Below, in pieces: positions 1 to 64,000 of a DNA stretch of 64,000 bases. The stretch covers positions 44,504 through 108,503 of the forward strand of contig NZ_KB900617.1 of NCBI RefSeq assembly GCF_000379025.1. Reading direction: 5' to 3'. This stretch comes from Orenia marismortui DSM 5156 (GTDB taxonomy: Bacteria > Bacillota > Halanaerobiia > Halobacteroidales > Halobacteroidaceae). The notes beneath the pieces were generated by a model, which saw only the letters and a program-made list of their open reading frames with translations, ran no database searches and was not told the origin of the DNA. A program made the position numbers and the translations under genes. Each line of letters starts with the position of its first letter. Positions within the stretch are counted from its first letter, which is position 1.

Positions 1-175
1 CAAAGCTAAATGCCACCTCTGGTTCACATATTGTTCCGGACTGATTGCTCATCTCAAACTCTTCAGATTCTACCTCACGGTAGACACCCTGCTACTGTTG
101 ATTTCACACACCGTACTGGCGAAAACAGCATGGATAGGATTTTCACCTACTGTTTACTAAATCTACGAGGCACAC
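1..175 (-). mobile_element. Group IIC intron, 5' part (runs off window)
   Basis: On the minus strand a sequence beginning GTGTGCC at 175 runs out of the window. It carries landmarks of bacterial class C group II introns: the GUGYG-type 5' end, a short GGTGAAAATCC stem segment, AGGGTGTC followed by GAATCTGAAG, and a later GTCCGGAACA/AGAGGTGGCA stretch. These are like domain I of the Oceanobacillus-type IIC intron as I remember it. The 5' end lies five bases after the stem of the MFS gene's terminator, the insertion site expected of class C introns. The reverse transcriptase ORF and 3' end would lie outside the window. Whether it is complete cannot be judged. Confidence 0.8.
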
Positions 176-180
176 ATAAA

Positions 181-208
181 ATAAAGGATGCAAAAATGCA
201 TCCTTTAT
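181..208 (-). terminator. Intrinsic terminator of MFS gene, intron target
   Basis: A perfect 12-bp stem with a 4-base loop lies directly after the MFS stop codon on the minus strand, with a short TTTAT tail. The tail is interrupted by the group IIC intron at 175. Confidence 0.85.
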
Positions 209-213
209 TAAAA

Positions 214-1446
214 CTAATCTTCAATTTTAGGCTCTTTTAACATTAAAACAGCAATTATTATACCTAATACTGCAAGAGCAATCGTTGGATAGAAAGTATA
301 TAAATAACTTCCTAAAATATCTCGTAATTTACCTGCTAAAAGATTTCCTAATACAGCTCCTACACCATAGGCTGTAAATAAAAAACCATAGTTCTTACTA
401 TAATTTTTTGCACCAAAGAAGATTCCTGTAGCAGCAGGAGCTATAGCCAACCAGCCACCTAAATTAAGCCAGAATATAGCAAAAGCTACACCATATAAGA
501 ATATATTACCCTCACCAGCATTCAACATCAAAATAGAAGCTAAAATTATAAGCATATAGGAAATTATAGCAGCCTTTTTAGGATTAAGCTTATCTGTAAT
601 CCCTCCAAAAATAGGGCGTCCTATACCATTAAAAATGGCAAAAAATGATACCATAAAAGCTGCTGTACTAGCATCTAAATTCACTACTTCTTCTGCCACA
701 GGGCTTGAGATTCCAATAGCCATTAAACCTACTAATGTTCCTATTACAAAACAAATCCAAAGTCCATAAAAAGTTGGTGTCTTGATCATATCCTTTGTAT
801 CTAAATTTATCTCATTTTTATCATTGGACTTATCTTGATCAGAGTCAATGCTTAATTCCCTTCCTGGAAACTTTAAAGGTAGAGCCAAAACAGTAATAAT
901 AATAGCAAAAGCTATACCTAAGATTTTAAAAGTTTGAAAAGGTCCATAAGAATTAACCAACCAATTAGCTAAAGGAGCTGTTACAAAAGGTGATAAACCA
1001 AATCCTCCCAAAGTCAAACCGACTGCTAATCCTTTTTTATCTGGAAACCATTTTGCAGCTACTGCCATAGGAGCACCATAGGCCACCCCTACTCCTGCTC
1101 CTGCAATTACACCATAAGAAATAATCAGCATATTTATACTAGAAGCAAACCCTGATAAAACCCAGCCGATAGAAACAATTAAACCACCAATTATAGTTAT
1201 TAATTTAGGACCATACTTCTCTATTAATCCTCCTGCAATTGGCATTCCCAATGCATAAGATACTAAAAAGAACATATAAGGTAATCCACTTTGAGTAGCA
1301 CCAATATTAAATAACTCCTCTATAGGCTTTCTGAATACACTCCAAGCATAGACTGTTCCCATACACATAAATATTATTAAGCCCAAAGGTATATATAGCC
1401 ACCTCTTTTTTCCTTGAGTAATACTTGACTTCGACATACTTTCCAA
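214..1446 (-). CDS. MFS transporter, oxalate/formate antiporter (OFA)-like
   Basis: A 410-residue integral membrane protein with the 12-helix layout of the major facilitator superfamily. The N-terminus (MGTVYAWSVFRKPIE), the GAGVGVAYGAP segment and AAKWFPDKKGLAVGLTLGG closely resemble the oxalate/formate antiporter subfamily, whose bacterial members move oxalate, formate or lactate-type monocarboxylates; the substrate here is not known. The best-spaced start is TTG at 1446, seven bases after AGGAGG; an in-frame ATG at 1437 is the alternative. It appears monocistronic, with its own terminator and a group IIC intron immediately downstream. Confidence 0.85.
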   Translation of the reverse strand: MESMSKSSITQGKKRWLYIPLGLIIFMCMGTVYAWSVFRKPIEELFNIGATQSGLPYMFFLVSYALGMPIAGGLIEKYGPKLITIIGGLIVSIGWVLSGFASSINMLIISYGVIAGAGVGVAYGAPMAVAAKWFPDKKGLAVGLTLGGFGLSPFVTAPLANWLVNSYGPFQTFKILGIAFAIIITVLALPLKFPGRELSIDSDQDKSNDKNEINLDTKDMIKTPTFYGLWICFVIGTLVGLMAIGISSPVAEEVVNLDASTAAFMVSFFAIFNGIGRPIFGGITDKLNPKKAAIISYMLIILASILMLNAGEGNIFLYGVAFAIFWLNLGGWLAIAPAATGIFFGAKNYSKNYGFLFTAYGVGAVLGNLLAGKLRDILGSYLYTFYPTIALAVLGIIIAVLMLKEPKIED

Positions 1447-1721
1447 ATCAACTCCTCCTTTTATTATTTTAATCCTTTTAATAAGTTCATTATTATACTT
1501 ATATTTTTCTGTAAAATACCTCTTACTATTTACACATAAAATATCTATACATAAAATAATAGATATATTATTATTATAAAATTATCGAAACAAAATAAGT
1601 CTAAGCTATTATTATAATCCCCAAATTAGAAACAATAATAACAACTATAACCTTATATAGCCTTCTATAATAATCTTATCTCTTTTGATGAATCCTTTAT
1701 AAATTTAATAATTAAATATAC

Positions 1722-1780
1722 AAAAAAAGGTCAACACCAAGCATTGCTAAGATTAATCTTAGCAATGCTTGGTGTTGACC
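1722..1780 (-). terminator. Strong terminator, 52-nt perfect palindrome
   Basis: Two 26-base arms (1729-1780) are perfect reverse complements with no spacer. On the minus strand they are followed by seven T residues. The stem is far longer than an ordinary terminator needs. Confidence 0.75.
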
Positions 1781-1982
1781 TACATTAGACTGGTATAATA
1801 TTATACCCTTCTTTTGCCTGCCAACGAGTCTTCTATTTTTATAATATCCCATAACACTATAAGAAAAAATAATATATCTATTATTAAAATACAATTATAT
1901 TAAAAGTACTATTATTAGTTATTAATATAAATATCAGCTATGTTAATAACTAATAATATACTGATATCACTTAGTAATTACT
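1722..1982 (-). ncRNA. Orphan transcription unit, candidate small RNA
   Basis: Between a perfect sigma-A-type promoter (1989-2017) and a very strong terminator (1722-1780) the minus strand holds about 260 bases without a convincing gene. A second long dyad (TATTATTAGTTATTAA and its complement, about 1906-1954) would fold early in the transcript. An open frame of 60 codons (1894-1712) runs into the terminator stem and has no clear ribosome binding site, so I do not call it coding. A small RNA or the remnant of a lost gene are both possible. Confidence 0.35.
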
Positions 1983-1988
1983 TCCTTT

Positions 1989-2017
1989 ATTATATCGAGA
2001 TGAAGTAAGCTTGTCAA
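1989..2017 (-). promoter_or_regulatory. Consensus sigma-A promoter, orphan unit
   Basis: Minus-strand TTGACA (2012-2017), 17-base spacer, TATAAT (1989-1994). It is a perfect match to the housekeeping consensus and points towards the terminator at 1722-1780, not towards DUF2294. Confidence 0.8.
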
Positions 2018-2142
2018 ATACCTTAGCTAAGGGACAGCTTAGATTACTATAAATATATATATAATAAATTCTTAAGCTGAATATTTCTATTATTTGAAAT
2101 GAAGTTTATAAACCTTTAAAAATTATATATTACTTATCTCTA

Positions 2143-2505
2143 CTACGAACTTATTTTTTGCTCTAAATCAGCCGATAATTTAAAGACCATAATTCGTTCA
2201 CCAGTTCTTGTACTAATATCACTATGAAATATAACTACTTCTTCCCCAGTTTGCTCCTTAATAATTTCACCTAATTTCTCTCGCCCAGCCTCTACTAAAT
2301 CAGCACGAATTCTTTTAATAGACAATAACCCTTCTGTCGTCTCAGAAAGTTTATGTTCAGCAGGTGTTAAAAGCCCCTGTAAAACAACAATTATCATGTC
2401 ACGAATAATATCAGTCTTTACACTAACTGGCCCTCGACCGAGAAAGTCTTTCTCCCATTGTGTTAATACTTTACTAATCTCTGCTTCTAATTGACCTTTA
2501 GTCAT
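2143..2505 (-). CDS. DUF2294 domain protein
   Basis: A 120-residue soluble protein matching the DUF2294 family over its whole length. The N-terminal MTKGQLEAEISKVLTQWEKDFLGRGP, the middle LLTPAEHKLSETTEG and the C-terminal IIKEQTGEEVVIFHSDIST are typical. The family is small and mostly uncharacterised; it occurs in Firmicutes and some Proteobacteria. Start ATG at 2505 follows GGGAGGAG. It has its own promoter (2605-2633) and appears monocistronic. No function is assigned. Confidence 0.8.
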   Translation of the reverse strand: MTKGQLEAEISKVLTQWEKDFLGRGPVSVKTDIIRDMIIVVLQGLLTPAEHKLSETTEGLLSIKRIRADLVEAGREKLGEIIKEQTGEEVVIFHSDISTRTGERIMVFKLSADLEQKISS

Positions 2506-2604
2506 AACTTCTCCCTCCTACGCAAAAAAATATATATCATATCAATACTGATAATGATATATATATTTAAACTTAATCTATTAAAGCTTTAATAGATTAA
2601 ATAC

Positions 2605-2633
2605 ATTTTAAAATAAAGTACTTTAGTTGTCAA
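2605..2633 (-). promoter_or_regulatory. Promoter of DUF2294 gene
   Basis: Minus-strand TTGACA (2628-2633), 17-base spacer, TAAAAT (2605-2610), about 100 bases upstream of the start codon. The leader between them contains an AT-rich dyad (ATATATCAT/ATGATATAT, around 2530-2563). Confidence 0.65.
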
Positions 2634-2713
2634 GCTAAAACTATAAGGTAACTTTAAATCTCTATCTAAGTATACAGCCTTAGAACGAACTTTAAATATG
2701 ACTTTATAGAATG

Positions 2714-2814
2714 ATAAAGCGACAGTTTTGGAGTTAGGCGTTAGGAGCTAGGACATAGAAAGATCTTACTAACTCCTATTACCTATCACCTAGCACCTAA
2801 AAGTGTCTCTTTAT
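2714..2814. repeat. MITE-like dyad with TTAGG-type internal repeats
   Basis: The 16-base ends ATAAAGCGACAGTTTT (2714-2729) and AAAAGTGTCTCTTTAT (2799-2814) are inverted repeats with two mismatches. Between them both arms carry repeated TTAGG/TAGG units, giving an imperfect large palindrome in an otherwise gene-free stretch of 392 bases. A similar right end (AAAAGTGTCGCATTAT) recurs near 35225. It has no ORF. Confidence 0.45.
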
Positions 2815-2897
2815 ATCCATTAAGTTTTACTTTAGACTTCGATATCTACAGATTATTAAATTATAAAAAACAATCTATTTAAAGATATTCCCACTGC

Positions 2898-3386
2898 TTA
2901 TTCTGAATTATAAATTTCTTCCTTAAGATCTTCCCATGAAAAATTACTAAAAAATATACCTATAAAAACAGAAATTAGACCATAGATTAATAACTCTTGG
3001 ACTGTTTTTTCTATAGTAACTAGTTTAAGTATTATAGGAATTATCATAATATTTAGCATATATACTAGCATATACTTTACCCTTAACTTATTAATAGTAT
3101 TATTTATCTTTTCATCTTCTAAAACTGAATTCACATACAACTCAAAGATACCATTTATTAGTCCTAATATGATAAAAGAGAATATAGTTAAGAATGATTG
3201 AATTGATAGTCTTATTAGTCCATAGCCCTTATTCACTCCAAAATAAGGACTTAAGACGATAAGAATTATACAGATAATACTAACCAAACCATACTCCTTT
3301 AGTATAACCCCTTTAATTATATATTCCCAGTACTTTAGCTTATCAATCCGCTTTTTCTTCTCTTTCCAATTACTCTTCAATAACAT
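2898..3386 (-). CDS. Small integral membrane protein, unknown
   Basis: A 162-residue protein with a basic N-terminus (SNWKEKKKRIDKLKYWEY) and about four hydrophobic segments (roughly residues 30-50, 58-85, 108-125 and 130-150), ending in an acidic tail. I do not recognise a family. Start ATG at 3386; the upstream region has only a weak ribosome binding site (GGAGGCTAAA). It follows the TrpXYZ-type ABC genes on the same strand 70 bases downstream of the ATPase stop, but nothing ties it functionally to them. Confidence 0.6.
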   Translation of the reverse strand: MLLKSNWKEKKKRIDKLKYWEYIIKGVILKEYGLVSIICIILIVLSPYFGVNKGYGLIRLSIQSFLTIFSFIILGLINGIFELYVNSVLEDEKINNTINKLRVKYMLVYMLNIMIIPIILKLVTIEKTVQELLIYGLISVFIGIFFSNFSWEDLKEEIYNSE

Positions 3387-3456
3387 TTTTAGCCTCCATA
3401 ATAGAGTTAATTAAGATTTATTCTTTGTGAATTCATATAGATTATTTGATTATACT

Positions 3457-4254
3457 TTATTGAGCTAATAAGATTCGATCATTAGTAAGTCGATGGCCAC
3501 TTACCTCTGTAAACTGCTCTAATAAATCATCAATAGTCATCTTAGCTCTCTCTTCTCCCTTTATATCTAAGACTATGTTACCATTATCCATCATAATCGT
3601 TCTACTTCCAAGTTCTATAGCATGATCTAAATCGTGAGTTACCATTAAAGTTGTCAGGTTATAATCATTAACTAGTCGCTTAGTAATATCTACAATATTT
3701 TGAGCTGTTTTTGGATCTAAAGCAGCAGTATGTTCATCTAATAATAATACCTTAGGCTGCTGTAAAGTTGCCATCACTAAGGTAAGTGCTTGACGTTGCC
3801 CACCAGACAATAAACCAACTTTGTCATCTAATCGATCTTCTAACCCCAAATTCAAGCTACTTAAAGCCTCTTTGAACTTCTTTCTTCTTGTACTAGCAAC
3901 CCCTATACCAAAACCAAGTCTTGAACCTCTTTTTAAGGCTAAAACAAGATTCTCAGCAATCGTCATAGAAGCTGCTGTTCCTTGTAATGGATCTTGAAAT
4001 ACTCTACTAATTAAATTGGCACGTTGATAATCAGACTTAGCAGTTAAATCCTTTCCATCTATGATAACCTTTCCTCTATCCAAGTTCAAACTGCCTGCAA
4101 CTACATTAAGCAAAGTAGATTTACCTGCTCCATTACTCCCAATCACAGTTGTAAATTCTCCTTCAGCTAACTCTAAACCAATGCCTTTTAAAGCAATATT
4201 TTCATTTACCGTCCCTTGATTAAATACCTTTATCCCATCTATTACTTTCAACAT
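3457..4254 (-). CDS. ABC transporter ATPase, TrpZ-like
   Basis: A 265-residue ATP-binding subunit with Walker A GSNGAGKST (about residues 39-47), signature LLSGGQRQA (about 149-157), Walker B VLLLDEHTAALDP, where His follows the catalytic Glu as is usual in this subfamily, and switch histidine in VTHDLDHA. It is the energising partner of the permease just upstream, with which it overlaps by one base (TAATG junction), so translation is probably coupled. The system (PF04392 binding protein, BPD_transp_2 permease and this ATPase) matches the TrpXYZ-type importers linked to tryptophan or other aromatic compounds in Firmicutes. The substrate is inferred from family only. Confidence 0.85.
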   Translation of the reverse strand: MLKVIDGIKVFNQGTVNENIALKGIGLELAEGEFTTVIGSNGAGKSTLLNVVAGSLNLDRGKVIIDGKDLTAKSDYQRANLISRVFQDPLQGTAASMTIAENLVLALKRGSRLGFGIGVASTRRKKFKEALSSLNLGLEDRLDDKVGLLSGGQRQALTLVMATLQQPKVLLLDEHTAALDPKTAQNIVDITKRLVNDYNLTTLMVTHDLDHAIELGSRTIMMDNGNIVLDIKGEERAKMTIDDLLEQFTEVSGHRLTNDRILLAQ

Positions 4255-5147
4255 TAGCTAACACCTCCTGTTAACTTATTAGTATTAAATTTCTCTTTTA
4301 TTGCTGGTGTCCCTAAAGCTAATATTACTAAAATTGCTGTTATAAGTTTTAAATCATTAGGATTTAAATTCAATCTCAAAGCTACTGTAATTACTAATCT
4401 ATAAATTACAGAACCTAAAACAACACCTAAAGTAGCCCATTTTATTTTTTTATTCCTAATTATTGCTTCACCAATAATAACTGAGGCTAAACCAATAATA
4501 ATCATTCCAATCCCCATTTTAACATCTGTAAAGCCTTGATGCTGCGCTACTAAAGCTCCAGATAAGGCAACCAATCCATTTGATAGTCCCAAACCTAAAA
4601 TCACAGTTAAATCTGTATTTACCCCTAAACTTCTAACCATCTGCTTATTATCACCTGTTGCTCTTAATGCTAGACCTAATTCAGTCTTTAAAAACCAATC
4701 AATTAGAAATTTAACTATTGCTACAGATAATACAAAAAATAAAAATGTACTATTTGCTTCTGATATTCCTAATTTAGTTAATAAAGCAAAAATTTTATTG
4801 CTTCCTAATAGGGAGATATTTGCCCTGCCCATAATTCTTAAATTAACTGAATATAAAGCGGTCATAGTTAAAATCCCTGACAAAAGTCCCGTTATCTTTA
4901 ATTTAGTATTTAATATTCCTGTAATAACTCCAGCCAATACACCACAAACTAATGCTATTAGAACAGCTAAAATAGGATGCCAACCTGAAACAATTAACTT
5001 AGCCCCTACAGCTGCCCCTAAAGGAAAACTTCCATCTACAGTAAGGTCAGGAAAATCTAATACTCTAAATGTTAAATAAACTCCTAAAGCCATAATTGCA
5101 TAAACTAAACCTTGTTCTACAGAACTTAAAATGACATTTATATTCAT
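4254..5147 (-). CDS. ABC transporter permease, TrpY-like
   Basis: A 297-residue inner-membrane permease of the branched-chain-amino-acid/ribose type (BPD_transp_2). The N-terminal VILSSVEQGLVYAIMALGVYLTFRVLDFPDLTVDGSFPLG and the motif GLALRATGDNKQMVRSLGVN are characteristic of permeases paired with PF04392 binding proteins. About eight hydrophobic helices are visible. Start ATG at 5147 follows GGAGGAGTAGATT. It lies between the binding protein gene (12-base gap) and the ATPase (1-base overlap), in one operon. Confidence 0.87.
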   Translation of the reverse strand: MNINVILSSVEQGLVYAIMALGVYLTFRVLDFPDLTVDGSFPLGAAVGAKLIVSGWHPILAVLIALVCGVLAGVITGILNTKLKITGLLSGILTMTALYSVNLRIMGRANISLLGSNKIFALLTKLGISEANSTFLFFVLSVAIVKFLIDWFLKTELGLALRATGDNKQMVRSLGVNTDLTVILGLGLSNGLVALSGALVAQHQGFTDVKMGIGMIIIGLASVIIGEAIIRNKKIKWATLGVVLGSVIYRLVITVALRLNLNPNDLKLITAILVILALGTPAIKEKFNTNKLTGGVS

Positions 5148-5159
5148 AATCTACTCCTC

Positions 5160-6143
5160 CTACTTAATTACTTTTTTAGCTTTTTCAATTAGATCTTCTG
5201 ATATTTCAACATGCATCTCTTTAGCAGCATTAAGATTAATAACTAAATCTGTATCTTCTAAGTATTCTATCGGCATCTCAGCTGGATCTGCACCATTAAA
5301 GATTTCCACAGCCATCTCTGCTGTTTGTCTTCCTAACCTATAATAGTTAACTCCAATTGTAGCTAAAGCACCCTTTTCTACTGGCTTATCTTCACCAGTT
5401 ATTAAAGGTAAATTATTTTCATTAGCTACTTTAACCACAGACTGAATAGCAGAAACTACTGTATTATCTGTTGGTACATAAATTGCATCTACTCTCCCCA
5501 CCAATGACTGGGCACTTTGATACACTTCATTACTAGAACTTACTGTAGCAGGAATTAATTCTAATCCTAATTCTTTAGCTGCGCTTTCAGCTAATTCTGC
5601 TTGCACAACAGAATTAGTCTCTCCTGCGTTATAAATAATACCTATTTTCTTAGCTTTAGGAGCTATCTGAGCTAGTAACTCAAGCTGCTCTCTAACAGGT
5701 GTTAAATCACTAGTCCCTGTAATATTAGAACCAGGCTTCTTCAAACTTTCCACTAAGCCTGCTGATTTAGGGTCTGTAACTGCTGTAATCAAAATTGGAG
5801 TATCTTTAACACTATTAGCTACTGCTTGTGCTGTTGGAGTAGCTATAGCTAATATTAAATCCAAATCATCATAAGCAAATTGTCTAGCTATTGTTTGAGC
5901 TGTAGACATATCACCTTGTGCGTTTTGATAATCATAACTCACATTTTCTCCATCTTTATAACCAGCTTTTTCAAGCTCTTTAATAAATCCTTCTCTAGCA
6001 TCATCTAAAGCTGGATGTTCTACAATCTGTATAATACCTATTTTTTTGATATTATTACTCTCCACAGTTTTTTCGTTACTACACCCTACTAATAAAACTA
6101 ACAATAAAGTCATAATTAATAATCCCGGAAATTTTCTAAACAT
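5160..6143 (-). CDS. ABC substrate-binding lipoprotein, TrpX-like (copy 2)
   Basis: A 327-residue periplasmic-type binding protein (PF04392, ABC_sub_bind) with a lipoprotein signal (LLVLLVGCSNEK, lipobox Cys about residue 21). KIGIIQIVEHPALDDAREGF and the NAQGDMSTAQTIARQFAYDDLDLILAIATPTAQA segment define the family. It is a paralogue of the protein encoded at 6223-7218, with long stretches of almost identical DNA (for example around 5810-5885 versus 6863-6938). Start ATG at 6143 follows AGAGGAGCTGAAAAG. Having two binding proteins for one permease/ATPase pair suggests a broadened or shifted substrate range. Confidence 0.87.
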   Translation of the reverse strand: MFRKFPGLLIMTLLLVLLVGCSNEKTVESNNIKKIGIIQIVEHPALDDAREGFIKELEKAGYKDGENVSYDYQNAQGDMSTAQTIARQFAYDDLDLILAIATPTAQAVANSVKDTPILITAVTDPKSAGLVESLKKPGSNITGTSDLTPVREQLELLAQIAPKAKKIGIIYNAGETNSVVQAELAESAAKELGLELIPATVSSSNEVYQSAQSLVGRVDAIYVPTDNTVVSAIQSVVKVANENNLPLITGEDKPVEKGALATIGVNYYRLGRQTAEMAVEIFNGADPAEMPIEYLEDTDLVINLNAAKEMHVEISEDLIEKAKKVIK

Positions 6144-6222
6144 CTTTTCAGCTCCTCTTAAAATTTAATAATAGAAGCAAGATAAGCAAACTTTTCTACC
6201 AAACTACACTTCTTACTGGTTA

Positions 6223-7218
6223 TTATTTAATTACCTTCTTAGCTTGACTTAATAAATCTTCTTTAATCTCAACGTTCATCTTCTCTGCAGCTTTAAGGTT
6301 AATAACTAAGTCAGTATTTTCCAAATATTGTATTGGCATTTCTGCTGGCTTAGCTCCATTAAAGATTTTTATGGCCATCTTTCCAGTCTGCTTTCCTAAA
6401 TTGTAGTAATTAATACCTACTGTAGCTAATCCGCCATTCTCAACTGAATTATCTTCACCTACTATTAATGGTAGGTTGCTTTTGTTAGTCACTTTAACCA
6501 CAGACTGAATAGCAGAAACTACTGTATTATCTGTTGGTACATAAATTGCATCTACTCTCCCCACTAATGACTGGGCACTTTGATACACTTCATTGCTAGA
6601 ACTTACTGTAGCAGGAATTAATTCTAATCCTAACTCTTTAGCTGCGCTTTCAGCTAATTCTGCTTGCACAACTGAATTAGTCTCTCCTGCATTATAAATA
6701 ATACCTACCTTCTTGGCCTGTGGTACTATCTTAATTAATAATTTAAATTGTTCTTTAACAGGTGTTAAATCACTAGTTCCTGTAATATTCGCACCAGGTT
6801 TCTCTATACTTTCCACTAGTCCTGCTGATTTAGGATCTGTAACTGCTGTAATCAAAATTGGAGTATCTTTAACACTATTAGCTACTGCTTGTGCTGTTGG
6901 AGTAGCTATAGCTAATATTAAATCCAAATCATCATAAGCAAATTGTTTTGCTATTGTTTGAGCTGTGGACATATCACCTTGTGCATTTTGATAGTCATAA
7001 CTGATATTTTCACCTTCTTTATAACCTGCCTCTTCTAATACCTTAATAAATCCTTCTCTAGCATCATCTAAAGCTGGATGCTCTACAATCTGAATAATAC
7101 CTACCTTCTTAATTTTATTCTCTTGAGGTGTTTTTTTAATATTTTGATTAGAACAAGCTACTAACAAAGTCATTAATAAAATAATTGTAATTAAACTACT
7201 CAATACTCTACTTCTCAT
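6223..7218 (-). CDS. ABC substrate-binding lipoprotein, TrpX-like (copy 1)
   Basis: First gene of the importer operon; a PF04392 family binding protein of about 331 residues with lipobox LLVACSN. I place the start at ATG 7218 because the bases GGGGGT lie seven bases before it; an ATG five codons earlier (7233) lacks a ribosome binding site. Its central part (about residues 85-235) is almost identical to the downstream paralogue, while both ends have diverged, which suggests tandem duplication with later gene conversion or selection in the ligand cleft. The upstream leader looks like a transcription attenuator. Confidence 0.87.
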   Translation of the reverse strand: MRSRVLSSLITIILLMTLLVACSNQNIKKTPQENKIKKVGIIQIVEHPALDDAREGFIKVLEEAGYKEGENISYDYQNAQGDMSTAQTIAKQFAYDDLDLILAIATPTAQAVANSVKDTPILITAVTDPKSAGLVESIEKPGANITGTSDLTPVKEQFKLLIKIVPQAKKVGIIYNAGETNSVVQAELAESAAKELGLELIPATVSSSNEVYQSAQSLVGRVDAIYVPTDNTVVSAIQSVVKVTNKSNLPLIVGEDNSVENGGLATVGINYYNLGKQTGKMAIKIFNGAKPAEMPIQYLENTDLVINLKAAEKMNVEIKEDLLSQAKKVIK

Positions 7219-7273
7219 CTTATTTACCCCCATTTTTATAATTAATTTTTACTAGAAAAAAATTACTCCATAC

Positions 7274-7302
7274 AAAAGAAAAACCACTCCTGTAAGAGTG
7301 GC
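7274..7302 (-). terminator. Attenuator-like terminator in trpX-type leader
   Basis: On the minus strand the stem CCACTC/GAGTGG is followed by TTTTTCTTTT, between the promoter at 7477-7505 and the start codon at 7218. A read-through device is therefore needed. An upstream segment AGAGTGG (7379-7385) is complementary to CCACTCT of the 5' arm and could form a competing antiterminator. Confidence 0.75.
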
Positions 7303-7329
7303 TAATTTATTAACAAACAGATATAGTAA

Positions 7330-7449
7330 CTAACAGATACTACACCTATTTATCACATCCATATTTCCTACTAAACTACCACTCTACTTTTTTTCTACTA
7401 CTAACAGCTACTTAATACCTACTAAAATTACCACACTACTATTTTACTA
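7330..7449 (-). promoter_or_regulatory. TAG-rich leader segment, possible TRAP-type site
   Basis: Sixteen TAG triplets occur within 120 bases of minus-strand leader, beginning about 20 bases after the predicted transcription start and ending before the attenuator. Two of them flank the AGAGTGG segment that could pair with the terminator. Arrays of (G/U)AG triplets are the binding sites of the tryptophan-sensing protein TRAP (MtrB). Against this, several triplets are directly adjacent with no spacer, and TAG-rich dyad repeats are common between genes in this window. Confidence 0.4.
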
Positions 7450-7476
7450 TTTATTTATTCTCTTTTATTACAATAA

Positions 7477-7505
7477 ATTATAATTTATTTATATTATGAT
7501 GTCAA
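7477..7505 (-). promoter_or_regulatory. Consensus promoter of TrpXYZ-type operon
   Basis: Minus-strand TTGACA (7500-7505), 17-base spacer, TATAAT (7477-7482). The predicted start near 7470 gives a leader of about 250 bases before the first gene. Confidence 0.8.
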
Positions 7506-7529
7506 GAAAAACTTAATCCCTAGTACTCA

Positions 7530-8729
7530 CTAATTATTTAATATCATCTCACAGATTTGATCTATAATCTGCTTTGCTACCTCTAGCTTACTAGCTTTGG
7601 GTATATCTACTTCTCTATCTTTACTAATAATTATTACTTTATTATTATCAGCAGCAAAACCTGTATCTGCAGAAGTTATATCATTAGCAACTATTAAATC
7701 AGCATTTTTTCTTGCTAACTTATCTTTGGCATTCTCTAATAAGTTATCGGATTCAGCTGCAAATCCTACTAAAATCTGATTATCTTTATCCTTTCCTAGC
7801 TTAGCTAAAATATCTTCTGTTCTTTCTAGCCTAATAACTAAGTCCCCTGACTCTTTTTTTATCTTATTATTTGAATAATCTTTAGGGCGGTAATCGGCAA
7901 CAGCAGCAGCCATAATAATTATATCTTGTTCTGCCCTATACTTAAAAACAATCTCTTCCATCTCAGCAGCTGTTCTAACCTCTATCTTTTTTACTCCTTT
8001 AGGGTCATTCAAAGTTGTAGGTGCTGAAATTAAAGTTACATCTGCACCTCTAGCTTGAGCCATTCTGGCTAATGCATAACCCATCTTTCCTGATGAATGA
8101 TTACCAAGATACCTTACCGGATCTAAAGCCTCCATAGTTCCTCCAGCTGTTATCAATACCTTCCTATCATTTAAATCTTCTTCTGGAGCTAATAAATATG
8201 CAATTGAAGTTTCAACAATTTCTAATGGTTTTGCTAATCTACCTCTTCCTTCATATCCGCATGCTAAATAACCTGCATCTGCTTCAATAATCTTATAATC
8301 CTTTTCCCGAAGATAAGATAAGTTATCTTGGAAGATTGAGTTACTATACATATTAACATTCATAGCTGGACATAAAACAACAGGAGCCTGTGTAGCCATT
8401 ACTGTTGTTGATAGCATATCATCAGCAATACCATTAGCTATCTTTCCCACAATATTAGCAGTAGCAGGAGCTATTAACATTAAATCAGCCTTATCAGCCA
8501 AAGAGATATGTTCAACATCCCAATATTGAGCTCTACCAAACATCTCCACTACTACTGGATTATGACTTAATGATTGGAAGGTCATAGGTTTTACAAATTC
8601 AGTAGCCGACTTAGTCATAATTACATAAACATCTGCTCCTAATTTCTTTAATCTACTTACTATCTCTACAGACTTATAAACTGCTATTCCTCCAGTCACA
8701 CCTATTACTACATTCTTGCCTTCTAACAT
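7530..8729 (-). CDS. coaBC: Bifunctional phosphopantothenoylcysteine decarboxylase/synthase
   Basis: A 399-residue protein carrying out two steps of coenzyme A synthesis: ligation of cysteine to 4'-phosphopantothenate (CoaB) and decarboxylation of the product (CoaC). The N-terminal flavin domain has GVTGGIAVYKS and the catalytic-type histidine in WDVEHISLADK (H74), then APATANIVGKIANGIADD and CPAMNVNMY. The C-terminal CoaB domain begins near residue 185 with VLITAGGTMEALDPVRYLGN and includes NKIKKESGDLVIRLERTEDIL. It is the last gene of remA-gmk-rpoZ-coaBC, the usual Firmicutes order. The start at 8729 lies 11 bases after AGGAGG. Confidence 0.95.
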   Translation of the reverse strand: MLEGKNVVIGVTGGIAVYKSVEIVSRLKKLGADVYVIMTKSATEFVKPMTFQSLSHNPVVVEMFGRAQYWDVEHISLADKADLMLIAPATANIVGKIANGIADDMLSTTVMATQAPVVLCPAMNVNMYSNSIFQDNLSYLREKDYKIIEADAGYLACGYEGRGRLAKPLEIVETSIAYLLAPEEDLNDRKVLITAGGTMEALDPVRYLGNHSSGKMGYALARMAQARGADVTLISAPTTLNDPKGVKKIEVRTAAEMEEIVFKYRAEQDIIIMAAAVADYRPKDYSNNKIKKESGDLVIRLERTEDILAKLGKDKDNQILVGFAAESDNLLENAKDKLARKNADLIVANDITSADTGFAADNNKVIIISKDREVDIPKASKLEVAKQIIDQICEMILNN

Positions 8730-8763
8730 AACAGATTTTACCTCCTATATAAACTATTTTTAT

Positions 8764-8834
8764 AAAAATAAAAATGCCTTCCTATCCAGTTAGAACTAAG
8801 TTCTATCAATACTCAAACTGAAAGAAGACATTTT
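8764..8834 (-). terminator. Hairpin between rpoZ and coaBC, partial terminator
   Basis: Minus-strand arms AAAATGTCTTC and GAAGGCATTTT enclose an inner dyad (AGAACTTAGTTCT) and are followed by a T-rich stretch. It lies between two genes of one operon, so it may reduce rather than stop transcription into coaBC, or stabilise the rpoZ mRNA end. Confidence 0.5.
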
Positions 8835-8842
8835 ACATAAAT

Positions 8843-9043
8843 TTATATTTTTTCTTCAGGAACTAGTTTATCTTCAATAATTTCTTCTAACGCCTTAGAA
8901 ACATCTTTAGAGCCTTTATACTCTTCTAATAATCCTTCTGCTCCATCATTTAATTTTCTAGCTCTTTTAGAAGCTATTATAATTGCTGAAAAAGCAGAAC
9001 CACACTTATCTACTAAATCATTCATCTCTGGGTATGATAACAA
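8843..9043 (-). CDS. rpoZ: RNA polymerase omega subunit
   Basis: A 66-residue protein that helps RNA polymerase assembly by binding beta-prime. The core SAFSAIIIASKRARKLND is the conserved omega helix with the typical KRAR, and the length fits Firmicutes omega. The start is TTG at 9043, seven bases after AGGAGGG. It sits between gmk (39-base gap) and coaBC, the standard neighbourhood, which supports the call for such a short protein. Confidence 0.9.
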   Translation of the reverse strand: MLSYPEMNDLVDKCGSAFSAIIIASKRARKLNDGAEGLLEEYKGSKDVSKALEEIIEDKLVPEEKI

Positions 9044-9082
9044 TATTATCCCTCCTATTAATTAGTGATCAGTGACTAATTA

Positions 9083-9664
9083 CTAAAGTTTACACCTTTC
9101 CGCAATAATAATTGATTTTAACTTATCTACTGCAGAAGCCACTTTATCATTAATAATTAAATAATCATATTTATTTATTTCTTCTATTTCTTTAGTAGCG
9201 TTTTTCATTCTAGTATTAATTGCTTCTTGAGTCTCTGTACCCCTTTTATTAATCCTAGATTTTAACTCTTCTAAAGATGGTGGTGCCAAGAAAACAAAGA
9301 TCCCTTCATCAAAACTCTCCTTTACTTGCTTTGCACCCTGAATATCAATCTCCAAGATTACATCTTTGCCAGTTGCCAAGGTTTCTTCGACATAACTTTT
9401 AGGAGTTCCATAATAATTATTATGCACCTCTGCCCATTCAATAAATTCATCTTCTTTTATTAATTTCTTGAATTTATTCAGTGACATAAAGAAATAATCT
9501 TTTCCATCTAGCTCCCCTTGACGTGGTTGGCGAGTAGTAGCTGATACAGAATAGCATATATCATCATAATCTTTTAATAATGCTCTTAAAACTGTTCCTT
9601 TTCCTACTGCAGAGGGCCCAGATAGGATGATTAAGTTTCCCCGCTTATCTTTATAATTTAACAT
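9083..9664 (-). CDS. gmk: Guanylate kinase
   Basis: A 193-residue cytosolic enzyme that phosphorylates GMP to GDP with ATP. The P-loop LSGPSAVGKGT (about residues 14-24), the GMP-binding stretch YSVSATTRQPRQGELDGKDYFF and the lid region NKRGTETQEAINTRM are in the expected order, and the length is normal. Start ATG at 9664 after GGGGGATTAAGC. The gene lies between remA and rpoZ in the common Firmicutes cluster. Confidence 0.96.
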   Translation of the reverse strand: MLNYKDKRGNLIILSGPSAVGKGTVLRALLKDYDDICYSVSATTRQPRQGELDGKDYFFMSLNKFKKLIKEDEFIEWAEVHNNYYGTPKSYVEETLATGKDVILEIDIQGAKQVKESFDEGIFVFLAPPSLEELKSRINKRGTETQEAINTRMKNATKEIEEINKYDYLIINDKVASAVDKLKSIIIAERCKL

Positions 9665-9690
9665 GCTTAATCCCCCACTTCAAATACTTA

Positions 9691-9936
9691 TTACTCATCA
9701 TCTGTTAAACGTTGTGAAACTGTTTCTGGTTGTACTGCAGATAGAATAATATGATCACTATCAGTAATAACAACTGCTCTAGTTCTTCTACCATAAGTAG
9801 CGTCAATTAACATTCCTCTATCACGAGCATCTTGTATAATTCTTTTTATTGGTGCAGACTCTGGACTAACAATAGCAATAATTCTGTTAGCTGCAACAAT
9901 ATTTCCAAACCCAATATTGATTAATTTAATATTCAT
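9691..9936 (-). CDS. remA: RemA family DNA-binding regulator (DUF370)
   Basis: An 81-residue protein matching RemA, a small arginine-rich DNA-binding protein that in Bacillus activates biofilm matrix and osmoprotection genes. The sequence [19 protein letters not shown], followed by [37 protein letters not shown], is nearly invariant in the family. Start ATG at 9936 after AAGGAGGATTATT. First gene of the gmk cluster; the yicC gene often found upstream in other genomes is absent here. Confidence 0.93.
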
Positions 9937-10030
9937 TAATAATCCTCCTTAAAATTATAATAACGAACACTTTATAGATGGTAATTATATTATATGTAAA
10001 GATATATTATAAATATTTAGACTAGTTTAT

Positions 10031-10060
10031 AATATATCATAAATCAATCATGTTTTGCAA
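10031..10060 (-). promoter_or_regulatory. Probable promoter of remA operon
   Basis: Minus-strand TTGCAA (10055-10060), 18-base spacer, TATATT (10031-10036), about 95 bases upstream of remA. It is the only promoter-like match noticed between 9937 and 10177. Confidence 0.45.
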
Positions 10061-10177
10061 GAAAAAAATTATATTTTAAACTCTAATAAGCCTTTATAGT
10101 ACAAGTACTTTATATCTGAAAACTATTAAATTTATTATAAAAAATGAGGATTAATATATATTCCTTTTGTTTTTCTG

Positions 10178-10666
10178 CTAACCTTCTATTATCTTATGGT
10201 TAACCTCTTTTATGATCATATCATGAGTCTTAACATGTGAAAACAAATAAGCAATCAATAAATCATATTCTTTCTGGTCAATCTCATTGTAATATAACAT
10301 ACTATCTAAAATAGGGACAGGAAATCTATCTTTAGGAACAATAGCTAATAATTTTTTTTTACCATTGGGCATCTTAACGAATATTTGTAAATCATTGATT
10401 TTAGAACTGAAAAGAGATAACTTACCCTTCTTAATAAAGTAATTATTAGTAGGTAATTTGCAAAGTTCAGAGTTAATACTTGGAGTCGAAACTATATAAT
10501 ATATTTGTTCAAAAGAAAATTCCAAATCATTAAAGCTATACCCTAGCTTTTTTAATTTCTTAGTAGCAAAAAAATCAAGCCCCAAACAATAGAGTTTCTC
10601 TCCAGTTAACAATATAATAGTTATATAAAGAAACATCCCAATAATTAATAAATTATCTAGCATCAT
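10178..10666 (-). CDS. Membrane-anchored protein of unknown function
   Basis: A 162-residue protein with one N-terminal membrane segment (about residues 4-22, LLIIGMFLYITIILLTGEKLY) and a lysine-rich, probably cytoplasmic domain. I recognise no family. Start ATG at 10666 after AAGAGGAGTGGTAT; a second ATG directly follows the first. It is 86 bases downstream of the diguanylate cyclase gene on the same strand and could share its transcript. Codon use resembles its neighbours. Confidence 0.6.
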   Translation of the reverse strand: MMLDNLLIIGMFLYITIILLTGEKLYCLGLDFFATKKLKKLGYSFNDLEFSFEQIYYIVSTPSINSELCKLPTNNYFIKKGKLSLFSSKINDLQIFVKMPNGKKKLLAIVPKDRFPVPILDSMLYYNEIDQKEYDLLIAYLFSHVKTHDMIIKEVNHKIIEG

Positions 10667-10752
10667 ATACCACTCCTCTTTATTTTAAACTATAAACATT
10701 TAGAGGCTTTATAATTTTAATTTTAAGTTTAATATTTCTTAAAAATTGATAA

Positions 10753-12309
10753 TTATTTTTTCTTATCTATTAAATAGTCTTTATATAATTTAACATTGTC
10801 TCTTCCACATAATTTAGCATAATACAATGCTTCATCTGCAACATTTAATAACTCACGATCACCACTTGCATCTTTAGGAAAGACAGCTACTCCCACACTA
10901 ATAGTAACTTTAGATTTAGGTTGTGTCTCTTGATTTTTAAATTTACTTTCTGATACCTTTCTTCTAATTCTATCAGCTATAGATAAAGCCAACTTTTGAG
11001 ATATATTAGGTAGAATAATAGAAAACTCTTCTCCACCAAACCTACACACAATATCTTCATCTCTCACATTACTTGCTAGTATACTAGATAATTGTTTTAA
11101 TGCTTCATTTCCAGCAGGATGTCCATTGTTATCATTATAAACTTTAAAATAATCTATATCTATCATCATCAAAGCCAAACAAGTTTCTTTTTCTCTACAT
11201 TCTTCTATCTTATCTTTTATACTTGTTTGAAAGAACCTTTGATTATAAAGTCCAGTTAAATTATCTTTAATAACCATATCTTCTTTTAATTTATTAAGCT
11301 TTGCATTCTGGATAGCTATAGCAGCTTGGTTAGCAAAAGGTAATAAAGAATCAATATCTTCGTAAGTAATTTCTTTTTGATTCACTATATTATCTACTGT
11401 CAATATTCCAATTACATTACCTTTAACTATAAGGGGAACTAATGCAAAAGCTTCCATACCTAATTTAGCAGCTAGTTCACATTGAAAATTATCATCAGGA
11501 TTCATCCATTTAATATTATAAGATTGTTGATTTTCTATAGCTTTAGTAGCTATATTATCTTTATTCAAATCAAAAACTAAGTTTTGAATAAGATCATTTA
11601 ACTCTATATGAGTTGCTTCAAGTTCTTGCTGAATAAAGATCATCTCTTCTAAATTAATTTTATCTTTGGCAATATTCTCCCAAATTTTCAGGCCTTCTTC
11701 TTGATTTAAAGGACCAATACCAATATTCCCCTTTAACACATTATCCTCTCCAGCAATTAAAAATAAAATAGCTCGATTAAACTCTAAACCTGACCCAGCA
11801 GTTACTGAAGATAATATGATATGTAGGATCTTGTCCAATTCTAAAGTTCCTTGCAAAAGAGCACTAACTTCTCTTAAACCTCTTAATTCTTTAATCTGAC
11901 TAGATAATTTTAAATTTAATTGTATACTATTTTTCAATTTATTTTGGATTATATTAAAGACTCGACCTAAAAATAAAATTGTTATTAAAAAGAATAATAT
12001 CTGATATGTAAGCGATATCACACTAATATCTGAAAGTATTAATACAGGAAGGGAAACCAATAATGAAATTACTCCACCAAGTGTATCAAACAATATTATA
12101 CTAAGAATAATAAATATATATATAGCCACAATACCTAATTCTTTATTTAATAAATCAGTAAACAATATATTATTTGATATAAATATCATAATTAAACCAA
12201 CTAACATAAGTAATTTTACTATCTTTGATTTATTTATAACAGATGAAACTAAGCTTATAATCATAGGCACTAATAAAGAGATTAATATAAAAATAGATAT
12301 TCTTAACAT
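10753..12309 (-). CDS. Membrane GAF-GGDEF diguanylate cyclase
   Basis: A 518-residue protein predicted to make the second messenger cyclic di-GMP. It has about four to five N-terminal membrane helices (residues 1-125), a GAF-like sensory region (about 150-335) and a C-terminal GGDEF domain (about 345-510). The active-site motif is intact as RFGGEEFSIILP, and DNLTGLYNQRFF marks the domain start. An allosteric I-site RxxD is not obvious. Start ATG at 12309. It is one of three c-di-GMP-related genes in the window, with the PilZ protein (38515) and the HD-GYP protein (58203). Confidence 0.9.
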   Translation of the reverse strand: MLRISIFILISLLVPMIISLVSSVINKSKIVKLLMLVGLIMIFISNNILFTDLLNKELGIVAIYIFIILSIILFDTLGGVISLLVSLPVLILSDISVISLTYQILFFLITILFLGRVFNIIQNKLKNSIQLNLKLSSQIKELRGLREVSALLQGTLELDKILHIILSSVTAGSGLEFNRAILFLIAGEDNVLKGNIGIGPLNQEEGLKIWENIAKDKINLEEMIFIQQELEATHIELNDLIQNLVFDLNKDNIATKAIENQQSYNIKWMNPDDNFQCELAAKLGMEAFALVPLIVKGNVIGILTVDNIVNQKEITYEDIDSLLPFANQAAIAIQNAKLNKLKEDMVIKDNLTGLYNQRFFQTSIKDKIEECREKETCLALMMIDIDYFKVYNDNNGHPAGNEALKQLSSILASNVRDEDIVCRFGGEEFSIILPNISQKLALSIADRIRRKVSESKFKNQETQPKSKVTISVGVAVFPKDASGDRELLNVADEALYYAKLCGRDNVKLYKDYLIDKKK

Positions 12310-12436
12310 CTATCCCCCTCCTCCTATTAATATATTCTATACTAGTATACTTTTACCTGCTATCTAATTATGAAATATTATGAAATTATTTTAGTAAATT
12401 ACAATCCTATATTCCTTAAAATATGAGCAAAATAAT

Positions 12437-12464
12437 AAAGCTTGTGGCTATAGCCACAAGCTTT
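12437..12464 (-). terminator. Terminator of ileS
   Basis: Perfect 28-base palindrome AAAGCTTGTGGCTA/TAGCCACAAGCTTT followed by ATTATTTT on the minus strand, 10 bases after the ileS stop. Confidence 0.8.
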
Positions 12465-12473
12465 AAATAATAA

Positions 12474-15254
12474 TTATAATTGAGTTACTACTTCTGAACA
12501 TCTAGCACAGATTTCTGGATGTTCTTCATTATTACCGACACTTTCACTATAATTCCAGCAGCGGTCACATTTTTCTCCGGCTGCTTGAGTTACTGCTACT
12601 TTAATATCAGACTCTTTTCCAGCATATAAATCATCACTTTTTTCTTCATCATCTTCTGATAATTCAGCAACAGAAACGATAAATAACTCTGCTAAATTAT
12701 CAAATTTAGATAAGAATTCATAAGTCTTTTCACCTGCATAAATCTTAACAGCAGCATCTAAGGAATGTCCTACCACTTTATCTTTACGAGCAATCTCTAA
12801 TGCCTTAGAAACATCTTTTCTAATAGTTAACAATTCTTCCCACTTAGCTTCTAGATCTTCATTGATATATTCTTCTTTGACAGTTGGCCAGTCTTCTAAG
12901 AATACACTCTCAGCATGGTCACCTTCTGGTAAGTGTTTCCACACTTCTTCAGCTGTATGAACTAAGATCGGTGAAACAATCTTAATTAGTGTAGTCAAAA
13001 TTTCATACATAGCTGTTTGACCAGACTTACGTACTGGGTCATTCGGATTTAAGATATATAATCTATCTTTCAAAATATCCATATAGAAAGAACTTAAATC
13101 TACTAAGCAGAAGTTATGAACTGCATGATAAATTTTATGGTATTCATAATTTTCATAAGCTTCTTCTACCACTTGAACTAATTTTTGTAATTTCATTACT
13201 CCCCAACGATCAATTTCAGTTAATTCATTATAAGCAAGCTTATCCTCTGCTGGATTGAAATCGGATAAATTACCCAAAATATAACGAGAAGTATTTCTAA
13301 TCCTACGATAAACCTCGGCATTCTCTTTTAATATCTTATCAGAAACTCTAACATCCTCTTTAAAGTTAGAAGATGCAACCCATAGTCTTAAAATATCTGC
13401 ACCATATTGCTTGATAATATCATGAGGTGAGACAACATTACCAATAGACTTAGACATCTTCTTACCTTTCTTGTCAACGGTAAATCCATTAGTTACAACT
13501 GCTTTATATGGAGCTTCTCCTCTAGCTGCAATAGAAGTCAGTAATGAAGAGTTAAACCAACCACGATATTGGTCAGTACCTTCTAAATATAGATCTGCAG
13601 GTCTATCTAAGATATCATAATTTTCTAATACAGCAGCATGACTAGCTCCTGAATCAAACCATACATCCATAATATCATGTTCTTTTTCAAAGTCACTGCA
13701 ACCACACTCACAAGTTGTCCCTTCAGGAAGCATCTCATTAGCCTTTAATTCATACCAAATACCTGATCCTTGATCAGCAAATAACTCTTTTACTGCTTCA
13801 ATAGTATCTTCTGTTACTATTGTCTCCCCACAATCTTTACAATAGAAGATTGGAATTGGAACTCCCCAAACTCTCTGACGCGAAATACACCAATCAGTTC
13901 TATTTTCGATCATATTAGAGATTCTCTTTTCTCCCCATTCAGGATACCAATCAACATTTTTAACAGCTTCTAAAGCCTCATCTTTAATATCCTCTACACT
14001 AGCAAACCATTGTTTTGTAGCTCTAAAGATAACTGGATTCTTACATCTCCAACAATGTGGATAAGAATGATCAATAAAGTTTAAATTCATTAATAAGTCA
14101 TCTTTTTTCAATAAGTCTGTTACTTTAATATTAGCATCATCATAATACATTCCTTCAAATTCTGGCCCTGCTTCTTCAGTAAATGTTCCTGTATTGTCCA
14201 TTGGTGCGAATACTGGAATATCATATTCTTGACAAACAACATAGTCATCATGACCATGACCTGGAGCAGTGTGTACACAACCAGAACCTTGTTCTAAGGT
14301 AACATGGTCTCCTAGAATTAATAGTGATTCTCTATCATAGAATGGATGCTTACATGTAACTCCCTCTAACTCTTCACCTTTAAATTCAGCTACTATACTA
14401 TACTCTTTAATTCCACAAATATCCATCATTTGATCTAATAACTCTTTAGCTGCTACAATTCTGCCATTATTAGTCTCAACAATTACATAATCAAATTCAG
14501 GATGAACTGAAATTGCCATATTAGATGGAATAGTCCATGGAGTTGTAGTCCAGATAACTACATAGTCATCAGTTGTTAGCTCTTCTCCACCTAAGACTTT
14601 TCCTTCTTTTACTGGAAATTTAACAAAGATAGAAGGCCCTCGACTATCTTGATATTCAATCTCTGCTTCTGCTAATGCAGTTTCGCAATCAGTACACCAA
14701 TGTACTGGCTTTAATCCTTGATATAGTAAGCCCTTTAATGCCATTTGACCAAAAACATCAATCTGCTTTGCCTCATATTGAGGATCTAAGGTAATATATG
14801 GATTATCCCAATCTCCCCATACACCTAATCGCTTGAATTGTCCTTTTTGTCTTTCTACATATTTTAATGCATAATCTCTACACATATCTCTTAATTCTGT
14901 AGTAGATAACTCTTTTCTTTTTTCTCCTAACTCCTTAGTCACCTTATGTTCAATTGGTAGTCCATGAGTATCCCACCCTGGAACATAAGGAGCTTGAAAT
15001 CCTTTTAAGTGGTTATATCTAGTAACAATATCCTTTAAAATTTTATTTAATGCATGACCGATATGAATATCTCCATTTGCATAAGGGGGACCATCATGTA
15101 AAATAAACTGTTTAGCCCCTTCTCTCTTCTTTAATGCTTTCTCATAGATGCCCTTCTCTTCCCAAAACTTTTGGAATTCTGGTTCCCGCTTTGCTAAATT
15201 AGCCCGCATAGGAAATTTTGTTTTAGGTAAATTTAACGTATCCTTATAATTCAT
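12474..15254 (-). CDS. ileS: Isoleucyl-tRNA synthetase
   Basis: A 926-residue class I aminoacyl-tRNA synthetase that charges tRNA-Ile. It has the HIGH motif (HIGH, residues 64-67) in [21 protein letters not shown] in [11 protein letters not shown], an editing (CP1) domain with [12 protein letters not shown], and C-terminal Cys pairs (CDRCWNYSE and CARC) that bind zinc. The start is ATG at 15254, preceded by GAGGGGTGTAAAG; the reading frame is open a further 25 codons upstream but without a ribosome binding site. Expression is expected to be controlled by the T-box leader at 15601-15868. Confidence 0.96.
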
Positions 15255-15278
15255 CTTTACACCCCTCTTTTTATAGTT

Positions 15279-15304
15279 GACAGTTGACAATGTACAGTTG
15301 ACAA
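15279..15304. repeat. Short GTTGACA direct repeats before ileS
   Basis: The unit AGTTGACA occurs three times within 26 bases between the T-box and the ileS start. The rest of the 346-base stretch 15255-15600 shows no gene or clear signal. It resembles the short simple dyads scattered between genes in this window. Confidence 0.4.
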
Positions 15305-15600
15305 CCTTTAAATATCTTATATTATTCAAAGATTAAACTATTTTCTATACACCGAAAACTATATTATAAAGCAAAAATAAACTTAGTTAGTACTCATTCT
15401 TCTATAATCAAAATTTCAAAAACTAATTTAAAATAATTTTTTATCACGGATATCCATAGGTTTACACGAATACTTTAAAAGATTTTCATTGTAATATAAT
15501 AATTTATCCGTGTTTTATTCATATCAATCAGTAGCTAATAAGTCTTTTATTTTTACTGGCTAAACCATTGAAACTCTTTAAAACTTATAATTCCTTTCAA

Positions 15601-15868
15601 AAAATAAAAAAACTCCTCCCTGAAAGGGACGAGATTATAATCGCGGTACCACCCTAATTAGTATAATTTTAGCTGCTAGCTACTGGCTAATAATATACTC
15701 ACTCAAACAGAATAACGGTCTGCTCCGATTCCTTCTACTATTTTAATTTCAAAGGAATAGCTAAGAGACGATCTTCAATAAAGCTTCTGTTCCTAGGCTT
15801 ACACCATCCCTAGTTCGCTATAACTTCTACTTCATCTACTCTTCTCTATGATTGCTATTTAATCATAT
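15601..15868 (-). promoter_or_regulatory. T-box riboswitch, isoleucine (ATC specifier)
   Basis: The minus strand carries the T-box core GGGTGGTACCGCG (15642-15655), then a terminator stem CTCGTCCC/GGGAGGAG with a run of T (15601-15633). Upstream is a stem I with GATGGTGTAAGCC and a candidate specifier in TTGAAGATCGTC, reading ATC for isoleucine (15770-15772), which fits ileS. Uncharged tRNA-Ile would stabilise the antiterminator. The T-box to ileS distance of about 350 bases is unusually long, and the region between stem I and the antiterminator contains the repeat TAGCCAGTAGCTAGCAGCTA. Confidence 0.93.
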
Positions 15869-15883
15869 AACATTTTGTCTTAC

Positions 15884-15912
15884 ATTATAATACATTTCTT
15901 AAATTAAGTCAA
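15884..15912 (-). promoter_or_regulatory. Promoter of T-box/ileS
   Basis: Minus-strand TTGACT (15907-15912), 17-base spacer, TATAAT (15884-15889), just ahead of stem I of the T-box. Confidence 0.75.
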
Positions 15913-16155
15913 TAGAGAATTAAAAATAACCTTCTAGCTATTATTATTAAAAACAACCCATTATAATAATAATTAAGTTTCTAAAAACTAAATCAATAAA
16001 CTCATGTTGTCAACTTACTCAGCTAAATCATCTAAAATCATACTATTAAAACCTCTCCTAAGACCTAAACTAAATATCATATATTTTTAATACTCATCAG
16101 GAAGGTTTATGTTTTTATTGAAGATACATAGATTCTTTTATATTAATTTTTCAGA

Positions 16156-18078
16156 TCATATTCCCCAAAATATAGATATAAAAAGAGGAACTATAATTGC
16201 TAAGATTATTTCTAAAGGTGCACCTACACGAATAAAATCACGGAACCTATATCCTCCTGGACCATAAATCATTAAATTTGTTTGATATCCAATTGGACTT
16301 GAAAAAGCAGCACTAGCAGCAAAGGTTACTGCTAGTACAAAAGCAAAGGGATTAGCTCCAATTTGCTCAGCTGCATTGACTGCTACAGGAATCATAAGTA
16401 CTGCCGTTGCATTATTACTGATAATATTAGTTAATAAAACTGTGAAGTAATAGAAGATACCCAATATTACAACCGGCGGAAAGATACCTGTTACTTGTAG
16501 TAATTGACTAGCTATAAATTGTGCAGTACCAGTCTGCTCAATTGCCACCCCCAATGGAATTAAACCAGCCAATAAAAAGACTACTTCCCAGTTTATTGCT
16601 TCATAAACTTCATTAGGTTTTACCAAATTAGTAGCAACCATTGCTATTACCCCACCTAAGGTAGCAATAGCAATCGAAATAATATTCATTGAAGCTAGAA
16701 TAATTACAGATGATAAAATTCCTAGTGCTAAAAATATTTTAGAAGGGCTATAATTGGGTCTTTCTACATCATCTTCAATAATAAAACTCATATTATTATC
16801 TAAACGCTTCAAAGTAGCATCTGTTACTAGCAAAAGTAATACATTTCCTGATTTCAGGCGAAAACTCTTTAAATTTTTGTAAGATATCTTTTCATTATGC
16901 TTAATAGCCAATAAACTGGCATCATAACGTTCAAGAAAATTAACATTATTAATAGTTTGACCTGTCATAAAGGAATTATCAGGAATAACAACTTCTATAA
17001 TTTTCTGACCTTGAACTGAATCTTCTAGTTGATTTTGATTAATTTTAATATCTAGCAATAAACTTATCCCTTTATTCTCAATAAATTTTAATAATGTTTC
17101 TTTTGCAGCTCTGATTACCAAATGATCTCCAGACCTAATCGTCTTTACATCTAATGGCTCCATAAATTGTTCCCCTTCACGAGTCATTTGAATAACATCT
17201 AAATCTTTATCCAAATTTTTGAAGGCTTCACCTATACTTTTACCCAATAAAGGAGAATTATCATCAATTTTTACTTCCGTTAAAAACTTCTCCATTTTGT
17301 AATCTTTTAACAAACTTTTAGACTCAACTTTTATTCTCTCTGGAATTAAATAATACCCAACTGTAACTAAATAAATAAACCCTACTCCAAATACTATTAT
17401 ACCTAATTTAGTAAACTCAAACATCCCAAAAGGATGATTGATAAGTCGAGCAGATACTTGACTGGCTAAAATATTAGTAGATGTACCTAATAATGTTATA
17501 GTTCCTCCTAACATCGAGGCATAAGAAAGAGGAATTAATAACTTTGATGGTGATACTTTTGTTCTACGCCCCAGATTAGTCACCATTGGAACAAAAGCCG
17601 CTACTACTGGTGTATTGTTAATAATACTAGCAATAAATCCTGTAAAAGCAGTAATTGTTCCTACCTGCTTCTTCTGATTATCTCCTGTAAAACTTTCTAG
17701 TTTATTACCTAATAATTGCACTGCTCCACTATTTTGAATTCCCCTACTTAAAACAAACATAGCCATTATCGTCACAGTTGCGCTATTACTAAAGCCTGAT
17801 AATGCTTGTTCATTAGATACCTTGGTCCATAGATTTAAAGCTACAAGAATCACTGGAACTGCTAATGCTATAATCCCAATTGGAACTGGTTCCCAAACAA
17901 ATAACCCTAATAATAATATTATTACCGAGCCAACTATTGCTATACTAGTATTAAATTTAGGGATTATTTCTGTATAATTGTTTAAATTATCTGCTGCTTG
18001 AGATATTACTGGATAAAGACAAGCTAATAACATTCCTATTAATAATATAAATACTATTTTTTTAACTTGCATAAACAA
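16156..18078 (-). CDS. SLC13/ArsB-type permease with two TrkA-C domains
   Basis: A 640-residue transporter of the ion-transporter superfamily (DASS/SLC13-like, often annotated as citrate or anion permease). N-terminal helices contain SNSATVTIMAMFVLSRGIQNSGAV and IINNTPVVAAFVPMV; the second half repeats this as IISNNATAVLMIPVAVNAAEQIG. Between the halves (about residues 260-430) lie two TrkA-C (RCK_C) regulatory domains (SPLLGKSIGEAF and GQTINNVNF), common in this subfamily. The substrate is unknown. The spacing from GAGGAGGGG favours TTG at 18078 as start; ATG at 18072 is the alternative. Confidence 0.85.
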   Translation of the reverse strand: MFMQVKKIVFILLIGMLLACLYPVISQAADNLNNYTEIIPKFNTSIAIVGSVIILLLGLFVWEPVPIGIIALAVPVILVALNLWTKVSNEQALSGFSNSATVTIMAMFVLSRGIQNSGAVQLLGNKLESFTGDNQKKQVGTITAFTGFIASIINNTPVVAAFVPMVTNLGRRTKVSPSKLLIPLSYASMLGGTITLLGTSTNILASQVSARLINHPFGMFEFTKLGIIVFGVGFIYLVTVGYYLIPERIKVESKSLLKDYKMEKFLTEVKIDDNSPLLGKSIGEAFKNLDKDLDVIQMTREGEQFMEPLDVKTIRSGDHLVIRAAKETLLKFIENKGISLLLDIKINQNQLEDSVQGQKIIEVVIPDNSFMTGQTINNVNFLERYDASLLAIKHNEKISYKNLKSFRLKSGNVLLLLVTDATLKRLDNNMSFIIEDDVERPNYSPSKIFLALGILSSVIILASMNIISIAIATLGGVIAMVATNLVKPNEVYEAINWEVVFLLAGLIPLGVAIEQTGTAQFIASQLLQVTGIFPPVVILGIFYYFTVLLTNIISNNATAVLMIPVAVNAAEQIGANPFAFVLAVTFAASAAFSSPIGYQTNLMIYGPGGYRFRDFIRVGAPLEIILAIIVPLFISIFWGI

Positions 18079-18552
18079 ATAAACCCCTCCTCAATCTAAT
18101 TACTAGCAATCCCTCCTCTTAAACGGAATTCCATCCATTTTTAGCTTAATACCATATATTCTCTATTACCTTAGTAGTCTTTTATAATAGGAAATAAAAA
18201 TACTTTCTCTAACTGTTTAATAGTTTTTTAGCAAAAAAATTTACACCTAGCTATTTAATTAACCTTAAGTAGCAAAAGATAAAAGGAAATGAAAAATTCA
18301 TTCCTCCAATATATCAAATATTCTAGTATTAATTGGTGTGAAAGATAATCTATTAATTTCTTAAAAACAGATAATAATTTTTGATTTTTTCAATAAATGT
18401 CTCCCTATAGAAATATCTTTATAAACTCTTATTTCTTTTGGGCAATATCAAATAAAGCTAAGATAGAATATTCACATTCTTTAGATAGATTCATTATTTG
18501 CTCTATTTATCCGATATCTAGGCAGCTCTAACACTGCTTCTTCAATTTTAAT

Positions 18553-18657
18553 TACGCAATGTTGATCGTGATACTACCGAATCGACTTGGCATAACCACG
18601 ATCTTTTATATTAATACGCAATGTTGATCGTGGTACTACCGAATCGACTTGGCATAA
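18553..18657. repeat. Two 43-bp direct repeats, 19-bp spacer
   Basis: TACGCAATGTTGATCGTG... is present at 18553-18595 and again at 18615-18657 with one mismatch. The spacer contains CCACGATC, the reverse complement of GATCGTGG inside the repeat, so a hairpin can form across the unit. The surrounding gene-free stretch (18079-18848) shows no ORF or recognised RNA. It is less AT-rich than its flanks, which suggests acquired or conserved sequence. Confidence 0.7.
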
Positions 18658-18848
18658 GCTCACTCTGAAACTAAACAGTCACTTTATACTTTATGTGAAA
18701 ATTTGATCTATATAACTAATATATATTATTCATAATGATAAGTTGAATTTAATAATAATCCATATCTCTTTTTACTACTAAAAAGAAGTAATACTATTCA
18801 TTTCACCTTAGATTTACATCTAACCTTAGATAAAAATTTAAAATCAAT

Positions 18849-19550
18849 CTATATATTCTTCAACATTTCTACTACTATCTTATACGAATTATCAGCAGCT
18901 ATCTTTGCAAATTCATCAAAGGAAATATTAGCTTCTCCATCAGCTTTGTCAGACATTGAACGAATGATTACAAAGGGCTTAGAATTCAAAAAACATACCT
19001 GTCCTACTGCTGCTCCTTCCATTTCAGTACAATAACCTCCAAAAGTACTTTCTAACCAGGCTACCTTTTCTCTATCAGCTATGAATTGATCTCCTGATAA
19101 GACTCTTCCTATCAAAACTTTGATATCTTCTTTAGCCGTGACCTTCTCTCCTGCAACTTTAGCTAAATTAACTAACTTCTCCTCAGCCTCAAAAAATACT
19201 CTATCCAAGCCAGGAACTTCGCCATATTCTCTACCAAAACCTGTAACATCAATATCATGTTGTGCTACCTCACTAGAGATCACAATATCACCAACATCTA
19301 ACACTGGATCAACAGCACCAGCTACACCAGTAAAGATAATTTGATCAATAGCAAAATCATCAATTAAAATCTGAGTACAAACAGCAGCATTTACCTTACC
19401 TATACCACTACGAACTAAAACAACTTCCTTATCAAGCAACTCTCCTGCATAAAACTCCATACTCGCCTTATTAAGAGTGTCCTTTAAGTCTAATTCCTCT
19501 TTTAACAACTCTATTTCTATATCCATTGCTCCAATAATACCTATTTTCAA
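18849..19550 (-). CDS. mtnN: 5'-methylthioadenosine/S-adenosylhomocysteine nucleosidase
   Basis: A 233-residue enzyme that cleaves adenine from methylthioadenosine, S-adenosylhomocysteine and 5'-deoxyadenosine, feeding methionine salvage and removing inhibitors of radical SAM enzymes. GIIGAMDIEIELL at the N-terminus, FTGVAGAVDPVLDVGDIVIS, GDQFIADREK and FGGYCTEMEGAAVGQVCF, with the conserved MEGAA stretch, place it firmly in the MtnN family; SMSDKAD provides the catalytic-type Asp. The start is TTG at 19550 behind GGAGTGAAGATAA. It follows the TM1266-like gene and may be the last gene of the divIVA cluster transcript. Confidence 0.94.
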   Translation of the reverse strand: MKIGIIGAMDIEIELLKEELDLKDTLNKASMEFYAGELLDKEVVLVRSGIGKVNAAVCTQILIDDFAIDQIIFTGVAGAVDPVLDVGDIVISSEVAQHDIDVTGFGREYGEVPGLDRVFFEAEEKLVNLAKVAGEKVTAKEDIKVLIGRVLSGDQFIADREKVAWLESTFGGYCTEMEGAAVGQVCFLNSKPFVIIRSMSDKADGEANISFDEFAKIAADNSYKIVVEMLKNI

Positions 19551-19611
19551 TTATCTTCACTCCTCTATATAAAAGTAACTATTAGCTACTAGCTAACAGT
19601 TAATAAACACA

Positions 19612-19857
19612 TTATGTAGTAAGCATTGACTTAACCTTAACTCCATCTATATTACCAGCCTTACCAGCTAGAGCTCCAATCTCATCATTAGTTCCATCCA
19701 CAATTAAGGAAATAATATTCAAACCTCGATCATCATAAGGCAAACCCATTCTTCCAACAATAATATCCCCATAATCAGCCAAAATATCATTTACCTTATT
19801 AGCAGCTTCTAAGCGATCAGAAATAACAATACCAATAACTCCAATACGCTTTTCCAT
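19612..19857 (-). CDS. TM1266-type iron-only hydrogenase regulator
   Basis: An 81-residue protein of the NikR-C-like/ACT-like TM1266 family, annotated as an iron-only hydrogenase system regulator because it co-occurs with [FeFe]-hydrogenase maturation genes. RIGVIGIVISDR, YGDIIVGRMGLPYDDRGLNIISLIVDGTNDEIGALAGK and the GVKVKSML end are characteristic. Start ATG at 19857 after GGGGGGAGATTAG. The gene is not next to hydrogenase genes here; it sits between divIVA and mtnN. It has no DNA-binding domain that I can see, so direct regulation is unproven. Confidence 0.85.
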   Translation of the reverse strand: MEKRIGVIGIVISDRLEAANKVNDILADYGDIIVGRMGLPYDDRGLNIISLIVDGTNDEIGALAGKAGNIDGVKVKSMLTT

Positions 19858-19882
19858 CTAATCTCCCCCCTTACTTCTACTA

Positions 19883-20407
19883 TTAATCTTCTTCTACAAA
19901 TTCTAATTCTTCTTTAATAGCCTGTAAATCCACATTATCATCTTCTAACATCTCTAAATGACTTTCTAAGAACTGTTTTAACCTAATTTTTGTCAAACGT
20001 TCAACATTTGATAGTTTATTGTACTGCTTATATTTTTCTTCTGCTTTATTTTGAGCAACTTGTACTATTTTTTTAGATTCCAATTTAGCATTTTGAATTA
20101 TATCTCTAGCTTTCAGTTCAGCCTCTCTGATAATAAATTCTGCCTCTTTTTCTGCTGTGATTTCTCTAGTTTTAACTACTTCTTCTGCTTTATTCATCTT
20201 TTCTTCTATAGCATATTCTTTTTCTTCATAAGTTTCTACTTCATTTTTTAACTCTTGTATCTCTAGCCTTAACTTATCATTCTCTGATATAATCTCTTCA
20301 TAGTAGACACCTATTAAATCTAAATAATCATCTACCTCTTGAGTATCATAACCTCTAAGAGTTTTTTTAAATTTTTTATTGTAAATATCTGCAGGTGTAA
20401 AAGACAT
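19883..20407 (-). CDS. divIVA: DivIVA domain cell-division protein
   Basis: A 174-residue coiled-coil protein. The N-terminal membrane-curvature module (SFTPADIYNKKFKKTLRGYDTQEVDDYLD, residues 2-30) is the DivIVA signature; residues about 35-140 are a charged, Lys/Glu-rich coiled coil. DivIVA marks division sites and poles and recruits partners. It starts at ATG 20407 after AGGAGGAGATAACTT. It is part of the conserved yggS-sepF-proC-yggT-ylmH-divIVA cluster. Confidence 0.92.
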   Translation of the reverse strand: MSFTPADIYNKKFKKTLRGYDTQEVDDYLDLIGVYYEEIISENDKLRLEIQELKNEVETYEEKEYAIEEKMNKAEEVVKTREITAEKEAEFIIREAELKARDIIQNAKLESKKIVQVAQNKAEEKYKQYNKLSNVERLTKIRLKQFLESHLEMLEDDNVDLQAIKEELEFVEED

Positions 20408-20420
20408 AAGTTATCTCCTC

Positions 20421-21209
20421 CTAAATATATCGCTTCAATTTTACTTTGATTCTTCCTCGATTAGATTCACCTAATAATTCATCAATCTCTACTCTTCCTC
20501 TACCTCGAATAGATATAATATCATCTGTTTGCACAAAGTGTGCTGGATTATCAATAACTTTCCAATTTACCTTTACTTTTCCTTGTTCTATCTCTTTACT
20601 CATTTTATTCCTTGAGGTTGAAAAACCTGAACTAGCTATAGAATCAAGTCTCAAGGAAGCAACAGTTGTATTTATCTCTTTTATTCTTTCAGGCTCAATT
20701 TCTAAAGCATCAAAATCCATCTCTACTACCTCAACTCCAATTTTATGGACTTGCTCAAGGTTTAATAATAGATAATCTCTTATCTCTTTAGCAACAACAG
20801 CTTGACATCCTTGCTTATATAAAATTAAATCACCAACCATCTCTCTTTTAATTCCAGTTCCCAAAATTGACCCCAAGAAATCTCTATGGCTTACTTTTTG
20901 AAATTTAAATTGTCCTCTAATATCGAGTAAAACAATAGGACTTTCAACTATGTCTGGCAGATAATAATCTGGCATTAAGGATATTCTTCTTCTTTCAGCC
21001 CTATCATAACCACCATATTCCAAAAACTTCAGATTAGGAATCTGCTCTAAAATTGCTTTAGCTAAATACAAGTGGTGAGGGTTAAGAAAATTAGTAAAGG
21101 TTGGTTGATGCCTGTTTAAAGCTAAATCTGCTTTATCTAAAATCTGTGATAACTCTATTCTATCCTCTTCATTATTTACATGAGAGAGCAACCTCTCTTT
21201 ATCAACCAC
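20421..21209 (-). CDS. YlmH-type S4-domain RNA-binding protein
   Basis: A protein of about 262 residues, related to Bacillus YlmH, with an S4 RNA-binding domain in the last 70 residues (LRLDSIASSGFSTSRNKMSKEIEQGKVKVNW). The N-terminal domain includes FTNFLNPHHLYLAKAIL and FLEYGGYDRAERRRISLMP. YlmH has been linked to division and, more recently, to ribosome rescue. I choose GTG at 21209 as the start, eight bases after AGGAG; an in-frame GTG three codons earlier overlaps that ribosome binding site. It lies 13 bases ahead of divIVA, so the two are co-transcribed. Confidence 0.87.
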   Translation of the reverse strand: MVDKERLLSHVNNEEDRIELSQILDKADLALNRHQPTFTNFLNPHHLYLAKAILEQIPNLKFLEYGGYDRAERRRISLMPDYYLPDIVESPIVLLDIRGQFKFQKVSHRDFLGSILGTGIKREMVGDLILYKQGCQAVVAKEIRDYLLLNLEQVHKIGVEVVEMDFDALEIEPERIKEINTTVASLRLDSIASSGFSTSRNKMSKEIEQGKVKVNWKVIDNPAHFVQTDDIISIRGRGRVEIDELLGESNRGRIKVKLKRYI

Positions 21210-21235
21210 TATTATCACTCCTAGTACCTTAATTG

Positions 21236-21267
21236 TTGATAATTAGTCGATATCGACTAATTATCAA
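21236..21267. repeat. 32-bp perfect palindrome between yggT and ylmH
   Basis: TTGATAATTAGTCGAT and its exact reverse complement adjoin at 21251/21252. The element lies inside the cluster between two co-directional genes and has no T-run, so it is not a typical terminator. It could be an mRNA processing or stability hairpin or an intergenic repeat. Confidence 0.6.
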
Positions 21268-21277
21268 TATCTAATTA

Positions 21278-21547
21278 CTAAAATAAATAAATTAATAGTC
21301 TAATCAATCCATCTCTAATGATTTGTAAAGCTAAAAAGGCAATAATTGGTGAAAAATCAATTCCTCCAAAGGAAGGCAACAACTCACGAATTGGTCCTAA
21401 GATTGGTTCTGTAAAACGATAAATAAACTCCATTAGCTTTCTCATCCCTTCATGATGAGCTGGAGGACGTACCCATGATGCTATAATCCTAGCAAGAATT
21501 AAATAATAAAAGAACTTAAAAACTAAATCTACCAGTGAAATTAACAT
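21278..21547 (-). CDS. yggT: YggT family membrane protein
   Basis: An 89-residue protein with two hydrophobic helices flanking the conserved loop MEFIYRFTEPILGPIRELLPSFGGIDFSPI, typical of YggT/Ycf19 proteins found near divIVA and ftsZ. Start ATG at 21547 after GGGGGGAGGAGTAATAG; that ribosome binding site lies in the last codons of proC, whose stop is only four bases upstream. Function is poorly known; links to division and osmotic tolerance have been proposed in other bacteria. Confidence 0.9.
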   Translation of the reverse strand: MLISLVDLVFKFFYYLILARIIASWVRPPAHHEGMRKLMEFIYRFTEPILGPIRELLPSFGGIDFSPIIAFLALQIIRDGLIRLLIYLF

Positions 21548-21550
21548 CTA

Positions 21551-22369
21551 TTACTCCTCCCCCCTTAATTCTTTAGATTTCAATGTAGCCGCTTCTATAG
21601 CCGAATAAAAAGCTGAACGAACTCCTTTTTCTTCTAATATCTTTAAACCTGTAATTGTTGTACCTCCAGGAGAGGTTACCATATCCTTTAATTGAGCAGG
21701 ATGCTTTTCTAACTCTAAAACCATTTTAGCAGAGCCAATTATAGTTTGTAAAGCTAATTCTAAAGCATTATCTCTGGATAAACCAACATTTACTCCTGCA
21801 TCAGCTAAGGCCTCAATAATTAAATAGATATAAGCTGGACCACTTCCACTTAACCCAGTTACAGCATCCATTAAATCTTCTTCTACCTCAACTAGATTAC
21901 CAACACTACTAAATATCTCTTCTACTAATTCTTTATCCTCTGCTTCAAAATCGCTTCCTAGGGTATAGGCTATAGCTCCTTCACCAATTAAAGCAGGAGT
22001 ATTTGGCATCAATCTAACAACTGTATTATTTGAAGATAAATATTCTTTTATCATTTTAGTTGTAACCCCTGCTGCTATTGAGAATATTTTTTGAGATTCA
22101 TCAATATCTTCTTCTAACTCTTTTAAAACTACAGGAATCACTTTAGGCTTAACTGCCATAATAATATAATCTACATTCTTAAGCAATTCAAAATTATCTT
22201 TAGCTATTATTACCTGATACTTATCCTTTAATAAGTCTAACCTTTCTGCTTTAATATCACTAATATACATCTGATTTGGCAGAAAGATCCCAGAATTTAA
22301 AATACCTTTGATCAAAGCTTCTGCCATAGACCCCGCACCAATAAATCCTATCTTCTTATTACTTGGCAT
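21551..22369 (-). CDS. proC: Pyrroline-5-carboxylate reductase
   Basis: A 272-residue NAD(P)H-dependent reductase making proline in the last step of its synthesis. KKIGFIGAGSMAEALIKGIL is the Rossmann dinucleotide fold; VVRLMPNTPALIGEGA, LSGSGPAYIYLIIEALADAGV and the C-terminal MVTSPGGTTITGLKILEEKG are hallmark motifs. The correct start is ATG at 22369 (MPSNKKIG), after AAGGAGAGTTTAT; the frame stays open 11 codons further but inside sepF. It overlaps the end of sepF by 11 bases, implying coupled translation. The position among division genes is a common Firmicutes arrangement. Confidence 0.95.
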   Translation of the reverse strand: MPSNKKIGFIGAGSMAEALIKGILNSGIFLPNQMYISDIKAERLDLLKDKYQVIIAKDNFELLKNVDYIIMAVKPKVIPVVLKELEEDIDESQKIFSIAAGVTTKMIKEYLSSNNTVVRLMPNTPALIGEGAIAYTLGSDFEAEDKELVEEIFSSVGNLVEVEEDLMDAVTGLSGSGPAYIYLIIEALADAGVNVGLSRDNALELALQTIIGSAKMVLELEKHPAQLKDMVTSPGGTTITGLKILEEKGVRSAFYSAIEAATLKSKELRGEE

Positions 22370-22790
22370 ATAAACTCTCCTTCTCTTCTTTAGATAGACC
22401 ATTATTATCAGCTTGATAATTTATCTCTACAGTTTCAGGTGCAAATAAAAAGATGCCTTCACTAACCTTTTCTACATTTCCATCTAAAGCATAAATCACT
22501 CCACTTATAAAATCAATAATTCTAGTAGCTAGTTGATGTTCTACATCACTTAAGTTAAGCAATACCGACTGCTTATTTTTTAATTCATCAGCTATCTGCT
22601 GTGTATCTTCAAAAGAACTAGGCTTAATAATTGTCATATTCTTTTCAGAATCAGAAACAATAGAATTAAAATCTAGATCTCTTTCAATGTCATCTTGCTG
22701 ATAACTATTACTCTCTCTCTCTATCTCTTGGGGACTTAAAGAAAAGAATTGATCAATTTTATTTAATAAAGTATCTATAAACTCCATCAT
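22359..22790 (-). CDS. sepF: Cell division protein SepF
   Basis: A 143-residue protein that binds FtsZ filaments and aligns the Z-ring. It has an N-terminal amphipathic segment (MEFIDTLLNKIDQFF) that probably attaches to the membrane, a variable acidic linker, and the SepF core with MTIIKPSSFEDTQQIADELKNKQSVLLNL, RIIDFISGVIYALDGNVEKVSEGIFLFAP. Start ATG at 22790 overlaps the yggS stop by four bases (ATGA). Presence of both SepF and DivIVA supports a Gram-positive-type divisome. Confidence 0.94.
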   Translation of the reverse strand: MMEFIDTLLNKIDQFFSLSPQEIERESNSYQQDDIERDLDFNSIVSDSEKNMTIIKPSSFEDTQQIADELKNKQSVLLNLSDVEHQLATRIIDFISGVIYALDGNVEKVSEGIFLFAPETVEINYQADNNGLSKEEKESLYAK

Positions 22791-23488
22791 TTATACTCCC
22801 TTTCTCCAAAAATTCCTGATCCAACCCTTAAAATAGTTGCTCCTTCTTCAATTGCCACCTCTAAATCATTGGTCATCCCCATCGATAATTCATCCATCTC
22901 CACATTTTCTATTCCTATAGCTTCTATTTTTAACGCTAATTCTTTTAATTTGCGAAAATATGGCCTTACCTCTTCAGGGTCATCAGAATATGGAGCAATT
23001 GTCATTAATCCTTTTATCTTTACATATTCAAGTTTAGATATATTCTTAATCAATTCAATTGCTTCTTTAGAATAAATACCAAATTTATTATCATCTTCAG
23101 CAGTATTTACTTGTATAAGAATATTCATTACCCTATCTTCTTGCTTAGACCTTTTATTGATCTCCTTAGCTAACCTTAAACTATCTACAGAATGAATCAA
23201 GGTACATCTATGTCTTCTAGCTAAATACTTAACCTTATTTCTTTGTAAGTGACCAATCATATGCCACCTTACTTCAGAATCAAATTCATCATATTTATCT
23301 GTTAATTCTTGTACCCTACTCTCTCCAAAATCATTAATTCCATCATCTAAAATAACTTTCATCTTCTCCAAAGAATGATATTTAGAGATAGGTAATAATT
23401 TAATCTCTGAAATATTACGTCCTGCTCTTTTAGCAGCCTTCTCAATTCTCTCTTCTATTTTATGTAATCTACTTTGGATATCTTGCAT
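22787..23488 (-). CDS. yggS: YggS family pyridoxal-phosphate homeostasis protein
   Basis: A protein of 233 residues with the alanine-racemase-like fold that binds PLP and buffers its level. The PLP lysine lies in IKLLPISKYHSLEKMK, and FGESRVQELTDKYDEF, WHMIGHLQRNKVKYL, LIQVNTAEDDNKFGI and LSMGMTNDLEVAIEEGATILRVGSGIFG are all conserved. I place the start at ATG 23488 because GGGAGG lies six bases upstream; the frame is open 16 codons further without a ribosome binding site. First gene of the division cluster. Confidence 0.93.
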   Translation of the reverse strand: MQDIQSRLHKIEERIEKAAKRAGRNISEIKLLPISKYHSLEKMKVILDDGINDFGESRVQELTDKYDEFDSEVRWHMIGHLQRNKVKYLARRHRCTLIHSVDSLRLAKEINKRSKQEDRVMNILIQVNTAEDDNKFGIYSKEAIELIKNISKLEYVKIKGLMTIAPYSDDPEEVRPYFRKLKELALKIEAIGIENVEMDELSMGMTNDLEVAIEEGATILRVGSGIFGEREYK

Positions 23489-23533
23489 AATCAACCTCCC
23501 TACTATAATTATATATTTATTATTCTTTTTCTG

Positions 23534-23561
23534 CAAAAAAAATACACCTATCTGGTGTATT
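23534..23561 (-). terminator. Terminator upstream of yggS cluster
   Basis: Minus-strand AATACACC/GGTGTATT stem followed by eight T residues, separating the PIN-PhoH gene from yggS. Confidence 0.8.
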
Positions 23562-23640
23562 ATAGAAATAATTAAATATAGCTAAATAAATATACCAATT
23601 ACAAAGTTTATTTTTTAACGATTATTAGATATTAATTAAT

Positions 23641-23692
23641 TTCTGGCTTTTAGTTAAACATTTTAATATTTGCTTAAAACTAAAAACCAGAA
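23641..23692. repeat. Imperfect inverted repeat behind PIN-PhoH gene
   Basis: TTCTGGCTTTTAGTT (23641-23655) and AACTAAAAACCAGAA (23678-23692) form a near-perfect 15-bp stem with a 22-base loop. It has no T-run and precedes the true terminator, so it may be an intergenic repeat or an mRNA 3'-end hairpin. Confidence 0.5.
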
Positions 23693-23743
23693 ATCAGTAT
23701 CTAAATTGATATAATAATACACCCATTTAAGATATAAGAGTTA

Positions 23744-25063
23744 TTATAATGAACTAGCTGCTATTTCAGCCAATTCTGATCTTTCACCTTTAGATAAAGT
23801 TATATGACCAACTAATTCTTTATCTTTTAATCTCTCAACTAAATAAGTTAACCCATTGCTATTACTATCAAGGTATGGATGATCAATTTGATAAGGGTCT
23901 CCAGTCAATACAATCTTTGTATTCTCACCTGCTCGAGTAATAATAGTCTTAATCTCATGGGGAGTTAGGTTTTGTGCTTCATCAACTATAATAAATTGAT
24001 TTGGAATACTTCTACCTCTAATATAAGTTATTGCTTCCATTTCAATTAAACCCATTTCCTTTAAATCTGCTACAGCACTGGCTGTATTCTCATCTTTGCC
24101 CCCTACCAAAAATTCCATATTATCAAAGATAGGTCTCATCCAAGGAGCTAACTTTTCATCTTTATCTCCTGGTAAGAACCCTAAATCATTACCCATAGGA
24201 ACAATAGGACGTGTTACTATCAACTTTTTATAATCTTTATCTTCTACAACTTTTTGTAATCCCGCTGCTAAAGCTAATAATGTCTTTCCAGTACCTGCTT
24301 TCCCCACTAAAGTAACTAATTTAATATTATCATTTAACAATAATTCAAAAGCACATCTCTGTTCTCTATTTCTAGGAACAATCCCCCATACATCGCTAGA
24401 ATTAAATATAAATGGGACTAAATAATTTTTACTTTTATCATATCTACATAGAGCAGATTGAGATCCACCAAAACTATCCTCTAAATTAACAAATTGATTA
24501 GAATATAGCTTTTCATCTAAAGATAATTCTTCTTGATTCAATCGCTTATTTGAAAAGAAGCTATTGATTTTATCAGCAGGAACTTTTATATCTTTAAGTC
24601 CTGAGTATAATTCATCAATATCAATTGCATCTGTAGCATAATCTTCAGCTTTAATGCCCAGTGCATCTGCTTTAATTCTCATATTGATATCTTTAGTAAC
24701 TAAAATAACGGGAATATCTTGTTCATTTTGTAAACCTAAACTTGTAGCTAAAATTCGATTGTCAGGTTTGTTAGGATCAATACCTTTAGGTAATTGAGCT
24801 AGAACTTGATGGTTTAATTCAATTTTAATCTTACCACCATTATCTAACTCTACTCCTTCAGATAACTTCCCTTTTTTCCTTAGTTCATCTACATATCTTG
24901 AGAATAATCTGGCATTTCTACCAACTGAATCCTGCCTTTTCTTCTTATCATCTACTTCTTCAATCACAACCATTGGAATAATTATATTATTATCTTCAAA
25001 TGAAAATATTGATTTTGGATCATGAAGTATAACATTTGTATCTAATATATAAATTTTTTTCAT
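23744..25063 (-). CDS. PIN domain-PhoH ATPase fusion
   Basis: A 439-residue protein related to Bacillus YlaK and mycobacterial PhoH2: an N-terminal PIN ribonuclease domain (KIYILDTNVILHDPKSIF, IIPMVVIEEVDDKK, PDNRILATSLGL, VTKDINMRIKADALG) and a C-terminal PhoH ATPase with Walker A LVGKAGTGKTLLALAAGL and Walker B QFIIVDEAQNLTPHEIKTIITR. PhoH2 proteins unwind and cut RNA. The start is ATG at 25063; the frame extends six codons upstream to GTG. It lies 25 bases behind the HlyD-like gene, so co-transcription is likely. Confidence 0.92.
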   Translation of the reverse strand: MKKIYILDTNVILHDPKSIFSFEDNNIIIPMVVIEEVDDKKKRQDSVGRNARLFSRYVDELRKKGKLSEGVELDNGGKIKIELNHQVLAQLPKGIDPNKPDNRILATSLGLQNEQDIPVILVTKDINMRIKADALGIKAEDYATDAIDIDELYSGLKDIKVPADKINSFFSNKRLNQEELSLDEKLYSNQFVNLEDSFGGSQSALCRYDKSKNYLVPFIFNSSDVWGIVPRNREQRCAFELLLNDNIKLVTLVGKAGTGKTLLALAAGLQKVVEDKDYKKLIVTRPIVPMGNDLGFLPGDKDEKLAPWMRPIFDNMEFLVGGKDENTASAVADLKEMGLIEMEAITYIRGRSIPNQFIIVDEAQNLTPHEIKTIITRAGENTKIVLTGDPYQIDHPYLDSNSNGLTYLVERLKDKELVGHITLSKGERSELAEIAASSL

Positions 25064-25088
25064 AATTATCCACCCCATCACAATAATA

Positions 25089-26009
25089 TTAATTTAGAAT
25101 TACTTTAACTCCAGGTCCTATTCCTTTAATAACTGCTTTTCCTTCTACTTCTCCTAATACTTTAATTTCTTTAAAGTATTTTTTAGTATAACCATTTACC
25201 ATAACTCCTACTTTATCACCTCTTTTTACCAAAGAAGAACTCGGAACCACTATTCCATGATATCTTTTTCTAATAATTTCAACATCAACTCTTCTTAAAT
25301 CAACTAATTCAGGAATAAATTTGTTAAATTTAATTACCATAATATTTTGAGGTTTATCTGGAATAATAGATCTTATCTTCCCTTTAAAATAAACTCCTTT
25401 TAATTGAGAAAATAATACCTCTATAGTAGTTCCAACTTCATAGTTAGATAGTTGATTTTGGGGTAATAAAACCGCTAGATAAAAAGTAAAATTATCAATG
25501 ATTTTAAAAATTGGTCTACCAAGATTAACATTATCTCCTGAGTTAATCGGATTAATCTTACCTTTTAAATTAATAAAAGAGTCATAGTTTAATTTATCAA
25601 TATTCTCTTCTCTTAAGGTCATTTCTAAACCATCTATTTTATAGCTAACTATTCCAGCATAATAATTATATAAGTTATCTTCTTCATTAATATTACGAAT
25701 AGTTGCTATATGGTTTCCTGTACTTATTCTTTCCCCTTCGTTTTGATAAAGTTTAATTTTTCCTCTTTTAGGAGCAAAGGTAACCCTTTCCTTTCTAATC
25801 AAAAGCCCTGAAGTTTTAATATGATCTTTAATTGTTTCATAGGAAGTCATTACTATCTTACTAGAATGATAACCTAAAAAATTAATTATAAAAATAATTA
25901 ACAATCCACTAATAATAATTGTTAATAAGAATTTAATAAATCCACTCAAATTATTTCTTTTTACCTTCTTATGATCAACCTTACTGGTTATTCTCCCAAA
26001 ATCTCTCAT
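25089..26009 (-). CDS. HlyD-like membrane-anchored protein
   Basis: A 306-residue protein with a cytoplasmic N-terminus of about 25 residues, one membrane segment (FLLTIIISGLLIIFIINFL) and an extracytoplasmic part with biotinyl/lipoyl-like half motifs and a barrel, as in HlyD-type adaptor proteins (VTFAPKRGKIKLYQNEGERISTGNHIATI; GIVVPSSSLVKRGDKVGVMV). No transport partner is adjacent. Genes of this type often stand near sepF/yggS in clostridial genomes, so a cell-envelope role is plausible. Start ATG at 26009 after GGTAGGGTTACT; the frame is open nine codons further. Confidence 0.7.
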   Translation of the reverse strand: MRDFGRITSKVDHKKVKRNNLSGFIKFLLTIIISGLLIIFIINFLGYHSSKIVMTSYETIKDHIKTSGLLIRKERVTFAPKRGKIKLYQNEGERISTGNHIATIRNINEEDNLYNYYAGIVSYKIDGLEMTLREENIDKLNYDSFINLKGKINPINSGDNVNLGRPIFKIIDNFTFYLAVLLPQNQLSNYEVGTTIEVLFSQLKGVYFKGKIRSIIPDKPQNIMVIKFNKFIPELVDLRRVDVEIIRKRYHGIVVPSSSLVKRGDKVGVMVNGYTKKYFKEIKVLGEVEGKAVIKGIGPGVKVILN

Positions 26010-26412
26010 AGTAACCCTACCTTCAATTAAAAGCAATAAATTTTTAGAGATTATTACTCCATACTTTTATAAAATTTAATGTTAAATTAACTCTAGTAAT
26101 TTAGCAAAGGATTTATATAATTATATATTTCTTTTTCAAATCATATAATTCCTACTTATATTTAAAAATAATCTTAAATTTAATGTTTCTTGAAGGTTTT
26201 CTACCTATCTAAGATATATTTCATCTTAGGATTACTCTACCTATCTATTTAATATAATATTAAGTAATATGTAAAAATATGTTTTAATTTCATCAATTGG
26301 TCTTGTTAAGATAATTATACCTATGTTTAGATGTTCCATTATAATATAGATTTAAGCTATTTAATTATCAATTATAACAGATTTACTACTAAAGCTCAAT
26401 AGCATTTATCTT

Positions 26413-26460
26413 TATAAATAAAAAGAGCTTAATCATATGATTAAGCTCTTTTTATTTATA
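26413..26460. terminator. 48-nt palindromic terminator after DAACS gene
   Basis: A perfect palindrome of two 24-base arms with A-rich and T-rich ends works on either strand. It closes the symporter gene at 26474. The adjoining 26010-26412 is AT-rich and shows no gene or other signal. Confidence 0.8.
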
Positions 26461-26473
26461 AATTTATATAAAA

Positions 26474-27673
26474 TTATAAACTTTCATTATTAATCTCTTC
26501 TTGCTTAGTAATATTCTTATTCTCAGATAAGCTATCCATAATAATTGATATAGCACCATCTCCCATAACATTAGATGCAGTACCAAAACTATCTTGAGCT
26601 AAGTGTAAGGCAATCATCAGAGACTTTTGCATTCCTCCAAATCCAAGCATTCCTTCTAATAGCCCTAAAGATGCCATTACTCCTCCACCTGGAATACCTG
26701 GTGCAGCAACCATCGTAACCCCTAACATTAGAATGAATGGAAACATTGCTGCAAAAGTTACTGCTTGACCACTTAACATCATAACTGCCATTGAAGCTAA
26801 TGTTAAAGTAATTGTATCTCCTGCTAAGTGAATTGTAGCACCTAACGGTACAACAAATTCAGCTATATCTTCTTCTACATCATTACTTAGTACAGAACGA
26901 ACAGTTACTGGAATAGTGGCTGCTGAAGATTGAGTTCCTATAGCTGTAAAATAAGCTGGCAACATATTTTTTATTGCTTTGAAAGGGTTTTTCTTGGCAA
27001 TATTACATGCTACCAAATATTGAATAATCACATAAGTAGTTTGTAAACCAATAATTAAGATGTAAACCTTACCAAAAGAAGCCATAATAGAAGCTACTTT
27101 ACCCACATAACTCATATTAGCAATAATACCTGCAATATGTATAGGTAATAATGGAATAATAACTACTTTAATTACTTTTTGCACTATACCTTGAAAATCT
27201 TTAATTACATTATAAAGATTCTTTTCACTTAAATTGGCCATCCCAAGCCCAATCATAAAGGCAGTTACTAGGGCTGTCATAACTCCCATCATTGGTGGAA
27301 TATCGATAGTGAAAAAAGCATCTACTGTATTCTCTATTGTATTTAAATCTTGACTTCCATCTAGTAAAGCTGGCAGTACAGCTTTACCTAAAATAAAAGC
27401 TAATGTTCCAGCAATAATAGTCGATAAGTAAGCTATACCTGTTGCTAACCCTAGCAATTTACTAGCTCTTTTCCCTAGTTCAGCAATACCTGGAGCAACA
27501 AAAGCAATAATAATAACAGGAATAATATAACTTAAGAAACTCCCAAAAATATTATTAAATGTTTTAAATAAACTAATTGGCCACTCTACTCCTACTTTTA
27601 AACAAAGACTCCCTAAAATCAATCCTACAACAATACCTATAACTAGTTTTGGTAATAAGCCTAATCTTTTCAT
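26474..27673 (-). CDS. DAACS family dicarboxylate/amino acid:cation symporter
   Basis: A 399-residue membrane transporter of the DAACS (glutamate/aspartate/serine/dicarboxylate) family, coupled to Na+ or H+. Helix stretch KLVIGIVVGLILGS, the serine-rich hairpin AIGTQSSAATIPVTV, LGATIHLAGDTITLTLASM and the second hairpin GIPGGGVMASLGLLEGMLG fit the family, although the usual NMDG motif of helix 7 is changed to HLAGD, so the substrate is uncertain. Start ATG at 27673 after GGAGGAGAGAAGAA. Monocistronic with its own terminator. Confidence 0.85.
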   Translation of the reverse strand: MKRLGLLPKLVIGIVVGLILGSLCLKVGVEWPISLFKTFNNIFGSFLSYIIPVIIIAFVAPGIAELGKRASKLLGLATGIAYLSTIIAGTLAFILGKAVLPALLDGSQDLNTIENTVDAFFTIDIPPMMGVMTALVTAFMIGLGMANLSEKNLYNVIKDFQGIVQKVIKVVIIPLLPIHIAGIIANMSYVGKVASIMASFGKVYILIIGLQTTYVIIQYLVACNIAKKNPFKAIKNMLPAYFTAIGTQSSAATIPVTVRSVLSNDVEEDIAEFVVPLGATIHLAGDTITLTLASMAVMMLSGQAVTFAAMFPFILMLGVTMVAAPGIPGGGVMASLGLLEGMLGFGGMQKSLMIALHLAQDSFGTASNVMGDGAISIIMDSLSENKNITKQEEINNESL

Positions 27674-27790
27674 TTCTTCTCTCCTCCTAATTACTTATGT
27701 TTGTCATAAATGGACATTTGTCTTTTATAATTATACAAACTTTCTTAAAAATTTTCAAGTAATATTTCTAAATATAATATTGCTAACACA

Positions 27791-27840
27791 AAATAAAAAG
27801 TGTTGCTTGGGTAAAAACCCAAGCAACACTTTTTATTTTT
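27791..27840. terminator. Terminator of RND efflux operon
   Basis: Long near-perfect dyad AAAAAGTGTTGCTTGGG/CCCAAGCAACACTTTTT with A/T flanks on both sides, one base after the RND stop codon. Confidence 0.85.
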
Positions 27841-27841
27841 A

Positions 27842-30800
27842 TTATGCTTTTATCTCTGTTTCTTCATCTCCATGGAGAAGATTTCTTAAAAAGTTCATTA
27901 CTAATTTAGAAATATCTTCCATGATATCATAAATAACTGGAACAATTACTAAGGTCAAAACTGTAGCAAGAGATAATCCTCCAATTACTACAATTGCCAT
28001 CGATTGTTGCATCTCAGCACCTGCTCCAATTCCTAAAGCTAAAGGTATCATTGCCAGTATCGTTGTCAATGAAGTCATCATAACTGGTCTTAATCTGATC
28101 GGTCCAGCATTTAAAATAGCTTCTTCTCGTTCTTCATGTTCACGGCGAGTATTGATATAATCAACCAATACGATACCATTATTAACAACAATTCCCGCCA
28201 GCATAATTATTCCTATAAAACCATTAATACTTAAAGGAACACCTGTAATTGCCAACGCAGAGATTGCTCCTACCAGAGAGACTGGCACTGTAAACATGAT
28301 TATAAATGGATGGACTAAAGATTCAAACTGAGCAGCCATTACCATATAGACTAAGATGATTGCCATAATCATCGCCTTCCCTAATTCTTGGAAGGATTCT
28401 TTCATATCTCCAGCATCACCTTGATAGTTAATACTATATCCAGCTGGAAGATCTATCTTATTTAGTTTAGATTTAATATCTCCTAATACCGCACCTAAAC
28501 TACGATTGTGAGTATCTGTAGAGATAGTAAACTTACGTTCTTGCTCTTCTCTTTCTATAGCATTTGGACCTGTTGCATATTTTATCTCAGCTATTTGTGA
28601 TAATGGTACTAATCCCCCTTTTGGAGAATTGATCTTAATGTCTAATAACTTATTAATCGAATTGGTCTCTTCATCAAATAACTTCAAGCGGATATCATAC
28701 TCTTTTCCATTCTCTTTATACTTACTTACATCCGCACCATCGATTGCAGTATCTAAAGCATTAAATAATTGTCGCTTAGTAATTCCTAATTCTTTAGCTA
28801 AACTCTCTTTTGGGATAATCTCCAACTCTGGTTTGCTAGCTTTAGGTGTAATTGCTATATTTCTGCTTCCTTCTGTAGATTGAATTTCTCCTTCTATCTG
28901 CTTAGCTAAAGCTAATAAAGTGTCTAAATCTGGCCCTTGAACATTAACACTAATCGCACTACCACCTTTACCTTTACGCCCCATCGCTGAAGTCTGTGGC
29001 ACAACATTGATTTTAGCTCCAGGCACATCCTTTAATCTAGTTCTAATTATCTCAGCTATCTCAGTAACACCACGATCTCTTTCTGCTAAATCTACCAAAT
29101 CTACCTCTATTTCACCTTCATAGCTATTACTATTAGATCCAACTTCACTAGATAAACTATCTATCTCTGGAATATCCCCAATCTTATCCTTCATCTCTTT
29201 AATGAACTCATTAGTATTCTCTAGCTTAGTACCTTGAGCTAATTCAAAATAAAGGTTTACTACTCCTCTGTCAGTCTTAGGCATAAATTCAACTTGTAGA
29301 GGGATTAATTTACTTTTAAGTCCAAAAGCAAACAAGACTAGAATAACTATCAAAGATATAGCAACAACATAACGCCATTTTAAAGCCACTCTCAAAAGTT
29401 TTTGATATGCTTTAGTAACAATTCCCCGTTTATTCTTTTCTTCATCTATCTCAACTCGCAATAATTTGGAAGATAACATTGGTATAAAGGTCAGAGCAAC
29501 TACTAAAGAAGCAAGTAGTGAAAATGCTATAGTCTTTGACATTGGAGTAAAGATTTCACCAGCAATCCCCTCCACAAAGACCATAGGTAAGAATACAATT
29601 ACTGTAGTCATAGTAGAAGCAAAGATAGCTATCCCTACTTCTGCCGTTCCTTCTTTAGCTGCCTGAATCCTACCTAGTCCTTCATGATGATGACGATAAA
29701 TATTCTCTAATACTACTACCGAGTTATCCAATAGCATTCCAATTCCTAAACTCAATCCACCTAAGGTCAAGTTGTTTAAAGTCAGTCCTCCAAAGTACAT
29801 CATTGCTAAAGTGGCAATTACTGAGGTTGGAATCGCAGTTGAAATGATTACTGTTGTTCTGATATTTTTCAAAAATAGAAATAGAATTATAACTGCTAAG
29901 ATTCCCCCCATAAAGAAGTTCTGTTGCACACTGGCAATAGAGTCTTTAATGAATTCAGAGGTGTCTGAAATAACCTTAACTTCGATATTCTCAGGAACTT
30001 CCTGCTTTAATTCTTCTATCTGCTTATTAACTGCATCGGCTACTTCTACAGTATTGGCATCATTTTGTTTCTTTACTCCTAAAGTAATACTTCGCTTACC
30101 TCTCAAATAACTATACTGCTCTATTTCAGCATGAGTATCTTCAACTACAGCAATATCTGATAGATTTATCTTCTGACCACTAGAAGATATTAACTGAATA
30201 TCTCTAATCTCATCTACACTTTCAAATTCTCCTTCTCCCTTTAACGAAAGTTCTTTAGTACCATCATCTACTTCACCAACACTCATATTTAAATTAGAAC
30301 TTTTAATACTAGATGATATATCATCTAAGGTCAAGCCATAACCATTTAACTTCTCTTGATTAACTTTAATTTGAATCTCTCGCTCTAAACCTCCAACAAT
30401 ATCTACAGCTGCAACACCAGATATCTTCTCTAGCTGTGTTTCGAATTTATCCTCTGCTAGCTGTTTTAGATAAGTTAAATTACCACCAGACATAGCTATC
30501 TTAATAATCGGTCTATTGGCCGGGTCAAATTGCATAATAATTGGTTCATCAGCCCCATCAGGCAGAGCATCTTTCACCATATCAACCTTATCTCTAACAT
30601 CATTTTTAGCACTATCTATATCTGCACCCCAGTTAAACTCCAAGATGATTGTAGAGACACCTTCTTTACTTGTAGAACTAATCTTGTCCAATCCTTCTAC
30701 TGTAGCTATAGTCTCTTCTAAGGGATCAGTCAGGGAATCCTCTACCTCTTCTGGACTGGCACCATTATATTGAGTTTGAACAACAACATATGGCAAGTCT

Positions 30801-30919
30801 AAATCTGGCAAAAAATCAACACCTAGTCTAGTAAAGGATACACCACCAATCAATACAACTAAGAGAACAAACATAGTAATAGCTATTGGACGATCTATTG
30901 AAAAATCCGATAGCTTCAT
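27842..30919 (-). CDS. RND efflux pump inner-membrane subunit (AcrB/HAE1-like)
   Basis: A 1025-residue resistance-nodulation-division pump with 12 membrane helices and two large periplasmic loops. SIDRPIAITMFVLLVVLIGG starts helix 1; GMLLDNSVVVLENIYRHH is helix 4 with one of the two proton-relay Asp residues of AcrB kept and the second changed to Asn, a common variant; GIVVNNGIVLVDYINTRR is the matching helix 10. It uses proton motive force to export drugs or lipophilic compounds. It is translated after the MFP gene with a one-base overlap (TAATG) and is the last gene of TetR-tolC-MFP-RND. Confidence 0.93.
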   Translation of the reverse strand: MKLSDFSIDRPIAITMFVLLVVLIGGVSFTRLGVDFLPDLDLPYVVVQTQYNGASPEEVEDSLTDPLEETIATVEGLDKISSTSKEGVSTIILEFNWGADIDSAKNDVRDKVDMVKDALPDGADEPIIMQFDPANRPIIKIAMSGGNLTYLKQLAEDKFETQLEKISGVAAVDIVGGLEREIQIKVNQEKLNGYGLTLDDISSSIKSSNLNMSVGEVDDGTKELSLKGEGEFESVDEIRDIQLISSSGQKINLSDIAVVEDTHAEIEQYSYLRGKRSITLGVKKQNDANTVEVADAVNKQIEELKQEVPENIEVKVISDTSEFIKDSIASVQQNFFMGGILAVIILFLFLKNIRTTVIISTAIPTSVIATLAMMYFGGLTLNNLTLGGLSLGIGMLLDNSVVVLENIYRHHHEGLGRIQAAKEGTAEVGIAIFASTMTTVIVFLPMVFVEGIAGEIFTPMSKTIAFSLLASLVVALTFIPMLSSKLLRVEIDEEKNKRGIVTKAYQKLLRVALKWRYVVAISLIVILVLFAFGLKSKLIPLQVEFMPKTDRGVVNLYFELAQGTKLENTNEFIKEMKDKIGDIPEIDSLSSEVGSNSNSYEGEIEVDLVDLAERDRGVTEIAEIIRTRLKDVPGAKINVVPQTSAMGRKGKGGSAISVNVQGPDLDTLLALAKQIEGEIQSTEGSRNIAITPKASKPELEIIPKESLAKELGITKRQLFNALDTAIDGADVSKYKENGKEYDIRLKLFDEETNSINKLLDIKINSPKGGLVPLSQIAEIKYATGPNAIEREEQERKFTISTDTHNRSLGAVLGDIKSKLNKIDLPAGYSINYQGDAGDMKESFQELGKAMIMAIILVYMVMAAQFESLVHPFIIMFTVPVSLVGAISALAITGVPLSINGFIGIIMLAGIVVNNGIVLVDYINTRREHEEREEAILNAGPIRLRPVMMTSLTTILAMIPLALGIGAGAEMQQSMAIVVIGGLSLATVLTLVIVPVIYDIMEDISKLVMNFLRNLLHGDEETEIKA

Positions 30920-32187
30920 TATTGCTCACCTCCTCCTACAATTCGCACTTCATATCCAGCTGTTACTTGTTCTGAACCAACAGTAATCACTTTATCTCCT
31001 GCTTCAATTCCTGATAAAATCTCTATGCTTTCTGTTGTAGTTAATCCTGTGTTGACTTCTTTTTTTACTGCTTTATTCTTCTTAACTATATAAACATAAG
31101 ATTTATCATTCTCCTGAATTAATGCTTGCTTAGGAATAACTATTTTGCCAGCACTATGCTCTGTTTTAATCTTAACCTCAGCATACATCCCTTCTTTGAT
31201 TAAATTATTAGTATTATTAACTTTGATTTCAACTGGAAAACCTAGCTTTTCTTGATTTAATGCTGGACTTATATTCTCAATTTCACCTTCTAGTTTATGG
31301 TCTAAAGCATTAAAATCCACTTCTACCGACTGATTCAACTCTAAACTATTTATATTTTTTTCACTAACATAAGTTTTTATTTCGATTGAACTAAGATCTA
31401 AAATGGAAATTACTGCTTGTGCTCCTGCCATTTCACCAACTTCAATATCAACCTTTGCTATTAATCCCGCAAAAGGTGCTTTAATTTGAGTCTTATCTAA
31501 ATTTAATTGTGCTGTATTTAATTGAGCCCGAGCTTGCTCTACATTAGATTTTTGAGTATTGATTGCTTCTTGAGTTGGACCAGCTTGAGCCATCTTTAAA
31601 GACTCTTGTAGTGCTTTATAATTATTCTTAGCACTTATATATTCTGTTCTAACACTCTCTAATTGTTGTTTAGAGATAGCCTCTTTATCAAATAGCCTTT
31701 GATAACGTTTATAGTCTCTTTCTTTCTGCTCATAACTAACCTTAGCTTGTTCTACTTGAGCAGTTAACTTATCAATCTCTTCTTGTCTACTTCCAGCTAG
31801 AAGTTCTTCTAAAGCTGCTTGAGCAGAATTAAAAGCTGTTTTAGCTTCAGCTACTTGTGCTTTAATATCTGCTTGATCTAACTGAATTAACTTATCAGCA
31901 ACTTTAACTTTGTCTCCTTCATCAACTAAAATTTCTGTTACTCTCTTTTGTAATTCTGGTGTTAAACTTGACGACTTAATTGCTTTAGCCGTGCCTGTAA
32001 CTGTAATATAATTAGATATCTCACCAGTCTTTGCTGTTATAATTTCTACTGGAATTCCAACTGCTTGTTGAGTTTTTTCTTGATCAGACGTTTGTTTGCC
32101 TTTATTAGATCCACACCCTGTTAAAACAGTAATTGTTAACCCAAATATTAATAAAATCATAACCATCTTCTTATAATCTTTTAACAT
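30919..32187 (-). CDS. RND efflux periplasmic adaptor (MFP) lipoprotein
   Basis: A 422-residue membrane fusion protein linking the RND pump to the TolC channel. It has a lipoprotein signal (LTITVLTGCGSNK), an N-terminal half-lipoyl motif (VTEILVDEGDKVKVADKLIQLD), a long helical hairpin (about residues 110-225) rich in Gln, Glu and Lys, the second half-lipoyl motif (IKAPFAGLIAKVDIEVGEMAG) and C-terminal barrel domains (GMYAEVKI, VVIPKQALIQEN-like). Start ATG at 32187. It follows tolC after a 19-base gap. Confidence 0.93.
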   Translation of the reverse strand: MLKDYKKMVMILLIFGLTITVLTGCGSNKGKQTSDQEKTQQAVGIPVEIITAKTGEISNYITVTGTAKAIKSSSLTPELQKRVTEILVDEGDKVKVADKLIQLDQADIKAQVAEAKTAFNSAQAALEELLAGSRQEEIDKLTAQVEQAKVSYEQKERDYKRYQRLFDKEAISKQQLESVRTEYISAKNNYKALQESLKMAQAGPTQEAINTQKSNVEQARAQLNTAQLNLDKTQIKAPFAGLIAKVDIEVGEMAGAQAVISILDLSSIEIKTYVSEKNINSLELNQSVEVDFNALDHKLEGEIENISPALNQEKLGFPVEIKVNNTNNLIKEGMYAEVKIKTEHSAGKIVIPKQALIQENDKSYVYIVKKNKAVKKEVNTGLTTTESIEILSGIEAGDKVITVGSEQVTAGYEVRIVGGGEQ

Positions 32188-32206
32188 GATACTTCCTCCT
32201 CAGATG

Positions 32207-33484
32207 TTATTTGGCTTCTTCAGTAATCTTGCCTATTACTTTATTCAACTCAGCTACTGCTAGATTATAATCATAAATTGCTTGATAATACTGAATTTGA
32301 ATTTGTTGATAAGTAGTTTGAACATCTAATAAGTCTAAACTACTAATAATCCCCTCTTTAAACTTTAATTCATTATTTTTTAAATTCTCTTGAGCCTGTT
32401 TTAAATTTAATTTATTTAAGTTAATTCTCTCTTTTGCTGCTCTTAAATTTAGTAAAGTAGTTTTAATTGATAATCTAATATCCTTTTTGGTCTGTTGTTG
32501 ATCTATCTTAATCTTTTCTAGCACTTTCTTTAACTGCTTTTCTTGTTGCTTATCTCGACCACCATTAAACAAATTATAGCTAAAGCTTAAAGTAGTCTGC
32601 CAATCACCATCACTAACAGTTAGCTTATCATCACTAGCTTCATAACCTGCATTTAAACTAATCTCAGGATAGATATTACTATTCTTCTTATTCTTTAAGT
32701 TTAATTTTGCATTCTCTTCTTGTAAATCTAATAGCTTAAAGGTAGATTTATTATGTAAGGAATACTCATAAACATCTTCCATTTTAAACTCTGCTTTTTG
32801 CCAGTTTAAAGCATCGCTAATCTTTAGTTCAACATCATCGCTCATATTTAAAGTATTTTTTAAGGCTAATTTAGCAGTTTCTAAGTTATTTTTAGAAATC
32901 AATAATTCCTGCTGAGCTTGGTTATAACTAACCTTAGCCTGTAACAGATCACTTTTTGTACTAATTCCAACCTCTTTATTAACTTCAGCAACCTTTACAT
33001 ACTCTTTATTCTGATCAACTTGTTGCTTTCTAAGATCAACTGTCTCTTTAATCTTTAAAATATTGTAATATTCTTCTAACACTTGATAAATAACCTCTTC
33101 TTTCTTCTGTTCTAACTGTAATTTGCTAATTTTTAAATTATTTTTAGCTATTTCATAGGCAGATCTTAACTGACCTGCTTTAAATAAAGGTTGCTTTAAA
33201 TTCAAACTGACACTATAATTATCTTTACTAGCTCCAACTTGTGGTTCTTCACCAGATCTAGTATAGTTACTTCCTAAATCTAGCGTAGGATAAAAGGCAC
33301 CTTTGGCTTCCTTTAATTGGGCTTCTGTTCTTTCAACCTCTTTTCTTAATTTATTCAATTCTGAATTCTCTTCCACAGCAATTTTAATTGCTTCTTCTTT
33401 ATTAATAGTCTGAGAAGCAGAAGTAATAGTAGATAAGCTGAATAATAAAATAATTACTAAGATAAAAACTTGTCTTCTCTTCAT
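32207..33484 (-). CDS. TolC-like outer membrane efflux protein
   Basis: A 425-residue TolC family (OEP) protein with an N-terminal signal peptide (QVFILVIILLFSLSTITSASQ) and two repeats of long amphipathic helices; SYNQAQQELLISKNNLETAKLALKN and QPLFKAGQLRSAYEIA, GISTKSDLLQAKV and GIISSLDLLDVQTTYQ are typical repeat pairs. It forms the outer-membrane exit duct, so the cell envelope must have an outer membrane. The start is ATG at 33484 after AAGGAGGATTGTT; the frame is open 12 codons further but overlaps the TetR gene. Confidence 0.92.
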   Translation of the reverse strand: MKRRQVFILVIILLFSLSTITSASQTINKEEAIKIAVEENSELNKLRKEVERTEAQLKEAKGAFYPTLDLGSNYTRSGEEPQVGASKDNYSVSLNLKQPLFKAGQLRSAYEIAKNNLKISKLQLEQKKEEVIYQVLEEYYNILKIKETVDLRKQQVDQNKEYVKVAEVNKEVGISTKSDLLQAKVSYNQAQQELLISKNNLETAKLALKNTLNMSDDVELKISDALNWQKAEFKMEDVYEYSLHNKSTFKLLDLQEENAKLNLKNKKNSNIYPEISLNAGYEASDDKLTVSDGDWQTTLSFSYNLFNGGRDKQQEKQLKKVLEKIKIDQQQTKKDIRLSIKTTLLNLRAAKERINLNKLNLKQAQENLKNNELKFKEGIISSLDLLDVQTTYQQIQIQYYQAIYDYNLAVAELNKVIGKITEEAK

Positions 33485-33503
33485 AACAATCCTCCTTAAT
33501 CTA

Positions 33504-34079
33504 TTAAGCCTTAATTCCACTTAACATAATCTTTAAAATTAAATCTGTTGTCTCTTCCACATCTTCTAACTTATAAACACTAGGATTATAACTCCCTCCA
33601 ATAGACCCTAAAATAAAGTTAGCCAACTCTTCTGATTCAATGTCTATAACAAATTCATCACCTTCTTGTCCCTCTTTAATTATTTTAGATAAATTATCAA
33701 TTGATTCTTTTCGTAACTTGTGTATCTTCTTATTAAAGTGCTTATCAGGAGTAACTGAACTATCTTGAATCATCTTAACTATATTCTTACTCTCTTTGAA
33801 AAAATCAAGATGTGATCTAATTATGGTTTTTAATTTTTTTATAGCAGTTTTATTAGGGATTTGAGCCTCTCTTACTAATTTCTCATTAAGCAATTCAATT
33901 CCTGAAACGATAATCCCCCAAAACAACTGCTCTTTACTATCAAAATACCAATAAACTGTCCCTTTAGCCACTCCTGCTTCATCAGCTATCTCAGCAACAG
34001 TTGTATTATGATAACCTTGTTTAGCAAATAATTTAATTGCTGCTTGAATCAATCTCTCCTTTTTTGAGTTTTTCCCCAT
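33504..34079 (-). CDS. TetR family repressor of efflux operon
   Basis: A 191-residue regulator. The N-terminal helix-turn-helix is clear (LIQAAIKLFAKQGYHNTTVAEIADEAGVAKGTVYWYFDSKEQLF, residues 10-53); the C-terminal ligand domain resembles the AcrR/BM3R1-type group. Promoter and operator upstream (34104-34164) overlap, so it probably represses itself and the tolC-MFP-RND genes that follow after a 19-base gap. Inducers are unknown but are usually pump substrates. Start ATG at 34079 after AAAGGGGTATGAT. Confidence 0.92.
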   Translation of the reverse strand: MGKNSKKERLIQAAIKLFAKQGYHNTTVAEIADEAGVAKGTVYWYFDSKEQLFWGIIVSGIELLNEKLVREAQIPNKTAIKKLKTIIRSHLDFFKESKNIVKMIQDSSVTPDKHFNKKIHKLRKESIDNLSKIIKEGQEGDEFVIDIESEELANFILGSIGGSYNPSVYKLEDVEETTDLILKIMLSGIKA

Positions 34080-34103
34080 ATATCATACCCCTTTTTATTT
34101 TTT

Positions 34104-34164
34104 GGCTGACTGGTCAGTTTGACTGTTTAGTCAATATGTTAACATAAGTTTTCCTTAAAGTCAA
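34104..34164 (-). promoter_or_regulatory. Promoter and TetR operator of efflux operon
   Basis: Minus-strand TTGACT (34159-34164), 17-base spacer, TAACAT (34136-34141). Just downstream, over the predicted start site, lie two dyads: TTGACTAAACAGTCAA and CTGACCAGTCAG (34104-34132). The TGACT/AGTCA half-sites are typical of TetR-family operators. Confidence 0.75.
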
Positions 34165-34203
34165 CCATTTTACATTGTGGGATAATAATTCTAGGTTTGC
34201 AAA

Positions 34204-34235
34204 TAAAAAAACTATCAGCAGATTACACTGATAGT
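34204..34235 (-). terminator. Terminator of GDPD gene
   Basis: Minus-strand ACTATCAG/CTGATAGT stem followed by TTTTTTTATTT, about 80 bases after the GDPD stop. Confidence 0.8.
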
Positions 34236-34315
34236 AATTCTAATATTTTAATTTTTAACTCCTTCTTTATCTTGATAAACTAATTTACTAAACTAGCTAT
34301 TATCCATCTATAAAT

Positions 34316-35014
34316 TTAGAAAAAATAAGGATAATCACTCATAATACCATCTACCCCTAGTTCACTTAACCTTTTAAACTCTTGTTTATCATTAACAGTC
34401 CAGGTATTGATAAAAAATCCTTTTTTCTTGATCTCTCTTACAAAATCTTCAGTTATAACTAAATGGTGTGGATGTATTCCATCAGCAGCTGCAGAATTAA
34501 TCAATTCTATAGGCTTTATTGTTAAAGAAGATACTAAGATTGCAGCTTTTATAGTAGGGATAATCGATTTAATATATTTAATCATTTTATGGTCAAAAGA
34601 AGATATAATAACTTGATCCTGAAAATCTTCCCTGTCTAATATAGCTATCAACTTATCAGCTATAAACCTAGCTTCTTTTCTGTTTATTTTAATCTCTATA
34701 TTAATTTTTAGATTCCCTCGTAATAATCTAATCACTTCTTCCAAGTCCAATATCCTCTGACCACTAAATTTCATATCAAAGCACTCACCAATATCAATCT
34801 CTTTTAATTCTTTTAGAGTCATATCTTCTACTCTTCTATCTATAGCAGCAATTCTTTGCAAATTATAATCATGAAATACTACCAACTCTCTATCTTTGGT
34901 TAATTGGATATCTAATTCTACCATATCAAGTCCATACTCTATTGCTTTAATAAATGATATCTTTGTATTTTCAGGAGCTATTCCTGCCAGACCCCGATGA
35001 CCTATTTTAATCAT
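34316..35014 (-). CDS. Glycerophosphodiester phosphodiesterase
   Basis: A 232-residue GDPD family protein that hydrolyses deacylated phospholipids to glycerol 3-phosphate and an alcohol. The catalytic core KIGHRGLAGIAPENTKISF (His and Arg), MVELDIQLTKDRELVVFHDYNL (Glu-x-Asp and second His) and INTWTVNDKQEFKRLSELGVDGIMSDYP are all present. There is no signal peptide, so it is probably cytosolic, recycling intracellular glycerophosphodiesters. The start is ATG at 35014 after GGAGGTTAATT; the frame is open 14 codons upstream with no ribosome binding site. Confidence 0.94.
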   Translation of the reverse strand: MIKIGHRGLAGIAPENTKISFIKAIEYGLDMVELDIQLTKDRELVVFHDYNLQRIAAIDRRVEDMTLKELKEIDIGECFDMKFSGQRILDLEEVIRLLRGNLKINIEIKINRKEARFIADKLIAILDREDFQDQVIISSFDHKMIKYIKSIIPTIKAAILVSSLTIKPIELINSAAADGIHPHHLVITEDFVREIKKKGFFINTWTVNDKQEFKRLSELGVDGIMSDYPYFF

Positions 35015-35109
35015 AATTAACCTCCAACTTCTTGAATTAAAGGATCTTTCCATCAACTATATTTAACAAGATATAAAATCAAAATATATCTCTATAGAAA
35101 GAGATTTTA

Positions 35110-35240
35110 TTAGCTGCTAGCTACTGGCTACTAGCCTTTAGCTTTTAAGGTCTTAGCTAATAGCAGATTTATCACGAAGGGTTTATGATTTTCGAACCCG
35201 TAGGAACAGCTAAAAGCTAGTAGCAAAAGTGTCGCATTAT
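35110..35240. repeat. TAGC-rich intergenic dyad element
   Basis: The stretch opens with TAGCTGCTAGCTACTGGCTA (35111-35130), a 20-mer that also occurs inside the ileS T-box leader around 15671. It ends with GCTAAAAGCTAGTAGC and AAAAGTGTCGCATTAT, the latter like the right end of the element at 2714-2814. A central stem GGGTT...AACCC is also present. No ORF. Confidence 0.5.
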
Positions 35241-35252
35241 CCCCATTAAACC

Positions 35253-36290
35253 TCATCTTAAATATTGCAAAGGATCTACTGCTTTATTATTTATGTAAAT
35301 TCCTAAATGCAAATGAGGTCCAGTACTTCTTCCACTATTGCCTGAAAGAGAAATTACCTCACCAGCCAATATCTTATCACCCTTTGAAACTAATAACTTA
35401 GAATTATGGGCATATAAGCTAACTACCCCATTACCATGATCAATAGTTATAGTTTTTCCATATCCTCTAATCCAACCTGCATATAAAATTATCCCCTTCT
35501 GTATAGCTTTAACTTTAGTTCCCTTAACAACTGCTAAATCTACACCTTTATGTAATATTCTCTTCTTATAAATAGGATGTTTTCGATAACCAAACTTAGA
35601 TGAAACTTTAATCTTTACAGGAGCAACTAAGCGATTAAGAATATCATTTTTAGTAAATTTATTAGAATTAAATTTAGATTCTGTAATTCTAATCGGAATC
35701 CTCAGCATCTTAATCTTAGTAATATTCTTATAGCTTATATTATTAATTTTCTTCAATACTTCTATATTAATTTTAAATTTTTTAGCTATCTGATGTAAAT
35801 TGTCTGTAGGCTTTATCCTATAATTTATTATTTTATTCAAATTATAGGATTCTAATTCCCCTAAATTATTTTGGGGAATAATTATTTCATCTCCTATATT
35901 CAATTTGCTAGAACTCATATCATTTACTCTTTTTATTAAATCTAAAGTTAAATTATATTCTTTTGCTATACCTTCTAAAGTGTCACCACTTTCTACTAGA
36001 TAACTTTTAAAATTAACAAGTTGTTCTAATTTAAAAAAGGTCTCTTGATCAACTTTGCCTGTGATTTTTAGCTTATTCTTATTTTGGAAGTCTACTAATG
36101 ATTCATAAGTTTTAGAATCGAGCTTAGATGTTAGAGCAACATCATACCCCAATATCAATAAATTATACTGTACCCTTTTAATAGTAGGCTTATTAGTTAT
36201 AAAATCATCAGCTAATACTATATTATTTGTAATCATCAAAACTAAAATTATAAGTAATATAATCAAATATACTCTATTATTATTCACCAA
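35253..36290 (-). CDS. Peptidoglycan-binding, 2xLysM, M23 peptidase
   Basis: A 345-residue exported cell-wall hydrolase: N-terminal signal segment (VYLIILLIILVLMITNNIVLA), a PG_binding_1 domain (about residues 35-90), two LysM repeats (about 95-140, YLVESGDTLEGIAKEYNLTLDLIKRVN, and 155-200, YRIKPTDNLHQIAKKF) and a C-terminal M23 domain. The zinc ligands HKGVD and HLHLG and the STGPHLH stretch are intact, so it is expected to be an active endopeptidase on peptide cross-links. Start ATG at 36290 is one plausible choice. It appears monocistronic. Confidence 0.9.
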   Translation of the reverse strand: MVNNNRVYLIILLIILVLMITNNIVLADDFITNKPTIKRVQYNLLILGYDVALTSKLDSKTYESLVDFQNKNKLKITGKVDQETFFKLEQLVNFKSYLVESGDTLEGIAKEYNLTLDLIKRVNDMSSSKLNIGDEIIIPQNNLGELESYNLNKIINYRIKPTDNLHQIAKKFKINIEVLKKINNISYKNITKIKMLRIPIRITESKFNSNKFTKNDILNRLVAPVKIKVSSKFGYRKHPIYKKRILHKGVDLAVVKGTKVKAIQKGIILYAGWIRGYGKTITIDHGNGVVSLYAHNSKLLVSKGDKILAGEVISLSGNSGRSTGPHLHLGIYINNKAVDPLQYLR

Positions 36291-36472
36291 ATTTAGTTTC
36301 TCCCTTCTAAAATCTTTAACTTTAAAAAATAATTCAAACTATATCTAGGTTTTACAATAATAAAAGATGAAATATATATTAACTACTTTTCCATTTCCTC
36401 AATAAAATCCTTCTTACTACTAAACAAAGAACAAGAAACTATTACCATTCATTTTCATAATTATAGTATTCA

Positions 36473-36512
36473 AATAACTTAAGCACAGACATATGTCTGT
36501 GCTTAAGTTATT
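36473..36512. terminator. 40-nt palindrome behind Na+ symporter gene
   Basis: AATAACTTAAGCACAGACAT and its exact reverse complement adjoin at 36492/36493. It lies about 50 bases after the stop of the gene at 36564 on the minus strand; the T-run is weak, so it may be a terminator or a repeat. Confidence 0.55.
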
Positions 36513-36563
36513 ATGGTTATATCTATTTAATTCAGATACTAAATTTTCAAAATTAAAAATATT

Positions 36564-38033
36564 TTAAAGCAAATCACCATTTTGAACAATTTCTACTACT
36601 TGATCAAATTCATCTAAAATTTGATCATTTTCTTCTACTATGAAGATATTAATAATAGAAATTGTTAAGACATTTGCAATAAATCCAGGTACAATCTCAT
36701 ACATAATTGAACCTAAACCAACTTGCTTCCAGATGACTAATCCAATAGTACCAACTATCATTCCTGCTAAAGCAGACTTCCAAGTAGTCTTTTTAGAGAA
36801 TAGAGCAAATAAAACTACTGGACCAAAGGCAGCTCCAAAACCTCCCCAAGCATAAGAAACTAAACCTAATACTGTATTATTTGGATTTAAAGCCAAGAAT
36901 AAAGCTACAACCGAAATTAATAATACACAAATTCTTCCCACATGCATTAGTTCCTCTTCACTAGCATCCTTTTTAATAACTTTATCATAAAAATCTTCTG
37001 TCAAAGTTGAAGAAGAAACTAATAGCTGTGAATCTATAGTAGACATAATAGCTGATAAAATAGCTGCTAATAGTATTCCGCCAACCCATGGATTAAATAT
37101 TTGTGTAATCATCTCAATAAATACTCTTTCACTATCTGCGATATTTGGGAACATAGGTATTGAAATTAACCCTACTACAACTGCACCTCCCAAAGAGATT
37201 AAAACCCAAACAATTGCAATAGTCATCGCTTCTGGTAGTTTTTTGATAGATTTAATACTCATAAATCTAGCTAATATATGTGGCTGACCAAAGTAACCTA
37301 ATCCCCATGCCATAGTAGAGATAATAGCTAGTAATGGTAAATTAACTTCAGGAATCAACCCCATAGATATGTTTTTAGATATCATAGCTTCTCTAATAGA
37401 ATCGATTCCACCAACATTATTATAAGCCAAAATAGGCACTATAGTAATCGCTAAAAACATAAGTATACCTTGGAATAAGTCTGTCCAACATACTGCCAGA
37501 AATCCTCCCAAAAAAGTATAAAGAACTATTACTATTGCACCTACAATTACTGCTACACTATAGTTTATACTAAACATAGCTTCAAATAATTTACCTGCAG
37601 CTACCAAGCCTGACGATGAGTAAATTGTAAAGAATATAAGAGTAATAATTGCTGTTATAACTCTTAATAATCCAGTTGGATCTTGAAATCTATCCTCAAA
37701 AAAGGATGCTAAAGTCATAGAGTTTGTATTTCCTGTATAAACCCTTAGTCTAGGTGCAACAAATTTCCAATTAAGTACTGTACCAATGAAAAGACCAATA
37801 GCAATCCAAGATTCCTTGCCCCCTCCTAGATAAACTGCTCCAGGCAATCCCATTAATAGCCAACCACTCATATCACTTGCTTGAGCAGATAGAGCTGTTA
37901 CCCAACTACCCATACCTCTACCACCAAGTAAGTAATCTTCAATATTAGTCGTCTTCTTATAAAAATAAATTCCTATCCCCATTAAAAAGATAAAATAAAT
38001 TATAAAAGTTACTAATGTCTGTATCTGTATCAT
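36564..38033 (-). CDS. putP: Sodium:proline-type symporter (SSS family)
   Basis: A 489-residue sodium:solute symporter with 13 predicted helices. YLLGGRGMGSWVTALSAQASDMSGWLLMGLPGAVYLGG near the N-terminus, LYTFLGGFLAVCWTDLFQGILMF and GGILLAAILSAIMSTIDSQLLVSSSTLTEDFY closely match PutP-type transporters, including the Na+-site serines of helix 8. Proline uptake is the likely role, which would serve osmoprotection or catabolism in a saline habitat. Start ATG at 38033 after GAGAGGAGTAAAGTATA. Monocistronic. Confidence 0.88.
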   Translation of the reverse strand: MIQIQTLVTFIIYFIFLMGIGIYFYKKTTNIEDYLLGGRGMGSWVTALSAQASDMSGWLLMGLPGAVYLGGGKESWIAIGLFIGTVLNWKFVAPRLRVYTGNTNSMTLASFFEDRFQDPTGLLRVITAIITLIFFTIYSSSGLVAAGKLFEAMFSINYSVAVIVGAIVIVLYTFLGGFLAVCWTDLFQGILMFLAITIVPILAYNNVGGIDSIREAMISKNISMGLIPEVNLPLLAIISTMAWGLGYFGQPHILARFMSIKSIKKLPEAMTIAIVWVLISLGGAVVVGLISIPMFPNIADSERVFIEMITQIFNPWVGGILLAAILSAIMSTIDSQLLVSSSTLTEDFYDKVIKKDASEEELMHVGRICVLLISVVALFLALNPNNTVLGLVSYAWGGFGAAFGPVVLFALFSKKTTWKSALAGMIVGTIGLVIWKQVGLGSIMYEIVPGFIANVLTISIINIFIVEENDQILDEFDQVVEIVQNGDLL

Positions 38034-38241
38034 TATACTTTACTCCTCTCTACTCTGAAATTATCTTTTACCATCATACCATAATTTTTTTTATCATTCA
38101 AATCATTTTATAATTATTCACTAATAATACAACTACACTACTCTTCTTATTTACTAATATTGTACAAATAGATATAACAGCTACTACGATATTAGCAATT
38201 TAATAAGACTCATAATCTAATCTTTTATAGAGGGGCTGATT

Positions 38242-38458
38242 ATGTATAAATATAAAAAGCATACCCTTATTACTTATATTGGTCTCAATATTTAGTCTAA
38301 GATTTTCTAATACACCATTTTTATTCTTTACTAATTTTTTTGCTTTCTTATATTTTGTTATTTCTTTATTCTTAGCATATTACAATTATCATAAAAAAAT
38401 TTACGATTTTCTAAAGGACTTATTAGTAGTTATGAATAATTTATTAATATATGAATAA
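38242..38458 (+). pseudogene. Possible frameshifted small membrane protein gene
   Basis: ATG at 38242 follows GAGGGG at good spacing but the frame stops after 17 codons. The next frame stays open from about 38243 to 38458 and reads as a hydrophobic helix-rich peptide (VSIFSLRFSNTPFLFFTNFF...) ending YHKKIYDFLKDLLVV. This might be one small membrane protein broken by a frameshift, or chance in T-rich DNA. No family is recognised. The rest of 38034-38514 shows nothing else. Confidence 0.22.
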
Positions 38459-38514
38459 ATTTCTATTACTTTAATATTGAAATCCATTAATTAATAAAAT
38501 AGGACTGATAAATT

Positions 38515-39138
38515 ATGAGTATGATTAAAAAAATTAAAAATTTTGATTTAAAAAACTTCTTTATAAAGAATAAATCTGCTAAGAAAACAACTGAAATTAA
38601 GGTTAATAATATTGTTTACTTAGTAAAAATAAATAAATTTATCTCAAATACTTCTTTAGAAGTCTCTTTTTTCTTAAAAAATAGTAACAAAGAGGCTGTT
38701 ACTATACCCAAAATCGGTAATTTAATCTTTATTTTTAGAAGTAACAGCGGATCTTATCATATTCCTATAGCTATTAAAGGGAAGAAAGAGTCAGAACTAT
38801 CATACTCTATAGAATTGGATGGAGAAGTATTACATGTTGAAAAAAGAAAATATGACCGTATAAAGGTTAATATCAAAACTAAATATTTAATTAACTCAAT
38901 TAGGTATAATGGAATCATTGAAAATATCAGTCCCACAGGTGCTAAACTTATTGCTGAAAATAGAATTGAAGATACTGAGTTACTATTAGATGTTAGTTCC
39001 ATTCCAATCTCTATCTCCAATATCTCATGTAAAATCATCTGGTCCAAAAAGATAACAAATCAAAAATATTCTTATGGGCTTAATTTTCAATTTGATAATC
39101 CCAATAATCAACATGAAATAAGAAATTGGATATACTAG
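38515..39138 (+). CDS. PilZ domain c-di-GMP-binding protein
   Basis: A 207-residue protein with an N-terminal barrel-like domain (about residues 25-105, similar in plan to the YcgR N-domain) and a C-terminal PilZ domain. The two c-di-GMP-binding motifs are present: RKYDR (RxxxR, residues 111-115) and NISPTG (N/DxSxxG, residues 137-142). Such proteins act as cyclic di-GMP effectors, often on motility. No flagellar genes are nearby. Start ATG at 38515; the ribosome binding site (AGGA, 11 bases before) is weak. It ends in a bidirectional terminator shared with the convergent esterase gene. Confidence 0.88.
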   Translation: MSMIKKIKNFDLKNFFIKNKSAKKTTEIKVNNIVYLVKINKFISNTSLEVSFFLKNSNKEAVTIPKIGNLIFIFRSNSGSYHIPIAIKGKKESELSYSIELDGEVLHVEKRKYDRIKVNIKTKYLINSIRYNGIIENISPTGAKLIAENRIEDTELLLDVSSIPISISNISCKIIWSKKITNQKYSYGLNFQFDNPNNQHEIRNWIY

Positions 39139-39152
39139 TTAAGTTGAACATA

Positions 39153-39198
39153 GTAATAAACAAGGATTCTGAATTAATTCAGAATCCTTGTTTATTAC
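39153..39198. terminator. Bidirectional 46-nt palindromic terminator
   Basis: GTAATAAACAAGGATTCTGAATT and its exact reverse complement adjoin. It lies between the convergent PilZ and esterase genes and overlaps the first base of the latter's stop codon. Confidence 0.85.
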
Positions 39199-40118
39199 TA
39201 TTCATACAGCCATAAAAAGATTTCAGGAAAATACTTAGCCCAATACCTCTCATTATGAACTGCTTTTTTATCTACTAGTAATCTTAGTTCATTCTCATCA
39301 AAACCTATATCTTTTAGTAAATTATACATTTCTTTAGTAGCCTCTAAATAATTTTTATCATATTCTGTTCTTCCAAACTCTTTACCGCCCACATAAAAAC
39401 AAATTTTCATATTCTCTCTTTTGCCTACTTTTTTAGAGAAATTATATACTTCTTTAATCTTAGCTTTTTCAGCAGTAAAATAAGGAGAAAAAACTCCTAT
39501 CTTGGAAAAAACATTTTGATACCTTAAACCAGCATAAAAAGATATTAGTCCGCCTAAAGAACTTCCGGCAATTCCTGTATTTTCTCTGTCAGATAATGTC
39601 CTGTAATTCTTATCTATATATGGTTTTAATTTATTAACAATAAAATCTACATACTCCTCTCCCAATGGATTTTTAATTTTATTATAAAACAACCAATACT
39701 CCCAAGGTGAATACTCACTAGCCCTATTAGATCCATCATTATAGACACCTACTATTATTACACCTTCTGTTCGGTCTTCTGCTATTAACCTTTCCAAAGT
39801 TTTATTTATCTGCCATCCTCCATAATTTGCTGAATCAATTGTGAAGAGGTTCTGGGCATCATGCATATATAATACTGGATATCTCTTATTAGATTCTTTA
39901 TATCCTACAGGTAAATAAACCAACAGATCTCTCTTCACCCCTTTAAACTGAGGTATATCAAAATCTTTAATCAGCTCTAAATTGCTTATTCCTTGATATT
40001 CTTTGACTACATAACCATCTACAATCTTTTCGTCTGAATTAATACTAATTGCATCAGCCTTGTGATTATAAGTTATTAATAATACAAAACTTATAATCAC
40101 AAATAATATGTTTTTCAT
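39198..40118 (-). CDS. Exported esterase (PF00756, esterase D-like)
   Basis: A 306-residue alpha/beta hydrolase with a signal peptide (ILFVIISFVLLITYNHKADA). LPVGYKESNKRYPVLYMHDAQNLF begins the fold; the nucleophile elbow is GIAGSSLGG with Ser187, and the catalytic histidine is in AVHNERYW (His288). The family includes feruloyl and acetylxylan esterases and siderophore esterases; the substrate is unknown. It is a paralogue of the C-terminal half of the upstream gene (40215-41798), lying 96 bases behind it with a terminator between. Start ATG at 40118 after AAGGAGGTAGAAGTAGTTT. Confidence 0.88.
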   Translation of the reverse strand: MKNILFVIISFVLLITYNHKADAISINSDEKIVDGYVVKEYQGISNLELIKDFDIPQFKGVKRDLLVYLPVGYKESNKRYPVLYMHDAQNLFTIDSANYGGWQINKTLERLIAEDRTEGVIIVGVYNDGSNRASEYSPWEYWLFYNKIKNPLGEEYVDFIVNKLKPYIDKNYRTLSDRENTGIAGSSLGGLISFYAGLRYQNVFSKIGVFSPYFTAEKAKIKEVYNFSKKVGKRENMKICFYVGGKEFGRTEYDKNYLEATKEMYNLLKDIGFDENELRLLVDKKAVHNERYWAKYFPEIFLWLYE

Positions 40119-40141
40119 AAACTACTTCTACCTCCTTTAAA

Positions 40142-40187
40142 AAAATGATCTCAACTGCTTATTTAAATAAGCAGTTGAGATCATTTT
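40142..40187. terminator. 46-nt palindromic terminator
   Basis: AAAATGATCTCAACTGCTTATTT with its exact reverse complement, between the two paralogous esterase-like genes; followed by A/T-rich DNA on both sides. Confidence 0.8.
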
Positions 40188-40214
40188 AAAATTAATATAG
40201 ACTCCCTTTATAAT

Positions 40215-41798
40215 TTACTTTTTATATAGCCATAACAATCCATTTTCAAACCACTTAGACCAATATTTCTCGTCTTGAGTTCCTTTTGGATCTACAACTA
40301 ATTTTACTTCATCTGAAGAAAAACCTGATTCTTTAAGTAAATCTGCCATATAGTAATTATTATTAACAACTTGTCTATCAAGTTGTGACTTACCTAACTC
40401 TTTTCCTCCAGTATATAAATAGATATCCATTTCTTCTTCTTTACCAATTTCCATTACTGAATCATAAATTCTTCCATTAGCAATCCAAAATGCTGGCGAA
40501 AATGCTCCTATTTTAGAGAAAACATTCTGATATTTTAACCCCCCATAAAAAGAGATTAATGCTCCCATTTCACTTCCTGCAATTCCTGTATTCTCTCTAT
40601 CAGATAAGGTTCTATAATTTTTATCAATATAAGGCTTTAACTCCTCAACTAAAAATTCTAAATATTTATCACCCATAGCATTGTTTATATATGGTTCATC
40701 TGTCCATGGAGAATACTCTATACTTCTATTACTTTCAGCATGATTTACACCTACTATTATAATACCATCAATTTTAGATTTCTTAAATAGCTTTTCTGCT
40801 GTCTCATCAGCTTTCCATTCCAAATCATCAGCTATTGTATTATCAAAAAGATTTTGACCATCTTGCATATAAAGTACTGGGTATCTTTTATTACCTTTAT
40901 TGTAGTCAGATGGTAAATAAATTTGAATATCAGGTTTTCTATCTAACTTTTTACTATTAAATTTCTTAACAACTTTAATATTACCACTGACCGTACTATT
41001 TAGCTTATCTCCTATAGTCATCACTTTAGGAGACTTCCTTCCTAAATCAGCCCATCTAGCTACTTTGATTTCTACAGTTTGATCTTCTTTTGAAAAAGTA
41101 TACATTCTGTTGTAAATATCTGTTCCATTCTCCTGCACTTCTACCTTAGACCAATCTCCTCTAGTCAGCTTATACTGAATTATATTCCCAATCGGTTTAG
41201 TCAAGGTAAAACTATAAGTATAGTCTTCATTTCTATTTAACTTTCTACCACCTTTATCAGGCCAGTCATTAAAAGTTCCAGCAGCATATATATTATCTTC
41301 TAAAGGTGTATTATTAGGAACTGTTACCTTAAAAGTTACTGTAGATATACTATTTACTTTATCACCTACAGTAACTCCTTTCGATGACTTATTTCCAAGA
41401 TCAGTCCATCTACCTATTTTAAGTTCTACAACTTGATTATCTTCTTTGAAAGTATAAACTCTATTATGAATATCTTTACCATTCTTCTTCTCTTCTACCT
41501 TAGACCAATCTCCTCTAGTAAACTTGTATTGAATTATAGTATTAGCTGCTTTAGTCAAAGTAAAGCTATAAGTATAATCTTCATTTCGAGTTAACTTCAT
41601 ACCACCTTTATCAGGCCATTCATTAAAATCACCCACAACATATATATTATCCTCCAAAGGTGTATTTTTAGGGACTGTTACTTTAAAGGTTACTGAATAA
41701 AGCTCATCACTTTTTTGAGCTAAAGCCAAAGAATTAGTAGTCATTAATAATAAAACAGATACTAATAATATTAATATTATCATATTTATCTTTCTCAA
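40215..41798 (-). CDS. Starch-binding-like modules plus inactive esterase domain
   Basis: A 527-residue exported protein: signal peptide (MIILILLVSVLLLMTTNSLALA), two tandem modules of about 100 residues (about 34-135 and 153-255) resembling CBM20/CBM48 starch- or glycogen-binding domains (VVGDFNEWPDKGG, IIQYKFTRGDWSKVEE, NRVYTF), and an esterase-D-like domain (about 285-527). The active site is lost: the nucleophile elbow reads GIAGSEMGA with Glu410 where the neighbour has Ser187, and the histidine position is Gln508 (KGTQDEKYW) where the neighbour has His288. The fold is otherwise conserved, so I infer a non-catalytic binding or scaffold protein acting beside its active paralogue. Confidence 0.88.
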   Translation of the reverse strand: MRKINMIILILLVSVLLLMTTNSLALAQKSDELYSVTFKVTVPKNTPLEDNIYVVGDFNEWPDKGGMKLTRNEDYTYSFTLTKAANTIIQYKFTRGDWSKVEEKKNGKDIHNRVYTFKEDNQVVELKIGRWTDLGNKSSKGVTVGDKVNSISTVTFKVTVPNNTPLEDNIYAAGTFNDWPDKGGRKLNRNEDYTYSFTLTKPIGNIIQYKLTRGDWSKVEVQENGTDIYNRMYTFSKEDQTVEIKVARWADLGRKSPKVMTIGDKLNSTVSGNIKVVKKFNSKKLDRKPDIQIYLPSDYNKGNKRYPVLYMQDGQNLFDNTIADDLEWKADETAEKLFKKSKIDGIIIVGVNHAESNRSIEYSPWTDEPYINNAMGDKYLEFLVEELKPYIDKNYRTLSDRENTGIAGSEMGALISFYGGLKYQNVFSKIGAFSPAFWIANGRIYDSVMEIGKEEEMDIYLYTGGKELGKSQLDRQVVNNNYYMADLLKESGFSSDEVKLVVDPKGTQDEKYWSKWFENGLLWLYKK

Positions 41799-42031
41799 TT
41801 TAAACTTCCCCCTTGTATTAAAATTATCTACAAATTAATCACTTCTGTAATGCTATAATTATACTTTAGATGAAAAATATAAAATTCCTGCAAATAATAA
41901 ATAAAATATTTACAATTATTTAATCTAAATCTATTTATTATAATAAACAGATCTAAATTAATAAAAAAACTTGATATATTAAATGAAAGTGATAAAATAA
42001 CATATAAAAATGATCTAAAAGAGGTGAATTT

Positions 42032-42727
42032 ATGGATTTTAATAATAAGTTATTAAAATTAATTAGCCCACAATTGAAGAGATATATCGAAGAAAATATA
42101 ATAAGCTTATATCATAAATTTGATAAAGCACATAATATCAATCATGTAGATAAAGTCATTAAAGCATCTTTAGAGCTAGCGCAAATTTTATCAAAGAATT
42201 TAGACATAGCTTATACTATTGCAGCTTATCATGATATTGGTTTAGGCTTCTTCCCTCACAATAAAAAGAAAAGTAGAGAATATCACCATAAATATTCAAA
42301 AATACTTACTGAACAAGATACCACATTGAAGGAGTTTTTTAGTATAGAAAAAATCAAAATAATTGCTCAAGCTTGCCATGATCACCGAGCTTCATTGCAA
42401 GGTACTCCTAAATCAATTTATGGAAAGATAATAGCAGATGCAGATAGAATAGATGGATTAGAAATTAAAGAAATGATTATAAGATGTTGGAACTATACCA
42501 TAAGTTATAATCCAGAACTATCCCTTGATCAAAGATATAAAGAAATATATAGCCATTTAAAAGAAAAATACGGAGATAATGGTTACGCTTATAATTCCTT
42601 TTATTTAAAAGAAAGCAAGAACATTGTTAAAGAAGAAATAAAAAATTCACAAAGAATATTATCCTGTAATGAAAATTTCAAAAGTTTGTTTAACCAATTA
42701 CTAGCGGAAAAGAAACTATTAAAATAA
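42032..42727 (+). CDS. HD domain phosphohydrolase
   Basis: A 231-residue soluble protein with the HD superfamily metal-binding residues: HNINHV, AAYHDIGLGFFPHNKKKSREYHH, AQACHDHRAS and ADADRIDG. This arrangement resembles the YedJ/YpgQ-like group of single-domain nucleotide phosphohydrolases. The exact substrate is unknown. Start ATG at 42032 after AGAGGTGAATTT. It stands alone on the plus strand with its own terminator. Confidence 0.85.
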   Translation: MDFNNKLLKLISPQLKRYIEENIISLYHKFDKAHNINHVDKVIKASLELAQILSKNLDIAYTIAAYHDIGLGFFPHNKKKSREYHHKYSKILTEQDTTLKEFFSIEKIKIIAQACHDHRASLQGTPKSIYGKIIADADRIDGLEIKEMIIRCWNYTISYNPELSLDQRYKEIYSHLKEKYGDNGYAYNSFYLKESKNIVKEEIKNSQRILSCNENFKSLFNQLLAEKKLLK

Positions 42728-42730
42728 AAA

Positions 42731-42762
42731 AATAAAGTAAGAGAATATTCTCTTACTTTATT
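42731..42762 (+). terminator. Terminator of HD hydrolase gene
   Basis: Perfect 32-base palindrome AATAAAGTAAGAGAAT/ATTCTCTTACTTTATT followed by a run of T on the plus strand, three bases after the stop. Confidence 0.88.
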
Positions 42763-42835
42763 TTTTTTAATCTATTCAATTAATAGATATAATATAAACC
42801 TTGCTTAACTAATTAATTTATTATAAAAATAACCT

Positions 42836-44314
42836 TTATTTATTCTTTAAATCCCATTTTTCAATCCTTCTCAAATTAACAGAACCACCTATAGCAAAAA
42901 ATTTAATTGACCTACTATCTTTCCTTGGGTAGATTCTACTTGAAAATACCTCTCTACCATCATTCACAAATAACTCTAAAGAAGATCTATCTAAAAACAG
43001 ATGTAATTTAAGATTATTATTATCTTCTAGATAACATTGACGAATCCCCTTACCTCCAGCTCCCGATTTATCTCTATCTAGGGATATTTTATTATCTGCA
43101 GGATTATAACTGATTAATGTCTCCTCGTTATTCTCTGCTGAACATCTAACTTTGATACCAAATTCTTCTATATCTTCAATTTCAAATTCAGCGATCAATT
43201 CAACTACATCACCTGATATTCCTTCTAACTCTATTTCTTGATTATTAATCAATATATTACTATAAGCTCTATAATTCTCTCTTAAAGTTTTTAACTCTTG
43301 AATAGGCTTTTGAATTAATTGCTTATCTTCGCCTAACTCCAAAACACGTGGAATGGTCATACAATGAATCCAAGCATTTTCTCTCTCTGCATAATTCTCA
43401 TCCTCTTCAGGTAATCCCATCCAAGCAATCATAATTCTTCTTCCTTTATCATCAATAGTAGTTTGAGCAGCATAAAAATCAAAGCCCCGATCTAACTCTT
43501 TAAAATCACCATGTTCCATTATTCCAGTCTCATAATCCAATTCACCTACTACATATCCTGCTTGGTAGATATTATTATAAAGGTGATCCTTAGCTTCTAC
43601 CCCTTGTGGTAAAAAAAGCAAAACATCTTTATCACCTAACTCAAATAGATCTGGACATTCCCACATATAACCAAAATCACCAAGCTGGCTTCCAACTACT
43701 TCTCCTACTAGCTGCCACTGTTTTAAATTATTTGACTTATATAACAAAACCCTTCCTGCTAAGTCAACAGTCTGAGTACCAATAACCATATACCAGACTC
43801 CATCTTTCTTCCAAACCTTAGGATCTCTAAAATGCCTTGTATATCCCTGAGGTTGATTTTCAATCACTGGACCTAATTTTTCAAAATTTATTCCATCCTC
43901 TGTTATAGCTAAGCACTGATAAGTCTCTCTATTTCCTTCTTCATCTTTTACATTACCAGTATACATTAATGTCAATACCCCATCATTATCAAAGGCGCTC
44001 CCTGAGTAACAGCCATGGGTTTCATACCATTCACTTGGAGTTAAAGCTATGGGTAGTTCTTCCCAATGCACAAGATCTTTACTCTTATAATGCCCCCAAT
44101 AAATTAATTTGTCTTCTGGATATACTGGGTTAAACTGATGACACAAGTGATATTCCCCATTAAATTGAATAAATCCATTTGGATCATTCAACCATCCGAC
44201 TGGTGCCATTACATGATACCTTAATCTATAATAATCATTTTCTACTTTATCTCTATTCTCTTTAATAGCTTTATTGGCTTTAATTAATAGTCTTTCTTTT
44301 TTCTCTTTACTCAT
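42836..44314 (-). CDS. scrB: Sucrose-6-phosphate hydrolase (GH32)
   Basis: A 492-residue cytosolic glycoside hydrolase family 32 enzyme cleaving sucrose 6-phosphate, delivered by the PTS, into glucose 6-phosphate and fructose. The nucleophile motif WLNDPNGF, the RDP motif (HFRDPKVW) and the acid/base motif (WECPDLFEL) are intact; the C-terminal beta-sandwich domain runs from about residue 350. No signal peptide. Start ATG at 44314 after AAGAGGTGAAATT. It follows scrA by 220 bases with a hairpin in between. Confidence 0.94.
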   Translation of the reverse strand: MSKEKKERLLIKANKAIKENRDKVENDYYRLRYHVMAPVGWLNDPNGFIQFNGEYHLCHQFNPVYPEDKLIYWGHYKSKDLVHWEELPIALTPSEWYETHGCYSGSAFDNDGVLTLMYTGNVKDEEGNRETYQCLAITEDGINFEKLGPVIENQPQGYTRHFRDPKVWKKDGVWYMVIGTQTVDLAGRVLLYKSNNLKQWQLVGEVVGSQLGDFGYMWECPDLFELGDKDVLLFLPQGVEAKDHLYNNIYQAGYVVGELDYETGIMEHGDFKELDRGFDFYAAQTTIDDKGRRIMIAWMGLPEEDENYAERENAWIHCMTIPRVLELGEDKQLIQKPIQELKTLRENYRAYSNILINNQEIELEGISGDVVELIAEFEIEDIEEFGIKVRCSAENNEETLISYNPADNKISLDRDKSGAGGKGIRQCYLEDNNNLKLHLFLDRSSLELFVNDGREVFSSRIYPRKDSRSIKFFAIGGSVNLRRIEKWDLKNK

Positions 44315-44500
44315 AATTTCACCTCTTTATAAGTTAGGAATTAGTTGGTTAGTTATTTGGAAAAATAAAAATATTATAAATCTCATTCCCAAATTAACCC
44401 TTATCATCATTTGAGCTTAAAGTTAAAATTAAGAAAATGCACTTAATCCCATCTTCAAATTCAAATTATTAAAATAAGAAATTAAATTTTAAAGTAAAAT

Positions 44501-44532
44501 TATAAAGAAGAGGGTTCCCCCCCTTCTTTATA
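44501..44532 (-). terminator. Hairpin between scrA and scrB
   Basis: Minus-strand TATAAAGAAGG...CTTCTTTATA stem overlapping the G/C-rich centre, followed by AATTTTAC. It may stop part of the transcripts after scrA and so set the scrA:scrB ratio. Confidence 0.6.
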
Positions 44533-44537
44533 TTACA

Positions 44538-45902
44538 TTATTTATCTTCTTTAAATCCTATAATCCAAGTTGCTGCAAAAGCACCACCAAAGGCAATTAA
44601 GAACCCGATTATATAGTTAACTAAGGAACCAGCTTCTACAATAGTAGCTCCTGGAATACCTGTTACTCCTAAGCCAACCATTCCAACCTTGGTTAATACA
44701 AGATAAGCACCACCTAAAGCACCACCGATTGCCGCAGCAATGAAAGGCTTAACTAATCTTAAGTTAACACCAAAGATTGCAGCTTCTGTAATTCCTAATA
44801 AACAAGAAGTAGCTGCTGGTAAAGCAATTGCTTTCATCTTTGTATTCTTAGTTTTGAAATATACCGCTAAAGCAGCACCACCTTGGGCAACATTAGCCAT
44901 TGACCAGATTGGTAATAAGAAGTTAACTCCGTATTTAGATAACAAGCCTGCTTCAATTGCATGGAAACTATGATGCATACCAGTAATTACTATAGATGAG
45001 TATAAACCACCAAAGATTAGACCAGCTAAGATACCAGCAGTATCATAGGTAAATAAGATAGCTGATGAAATTCCATCTCCTACTAATCTCATAAGAGGAC
45101 CAATTGCAATTAAAGATACAAACCCTGTAACTAAAATAGTTATAAATGGTGTTAGAATGATATCTAAAGCATTTGGTACAACTTTTCTCAAACCTCTTTC
45201 AATATATCCCATTACCCATACAGCCAGTAAAATAGGTAATACTGTACCTTGGTAACCTACCATTCCTATTTGCATACCAAACAAATCTAAAGTCTTTTCT
45301 ATCCCCTCACCCATTGTCCAAGCATTCTGTAATGCAGGGTGAATTAAAATACCACCTAAAGCTGCTGCCAAATAAGGATTGGCTCCAAATTCTTTAGCAG
45401 CACTGAAAGCAATAATAACTGGTAGAAAGATAAAGGCTGCATTAGAGAACATATTTAATAGGGTGAATAGTGAACTACTAGGATCAACCCAATTAAACCT
45501 ACTTGCCATACCTAATAGTCCCATTAACAATCCACTAGCTACAATTGCAGGTATAATAGGAACAAAGATATTTGATAACATTCTAGCAAAACGCTGTAAT
45601 GGATTCAAATTCTTCATAGCTTCTTTCTTAGCTTCGCTAGTACTCACTTCAGAAACTCCTGTTTCTTTAGTCAACTCTGCATAGACCTTATTAACTGTTC
45701 CTTGCCCGATTATAATCTGGAACTGTCCCGAATTAATAAAAGCTCCTTTTACTGCTTTAATATCCTCCACTTTGCTTTTATCTGCCTTATCATTATCCTT
45801 TAACACTAAACGCAATCTTGTAGCACAATGTGCTGCACTATCAATATTCTCTTCCCCACCAATAGCTTCTAAAATCTGTTTTGCAACTTCACTATAATTC
45901 AT
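44538..45902 (-). CDS. scrA: PTS sucrose transporter EIIBC
   Basis: A 454-residue phosphotransferase permease that imports sucrose and phosphorylates it. The EIIB domain (residues 1-85) has the phosphorylated cysteine in [14 protein letters not shown]; the EIIC membrane domain follows ([58 protein letters not shown]). No EIIA domain is fused, so a separate EIIA-Glc-like protein must serve it. Start ATG at 45902 after AAGGAGGAGATAAA. Two operators lie in its promoter region (46104-46170). Confidence 0.93.
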
Positions 45903-46103
45903 TTTATCTCCTCCTTAGTTAATGATTTATTGAAATATTAACTTAGTATAATAGAGAGGAGCTTATAAACTTATATCTCATTATGAACTTATATGATTTT
46001 ACTATAACTTATAAAATTTTTCTCTTATTATCTCCTCTTTTTAATGAAAGCATTCAAACAATTGCAAAAATAAACTTATATAAGTTATAACCTTATCTAA
46101 ATT

Positions 46104-46170
46104 TATAATTTTGGAAACGTTCTAAAGTATCAAAACATCTTATAAAACTTTTTTGGGAACGTTCCCAAAA
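46104..46170 (-). promoter_or_regulatory. scrA promoter with two ScrR operators
   Basis: Operator 1 is the perfect 20-base palindrome TTTTGGGAACGTTCCCAAAA (46151-46170). Operator 2 is the weaker TTGGAAACGTTCTAA (46111-46125) and falls inside the spacer of a promoter with TTGATA (46128-46133) and ATTATA (46104-46109). The centre spacing is about 42 bases, four helical turns, suitable for loop or cooperative binding. The rest of 45903-46201 shows no gene. Confidence 0.8.
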
Positions 46171-46201
46171 TCCTTAAAAAATATAAGTATAGTTTATATA
46201 C

Positions 46202-47212
46202 CTATATTTTTTTCACACTATTTCTTTCTACTATATGATAATCCATGATTAATTTGTCTTCAAACTCATCTCCATTAATGTACTTTAATAAAAGTTCAGA
46301 TGCCTCTTCTCCAGACTTAAGATGATCATAATCAACTGTAGTCAACTCTGGAGTCATCCAAGAACTTATATCAGAATTACCAATACCTACTACAGATATA
46401 TCTTCTGGAACTTTATATCCACTATCTTTGAGATATTTTATAGCTCCAATAGCCAAACTATCTGTTACTGCAAATACAGCTGTCGGTAATTCTTTAGAAT
46501 TTTTGACTATCTTTTTCATACCTTCGTAACCTGAGCTAATAGAAAAATCACTTTTTGTATAAATATACTCCTCTTTAAGCTCAAGATCATTATTCTTTAA
46601 TGCCTCTTCATAGCCTTTTTTTCTCAATTGTCCCACAGCAACATCCTTTTCATGCACACCAATATAAGCAATTCTTTGGTGCCCATATCCGATTAAATAC
46701 TCAACTATATCTTTGGCTGAATTAAAATCATCATGGATAACTGATGGAAAATTAACCATATCACTGATATCTTGACCTAAAACTACAATTGGCAGATTAA
46801 TTTTATTTAAAGTTTCAATATGCTTTTGAGTAACCTCAGTAGCAAAGAATAAGATTCCACTTACCCTCTTCTCTTTTAATAACTCTAAATATTTAATCTC
46901 TTCTTTAATGTCTAATCTAGTATTGGTCAGCAAAAGACTATAACCATTATCATACATAATATTACTTATTCCTTCTACTGCTGAAGAGATAGTATTTGTG
47001 TTAATCCTAGGTATTATAATGCCAATACTATCAGTGCTATTTTTCTTTAAATCCTTTGCTATAGAATTGGGAATATAACCTGTCTCCTCTATAACCTTCT
47101 GAACTTTAGACCTAGCTTTATCACTAACACTTTCAGCATTATTAATTACCCTTGAAACTGTAGATTTAGAAACACCAGATAATTTAGCTATCTCTTTAAT
47201 TGTAATAGCCAT
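46202..47212 (-). CDS. scrR: LacI family repressor of sucrose genes
   Basis: A 336-residue LacI/GalR regulator. The N-terminal helix-turn-helix is ITIKEIAKLSGVSKSTVSRVIN with the hinge helix GYIPNSIAKDLK (about residues 46-57); the C-terminal domain is a sugar-binding periplasmic-protein fold. I place the start at ATG 47212 (MAITIKEIAK) after GGAAGGGTTTATTAAT; the frame is open 13 codons further but that covers the operator. The identical operators at 47234 and 46151 suggest autoregulation and control of scrA-scrB. The inducer is probably fructose or a sucrose derivative. Confidence 0.92.
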   Translation of the reverse strand: MAITIKEIAKLSGVSKSTVSRVINNAESVSDKARSKVQKVIEETGYIPNSIAKDLKKNSTDSIGIIIPRINTNTISSAVEGISNIMYDNGYSLLLTNTRLDIKEEIKYLELLKEKRVSGILFFATEVTQKHIETLNKINLPIVVLGQDISDMVNFPSVIHDDFNSAKDIVEYLIGYGHQRIAYIGVHEKDVAVGQLRKKGYEEALKNNDLELKEEYIYTKSDFSISSGYEGMKKIVKNSKELPTAVFAVTDSLAIGAIKYLKDSGYKVPEDISVVGIGNSDISSWMTPELTTVDYDHLKSGEEASELLLKYINGDEFEDKLIMDYHIVERNSVKKI

Positions 47213-47233
47213 ATTAATAAACCCTTCCTTTGC

Positions 47234-47294
47234 TTTTGGGAACGTTCCCAAAACTTCTTATAAATATTATACAATATATTAATTTATAGGTCAA
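47234..47294 (-). promoter_or_regulatory. scrR promoter and operator
   Basis: Minus-strand TTGACC (47289-47294), 17-base spacer, TATAAT (47266-47271). The 20-base palindrome TTTTGGGAACGTTCCCAAAA (47234-47253) follows directly after the predicted start, identical to the operator before scrA. Confidence 0.85.
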
Positions 47295-47311
47295 TACCTT
47301 TAAAGAAAAAA

Positions 47312-48256
47312 TTATTTCAATATCTTTTCAACTTCCTCTAAAGTAGGTAGTGCTGACATAGCTCCCTTTTGAGAAGCTGCTAATGCTCCTGAAATGCTAG
47401 CAAATTTAGAAGTATAGTTTAAAAAGCCATTGTCAAATTCTTCTATACTCTTCTCAGTCTTATTTAAATTATATAAAATACCTGATACAAAAGCATCTCC
47501 TGCTCCTGTAGTATCTACTGTTTCTACCTTCATAGTTTCTACAAATTCTAATTGATCTTTATAATAATAATAAGATCCTTTGCTACCAAAAGTCACATAG
47601 ATTAAAGGAATATCATACTCTGCTTTTAATATCTCAACTCCAGACTCTACATTATCTTCTCCAGTAATGAATTCTAATTCTTCATCAGAAATTTTAAGAA
47701 TATCTGCCTCAGATAGCATAGAGATAATACCTTCTTTTGCTACAGCTTCATTAGACCAAAGATTCAATCTCAAATTGGGATCATAAGAGATTAACATTCC
47801 ATTCTCTTGTGCTTTTTTGACAGCATACTTAGTCGCAGTTCTAGCAGGTTCATGAATTAAAGAGATAGAACCAAAATGTAGAATCTTATTCTCTTTAAAG
47901 ATATCCTCATTTATATCTTCTTTGCTTAAAAAAGTATCAGCACTAGGATCAATATAAAAACTAAAGCTACGCTCTCCACTTTCATCTAAAGTAACAAACA
48001 CTAACCCTGTTCTAGCTTCATCAGTTAAAACCATCGATTCTGTATTAACACCTTTTTCTTCTAAGGTTTCTTTTAAAAAGATACCTAATACATCATCACC
48101 TACTTTACCTACAAAACTAGATTTTGCTCCTAATCTACTAAGACCTACTGCTACGTTAGCAGGAGCCCCCCCTGGGTTCTTCTTAAAATTGATATTCTCC
48201 TCATCTAAAGGTATAAAGTCAATTAACGCCTCTCCTAAAGTTATGATGCCTTTCAT
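47312..48256 (-). CDS. scrK: Fructokinase, PfkB family
   Basis: A 314-residue sugar kinase that phosphorylates the fructose released by ScrB. The N-terminal substrate motif GGAPANVAVGLSRLGAKSSFVGKVGDD and the C-terminal catalytic motif VDTTGAGDAFVSG are intact. The start is ATG at 48256 (MKGIITLGEAL) after AAGAGGTGTATTTA. It lies just upstream of scrR and downstream of the sugar ABC operon, with its own perfect promoter. It may therefore serve sucrose, and also any fructose brought by the ABC importer. Confidence 0.92.
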   Translation of the reverse strand: MKGIITLGEALIDFIPLDEENINFKKNPGGAPANVAVGLSRLGAKSSFVGKVGDDVLGIFLKETLEEKGVNTESMVLTDEARTGLVFVTLDESGERSFSFYIDPSADTFLSKEDINEDIFKENKILHFGSISLIHEPARTATKYAVKKAQENGMLISYDPNLRLNLWSNEAVAKEGIISMLSEADILKISDEELEFITGEDNVESGVEILKAEYDIPLIYVTFGSKGSYYYYKDQLEFVETMKVETVDTTGAGDAFVSGILYNLNKTEKSIEEFDNGFLNYTSKFASISGALAASQKGAMSALPTLEEVEKILK

Positions 48257-48405
48257 TAAATACACCTCTTTTTCTATTATTTTTATATTCTATCCACCTA
48301 TTAGTAGTGGTATTCAATAAATCCAATGATATGTAAGCAATAACAAGTGACAAGTTGAAAATATTAAAATTCCCATAATAAAAAACCCTATCTGTTTTGG
48401 GAATA

Positions 48406-48434
48406 ATTATATAGACTAGATTAAATTTTGTCAA
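48406..48434 (-). promoter_or_regulatory. scrK promoter with operator half-site
   Basis: Minus-strand TTGACA (48429-48434), 17-base spacer, TATAAT (48406-48411), a consensus match. Next to the -10 the plus strand reads TTTTGGGAATAAT (48395-48407), half of the ScrR palindrome, so weak ScrR control is possible. Confidence 0.8.
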
Positions 48435-48567
48435 ATTCAGCTATAATTTTAATAATTTAAATAATAATATAAAATAAATTTACGCCTTCTTTTTATTGTT
48501 TTTTGTTTAAAATATAAATTTAGTAGCCTTATGTCAATTAAAATTAATTATAAATTTAAAGCCACTC

Positions 48568-48606
48568 ATAAAAACAGCCTGTAGATAATTGACAGACTGT
48601 TTTTAT
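48568..48606 (-). terminator. Terminator of sugar ABC operon
   Basis: ATAAAAACAG/CTGTTTTTAT stem with an extended inner dyad, about 100 bases after the permease stop. It separates the ABC operon from scrK. The remainder of 48257-48702 holds only the scrK promoter. Confidence 0.8.
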
Positions 48607-48702
48607 AATAAAATTTATCATATAATTAAATTTTTTACTAGATAAATCAATTTCAACTTAGTAGTATAGAAAGGCAAATAACTTTCCACTTAATTAAAAA
48701 AA

Positions 48703-49698
48703 TTATTTTCTTTTTACAACTCCAGATCTAACAAATACAGCACCTACTATAACTGCTCCCTTTACTACTAATTGCAAATATGGAGAGACATTCATTAAAT
48801 TCAAACCATTATTGATCATACCAATAATAAAGGCACCAATTAATGTACCAATGATTGTACCTCTACCTCCCATAATACTAGTACCTCCAACTACTGTAGC
48901 AGCAATAGCATCTAATTCCCAGCCTTCTCCTGCTAATGGTTGACCAGATCCTAAACGGGCAGCTAAAATCAAACCAGCAAGAGCAGACATGAAACCTGTA
49001 ATCATATAAATTTTCATTTTAATTGCTTTAACACTAATTCCTGAAAGTCTAACTGTCTCCTCATTATCGCCAAGAGCACATACATGACGCCCAAATCTAG
49101 TTTTATTTAATATAATACTAGCTACAACTAAAACAGCAATCATAATCCAAACTGGGACTGGAATCCCTCCTAGATAGCCTCTACCTATAAACTTAAATCC
49201 AGCTGACAATCCAGCAATTGGACTACCTCCAGTATATAATAAAGCAGCACCTCTAGCCATAGACATCGTACCTAAGGTTACAATAATTGGTGGTATCTTA
49301 GTATTAGAAATTACTAGTCCATTAAAAATACCAAAAGATGTTCCTAAAGCTAAACCTAAAATAGTTGCTAAGATGGGTGACATTCCAGTATTAACAATAA
49401 ATCCTGCAATTAATGTACCTGTAAAAGCTACAATAGAGCCAACTGATAGATCAATTCCACCAGTCAAAATTACGAAAGTCATACCAGTAGCAATAATAGC
49501 ATTAAGAGAAACTTGGCGTGCTAAATTGATCATATTTCTAGAAGTAAAAAAATAAGGACTAGCTATAGATAAGGCAATAGATAATAAAACTAGACCAATT
49601 ACTGCATAAATCTCTGGTTTATAATAACTATTGTTAATTTTTTTCAAGAAAACATTCTTCTTACCTGAAGTTAATTTCTGGCTCAAATTCAAATCCAT
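48703..49698 (-). CDS. Ribose-type sugar ABC permease
   Basis: A 331-residue RbsC-like inner-membrane subunit with about ten helices. GMTFVILTGGIDLSVGSIVAFTG, TKIPPIIVTLGTMSMARGAALLYTGG, ALGDNEETVRLSGISVKAIKM and ATVVGGTSIMGGRGTIIGTLIGAFI are signature stretches of the carbohydrate uptake transporter-2 family. Start ATG at 49698; its ribosome binding site GGGGAGGTAAG lies in the last codons of the ATPase gene, whose stop is one base upstream. Confidence 0.93.
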   Translation of the reverse strand: MDLNLSQKLTSGKKNVFLKKINNSYYKPEIYAVIGLVLLSIALSIASPYFFTSRNMINLARQVSLNAIIATGMTFVILTGGIDLSVGSIVAFTGTLIAGFIVNTGMSPILATILGLALGTSFGIFNGLVISNTKIPPIIVTLGTMSMARGAALLYTGGSPIAGLSAGFKFIGRGYLGGIPVPVWIMIAVLVVASIILNKTRFGRHVCALGDNEETVRLSGISVKAIKMKIYMITGFMSALAGLILAARLGSGQPLAGEGWELDAIAATVVGGTSIMGGRGTIIGTLIGAFIIGMINNGLNLMNVSPYLQLVVKGAVIVGAVFVRSGVVKRK

Positions 49699-49699
49699 A

Positions 49700-51190
49700 T
49701 TAACTTACCTCCCCTGCAGCACTCTTCATAATTTTTTCTTGATTTAAATCCTTATTCTCATAAATACTACTAATTCTACCCTTATGCATTACTAAGACTC
49801 TATCACTCATTCCAATAATCTCTGGAAGCTCAGAAGAGATCATAATAATTGATTTACCTTGCTCAGTTAATCTATTCATTAATTCATAAATTTCATACTT
49901 AGCCCCAACATCAATCCCTCTCGTTGGTTCATCAAAGATTAGTATATTTGAATCAGTAAACATCCACTTAGCTAATACAACTTTTTGCTGATTGCCACCA
50001 CTTAAATTTCTAGCTAACATCTCTTGAGAAGGAGTTTTAACCCCTAAATCATCAATATATCTTTGCACTTCTTCTCTTTCTTTTCCATTATCAATCAGTA
50101 ACTTTTTAGTAACCTTATCTATTTTAGCCAACGTTATATTGTTTTTGATTGATTGGCCTAAAACAACCCCCTGCTGTTTTCTATCCTCTGGTAATAAACC
50201 AATTCCATGCTCAATACTATCCTTAGGTGATTCAACATTAATTAATTGATCATTAAGATAAACTTCTCCAGTATCCTTAGGGTCAGCACCATACAAAGCT
50301 CTAACTAATTCTGTTCTACCAGCCCCTACTAAACCAGCAATTCCTAAAATTTCACCTTTGTGTAAAGAGAAATTAATATTATTTAAAACCCCTTCACTAG
50401 AAAGATTTCTAATCTTTAATACTACTTCACCGGTCGTTACTGTCCGTTCAGGATAACTATTAGTCAAATCTCTTCCAACCATCCAACGGATGATTTGATC
50501 TTTATCAATATTATCTACATCATCAGTAGCTACATGTTCCCCATCGCGCAAAACACTTACTCTATCTCCTATCTCAATTAATTCATCTAGATGATGAGAA
50601 ATGTATATAATAGACACTCCTTTATTTTTGAGATCACAAATCACAGCAAATAAACGTGCTAGTTCTTTAGGTGTTAAGGTTGCTGAAGGTTCATCCATTA
50701 CAATCAATTTTGCTCCAAAAGATAATGCTTTAGCAATTTCAACAAATTGTTGTTCAGCTACACTCAAGCTATTGACCATAGCTCTAGGGCTAACCTCTAC
50801 TCCTAACTTATCCAATATTTTTTGGGTATCTTCATACATCTTGTCTTTATCAATCATTCCTAATTTATTAAGCGGCTCTCTACCCATAAATATGTTTTCA
50901 GCTACAGTTAATACCGAAGCTAAATTAAACTCTTGGTAGATAATACTAATCCCTTCTTTTTGTACCTGCAAGGTACTACTAGTATCTAATTTTTTCCCAT
51001 TAAAGAATATCTCCCCTGAATCTCTTTGATAAGCTCCTGAGAGAATCTTCATCAAGGTAGATTTCCCCGCTCCATTCTCTCCAATCAAACAATGTACTTC
51101 TCCTTTATGGATTTGAAGACTAACATCTTTTAATGCTTGAACACCAAAGAAAGACTTATTTATATTCTTCATTTCTAAAATGTTATTCAT
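49700..51190 (-). CDS. Ribose-type sugar ABC ATPase, two cassettes
   Basis: A 496-residue RbsA-like protein with two ABC cassettes. Cassette 1 has Walker A GENGAGKST (about residues 36-44), MDEPSATLTP and YISHHLDEL; cassette 2 has the degenerate P-loop GLVGAGRTELVRALYG normal for this family, LSGGNQQKVVLAKWM and FDEPTRGIDVGAKYEIY. It powers uptake of a monosaccharide. Start ATG at 51190 after AGAGGGGTGCCTATTT. The first cassette is the obvious template for the degenerate domain of the histidine kinase encoded upstream (53778-55670). Confidence 0.94.
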   Translation of the reverse strand: MNNILEMKNINKSFFGVQALKDVSLQIHKGEVHCLIGENGAGKSTLMKILSGAYQRDSGEIFFNGKKLDTSSTLQVQKEGISIIYQEFNLASVLTVAENIFMGREPLNKLGMIDKDKMYEDTQKILDKLGVEVSPRAMVNSLSVAEQQFVEIAKALSFGAKLIVMDEPSATLTPKELARLFAVICDLKNKGVSIIYISHHLDELIEIGDRVSVLRDGEHVATDDVDNIDKDQIIRWMVGRDLTNSYPERTVTTGEVVLKIRNLSSEGVLNNINFSLHKGEILGIAGLVGAGRTELVRALYGADPKDTGEVYLNDQLINVESPKDSIEHGIGLLPEDRKQQGVVLGQSIKNNITLAKIDKVTKKLLIDNGKEREEVQRYIDDLGVKTPSQEMLARNLSGGNQQKVVLAKWMFTDSNILIFDEPTRGIDVGAKYEIYELMNRLTEQGKSIIMISSELPEIIGMSDRVLVMHKGRISSIYENKDLNQEKIMKSAAGEVS

Positions 51191-51277
51191 AAATAGGCAC
51201 CCCTCTATTAGAGTTTAAATCTAATAATTCAGATAATCAGAGCAAGGGTCAAATCTAACCCTTACTCTATGAATATC

Positions 51278-52249
51278 TTACCAGCTGAAATCAGCAGCAT
51301 TCTCATGGGTGATTAATTTTACTGGTACAGGTAATTCATCAGGAACTTCCTTACCATCTAGTAACATCAATCCGTACTCAATACCTAATTTTCCAATTTT
51401 TGCAGGCTCTTGAGCAGCAGTTGCAGCCATACCCATTCCAGTTTCATTATTAGCAATTACTTCAACTGCATTTGGAGCACCATCTACACCCATCACAAAG
51501 AACTCATCTGCACGACCAGCTGATTGAGCAGCAGCTACTACACCCAAAGCACTTGGATCATTTATAGCAAATACAGCATCAATTTGTGGGTGAGCTTGTA
51601 AGATATTTTCCATAACCTCCATTGATTTAGCCTTTGTACCATCACCATTCTGCTCAGCAACAACCTTAATATCTGGATATTTTTTTATAGTTTCCATAAA
51701 TCCATTATATCTATTTCTAACAGCAGAAACCGGGTTACCATTGATAACAACAACTTTTCCTTTTCCATTTAAGCGTTCATTAACATACTCTGCATTAATT
51801 ACACCCGCTTTGTAATTATTAGATGCAATAAATATATCACGATCACCTATAGAGTCACCATCAACACATACAACTGGAATTCCAACTTCCTTAGCAGCAG
51901 CAACAATACTTTCAGATGCTTCATAATCAACAGGATTTAATAATAGCAATTCAATACCTTGGACTATCATATCTTCAACATCAGCCAACTGTTTTGCAGC
52001 ATCATGTTGACCATTTGAAACAAGAAGAGTACCATTTAAATTGTCTTCTACCTCTTTTTTAACGGAATTCTCCATAGCTTTAAAAAATGGGTTATCAGTA
52101 GTCATAAATGTAATTCCAACTTTAATTCCTTCATGAGCATTAGTAGTTGTTACAGTTTCATTTTCTACTTTTTTACCACCACATGCTGACAAAGCCAATA
52201 CCATAGTTACTAATAATACTACAGCCATAATCTTTTTGATTTTAAACAC
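51278..52249 (-). CDS. Ribose-type sugar-binding lipoprotein
   Basis: A 323-residue periplasmic-binding protein (Peripla_BP_4) with a lipoprotein signal (VLALSACGGKK). KVGITFMTTDNPFFKAMENSVKKEVE, LLLLNPVDYEASESIVAAAKEVGIPVVCVDGDS and DAVFAINDPSALGVVAAAQSAG resemble RbsB and FrcB-type proteins. The specific sugar cannot be read from sequence; proximity to scrK makes fructose an option besides ribose. The start is GTG at 52249 after GGGGTGGATTTAA. It is the first gene of the importer operon and has a leader of over 700 bases. Confidence 0.9.
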   Translation of the reverse strand: MFKIKKIMAVVLLVTMVLALSACGGKKVENETVTTTNAHEGIKVGITFMTTDNPFFKAMENSVKKEVEDNLNGTLLVSNGQHDAAKQLADVEDMIVQGIELLLLNPVDYEASESIVAAAKEVGIPVVCVDGDSIGDRDIFIASNNYKAGVINAEYVNERLNGKGKVVVINGNPVSAVRNRYNGFMETIKKYPDIKVVAEQNGDGTKAKSMEVMENILQAHPQIDAVFAINDPSALGVVAAAQSAGRADEFFVMGVDGAPNAVEVIANNETGMGMAATAAQEPAKIGKLGIEYGLMLLDGKEVPDELPVPVKLITHENAADFSW

Positions 52250-52319
52250 TTAAATCCACCCCTTTTTCTTCTTTTAATTTACTAAACTAATTATTATACT
52301 AGCTAAAAAGATAAATCTA

Positions 52320-52497
52320 TATAATAAGAATCCTTATAAAATAATTAAGCTTATTGATTCTAATTAATCTGACTAATACTATAAGATAATTTCTTATCTC
52401 CCCCTTTCAGCTTGATTTATTTAAATGGGGCATAAAGCCCCATATATAATAAGAGCCCTTATAAAATTATTAAACTTATTGGCCCTAATTAACTATA
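52320..52497. repeat. Pair of about 50-bp direct repeats in sugar-operon leader
   Basis: TATAATAAGAATCCTTATAA at 52320 and TATAATAAGAGCCCTTATAA at 52445 begin two similar stretches of about 50 bases (through ...CTAATTAA). The copies are about 125 bases apart and differ at roughly a fifth of positions. Both lie in the non-coding leader between the terminator at 52789 and the binding protein gene. Confidence 0.6.
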
Positions 52498-52565
52498 ATC
52501 ATTTTATAATAATACAGCCCATACACAGCAAAAAAATTGATATTTATTCTGCTATATCTGGGCTG
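52425..52565 (-). other. Two further stable hairpins in sugar-operon leader
   Basis: Hairpin ATGGGGC/GCCCCAT with a five-base loop lies at 52425-52443. A larger stem CAGCCCA/TGGGCTG with an inner AGCA/TGCT helix lies at 52515-52565. Neither has a strong T-run on the minus strand, so they may be structural parts of the leader rather than terminators. Confidence 0.55.
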
Positions 52566-52788
52566 TTATAGTAATAGCTTATTATAAGAGTTATACCCAA
52601 AATATTAAATTTTCACTTGGCCTAAATACCTCTTCATAGATCATAAAAAATTATCTTCATTATTATTTATCTTTCTCAACTAAAGTTATCTAAGCATATA
52701 TGATTATTTGTGATTGTTTGTAATTATAATTCCTTATATAATCATTTATAATTCTCAGATTATAAACTCCACCTTATTAAAAATACTC

Positions 52789-52858
52789 AAAGAAAAAATA
52801 GGTGCCCCATATATGCATGCATAACTAAAAATATAGCATGTTCATATACGGAGCACCC
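52789..52858 (-). terminator. Leader terminator before sugar ABC operon
   Basis: Minus-strand arms GGTGCTCC...CATGC and GCATG...GGGGCACC (52801-52857) form a long stem followed by TATTTTTTCTTT. It lies between the promoter at 52992-53020 and the first transporter gene, so transcription must pass it; this suggests an antitermination switch. Confidence 0.8.
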
Positions 52859-52868
52859 ATAACCCCTG

Positions 52869-52959
52869 TAATCTATACCAACCATAAGTATAGATTAATC
52901 TATTTATTTTTTATTATTCTCATTTAGAGTAATTTTTTTGTACCAACCATAAGTACAAA
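52869..52959 (-). promoter_or_regulatory. Twin hairpins with identical loops, candidate ANTAR target
   Basis: On the minus strand, hairpin 1 (52937-52959) is TTTGTAC, loop TTATGGTTG, GTACAAA. Hairpin 2 (52869-52897) is TAATCTATAC, the same loop TTATGGTTG, GTATAGATTA. The stems differ, with compensating bases in both arms, while the nine-base loop is identical. Known ANTAR targets are two successive stem-loops with six-base loops having A at position 1 and G at position 4; AUGGUU inside this loop fits, though it would be closed by a U-G pair with one bulged U. A terminator follows 10 bases later. Confidence 0.7.
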
Positions 52960-52991
52960 GAAAAATTATAACTGCTTTATTCTACAATTTA

Positions 52992-53020
52992 ATTATATAT
53001 CCAATTTAACAAATAATCAA
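52992..53020 (-). promoter_or_regulatory. Promoter of sugar ABC operon leader
   Basis: Minus-strand TTGATT (53015-53020), 17-base spacer, TATAAT (52992-52997). The predicted start near 52985 is about 25 bases before hairpin 1. No further signal was seen in 53021-53163. Confidence 0.7.
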
Positions 53021-53163
53021 ATTCACTCACATTCAATCAAAAACAATAATAGAAGACTATATATTTATAACTCCATCATACTCTTTATATCTTAATTTTC
53101 CTTAACTTGATTTTATTAACTACCTGCTAATAATTATATAGAATAAGTATTAAATCTATTATA

Positions 53164-53748
53164 TTAGCCTAAAATCTGATTTGCTTTAATTATTTCTTTC
53201 GCTATAACTATCATTTTCTTATTATTATTTCTACTCATTTTCTGTAATTCTTTCATCGCTTCTGCTTCTTTTAAATTCTTTCTATCCATCAAAATACCCT
53301 TTGCCCTTTCTATATATTTACGGTTCTTTAAAGAGGTTTTTGTATCCTTTAATTCATCTTCTAAGTCCTTAATTTCATTATATCTAGATATAGCAACTTT
53401 TATAGCTGCATTTAGGTCTTTAGCATCAACAGGTTTAACTAAATAGCCAAAAACACTTTCGACACTGGCTTTTTCTATTAGCTCTTGATCATGATAGCCA
53501 CTAACTATTATACTCGGAATAAGTCTTATGCTATTTATCCTCTTAATTGCCTCAATTCCATCTAAAGAAGGCATATTAATATCAATAATTATCAAATCTG
53601 GTTCTAGATCTAATGCTAACTTTACTGCTTCTTTACCATCGCTTGCTTCACCAATAATTTCATATCCCAATTTTTTTAAATTAGCCTTAAGCCCCATCAA
53701 ACACAAATATTCATCTTCAGCTATTAATATCTTCAATGGCTTATCCAT
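53164..53748 (-). CDS. ANTAR-domain response regulator
   Basis: A 194-residue two-component regulator with a receiver domain (residues 5-120; acidic pocket EDE, phospho-acceptor Asp56 in IIIDINMP, Lys105 in LVKPVDA), a coiled linker and a C-terminal ANTAR domain (about 135-190; YIERAKGILMDRKNLKEAEAMKELQKMS). ANTAR regulators such as EutV, AmiR and NasR bind twin hairpins in nascent RNA and block terminators. Start ATG at 53748 after AGGAGGAGATTTT, 29 bases after the kinase gene. The candidate RNA target lies 200 bases downstream, in the leader of the sugar transporter. Confidence 0.94.
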   Translation of the reverse strand: MDKPLKILIAEDEYLCLMGLKANLKKLGYEIIGEASDGKEAVKLALDLEPDLIIIDINMPSLDGIEAIKRINSIRLIPSIIVSGYHDQELIEKASVESVFGYLVKPVDAKDLNAAIKVAISRYNEIKDLEDELKDTKTSLKNRKYIERAKGILMDRKNLKEAEAMKELQKMSRNNNKKMIVIAKEIIKANQILG

Positions 53749-53777
53749 AAAATCTCCTCCTAATAACTAATGTCACT

Positions 53778-55670
53778 TTAACTACCTAATGAAATACTTT
53801 CTATTGGCAGCTTTATTCTTACCTCAGTACCTTCTTTTAAGTTAGAAAAATTCACTCTACCATTAAATTCATTACTAATAATAGAATGAACAATAGATAA
53901 CCCTAAACTCTCCGTATTCTCTAACTTAAAATCTCCATCTAATCCAACTCCATTATCTTTAATAACCAACAGAACAACATCCTCAAGACGCTTACATCTA
54001 ATTTTAATCTTTGCAACTGATTTATCAGTAAAAGCATGTTTTAAACAGTTGCTTACTAATTCATTGACTATTAAAGCAATCGATGATGCCTTATTATAAG
54101 CAATAAATATATCTTCTAAATCTAATTTAACTTTAACCTTTTGATCCAAGTTAACAAATCTAACAATAATTTTTATTAAAGTTTTAAGATTAGTAATACT
54201 TCTACCAAATTTATCTTTAGATAGAATATCATGTACCACAGCTATACTTTTAATTCTTAAAATAATATTATCTAGAATATCATCAACAGATTTTTTAGAG
54301 TTTTCAGCAATAAAGTTCTTTTGTAAAGATACTAAATTTACTATTGCTTGCAAGTTATTTTTAATTCGATGGTGACTTTCTTGTAATAGTGCAGACCTTC
54401 CCATCAGTCTAGTATCCTCAATAGCCAATGCAGCTTGCCGAGCAAAGGTTGATAAATATTTAGATTCATCCTCAGAATGCAAATAAAAGTCTTCATAAAA
54501 AATTTGGATAATTCCTGATACATGTGATCTAATTAACAACGGAATACATATAATTGTCTTTACTTTATTATTTTTTTTAAATAAAGAATCAAAATCCTTT
54601 TCTCGAGCATTGGAATAATAAATATTATCTTCTTTTGAAATATTTAAGATTGACTTTCTGGTTAAACTGGCCTCTAAATATTTTTTTCTCTTAAACTCAA
54701 AGTTATCTATTAATGCATTAGTGCTTTCATCAATCAAATTAATAATACAACCATCAGCATTCATAACCTTACTTACTTCTTTAGCTAATAATATTAATAC
54801 ATCTCTTAATTCATATTCAGAAGTTAAGAATTCAGTTGCTTTAAAAACAGCATCTAAAATTTCTCGTTCATCACTACAACTAGATTGAATCTCTCTGTAA
54901 TTATAATCTACTAGCAAACTAAATAATTTCTTTGGACATTTTTTAGCCTCATCCGCAGCTAAAGTTCCTTTAAATTGACCATTAGCGATAATAGAGATTC
55001 GATCAGAAACTCTTAAAGCTTCTTCCCATCTTTGGGTGATATAAATAATACTACCTCCATCTTTTTTATAACTACTTATCAATCCATAGATTTTAGAAGT
55101 AGATTTAGCACTTAATTTATCTGTAGCTTCATTCATAATAATCACTTCAGGTTTATTTAAAAACACCTTAACAATTGCTACTAACTTCTTCTCTTCTGTA
55201 GATAAGTTATCGACTTTTTCTTTATAATCCAAATCAAAATTATACTGTTCTAAAATCTCTTTAGCTAAATTATTAACTTTCTTCCAATTAATAAAATTAA
55301 AATATTTTTTAGTTGGGTATTCTAATCCAAAAAGATTTTCTGCTACAGAAAAAGAGCTTACAAGAGGAGATTTCTTTAATAGAAAATCTATTTCAGATAA
55401 TTTATGATCCACAACTCTATCTATTAATTCAGATTTAAATTCTAAACTTCCTATTAGCTTCTTTAAAGAGGACTGTCCAAAACTAGCTGATAAGGAATCT
55501 CCTTTAAGATAAGTAGCTATTGACTTAATAAACAACTCACTTGCTGAACTATTCTCTATAACTAGACCATGAACCTCACCTGAATATAGATCTAAATTTA
55601 TATTACTAATACTATGCCCCTCAAAATCACTACAATATAAATTGTTAATCTTAAAAATAGCTTGATCCAT
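53778..55670 (-). CDS. Degenerate ABC ATPase-GAF-HisKA_2 sensor kinase
   Basis: A 630-residue cytosolic protein. Residues 1-255 align along their length with the first cassette of RbsA-type sugar ATPases (SGEVHGLVIEN, FSVAENLFG, VDNLSTEEKKLVAIVKVFL, VIIMNEATDKLS, YITQRWEEALRVSDRISIIANG). The working residues are gone: Walker A Lys-Ser-Thr is replaced at 44-46, LSGGQ reads LSTEE (156-160), the Walker B Asp is Asn180 and the switch His is Gln213. A GAF domain (about 270-420), a HisKA_2 box ESHHRIKNNLQ (431-441) and HATPase motifs (N536, DNGVGL 572-577) follow. It precedes the ANTAR regulator and sugar importer. Start ATG at 55670. Confidence 0.93.
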   Translation of the reverse strand: MDQAIFKINNLYCSDFEGHSISNINLDLYSGEVHGLVIENSSASELFIKSIATYLKGDSLSASFGQSSLKKLIGSLEFKSELIDRVVDHKLSEIDFLLKKSPLVSSFSVAENLFGLEYPTKKYFNFINWKKVNNLAKEILEQYNFDLDYKEKVDNLSTEEKKLVAIVKVFLNKPEVIIMNEATDKLSAKSTSKIYGLISSYKKDGGSIIYITQRWEEALRVSDRISIIANGQFKGTLAADEAKKCPKKLFSLLVDYNYREIQSSCSDEREILDAVFKATEFLTSEYELRDVLILLAKEVSKVMNADGCIINLIDESTNALIDNFEFKRKKYLEASLTRKSILNISKEDNIYYSNAREKDFDSLFKKNNKVKTIICIPLLIRSHVSGIIQIFYEDFYLHSEDESKYLSTFARQAALAIEDTRLMGRSALLQESHHRIKNNLQAIVNLVSLQKNFIAENSKKSVDDILDNIILRIKSIAVVHDILSKDKFGRSITNLKTLIKIIVRFVNLDQKVKVKLDLEDIFIAYNKASSIALIVNELVSNCLKHAFTDKSVAKIKIRCKRLEDVVLLVIKDNGVGLDGDFKLENTESLGLSIVHSIISNEFNGRVNFSNLKEGTEVRIKLPIESISLGS

Positions 55671-55796
55671 TTACTTAGCCACCACCTAAAAATATTCAAT
55701 AAAAAATAAATTCTCTCTAAATTTAATTTTACTATTTATTAAAACCATTCTATGCTTTTTATAAAAAACCTGTATTCTGATTAAAATTAATAAGCT

Positions 55797-55829
55797 AAAA
55801 AAAGAGAATGACTTATCATCATCCTCTTA
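55797..55829 (-). terminator. Terminator of pgeF
   Basis: Minus-strand AAGAGGATGA...TCATTCTCTT stem followed by TTTTTTA, about 20 bases after the pgeF stop. Confidence 0.75.
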
Positions 55830-55849
55830 ATTATTTTATTAATAAAATA

Positions 55850-56671
55850 TTACTTTAATTTAATCAAGCTAGCCATCCTACCTGTCTTAGCCTTATCATT
55901 TCTATAAGAAAAAAATAAATCTGAGTTACAACAAGTACATAGTTCACTCTGAATTATATTTTCTTCTCTAACCCCTATTTCTTCTAACTGAGCTTGATTG
56001 GCTAATGGCATATTAAATCTCCAATGTTCTTTTCCTTCTTCACTAACAAATTCTTCCCAGTTCTCAAAATTATTCTTCAATGGATCAATAACTTTAGAGT
56101 CAACTTGATAACAACAAGCACCAATAGCTGGACCTATTCCTACTAGAATATTTTGAGGATTTGTTCCATATACCTCCTTCATCTTTAGCACCGTTTTCTG
56201 AGCTATCTTTAGCACTGTACCTTTCCAACCAGCATGGGATAATCCAATAACCTTTTTGACTGGATCTAAAATTAAAATCGGGGTACAATCTGCATAATAA
56301 GATGTTAGTAAGATTCCAGGTTGATTAGTAATTAAAGCATCTGTACCATCAATAGCACTTTTATAATCTAAAGCACCTCTCCCTTTATCTTTAATATCAA
56401 TAACTTTGATCTGATCACTATGTATCTGCTTAGCTGCTACCAATTCTTTATGGTTAGAACCCAAAATCTCAGTGATTAACCTTCTATTCTCTAAAATATC
56501 TTCTCTTTTGTCATCAACATGCAAGCCTAGATTCAACTCAGCATAATCACCTTTACTAACACCACCTAACTTAGTTGTAAACCCATGTTCTACCAAACCG
56601 CTATCTTCAAATTCTTCAATAATGTAATATTTGACACCATACACTTCTCTTAATTTAAAAATTTGAATCAC
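55850..56671 (-). CDS. pgeF: Peptidoglycan editing factor PgeF (YfiH/YlmD, multicopper-like)
   Basis: A protein of up to 273 residues of the DUF152/laccase-like family; E. coli YfiH (PgeF) prevents misincorporation of serine into peptidoglycan precursors, and relatives bind zinc and act on purine nucleosides. The conserved histidine and cysteine ligands are in AAKQIHSDQIKV, YYADCTPILI and GLSHAGWKGTV, and IGPAIGACCYQV is typical. The start is uncertain: GTG at 56671 overlaps the best ribosome binding site, while GTG at 56644 has only a weak one. Next to the GerW-like gene. Confidence 0.88.
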   Translation of the reverse strand: MIQIFKLREVYGVKYYIIEEFEDSGLVEHGFTTKLGGVSKGDYAELNLGLHVDDKREDILENRRLITEILGSNHKELVAAKQIHSDQIKVIDIKDKGRGALDYKSAIDGTDALITNQPGILLTSYYADCTPILILDPVKKVIGLSHAGWKGTVLKIAQKTVLKMKEVYGTNPQNILVGIGPAIGACCYQVDSKVIDPLKNNFENWEEFVSEEGKEHWRFNMPLANQAQLEEIGVREENIIQSELCTCCNSDLFFSYRNDKAKTGRMASLIKLK

Positions 56672-56705
56672 CTTCTTCTTATAATTATTCTTAAAAAGTC
56701 TAGCT

Positions 56706-57014
56706 TTAAATAATATTCTCTAGACTTCCTATAATCTCAGGAATTCTTTCTTTTAGTTCTCTCGAGTCTGAATTATCTTTTAAATCTATAAAAGAAACTT
56801 CATTATTATCTTTAATAATAATAATTGCTCTTGTATTCAAAGAAGCTCCTCCACCTGCACCAATCATATCCTTACTTCCAATTCCAAACCCTACTATAGT
56901 ATCTATAATAGGAATAAAAGTCAAATCGTCTAGTTTATATGGATCACCAAAAATTTGATTTTCTTTAATCATCTCTTCCAAATTAAATATAAGATCATCT
57001 TGTTGTAAAGTCAT
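56706..57014 (-). CDS. GerW/YtfJ-like sporulation-related protein
   Basis: A 102-residue protein with the pattern of the GerW (YtfJ) family: TFIPIIDTIVGFGIGSKDMIGAGGGASLNTRAIIII, with the glycine-rich GAGGGAS turn. In Bacillus subtilis the family member is needed for normal spore germination. It is slightly shorter than GerW itself. Start ATG at 57014. It lies 34 bases upstream of pgeF, and the two genes may form one transcript. Confidence 0.75.
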   Translation of the reverse strand: MTLQQDDLIFNLEEMIKENQIFGDPYKLDDLTFIPIIDTIVGFGIGSKDMIGAGGGASLNTRAIIIIKDNNEVSFIDLKDNSDSRELKERIPEIIGSLENII

Positions 57015-57073
57015 CTTTTATCTGCCCCCTTCATATTAGTTTATTCCTTTTTTATTAATTTATAATAGCAGAT

Positions 57074-57099
57074 AAAAAAGAACAGTTCTCACTGTTCTT
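57074..57099 (-). terminator. Terminator of SBP/HD-GYP operon
   Basis: Minus-strand AGAACAG/CTGTTCT stem followed by TTTTTTATC, directly after the stop codon of the binding protein gene. Confidence 0.8.
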
Positions 57100-58206
57100 C
57101 TAATTAAGAGTTTTAACTTTATTCTTCCATAATTTAAATAACTGATCTTCATTTAAGTTGCCTTCTAAATAGTTTCTAAACTTTGAAGAGAAAAAATTAT
57201 ATAATAAATAATCATTACTTTTATTTATCTTTACAGCATTCAATAATTGTTTTGCCACTATATCTCCTTGTCCAGTTAACTCTTCTAAAAACTCATCATT
57301 AGGCATAATAGTACCATTATATTTATAAAACTTTCTTGCTACCTCCTCTGAAGATAAATATTTCATAACATCTCTAATTACCGGATTATCATTTAACATA
57401 GCCCATTGCTGTCCTCCCATTGGAGAAAAATGACCTTCTTTTCCCTTAGGTAACAAGGCTATTTTAAAATCTTGATTGGATTTATCTAAAGATGATAAAA
57501 CCCAAGGTCCATTAATCATCATAGCTACCTTTTCTTCAATAAACATCTTTACCATCTGGTCATAAAAGTTATTGTTATCTACTTTAGGTAAAGAGTTATC
57601 TTTATAAAGCCTTTTAAATCTCTTAGCTACATTTATGAAAGAATTATAGTCTACATCCTCTGTAAGGAAATTTTTATCTTCACTTCCAAAAAAGACACTC
57701 ATCCACCATCCTGAATATAATGAGATATAAGAACCATATTGCACTATTTTATCAGATGAAAAATCTTCTTCACCTAAACTTCTTCCAGATTCATCTATAG
57801 TATATTCTCTTGTATAACTAATAAAATCATCAAGAGTAAGTGGTGGCATCTTAATAATATTTGGATTATAAAAAAGTAATAAACAATCAACTGATTGTGG
57901 AATTACAGTATCAGCTACTATATATTTTTTAAACCATTCAGGAGTCTTAATATCAATTCTTGCTATATCAATCTTTTTACCTGACTCTAAAAATTCTTGG
58001 ATTCTTGTGAAATGATTAGAAAATGGTATATTCAAAAGATTAAACTCAACAAAATGAAATCTTTCATATTCTTTTAATATTTTCTGTAATCCTTTAGCTT
58101 CTTCTTCAGTCATTTGTACAGCCATATTCACTTCTTTTCTTGGCATATATATATACCCTAAAACTAAAATTAAAACAAGTCCCAAAATTAAAATCTTTAG
58201 TTTCAA
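57100..58206 (-). CDS. Membrane-anchored solute-binding protein (sensor partner?)
   Basis: A 368-residue extracellular-solute-binding protein of the maltose type (SBP_bac_1). The N-terminal segment (LKILILGLVLILVLGYIYM) has no lipobox Cys and probably acts as an anchor or signal. SVDCLLLFYNPNIIKMPPLT, EEKVAMMINGPWVL, FSPMGGQQWAMLNDNP and KYNGTIMPNDEFL match family landmarks. No permease or ATPase is encoded nearby; its start overlaps the HD-GYP stop by four bases (ATGA), so the two are co-translated. I infer a sensory rather than transport role. Confidence 0.82.
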   Translation of the reverse strand: MKLKILILGLVLILVLGYIYMPRKEVNMAVQMTEEEAKGLQKILKEYERFHFVEFNLLNIPFSNHFTRIQEFLESGKKIDIARIDIKTPEWFKKYIVADTVIPQSVDCLLLFYNPNIIKMPPLTLDDFISYTREYTIDESGRSLGEEDFSSDKIVQYGSYISLYSGWWMSVFFGSEDKNFLTEDVDYNSFINVAKRFKRLYKDNSLPKVDNNNFYDQMVKMFIEEKVAMMINGPWVLSSLDKSNQDFKIALLPKGKEGHFSPMGGQQWAMLNDNPVIRDVMKYLSSEEVARKFYKYNGTIMPNDEFLEELTGQGDIVAKQLLNAVKINKSNDYLLYNFFSSKFRNYLEGNLNEDQLFKLWKNKVKTLN

Positions 58207-59891
58207 GCAATTCCCTCCTCTTCCCCTTTGTAGATATTTATTATATTTTCTTTATTCTCGATAAAAATATCAACTAACTGCGGATCAAATTGTTTACCTT
58301 TTTCTTGAGTTATAATATTAAAAGCCTGTTCAAAAGTAAAAGCCTTTTTATAAGGTCGTTCAGATTTAAGAGCATCAAAAACATCACAAATAGCTACTAT
58401 TCTACTTTCATAAGGAATATCATTCCCCTCTAAACCTAGAGGATATCCTGTACCATCCCATTTTTCATGATGAGTTAGAGCTATACTAGATGCCATTTCG
58501 AAAAGAGGATGTTCTATTTTAGATATAATATTATATCCTGCTTGACAATGCTCTTTCATTTGAGCAAACTCTTCTTTAGTTAATTTTCCAGGTTTTAAAA
58601 GAATACTATCTGGTATTGCTATCTTTCCTAAATCATGTAGTTTAGCAGCATTCTCTAGCATAATCAATTCTTCCTGATCATCAATGATAGCATCACCTAA
58701 TATTCTAGCTACTTTACTGACCCGATTAATATGAGCACCTGTAACATCATCACGATATTCTGACATTTCCCCTAACAATAATAATATTTTATAAATCATT
58801 TTCTTATTCTGTTCTAGATAATCTTCTTTCTCTTTATTAACTTTAACTATATCTTCAGCCAAATTATTCAACAACTCTTTAGTATTCTCTTCTAAACCTT
58901 CCGTTTCTTCTTGGACTAATGAATAAAAGGAATCTTTGGTGATTTTATCTGCTATTAAATTCTCAATCATCCCTAAAACTTTCCACAACGATTTATTAGT
59001 AACTTTAATTATCTGGTTATTCTTCTTTAATTTAGTAGCATAATCATAGTTACTCTGAAACAGTCCTTCTAAAGTATCACCAATCTTATCAATCTCTTTA
59101 ATTCCAATACAGGGAAGTTTACTATCATGATTAATCCCTTTAACTGCTCTCTTACCAATACTATATGCCATTTCAGAAAAACGACTAATTCTTCGAGAAA
59201 AAACTCTACTAAAACCCTCAGTTAAATAAAGTGAAATTAACACTGTTACACTTAACAATAAAATTATTTTAAATAAAACTCTCTTTATTAAACTTAATAA
59301 ATTCAATTCCAAATCTATAATTAAATAAAAAGGATAAGTAACATAAGGATTATCATTCATTCCAATAAAATAATAGTCTAAACCATCTCTTTTCACTCTA
59401 CTTCTATCATAGAAATCCAAATCAACAAATTGATTTGTACTAGTAAAAACAGGTTCATATAAAAGAGAAAATAATCCGTAGGGAGCTTTCAAATTGAGAA
59501 TATCTCCTGTTTTTTTGGCTAATTTATGTATGTTAATCTTATATAAAGCTATTTTATCCCCCTGACTTTTATAAATATAAAGAGTATCTTTCTTGATTTT
59601 TGAATATCTATCCATACCACCAACTTCTTTTATCCGACCCTTTATATTAAGAAGATCATCAGGGTAAACTGGCTTAGTATTTTTAATCTTATTATCTATT
59701 TCCCTTTCTAAATATTCAAAATATAAAGAAGACAAAGAATCATACAAATTAATCCTTTCTTTTAAGTTCTGATTCAACTCATAATATATACTAAATGGAA
59801 TAAGAAGCAAGGACATAATCAATAATGCCAGCAATATATTTTGGGTCAAAATTGACTTGAAACTTTTACTAGAAATATTTCTCACCCCCAC
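58203..59891 (-). CDS. Membrane HD-GYP domain phosphodiesterase
   Basis: A 562-residue protein with an N-terminal membrane segment (about residues 15-32), an extracytoplasmic domain of about 170 residues, a second membrane helix (about 205-225), a HAMP-like linker and a C-terminal HD-GYP domain. Catalytic residues are intact: AKLHDLGKIAIPDSILLKPG and THHEKWDGTGYPLGLEG. HD-GYP enzymes degrade cyclic di-GMP to GMP. Start ATG at 59891 is reached without a strong ribosome binding site. The stop overlaps the start of the solute-binding protein gene, suggesting ligand-controlled signalling. Confidence 0.9.
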   Translation of the reverse strand: MGVRNISSKSFKSILTQNILLALLIMSLLLIPFSIYYELNQNLKERINLYDSLSSLYFEYLEREIDNKIKNTKPVYPDDLLNIKGRIKEVGGMDRYSKIKKDTLYIYKSQGDKIALYKINIHKLAKKTGDILNLKAPYGLFSLLYEPVFTSTNQFVDLDFYDRSRVKRDGLDYYFIGMNDNPYVTYPFYLIIDLELNLLSLIKRVLFKIILLLSVTVLISLYLTEGFSRVFSRRISRFSEMAYSIGKRAVKGINHDSKLPCIGIKEIDKIGDTLEGLFQSNYDYATKLKKNNQIIKVTNKSLWKVLGMIENLIADKITKDSFYSLVQEETEGLEENTKELLNNLAEDIVKVNKEKEDYLEQNKKMIYKILLLLGEMSEYRDDVTGAHINRVSKVARILGDAIIDDQEELIMLENAAKLHDLGKIAIPDSILLKPGKLTKEEFAQMKEHCQAGYNIISKIEHPLFEMASSIALTHHEKWDGTGYPLGLEGNDIPYESRIVAICDVFDALKSERPYKKAFTFEQAFNIITQEKGKQFDPQLVDIFIENKENIINIYKGEEEGIA

Positions 59892-60184
59892 TTTTTATCA
59901 AATTCTCACTAATTAATTTCAGTATTTTAAAAAAAGATTACCTATCGTTATTTATAATCCTTTCTTACTTATATTCCACAAAAAAATCAAACTTCCTTTT
60001 TTAGTTATCAGATTCACAGTATAATAACTAAAAATAAATTTCTGCTAATAGATTCTAAATATTTCATATAATATCACAAAAATTATAATAGACTACACTA
60101 AAAATAATCTGCAAAACTACTCAATAACTAATTAATACTAGAAAATATGAAGTTGGGTATAATATGAGGTAAGGAGGGATACTA

Positions 60185-60361
60185 ATGGCTAAAAAAGAAA
60201 TCAATTTAAAACAAGATATGGAAATCAATCGAGAAATAGCGGAAACTAAAGCAAAAAGGGTTTTAGAAAAAGTTGATGCCTTTGAAATGAATGAACATCG
60301 TCAAGATCGTAAAGGCGTTCCTCCTGTAGCAAGAAATGATTTAGGAATTGGCAGAAAATAA
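60185..60361 (+). CDS. Small basic protein, 58 aa, unknown
   Basis: ATG at 60185 with a strong ribosome binding site (AAGGAGGG, six bases before) opens 58 codons to TAA at 60359-60361. The product is hydrophilic, with a Lys/Glu-rich helix (residues about 5-35) and a C-terminal MNEHRQDRKGVPPVARNDLGIGRK. A TATAAT-like box lies at 60158-60163 and a perfect terminator begins at the stop codon, so it is a complete small transcription unit. I do not recognise the family. The rest of 59892-60184 shows nothing. Confidence 0.75.
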   Translation: MAKKEINLKQDMEINREIAETKAKRVLEKVDAFEMNEHRQDRKGVPPVARNDLGIGRK

Positions 60362-60392
60362 AAAAAGGCAGGAGAATTCTCCTGCCTTTTTT
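60361..60392. terminator. Bidirectional terminator of 58-aa gene
   Basis: Perfect palindrome AAAAAAGGCAGGAGAA/TTCTCCTGCCTTTTTT, overlapping the stop codon by one base. It may also serve the convergent histidine kinase gene ending at 60481. Confidence 0.88.
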
Positions 60393-60480
60393 ATTTGAAC
60401 TTTATTAATTTTACTTCCTTCTTTATTAAACCTTCTTTAATTAAAAATTTATTATCTATAAACCCTAATTTTATCAAAAA

Positions 60481-62301
60481 TCATTTACTTTCTATAATAA
60501 AACTGAAATCACTACCTTTCCCAGCTTCACTCTCTACCTCAACCTTTCCTCCTAAACCTTCAACTATCTCTTTAACTATTGATAACCCTAGTCCAGTCCC
60601 TTTTTGGTCAGGAGTTCTTGCTCGATCAACTTGATGAAACCTCTCCCAAATATAAGGTAGTTCAGAAGTAGGAATACCAATCCCATCATCAATAACTTTT
60701 ACTTTAACTTCAGCTTCAAGCTTCTTAACTTTAATTTCTATTCTGCCATCTGAAGCAGTAAATTTAATAGCATTACTTAATAAATTAATCAAAACCTCTT
60801 CAATTCTATCTCGGTCACTTTTCACAATTAAAGTTTCACTAGCTTCGATAGAAACATCTCTATCTTCTAATCTGCCTTCTAAATTAATTATAACCGAATT
60901 AATTAACACAATTAAATCAAATTCACTTGCTTTAAAATCCATTTGACCAGACTGCAATCGAGAAAGGTCTAAAGTATCTTTAACCAACCTTGTCATCCTA
61001 GTAGTTTCTGATAATACCCGATTTAAATATTCGCTTTGCAGATCTATATCTTCAACTACTCCATCTAAAATTGCTTCCAAATAACCACGAATAGCTGTTA
61101 GCGGAGTCTTTAATTCATGAGAAACATTAGCAACAAATAGCCTACGCATCTCATCTAATTTTCTAATTTCTGTAACATCTCTAACTAAAATTATAATCCC
61201 CCATAACTCATCATCAGTCTTTGTAATTGGAGCAGCATGAGCTACAATTATCTTATCTCCAAAATTAAATTCTTCCTTTAACTCTTTTTCCTCTAGCATC
61301 ACTTCTTCCACTAAATCGAGTAGAGTATCATTAAAGCAGTCATTAAATTCCGCTCCTATTATCTCCTTATCAATCTCTAAAATTTCCTTTAACCTTGGAT
61401 TGGCTAATAAAATCCTCTGGTCTTTACTAACACCTAATACTCCTTCTGCCATACTACTTAGCATTTCTTCCATTCTTCTCTTTTCAGTAGTCAATTCATT
61501 AATATTACTTTCTAGCTTAGTGGATAAATAATTAAAACTCTTTCCCAATTCTCCTATCTCATCATTGGGAAGCTTGTCTATCTTAGCTTTAAAGTTTCCA
61601 GCTGCCATCAGGCGTGCTTTGTCCTTCATCTCTTTAACAGGACGAGTAATTCCCTTAGAAATAAAATAGCCTAAAATCAATGCTATTAAAATAGCAATAA
61701 AACTTACCCTTATAGTTAGATTTCTCACCTTAACTACAGTCTCTTCTAAACCTCTTAAAGGAGAAATTAAAAATAACGCCATTCTTTCAGAAGTTCTTAT
61801 TGGAATTCCTACACCAATAATTGCTTGATTCAACATTGGGGTTTCTCCTCTAAAGCTAGTTGCATCCCCTGCCAAAACTTTATTTAGTTCATCACTAAAA
61901 TTCATCATTACTTGAGGAGGATTATTTCTATTATGCCTCATCATGCCATGGTGATTCATCATTCCTCTGCCTTGATTATGATGCATCTTTCTCATCCATG
62001 AACTTCTCATCATTCCTTGCAGCCTCATCCCCTGATTAATTATTTCTCTTTCTTGATTGATTATTATTAAACTAGTATCTAATAGTTTTTCTAAATTATT
62101 TAAAGAAATATTACTATCAGAATAATCATTCTCAGAAATAATCTTAGCTACAGCCTGCCCTTTCCCTAATAACTCTCTCTCTTTTGCCTGATAAAAATAA
62201 TCTTTTAAATAATTAGGTAAAATAACCAATAATAATAATAAAATTAAAATTGGTATTATAATATAACTTCCCATAATCTTTGAAAAAAGATTATTAAACA
62301 T
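60481..62301 (-). CDS. Sensor histidine kinase with Met/His-rich sensory loop
   Basis: A 606-residue PhoR/WalK-type kinase: membrane helix 1 (about residues 10-30), extracytoplasmic domain (31-190), helix 2 (about 195-215), HAMP (about 213-268), PAS (about 275-375), HisKA with phospho-acceptor His395 in VANVSHELKTPLTAIRGYLE, and HATPase (VIDDGIGIPTSEL, GTGLGLSIVKEIVEG). Residues 92-133 of the sensory domain contain 11 methionines and 5 histidines, the kind of cluster that binds Cu(I) or Ag(I). The gene overlaps the response regulator gene by eight bases. Confidence 0.92.
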   Translation of the reverse strand: MFNNLFSKIMGSYIIIPILILLLLLVILPNYLKDYFYQAKERELLGKGQAVAKIISENDYSDSNISLNNLEKLLDTSLIIINQEREIINQGMRLQGMMRSSWMRKMHHNQGRGMMNHHGMMRHNRNNPPQVMMNFSDELNKVLAGDATSFRGETPMLNQAIIGVGIPIRTSERMALFLISPLRGLEETVVKVRNLTIRVSFIAILIALILGYFISKGITRPVKEMKDKARLMAAGNFKAKIDKLPNDEIGELGKSFNYLSTKLESNINELTTEKRRMEEMLSSMAEGVLGVSKDQRILLANPRLKEILEIDKEIIGAEFNDCFNDTLLDLVEEVMLEEKELKEEFNFGDKIIVAHAAPITKTDDELWGIIILVRDVTEIRKLDEMRRLFVANVSHELKTPLTAIRGYLEAILDGVVEDIDLQSEYLNRVLSETTRMTRLVKDTLDLSRLQSGQMDFKASEFDLIVLINSVIINLEGRLEDRDVSIEASETLIVKSDRDRIEEVLINLLSNAIKFTASDGRIEIKVKKLEAEVKVKVIDDGIGIPTSELPYIWERFHQVDRARTPDQKGTGLGLSIVKEIVEGLGGKVEVESEAGKGSDFSFIIESK

Positions 62302-62983
62302 CTTCAGTCACCTCAAATTTATAACCAACACCCCAGACTGTCTTAATATAGTTCAAACCTAGTTTATCTCTTAACCAATTTATATGAACATCAACAGTTC
62401 TCATATCGCCATAATAATCTATTCCCCATACTTTATCACATAATTGCTCTCTTTCAAATACTTGATTAGGGTGTTTAGACAATAATAATAATAATTCATA
62501 TTCTTTAGGTGATAATTCTATCTGCTTTTGATCAACTTTAACACTTCTTTCCTGAGGATCTATCACTAAGCTTGGAAAAGAAATTAATTCTTTTTCTTTA
62601 ATAGTTTGATTACTCTTATCGATCCTCTTTAATATTACTTTAACTCTAGCTACTACTTCTCTAGGACTAAAAGGCTTAGTAACATAATCATCTGCTCCTA
62701 ATTCTAGCCCTAAAATTCTATCAAACTCTTCACTTCTAGCTGATAATAAGATAATAGGAAGATCATTATTCTTTCTAAGAACTTTTATAACCTCTAAGCC
62801 ATCTATTTTAGGCATCATAATATCTAAAATAATTAGATCTGGATTATTTTTTTCAACCTTTTTAAGAGCTTCTTCACCATCTCTAGCTATTACAACATCA
62901 AAGTTTTCTTTCTTAAGATATAAGCTTAAAATTTCAATTACATTTTTGTCATCATCAACAATTAGTATCTTCTTAGCATCCAT
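62294..62983 (-). CDS. OmpR-family response regulator
   Basis: A 229-residue regulator with a receiver domain (KILIVDDDKN; phospho-acceptor Asp in DLIILDIMMPKIDGL; Lys in YVTKPFSPRE) and a winged-helix Trans_reg_C DNA-binding domain (LSPKEYELLLLLSKHPNQVFEREQLCDKVWG). The start is ATG at 62983 after GGAGGAGAAAGTCG; the frame is open seven codons further. It is translated together with the downstream kinase, its evident partner. No obvious metal-resistance target lies within the window. Confidence 0.93.
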   Translation of the reverse strand: MDAKKILIVDDDKNVIEILSLYLKKENFDVVIARDGEEALKKVEKNNPDLIILDIMMPKIDGLEVIKVLRKNNDLPIILLSARSEEFDRILGLELGADDYVTKPFSPREVVARVKVILKRIDKSNQTIKEKELISFPSLVIDPQERSVKVDQKQIELSPKEYELLLLLSKHPNQVFEREQLCDKVWGIDYYGDMRTVDVHINWLRDKLGLNYIKTVWGVGYKFEVTEDV

Positions 62984-63114
62984 CGACTTTCTCCTCCAAT
63001 TCATAAACTCTCTTGTATTTATAGTATAACATATAAATATTAAGAAAATATTAAGAATAAACTATTAATAACTTATTGAAATTACAGAAAACTATAATAA
63101 GGAGTGATTTATTA

Positions 63115-63636
63115 ATGAATAAAGCTATATTTTTAGACCGCGACGGTGTAGTTAACAGCTATGATAAACCAGTTAATAAACCTAAAGATTTGGAATTATA
63201 CCCCTGGACTGCTAAAGCAATTAAAAAGCTTAATAATGAAGGCTATAAAGTATTTATTGTTACAAACCAAGGTGGGATTGAATGTGGATACTTTACTGAA
63301 GAAGATTTAGATGAGATTCATCAATATCTAGTAGCTACCTTAAAAAAGGATAATGCAATTATTGATGATATAGAGTACTGCCCTCATTTTAAATCAGAAT
63401 GCAAATGCCGGAAACCAGAAGCTGGTATGATTCTTAAATTAGCTAAAAAATATAATGTTAATTTAGAAGATTCTTTTATGATTGGTGATAGAAATTCAGA
63501 TATTGAGGCTGGAATAAAAGCGAAATGTAAAACCATAAAACTGGGAAGTAAATACCCTAAAGCCGATTATTCTGTTGAAAATTTAGAAGATGCTGTTGAT
63601 ATCATTATAAACTCTGAGCACTTGATTGGTGTTTAA
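63115..63636 (+). CDS. gmhB: HAD-IIIA phosphatase, GmhB-like
   Basis: A 173-residue phosphatase of the D,D-heptose 1,7-bisphosphate phosphatase/histidinol phosphatase group. The HAD motif 1 is AIFLDRDGVVNS, motif 2 TNQGGIECGYF, motif 4 MIGDRNSDIEAG, and the zinc loop CPHFKSECKC has its Cys and His ligands. The likely substrate is heptose bisphosphate for cell-surface sugars, but histidinol phosphate or others are possible. The start is ATG at 63115 after AAGGAGTGATTTATTA; the frame is open 13 codons further. Divergent from the two-component genes. Confidence 0.85.
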   Translation: MNKAIFLDRDGVVNSYDKPVNKPKDLELYPWTAKAIKKLNNEGYKVFIVTNQGGIECGYFTEEDLDEIHQYLVATLKKDNAIIDDIEYCPHFKSECKCRKPEAGMILKLAKKYNVNLEDSFMIGDRNSDIEAGIKAKCKTIKLGSKYPKADYSVENLEDAVDIIINSEHLIGV

Positions 63637-63676
63637 AATAAGCTATAGCCCAAAATTTTGGGCTATAGCTTATTTT
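63635..63676. terminator. Bidirectional 42-nt palindromic terminator
   Basis: AAAATAAGCTATAGCCCAAAA with its exact reverse complement, between the convergent gmhB-like and hemolysin III genes. Confidence 0.88.
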
Positions 63677-63707
63677 AAAAATGAATTTTATTTAATATAC
63701 AATAAAT

Positions 63708-64000
63708 TTATCTAGGTAGCAAAAATAAAATAGTGAAGAAATGGCATATACTCCCCCCCAAAACAAAGAGATGCCATATAGCATGATTATATCTGATTTT
63801 ATCTACAGCATAGAAAATGGTTCCTATAGTATATAAAGACCCACCTACAACTAAAAATACTATACTAGCAGTAGTCAACACAGATAATAATGGTTTAATA
63901 GCCACTATAACTAACCAACCCATAGCTATATATAAAATAGTAGAAAATATACCAAACCTTCCTGTATAAAAGACCTTGAATATAACTCCTAATAATGCTA
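63708..64000 (-). CDS. trhA: Hemolysin III/TrhA family membrane protein, truncated by window
   Basis: The C-terminal 97 or so residues of a PAQR-related, seven-helix membrane protein. The frame stays open to the window edge (LLGVIFKVFYTGRFGIFSTILYIAMGW...), so the N-terminal half lies beyond 64000. The helix-7 motif NHAIWHLFVLGGSICHFF, with three conserved histidines that bind zinc, identifies the family. The biochemical role is unsettled; membrane homeostasis has been suggested. The ATG at 63923 is internal, not the start. Confidence 0.88.
   Translation of the reverse strand, partial: ALLGVIFKVFYTGRFGIFSTILYIAMGWLVIVAIKPLLSVLTTASIVFLVVGGSLYTIGTIFYAVDKIRYNHAIWHLFVLGGSICHFFTILFLLPR

Follow-up and report, generated by a model that had tools for sequence, protein, structure and literature searches.

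Gene order and kinase architecture

The window, by which we mean the whole 64,000-nucleotide stretch of the Orenia marismortui DSM 5156 genome that was analysed, carries on its minus strand, in this order, genes for a sensor kinase and a REC-ANTAR response regulator spaced by 29 bp, a leader of 914 nt, and genes for the RbsB, RbsA and RbsC components of an importer and a PfkB-type sugar kinase. The coding features, with the sources of each assignment, are as follows.

53778..55670, minus: sensor kinase, 630 aa, no membrane segment expected (ORF, Pfam)
54906..55670, minus: RbsA-first-half-like pseudo-ATPase domain, kinase residues 1-255 (Pfam, NCBIfam, tree, AlphaFold2, Foldseek, VIA-align)
54417..54809, minus: GAF domain, residues 288-418 (Pfam GAF/GAF_3)
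54192..54380, minus: HisKA_2 dimerisation/phosphoacceptor domain, residues 431-493, with HHRIKNN at 433 (Pfam)
53799..54086, minus: HATPase_c kinase domain, residues 529-624, N and G boxes present (Pfam)
53164..53748, minus: REC-ANTAR response regulator (Pfam Response_reg + ANTAR (62.7 bits))
51278..52249, minus: RbsB-type substrate-binding lipoprotein (Pfam, NCBIfam)
49700..51190, minus: RbsA-type double ATPase, intact (Pfam, NCBIfam, motifs)
48703..49698, minus: RbsC-type permease (Pfam, NCBIfam)
47312..48265, minus: PfkB-family (fructokinase-like) sugar kinase, possibly downstream in the operon (Pfam, NCBIfam)

The succession described in the initial annotation, with GAF and HisKA_2/HATPase domains after an ABC-like part, an ANTAR gene next and an RbsABC-type importer downstream, is borne out by ORFs, Pfam and NCBIfam alike. 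The regulator at 53164-53748 (minus strand) is the single ANTAR gene of the genome, and the phosphoacceptor and the N and G boxes of the kinase are intact. The kinase looks soluble, as its hydropathy profile contains one marginal 19-residue window (KD 1.78), located within the GAF domain, against 47 such windows in RbsC.

Pfam recovers a single ABC_tran match in the kinase (residues 22-183, 31 bits, cut-off 25), followed by GAF-HisKA_2; the two fused NBDs of RbsA are absent. The best NCBIfam models for this N-terminal part are AlsA (93 bits), RbsA (85) and MglA (84). The initial annotation had named a structure prediction lacking an ABC fold in residues 1-255 as grounds for abandoning its reading; the AlphaFold2 model of residues 1-275 (pLDDT 82.5, pTM 0.82) instead has a predicted ABC fold (Foldseek E 3e-17; VIA-align Z 24.6 over 234 residues, rmsd 3.0), and the reading therefore stands on this point. 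Sequence searches at E cut-offs of 0.001 and 1e-30 returned no solved RbsA- or RbsC-type structures.

Family loci and the leader RNA

Full-length relatives of the kinase were found in 13 of the 59 genomes of the window's class (its own included), in 4 more genomes of a phylum sample of 398, and in two further genomes from one other class, one of which (G457) is cut by a contig end; the family is spread over four or more of the phylum's classes. These relatives were taken from a wider genome search and not from the genome-contig search with the single window protein, which returned unrelated ABC or kinase pieces only. Of 18 further loci, 17 repeat the layout of kinase, ANTAR gene, leader and importer; in intact loci the ANTAR gene directly follows the kinase and is itself followed by the leader and the RbsABC-type importer genes. 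The G017 locus is split between two contigs, the ANTAR tail being common to both and the second one carrying the leader, RbsB and RbsA; L026 stops at a contig edge, with RbsC upstream. Every intact fusion with enough sequence around it thus has an ANTAR regulator and a sugar importer beside it; neighbourhoods lacking the two, which the initial annotation had named as refuting its reading, were not seen among them. The pairing of HisKA_2 kinases with ANTAR regulators that it had cited as known holds here and throughout the intact family loci. Conversely, 14 of the 17 ANTAR genes of the class (one being counted twice across a contig break) adjoin such a kinase, and the remaining three, read by eye, look eut-type, being EutV with EutP/EutW-like or EutA-like neighbours. 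Other neighbours vary, and include pentulose-type kinases, dehydrogenases, a transketolase, glycyl-radical enzymes and a URO-D protein, from which the importer substrates are taken to differ among the loci.

Some loci have peculiarities of their own. In L033 and L041 the kinase-ANTAR module precedes genes for a glycyl-radical enzyme and its activase with RbsC-type permeases, and the G016 kinase (L033:6066-7919) contains a single in-frame TAG. G030 carries a decayed third kinase copy with two stops (L043:5684-6988). Two same-genus relatives have a methyl-accepting chemotaxis protein gene between rbsC and the PfkB kinase gene (L030:3655-5145, L031:13115-14758), which suggests that the binding protein of the importer may also serve taxis; no such gene is present at this position in the window.

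The initial annotation did not include the attenuator (52791-52959) and the promoter-like site (52992-53020) that we identified in the leader:

52992..53020, minus: promoter-like site (TTGATT-17-TATAAT) located 32 nt upstream of the first hairpin, assigned by consensus match only and with p 0.11 against shuffles
52937..52959, minus: extra upstream ANTAR-type hairpin TTTGTACT-TATGGTT-GGTACAAA
52869..52897, minus: recruitment hairpin (P1) of the dual motif, TAATCTATACT-TATGGTT-GGTATAGATTA
52850..52866, minus: antiterminator hairpin (P2) GGGGT-TATGGGT-GCTCC, overlapping the 5' arm of the terminator
52791..52858, minus: intrinsic terminator GGGTGCTCCGTATATG...CATATATGGGGCACC-TATTTTTT

The hairpins carry near-identical loops, and 2 nt separate the full stems of the close pair at 52869-52897 and 52850-52866. 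A dual hairpin of this kind is present in 16 of the 17 family leaders, against 0.02 expected from dinucleotide shuffles, a margin that is large even though the criteria were set after the sequences had been seen; the exception, L045, has the second hairpin alone. The paired positions covary strongly across the leaders, 89.9% of the cells being paired and 32 compensatory, versus 10 +/- 3.4 in shuffled controls; pairing drops to 37-52% when the structures are slid. A covariance model finds one strong match in the window genome (48 bits over a background of about 19.5), the next match (24 bits) being the extra hairpin of the same leader; a genome that carries two intact modules gives two strong matches, and two genomes that lack the kinase give none. 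No Rfam family was detected in the leader.

These leaders resemble those of the EutW/EutV system, in which a HisKA_2 kinase and a REC-ANTAR protein act with two hairpins joined by a short linker, the second lying inside a terminator (PMC3369931, PMC8934654). The linkers between trimmed stems measure 6-14 nt in the present leaders versus 5-12 nt in eut. Predicted folds place P1 and the terminator side by side in nearly every leader with the pair, with P2 inside the 5' arm, which corresponds to the off state described for eut, where P1 stands beside the terminator and P2 is sequestered in it (PMC8934654). Unlike the published ANTAR RNA loop, a hexaloop with A1/G4 (PMC3369931), the loops here are not strictly of this form but comprise 6-8 nt, mostly 7, with A-N-G-R (A-N-G-G or A-N-G-A), and some leaders have a third hairpin. 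In 14 of the 17 leaders a promoter-like site matching the consensus at 9 or more of 12 positions ends 17-45 nt ahead of the first hairpin; a perfect TTGACA-17-TATAAT accounts for three of these 14, and several score no higher than shuffled sequence, the DNA being AT-rich. Taken with the hairpins, these sites indicate that transcription of the importer operon probably begins at a start of its own and is gated by attenuation. The earlier claim that the system controls its own importer operon thus gains a concrete basis in a leader with ANTAR-type hairpins and a terminator ahead of rbsBAC, and by analogy with EutW/EutV the output is very probably ANTAR antitermination of this operon.

Two further structures lie between the terminator and rbsB. 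One is a repeated hairpin, found in the window at 52315-52365 and 52440-52490 (minus strand) and also in L030 and L031, with stems AGAATC/GATTCT, AGGGCC/GGCTCT and AGAGTC/GACTCT whose changes are compensatory between copies, a conserved AT-rich loop and a TTATTATA tail; its exact core occurs only twice in the genome. The other is a long hairpin without a T tract (window about 52530-52600, minus strand), again shared with L030 (AATAGCCCATTTATATCAAAATC...) and L031, in which, read by eye, the sequence varies and the pairing is kept.

Decay, conservation and ancestry of the ABC-like domain

The window kinase has lost Walker A (IENSSASEL), the Q-loop Gln, the Walker B Asp (MNEAT) and the switch His (TQRW), all of which are needed for hydrolysis. 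The initial annotation, which called the domain a dead ATPase, was right as to Walker A, Walker B and the switch His, but its appeal to the missing LSGGQ has to be dropped as uninformative because, where the kinase reads LSTEEKK, the first half of the RbsA of the same operon reads LSVAEQQ and likewise departs from the motif. Counts over 15 non-redundant family members further reveal that the decay is graded. The P-loop Lys of Walker A is kept in 12; the Walker B Asp is kept in only 3 and lost in 12 (His occupies the position in 8), and the switch His is lost in 14 and kept in one. L044 retains Walker A, the Q-loop Gln, the Walker B Asp-Glu and the switch His, while the window lineage and L026, the furthest decayed, have lost the P-loop; judged by these motifs, it is only to the latter two that the description "dead" fully applies. 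This pattern suggests that ATP hydrolysis is unlikely in most members and that ATP binding is possible in many, and it offers a natural series on how an ATPase becomes a sensor.

Other positions are strongly maintained. The catalytic Glu (E181 in the window kinase) is invariant in all 15 members, 12 have a family-specific Trp in place of the usual Leu of the switch region, and in the SVAEN motif that follows the Q-loop the E and the N are each kept in 14. Measured against the internal conservation of RbsA, Walker A (0.53) and the Q-loop (0.38) have fallen furthest, and the post-Q-loop segment (0.78), the helical part (0.92) and the C-terminal segment all lie within 0.78-0.98.

The retention of the P-loop Lys and the catalytic Glu makes nucleotide sensing possible in the family and lends some weight to what is the main rival to docking on the importer, namely that what the kinase detects, by way of the GAF domain and/or the ABC-like domain, is a ligand in the cytoplasm (sugar, sugar phosphate or nucleotide), and that the ABC-like domain makes no contact with the importer. 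The ABC-like domain would then be a dimerisation or nucleotide-binding module. The GAF domain is itself conserved and on paper an equally good sensor. Nonetheless, loss of the P-loop in the window lineage and L026 means that nucleotide sensing cannot be general, and sensing of this type leaves unexplained why the RbsABC-type neighbour is constant when the other genes and the substrates change. Overall, we regard it as unlikely, though the most serious of the alternatives.

The tree joins the ABC domains of the kinases to RbsA first halves (100/100) and not to second halves, and a kinase profile matches RbsA first halves at about 200 bits. These domains do not nest with their own RbsA, and a recent fusion with the cognate RbsA was rejected on this ground. 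The fusion has persisted across classes, at 31-50% identity and with some positions invariant; it is old, and possibly of one origin. It is in this light that the proposal that a chance fusion left the ABC-like part behind as a relic without function has to be judged: the catalytic motifs do decay in one lineage, but the age of the fusion, its persistence across classes at this identity, its invariant positions, the family-specific Trp and the whole domain seen in both the tree and the AlphaFold2 model render it highly improbable.

The homology to RbsA first halves, along with the conserved signature-helix and post-Q segments, could be invoked for a third alternative, in which the ABC-like domain pairs with RbsA (e.g. 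its second half) or competes with RbsA for the permease, so that the main effect of the kinase would be to throttle transport, with its displacement giving rise to signalling. A precedent exists in BceS, which throttles the BceAB ATPase (PMC10314905). However, the window protein no longer has the nucleotide site that closing of an NBD sandwich requires, and we consider this alternative distinctly improbable.

The trees of the kinase ABC domain, the kinase core and the ANTAR protein agree (Mantel 0.63-0.88, p 0.0005), with kinase and ANTAR co-inherited (rho 0.63, p 0.0005). Kinase distances are uncorrelated with those of the RbsC permease (rho 0.10, p 0.28) and show no correlation at depth with those of RbsA (0.28, p 0.09). 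The lack of correlation with the permease, which counts in favour of cytoplasmic ligand sensing, implies that no specific co-evolution or interface is seen and that importers were exchanged. Shallow clades are congruent for all genes, as illustrated by the G030 copy L037, which joins f3-family copies on kinase, ANTAR, RbsA and RbsC. Together, the shallow congruence and the deep non-correlation suggest that modules move whole and that over longer times the importer is swapped for another of the same type.

A proposed circuit and its relation to known systems

We propose, with a probability of roughly 0.55, that the locus encodes a self-contained circuit whose output is ANTAR antitermination and whose input is docking of the pseudo-ATPase on the importer. 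By sequence, the antiterminator hairpins of the leader exclude the terminator ahead of rbsBAC. Carrying over the EutW/EutV scheme, the kinase would phosphorylate the ANTAR protein, which would then dimerise, grip the leader hairpins and block the terminator so that rbsBAC is transcribed. On the input side, HisKA_2 kinases are generally dimers, and two pseudo-NBDs would therefore match the dimeric permease; the kinase dimer might present them to the RbsC dimer in place of RbsA or beside it. The part after the Q-loop faces the permease in ABC importers, and this conserved segment would be the docking contact; the conservation of the post-Q-loop and helical segments amid a decayed nucleotide site is compatible with docking. 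A ligand-loaded or cycling importer may then activate the kinase, with a GAF ligand perhaps acting as a gate, and would thereby report its own use. The initial annotation had likewise suggested docking on the permease or RbsA, with transport state as the signal and no separate sugar receptor. The RbsA-type origin, the conserved permease-facing part and the dimer match make docking a reasonable proposal, to which we give about even odds, bearing in mind that the importer has its own RbsB and that the kinase retains its GAF domain.

More generally, these kinases may constitute a class of sensors in which a retired transporter motor serves as receptor, the pseudo-NBD of a soluble kinase docking on importers of one family, the kinase reading the transport state and antitermination providing the output; we put this at slightly below an even chance. 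Were it true, a single sensor design could serve importers that differ in substrate and would need no sugar-specific receptor. If the domain does read the importer, it would also provide a case, direct and open to testing, in which a primary importer reports on its own use, and would explain why one design is joined to importers with different substrates.

The system is of the EutW/EutV type, with an input domain for which we found no precedent: here an RbsA-derived pseudo-ATPase and a GAF domain form the input and a CUT2-type importer is the target. The ABC-like domain is homologous to the first NBD of RbsA/MglA/AraG (CUT2), by best profile matches and tree placement, but is a single domain within a kinase, with the Walker B Asp and switch His mostly replaced and the P-loop lost in the window lineage. 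Degenerate importer ATPases are thus a new kind of input domain for ANTAR two-component systems, and CUT2-type importers are brought under such systems, forming a defined module that has an RNA switch of its own. The initial annotation knew of no characterised system of this layout, and the literature searched, with most subscription journals outside the search, likewise held none, nor any description of ABC-HisKA_2 fusions or of the kinase-ANTAR-importer module.

Partial parallels are known. The Bce modules (BceAB with BceS) also link a two-component system to a transporter, the proposal being that the system signals the cycling of the transporter and increases its synthesis (PMC10314905). 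BceS, unlike the soluble kinase described here, is a membrane kinase without a fused NBD that contacts the permease through membrane helices. BceR, the target of BceS, is a DNA-binding regulator, whereas the partner here is of the RNA-binding type. The SLC5-kinase transceptors CbrA and CrbS are sensor kinases built on a transporter part (PMC7096432, PMC5715377). In them a whole secondary transporter is fused, whereas the present kinase, in which Pfam detects no SLC5 symporter domain, has only the soluble degenerate ATPase of a primary importer. In XylFII-LytS, sugar ABC importer genes are under a neighbouring two-component system. The same is true of CuaD (PMC10384115). Both sense via an extra binding protein outside the cell, in contrast to the soluble kinase with an NBD-like input. 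Finally, actinobacterial ANTAR RNAs occur near sugar transporters and are mostly thought to act on translation (PMC8164766).

Elsewhere in the window, a perfect palindrome, TTTTGGGAACGTTCCCAAAA, occurs at 46151-46170 and 47234-47253, flanking a LacI-family gene beside sucrose PTS and ScrB genes; judging from this placement, the two copies are likely operators of the LacI-family protein. At 57100-59891 (minus strand) a gene for a solute-binding-like protein overlaps one for an HD (HD-GYP-like) domain protein, and the two products are possibly a binding-protein-linked signalling pair. A T-box leader (126.5 bits) is located at 15622-15861 on the minus strand.
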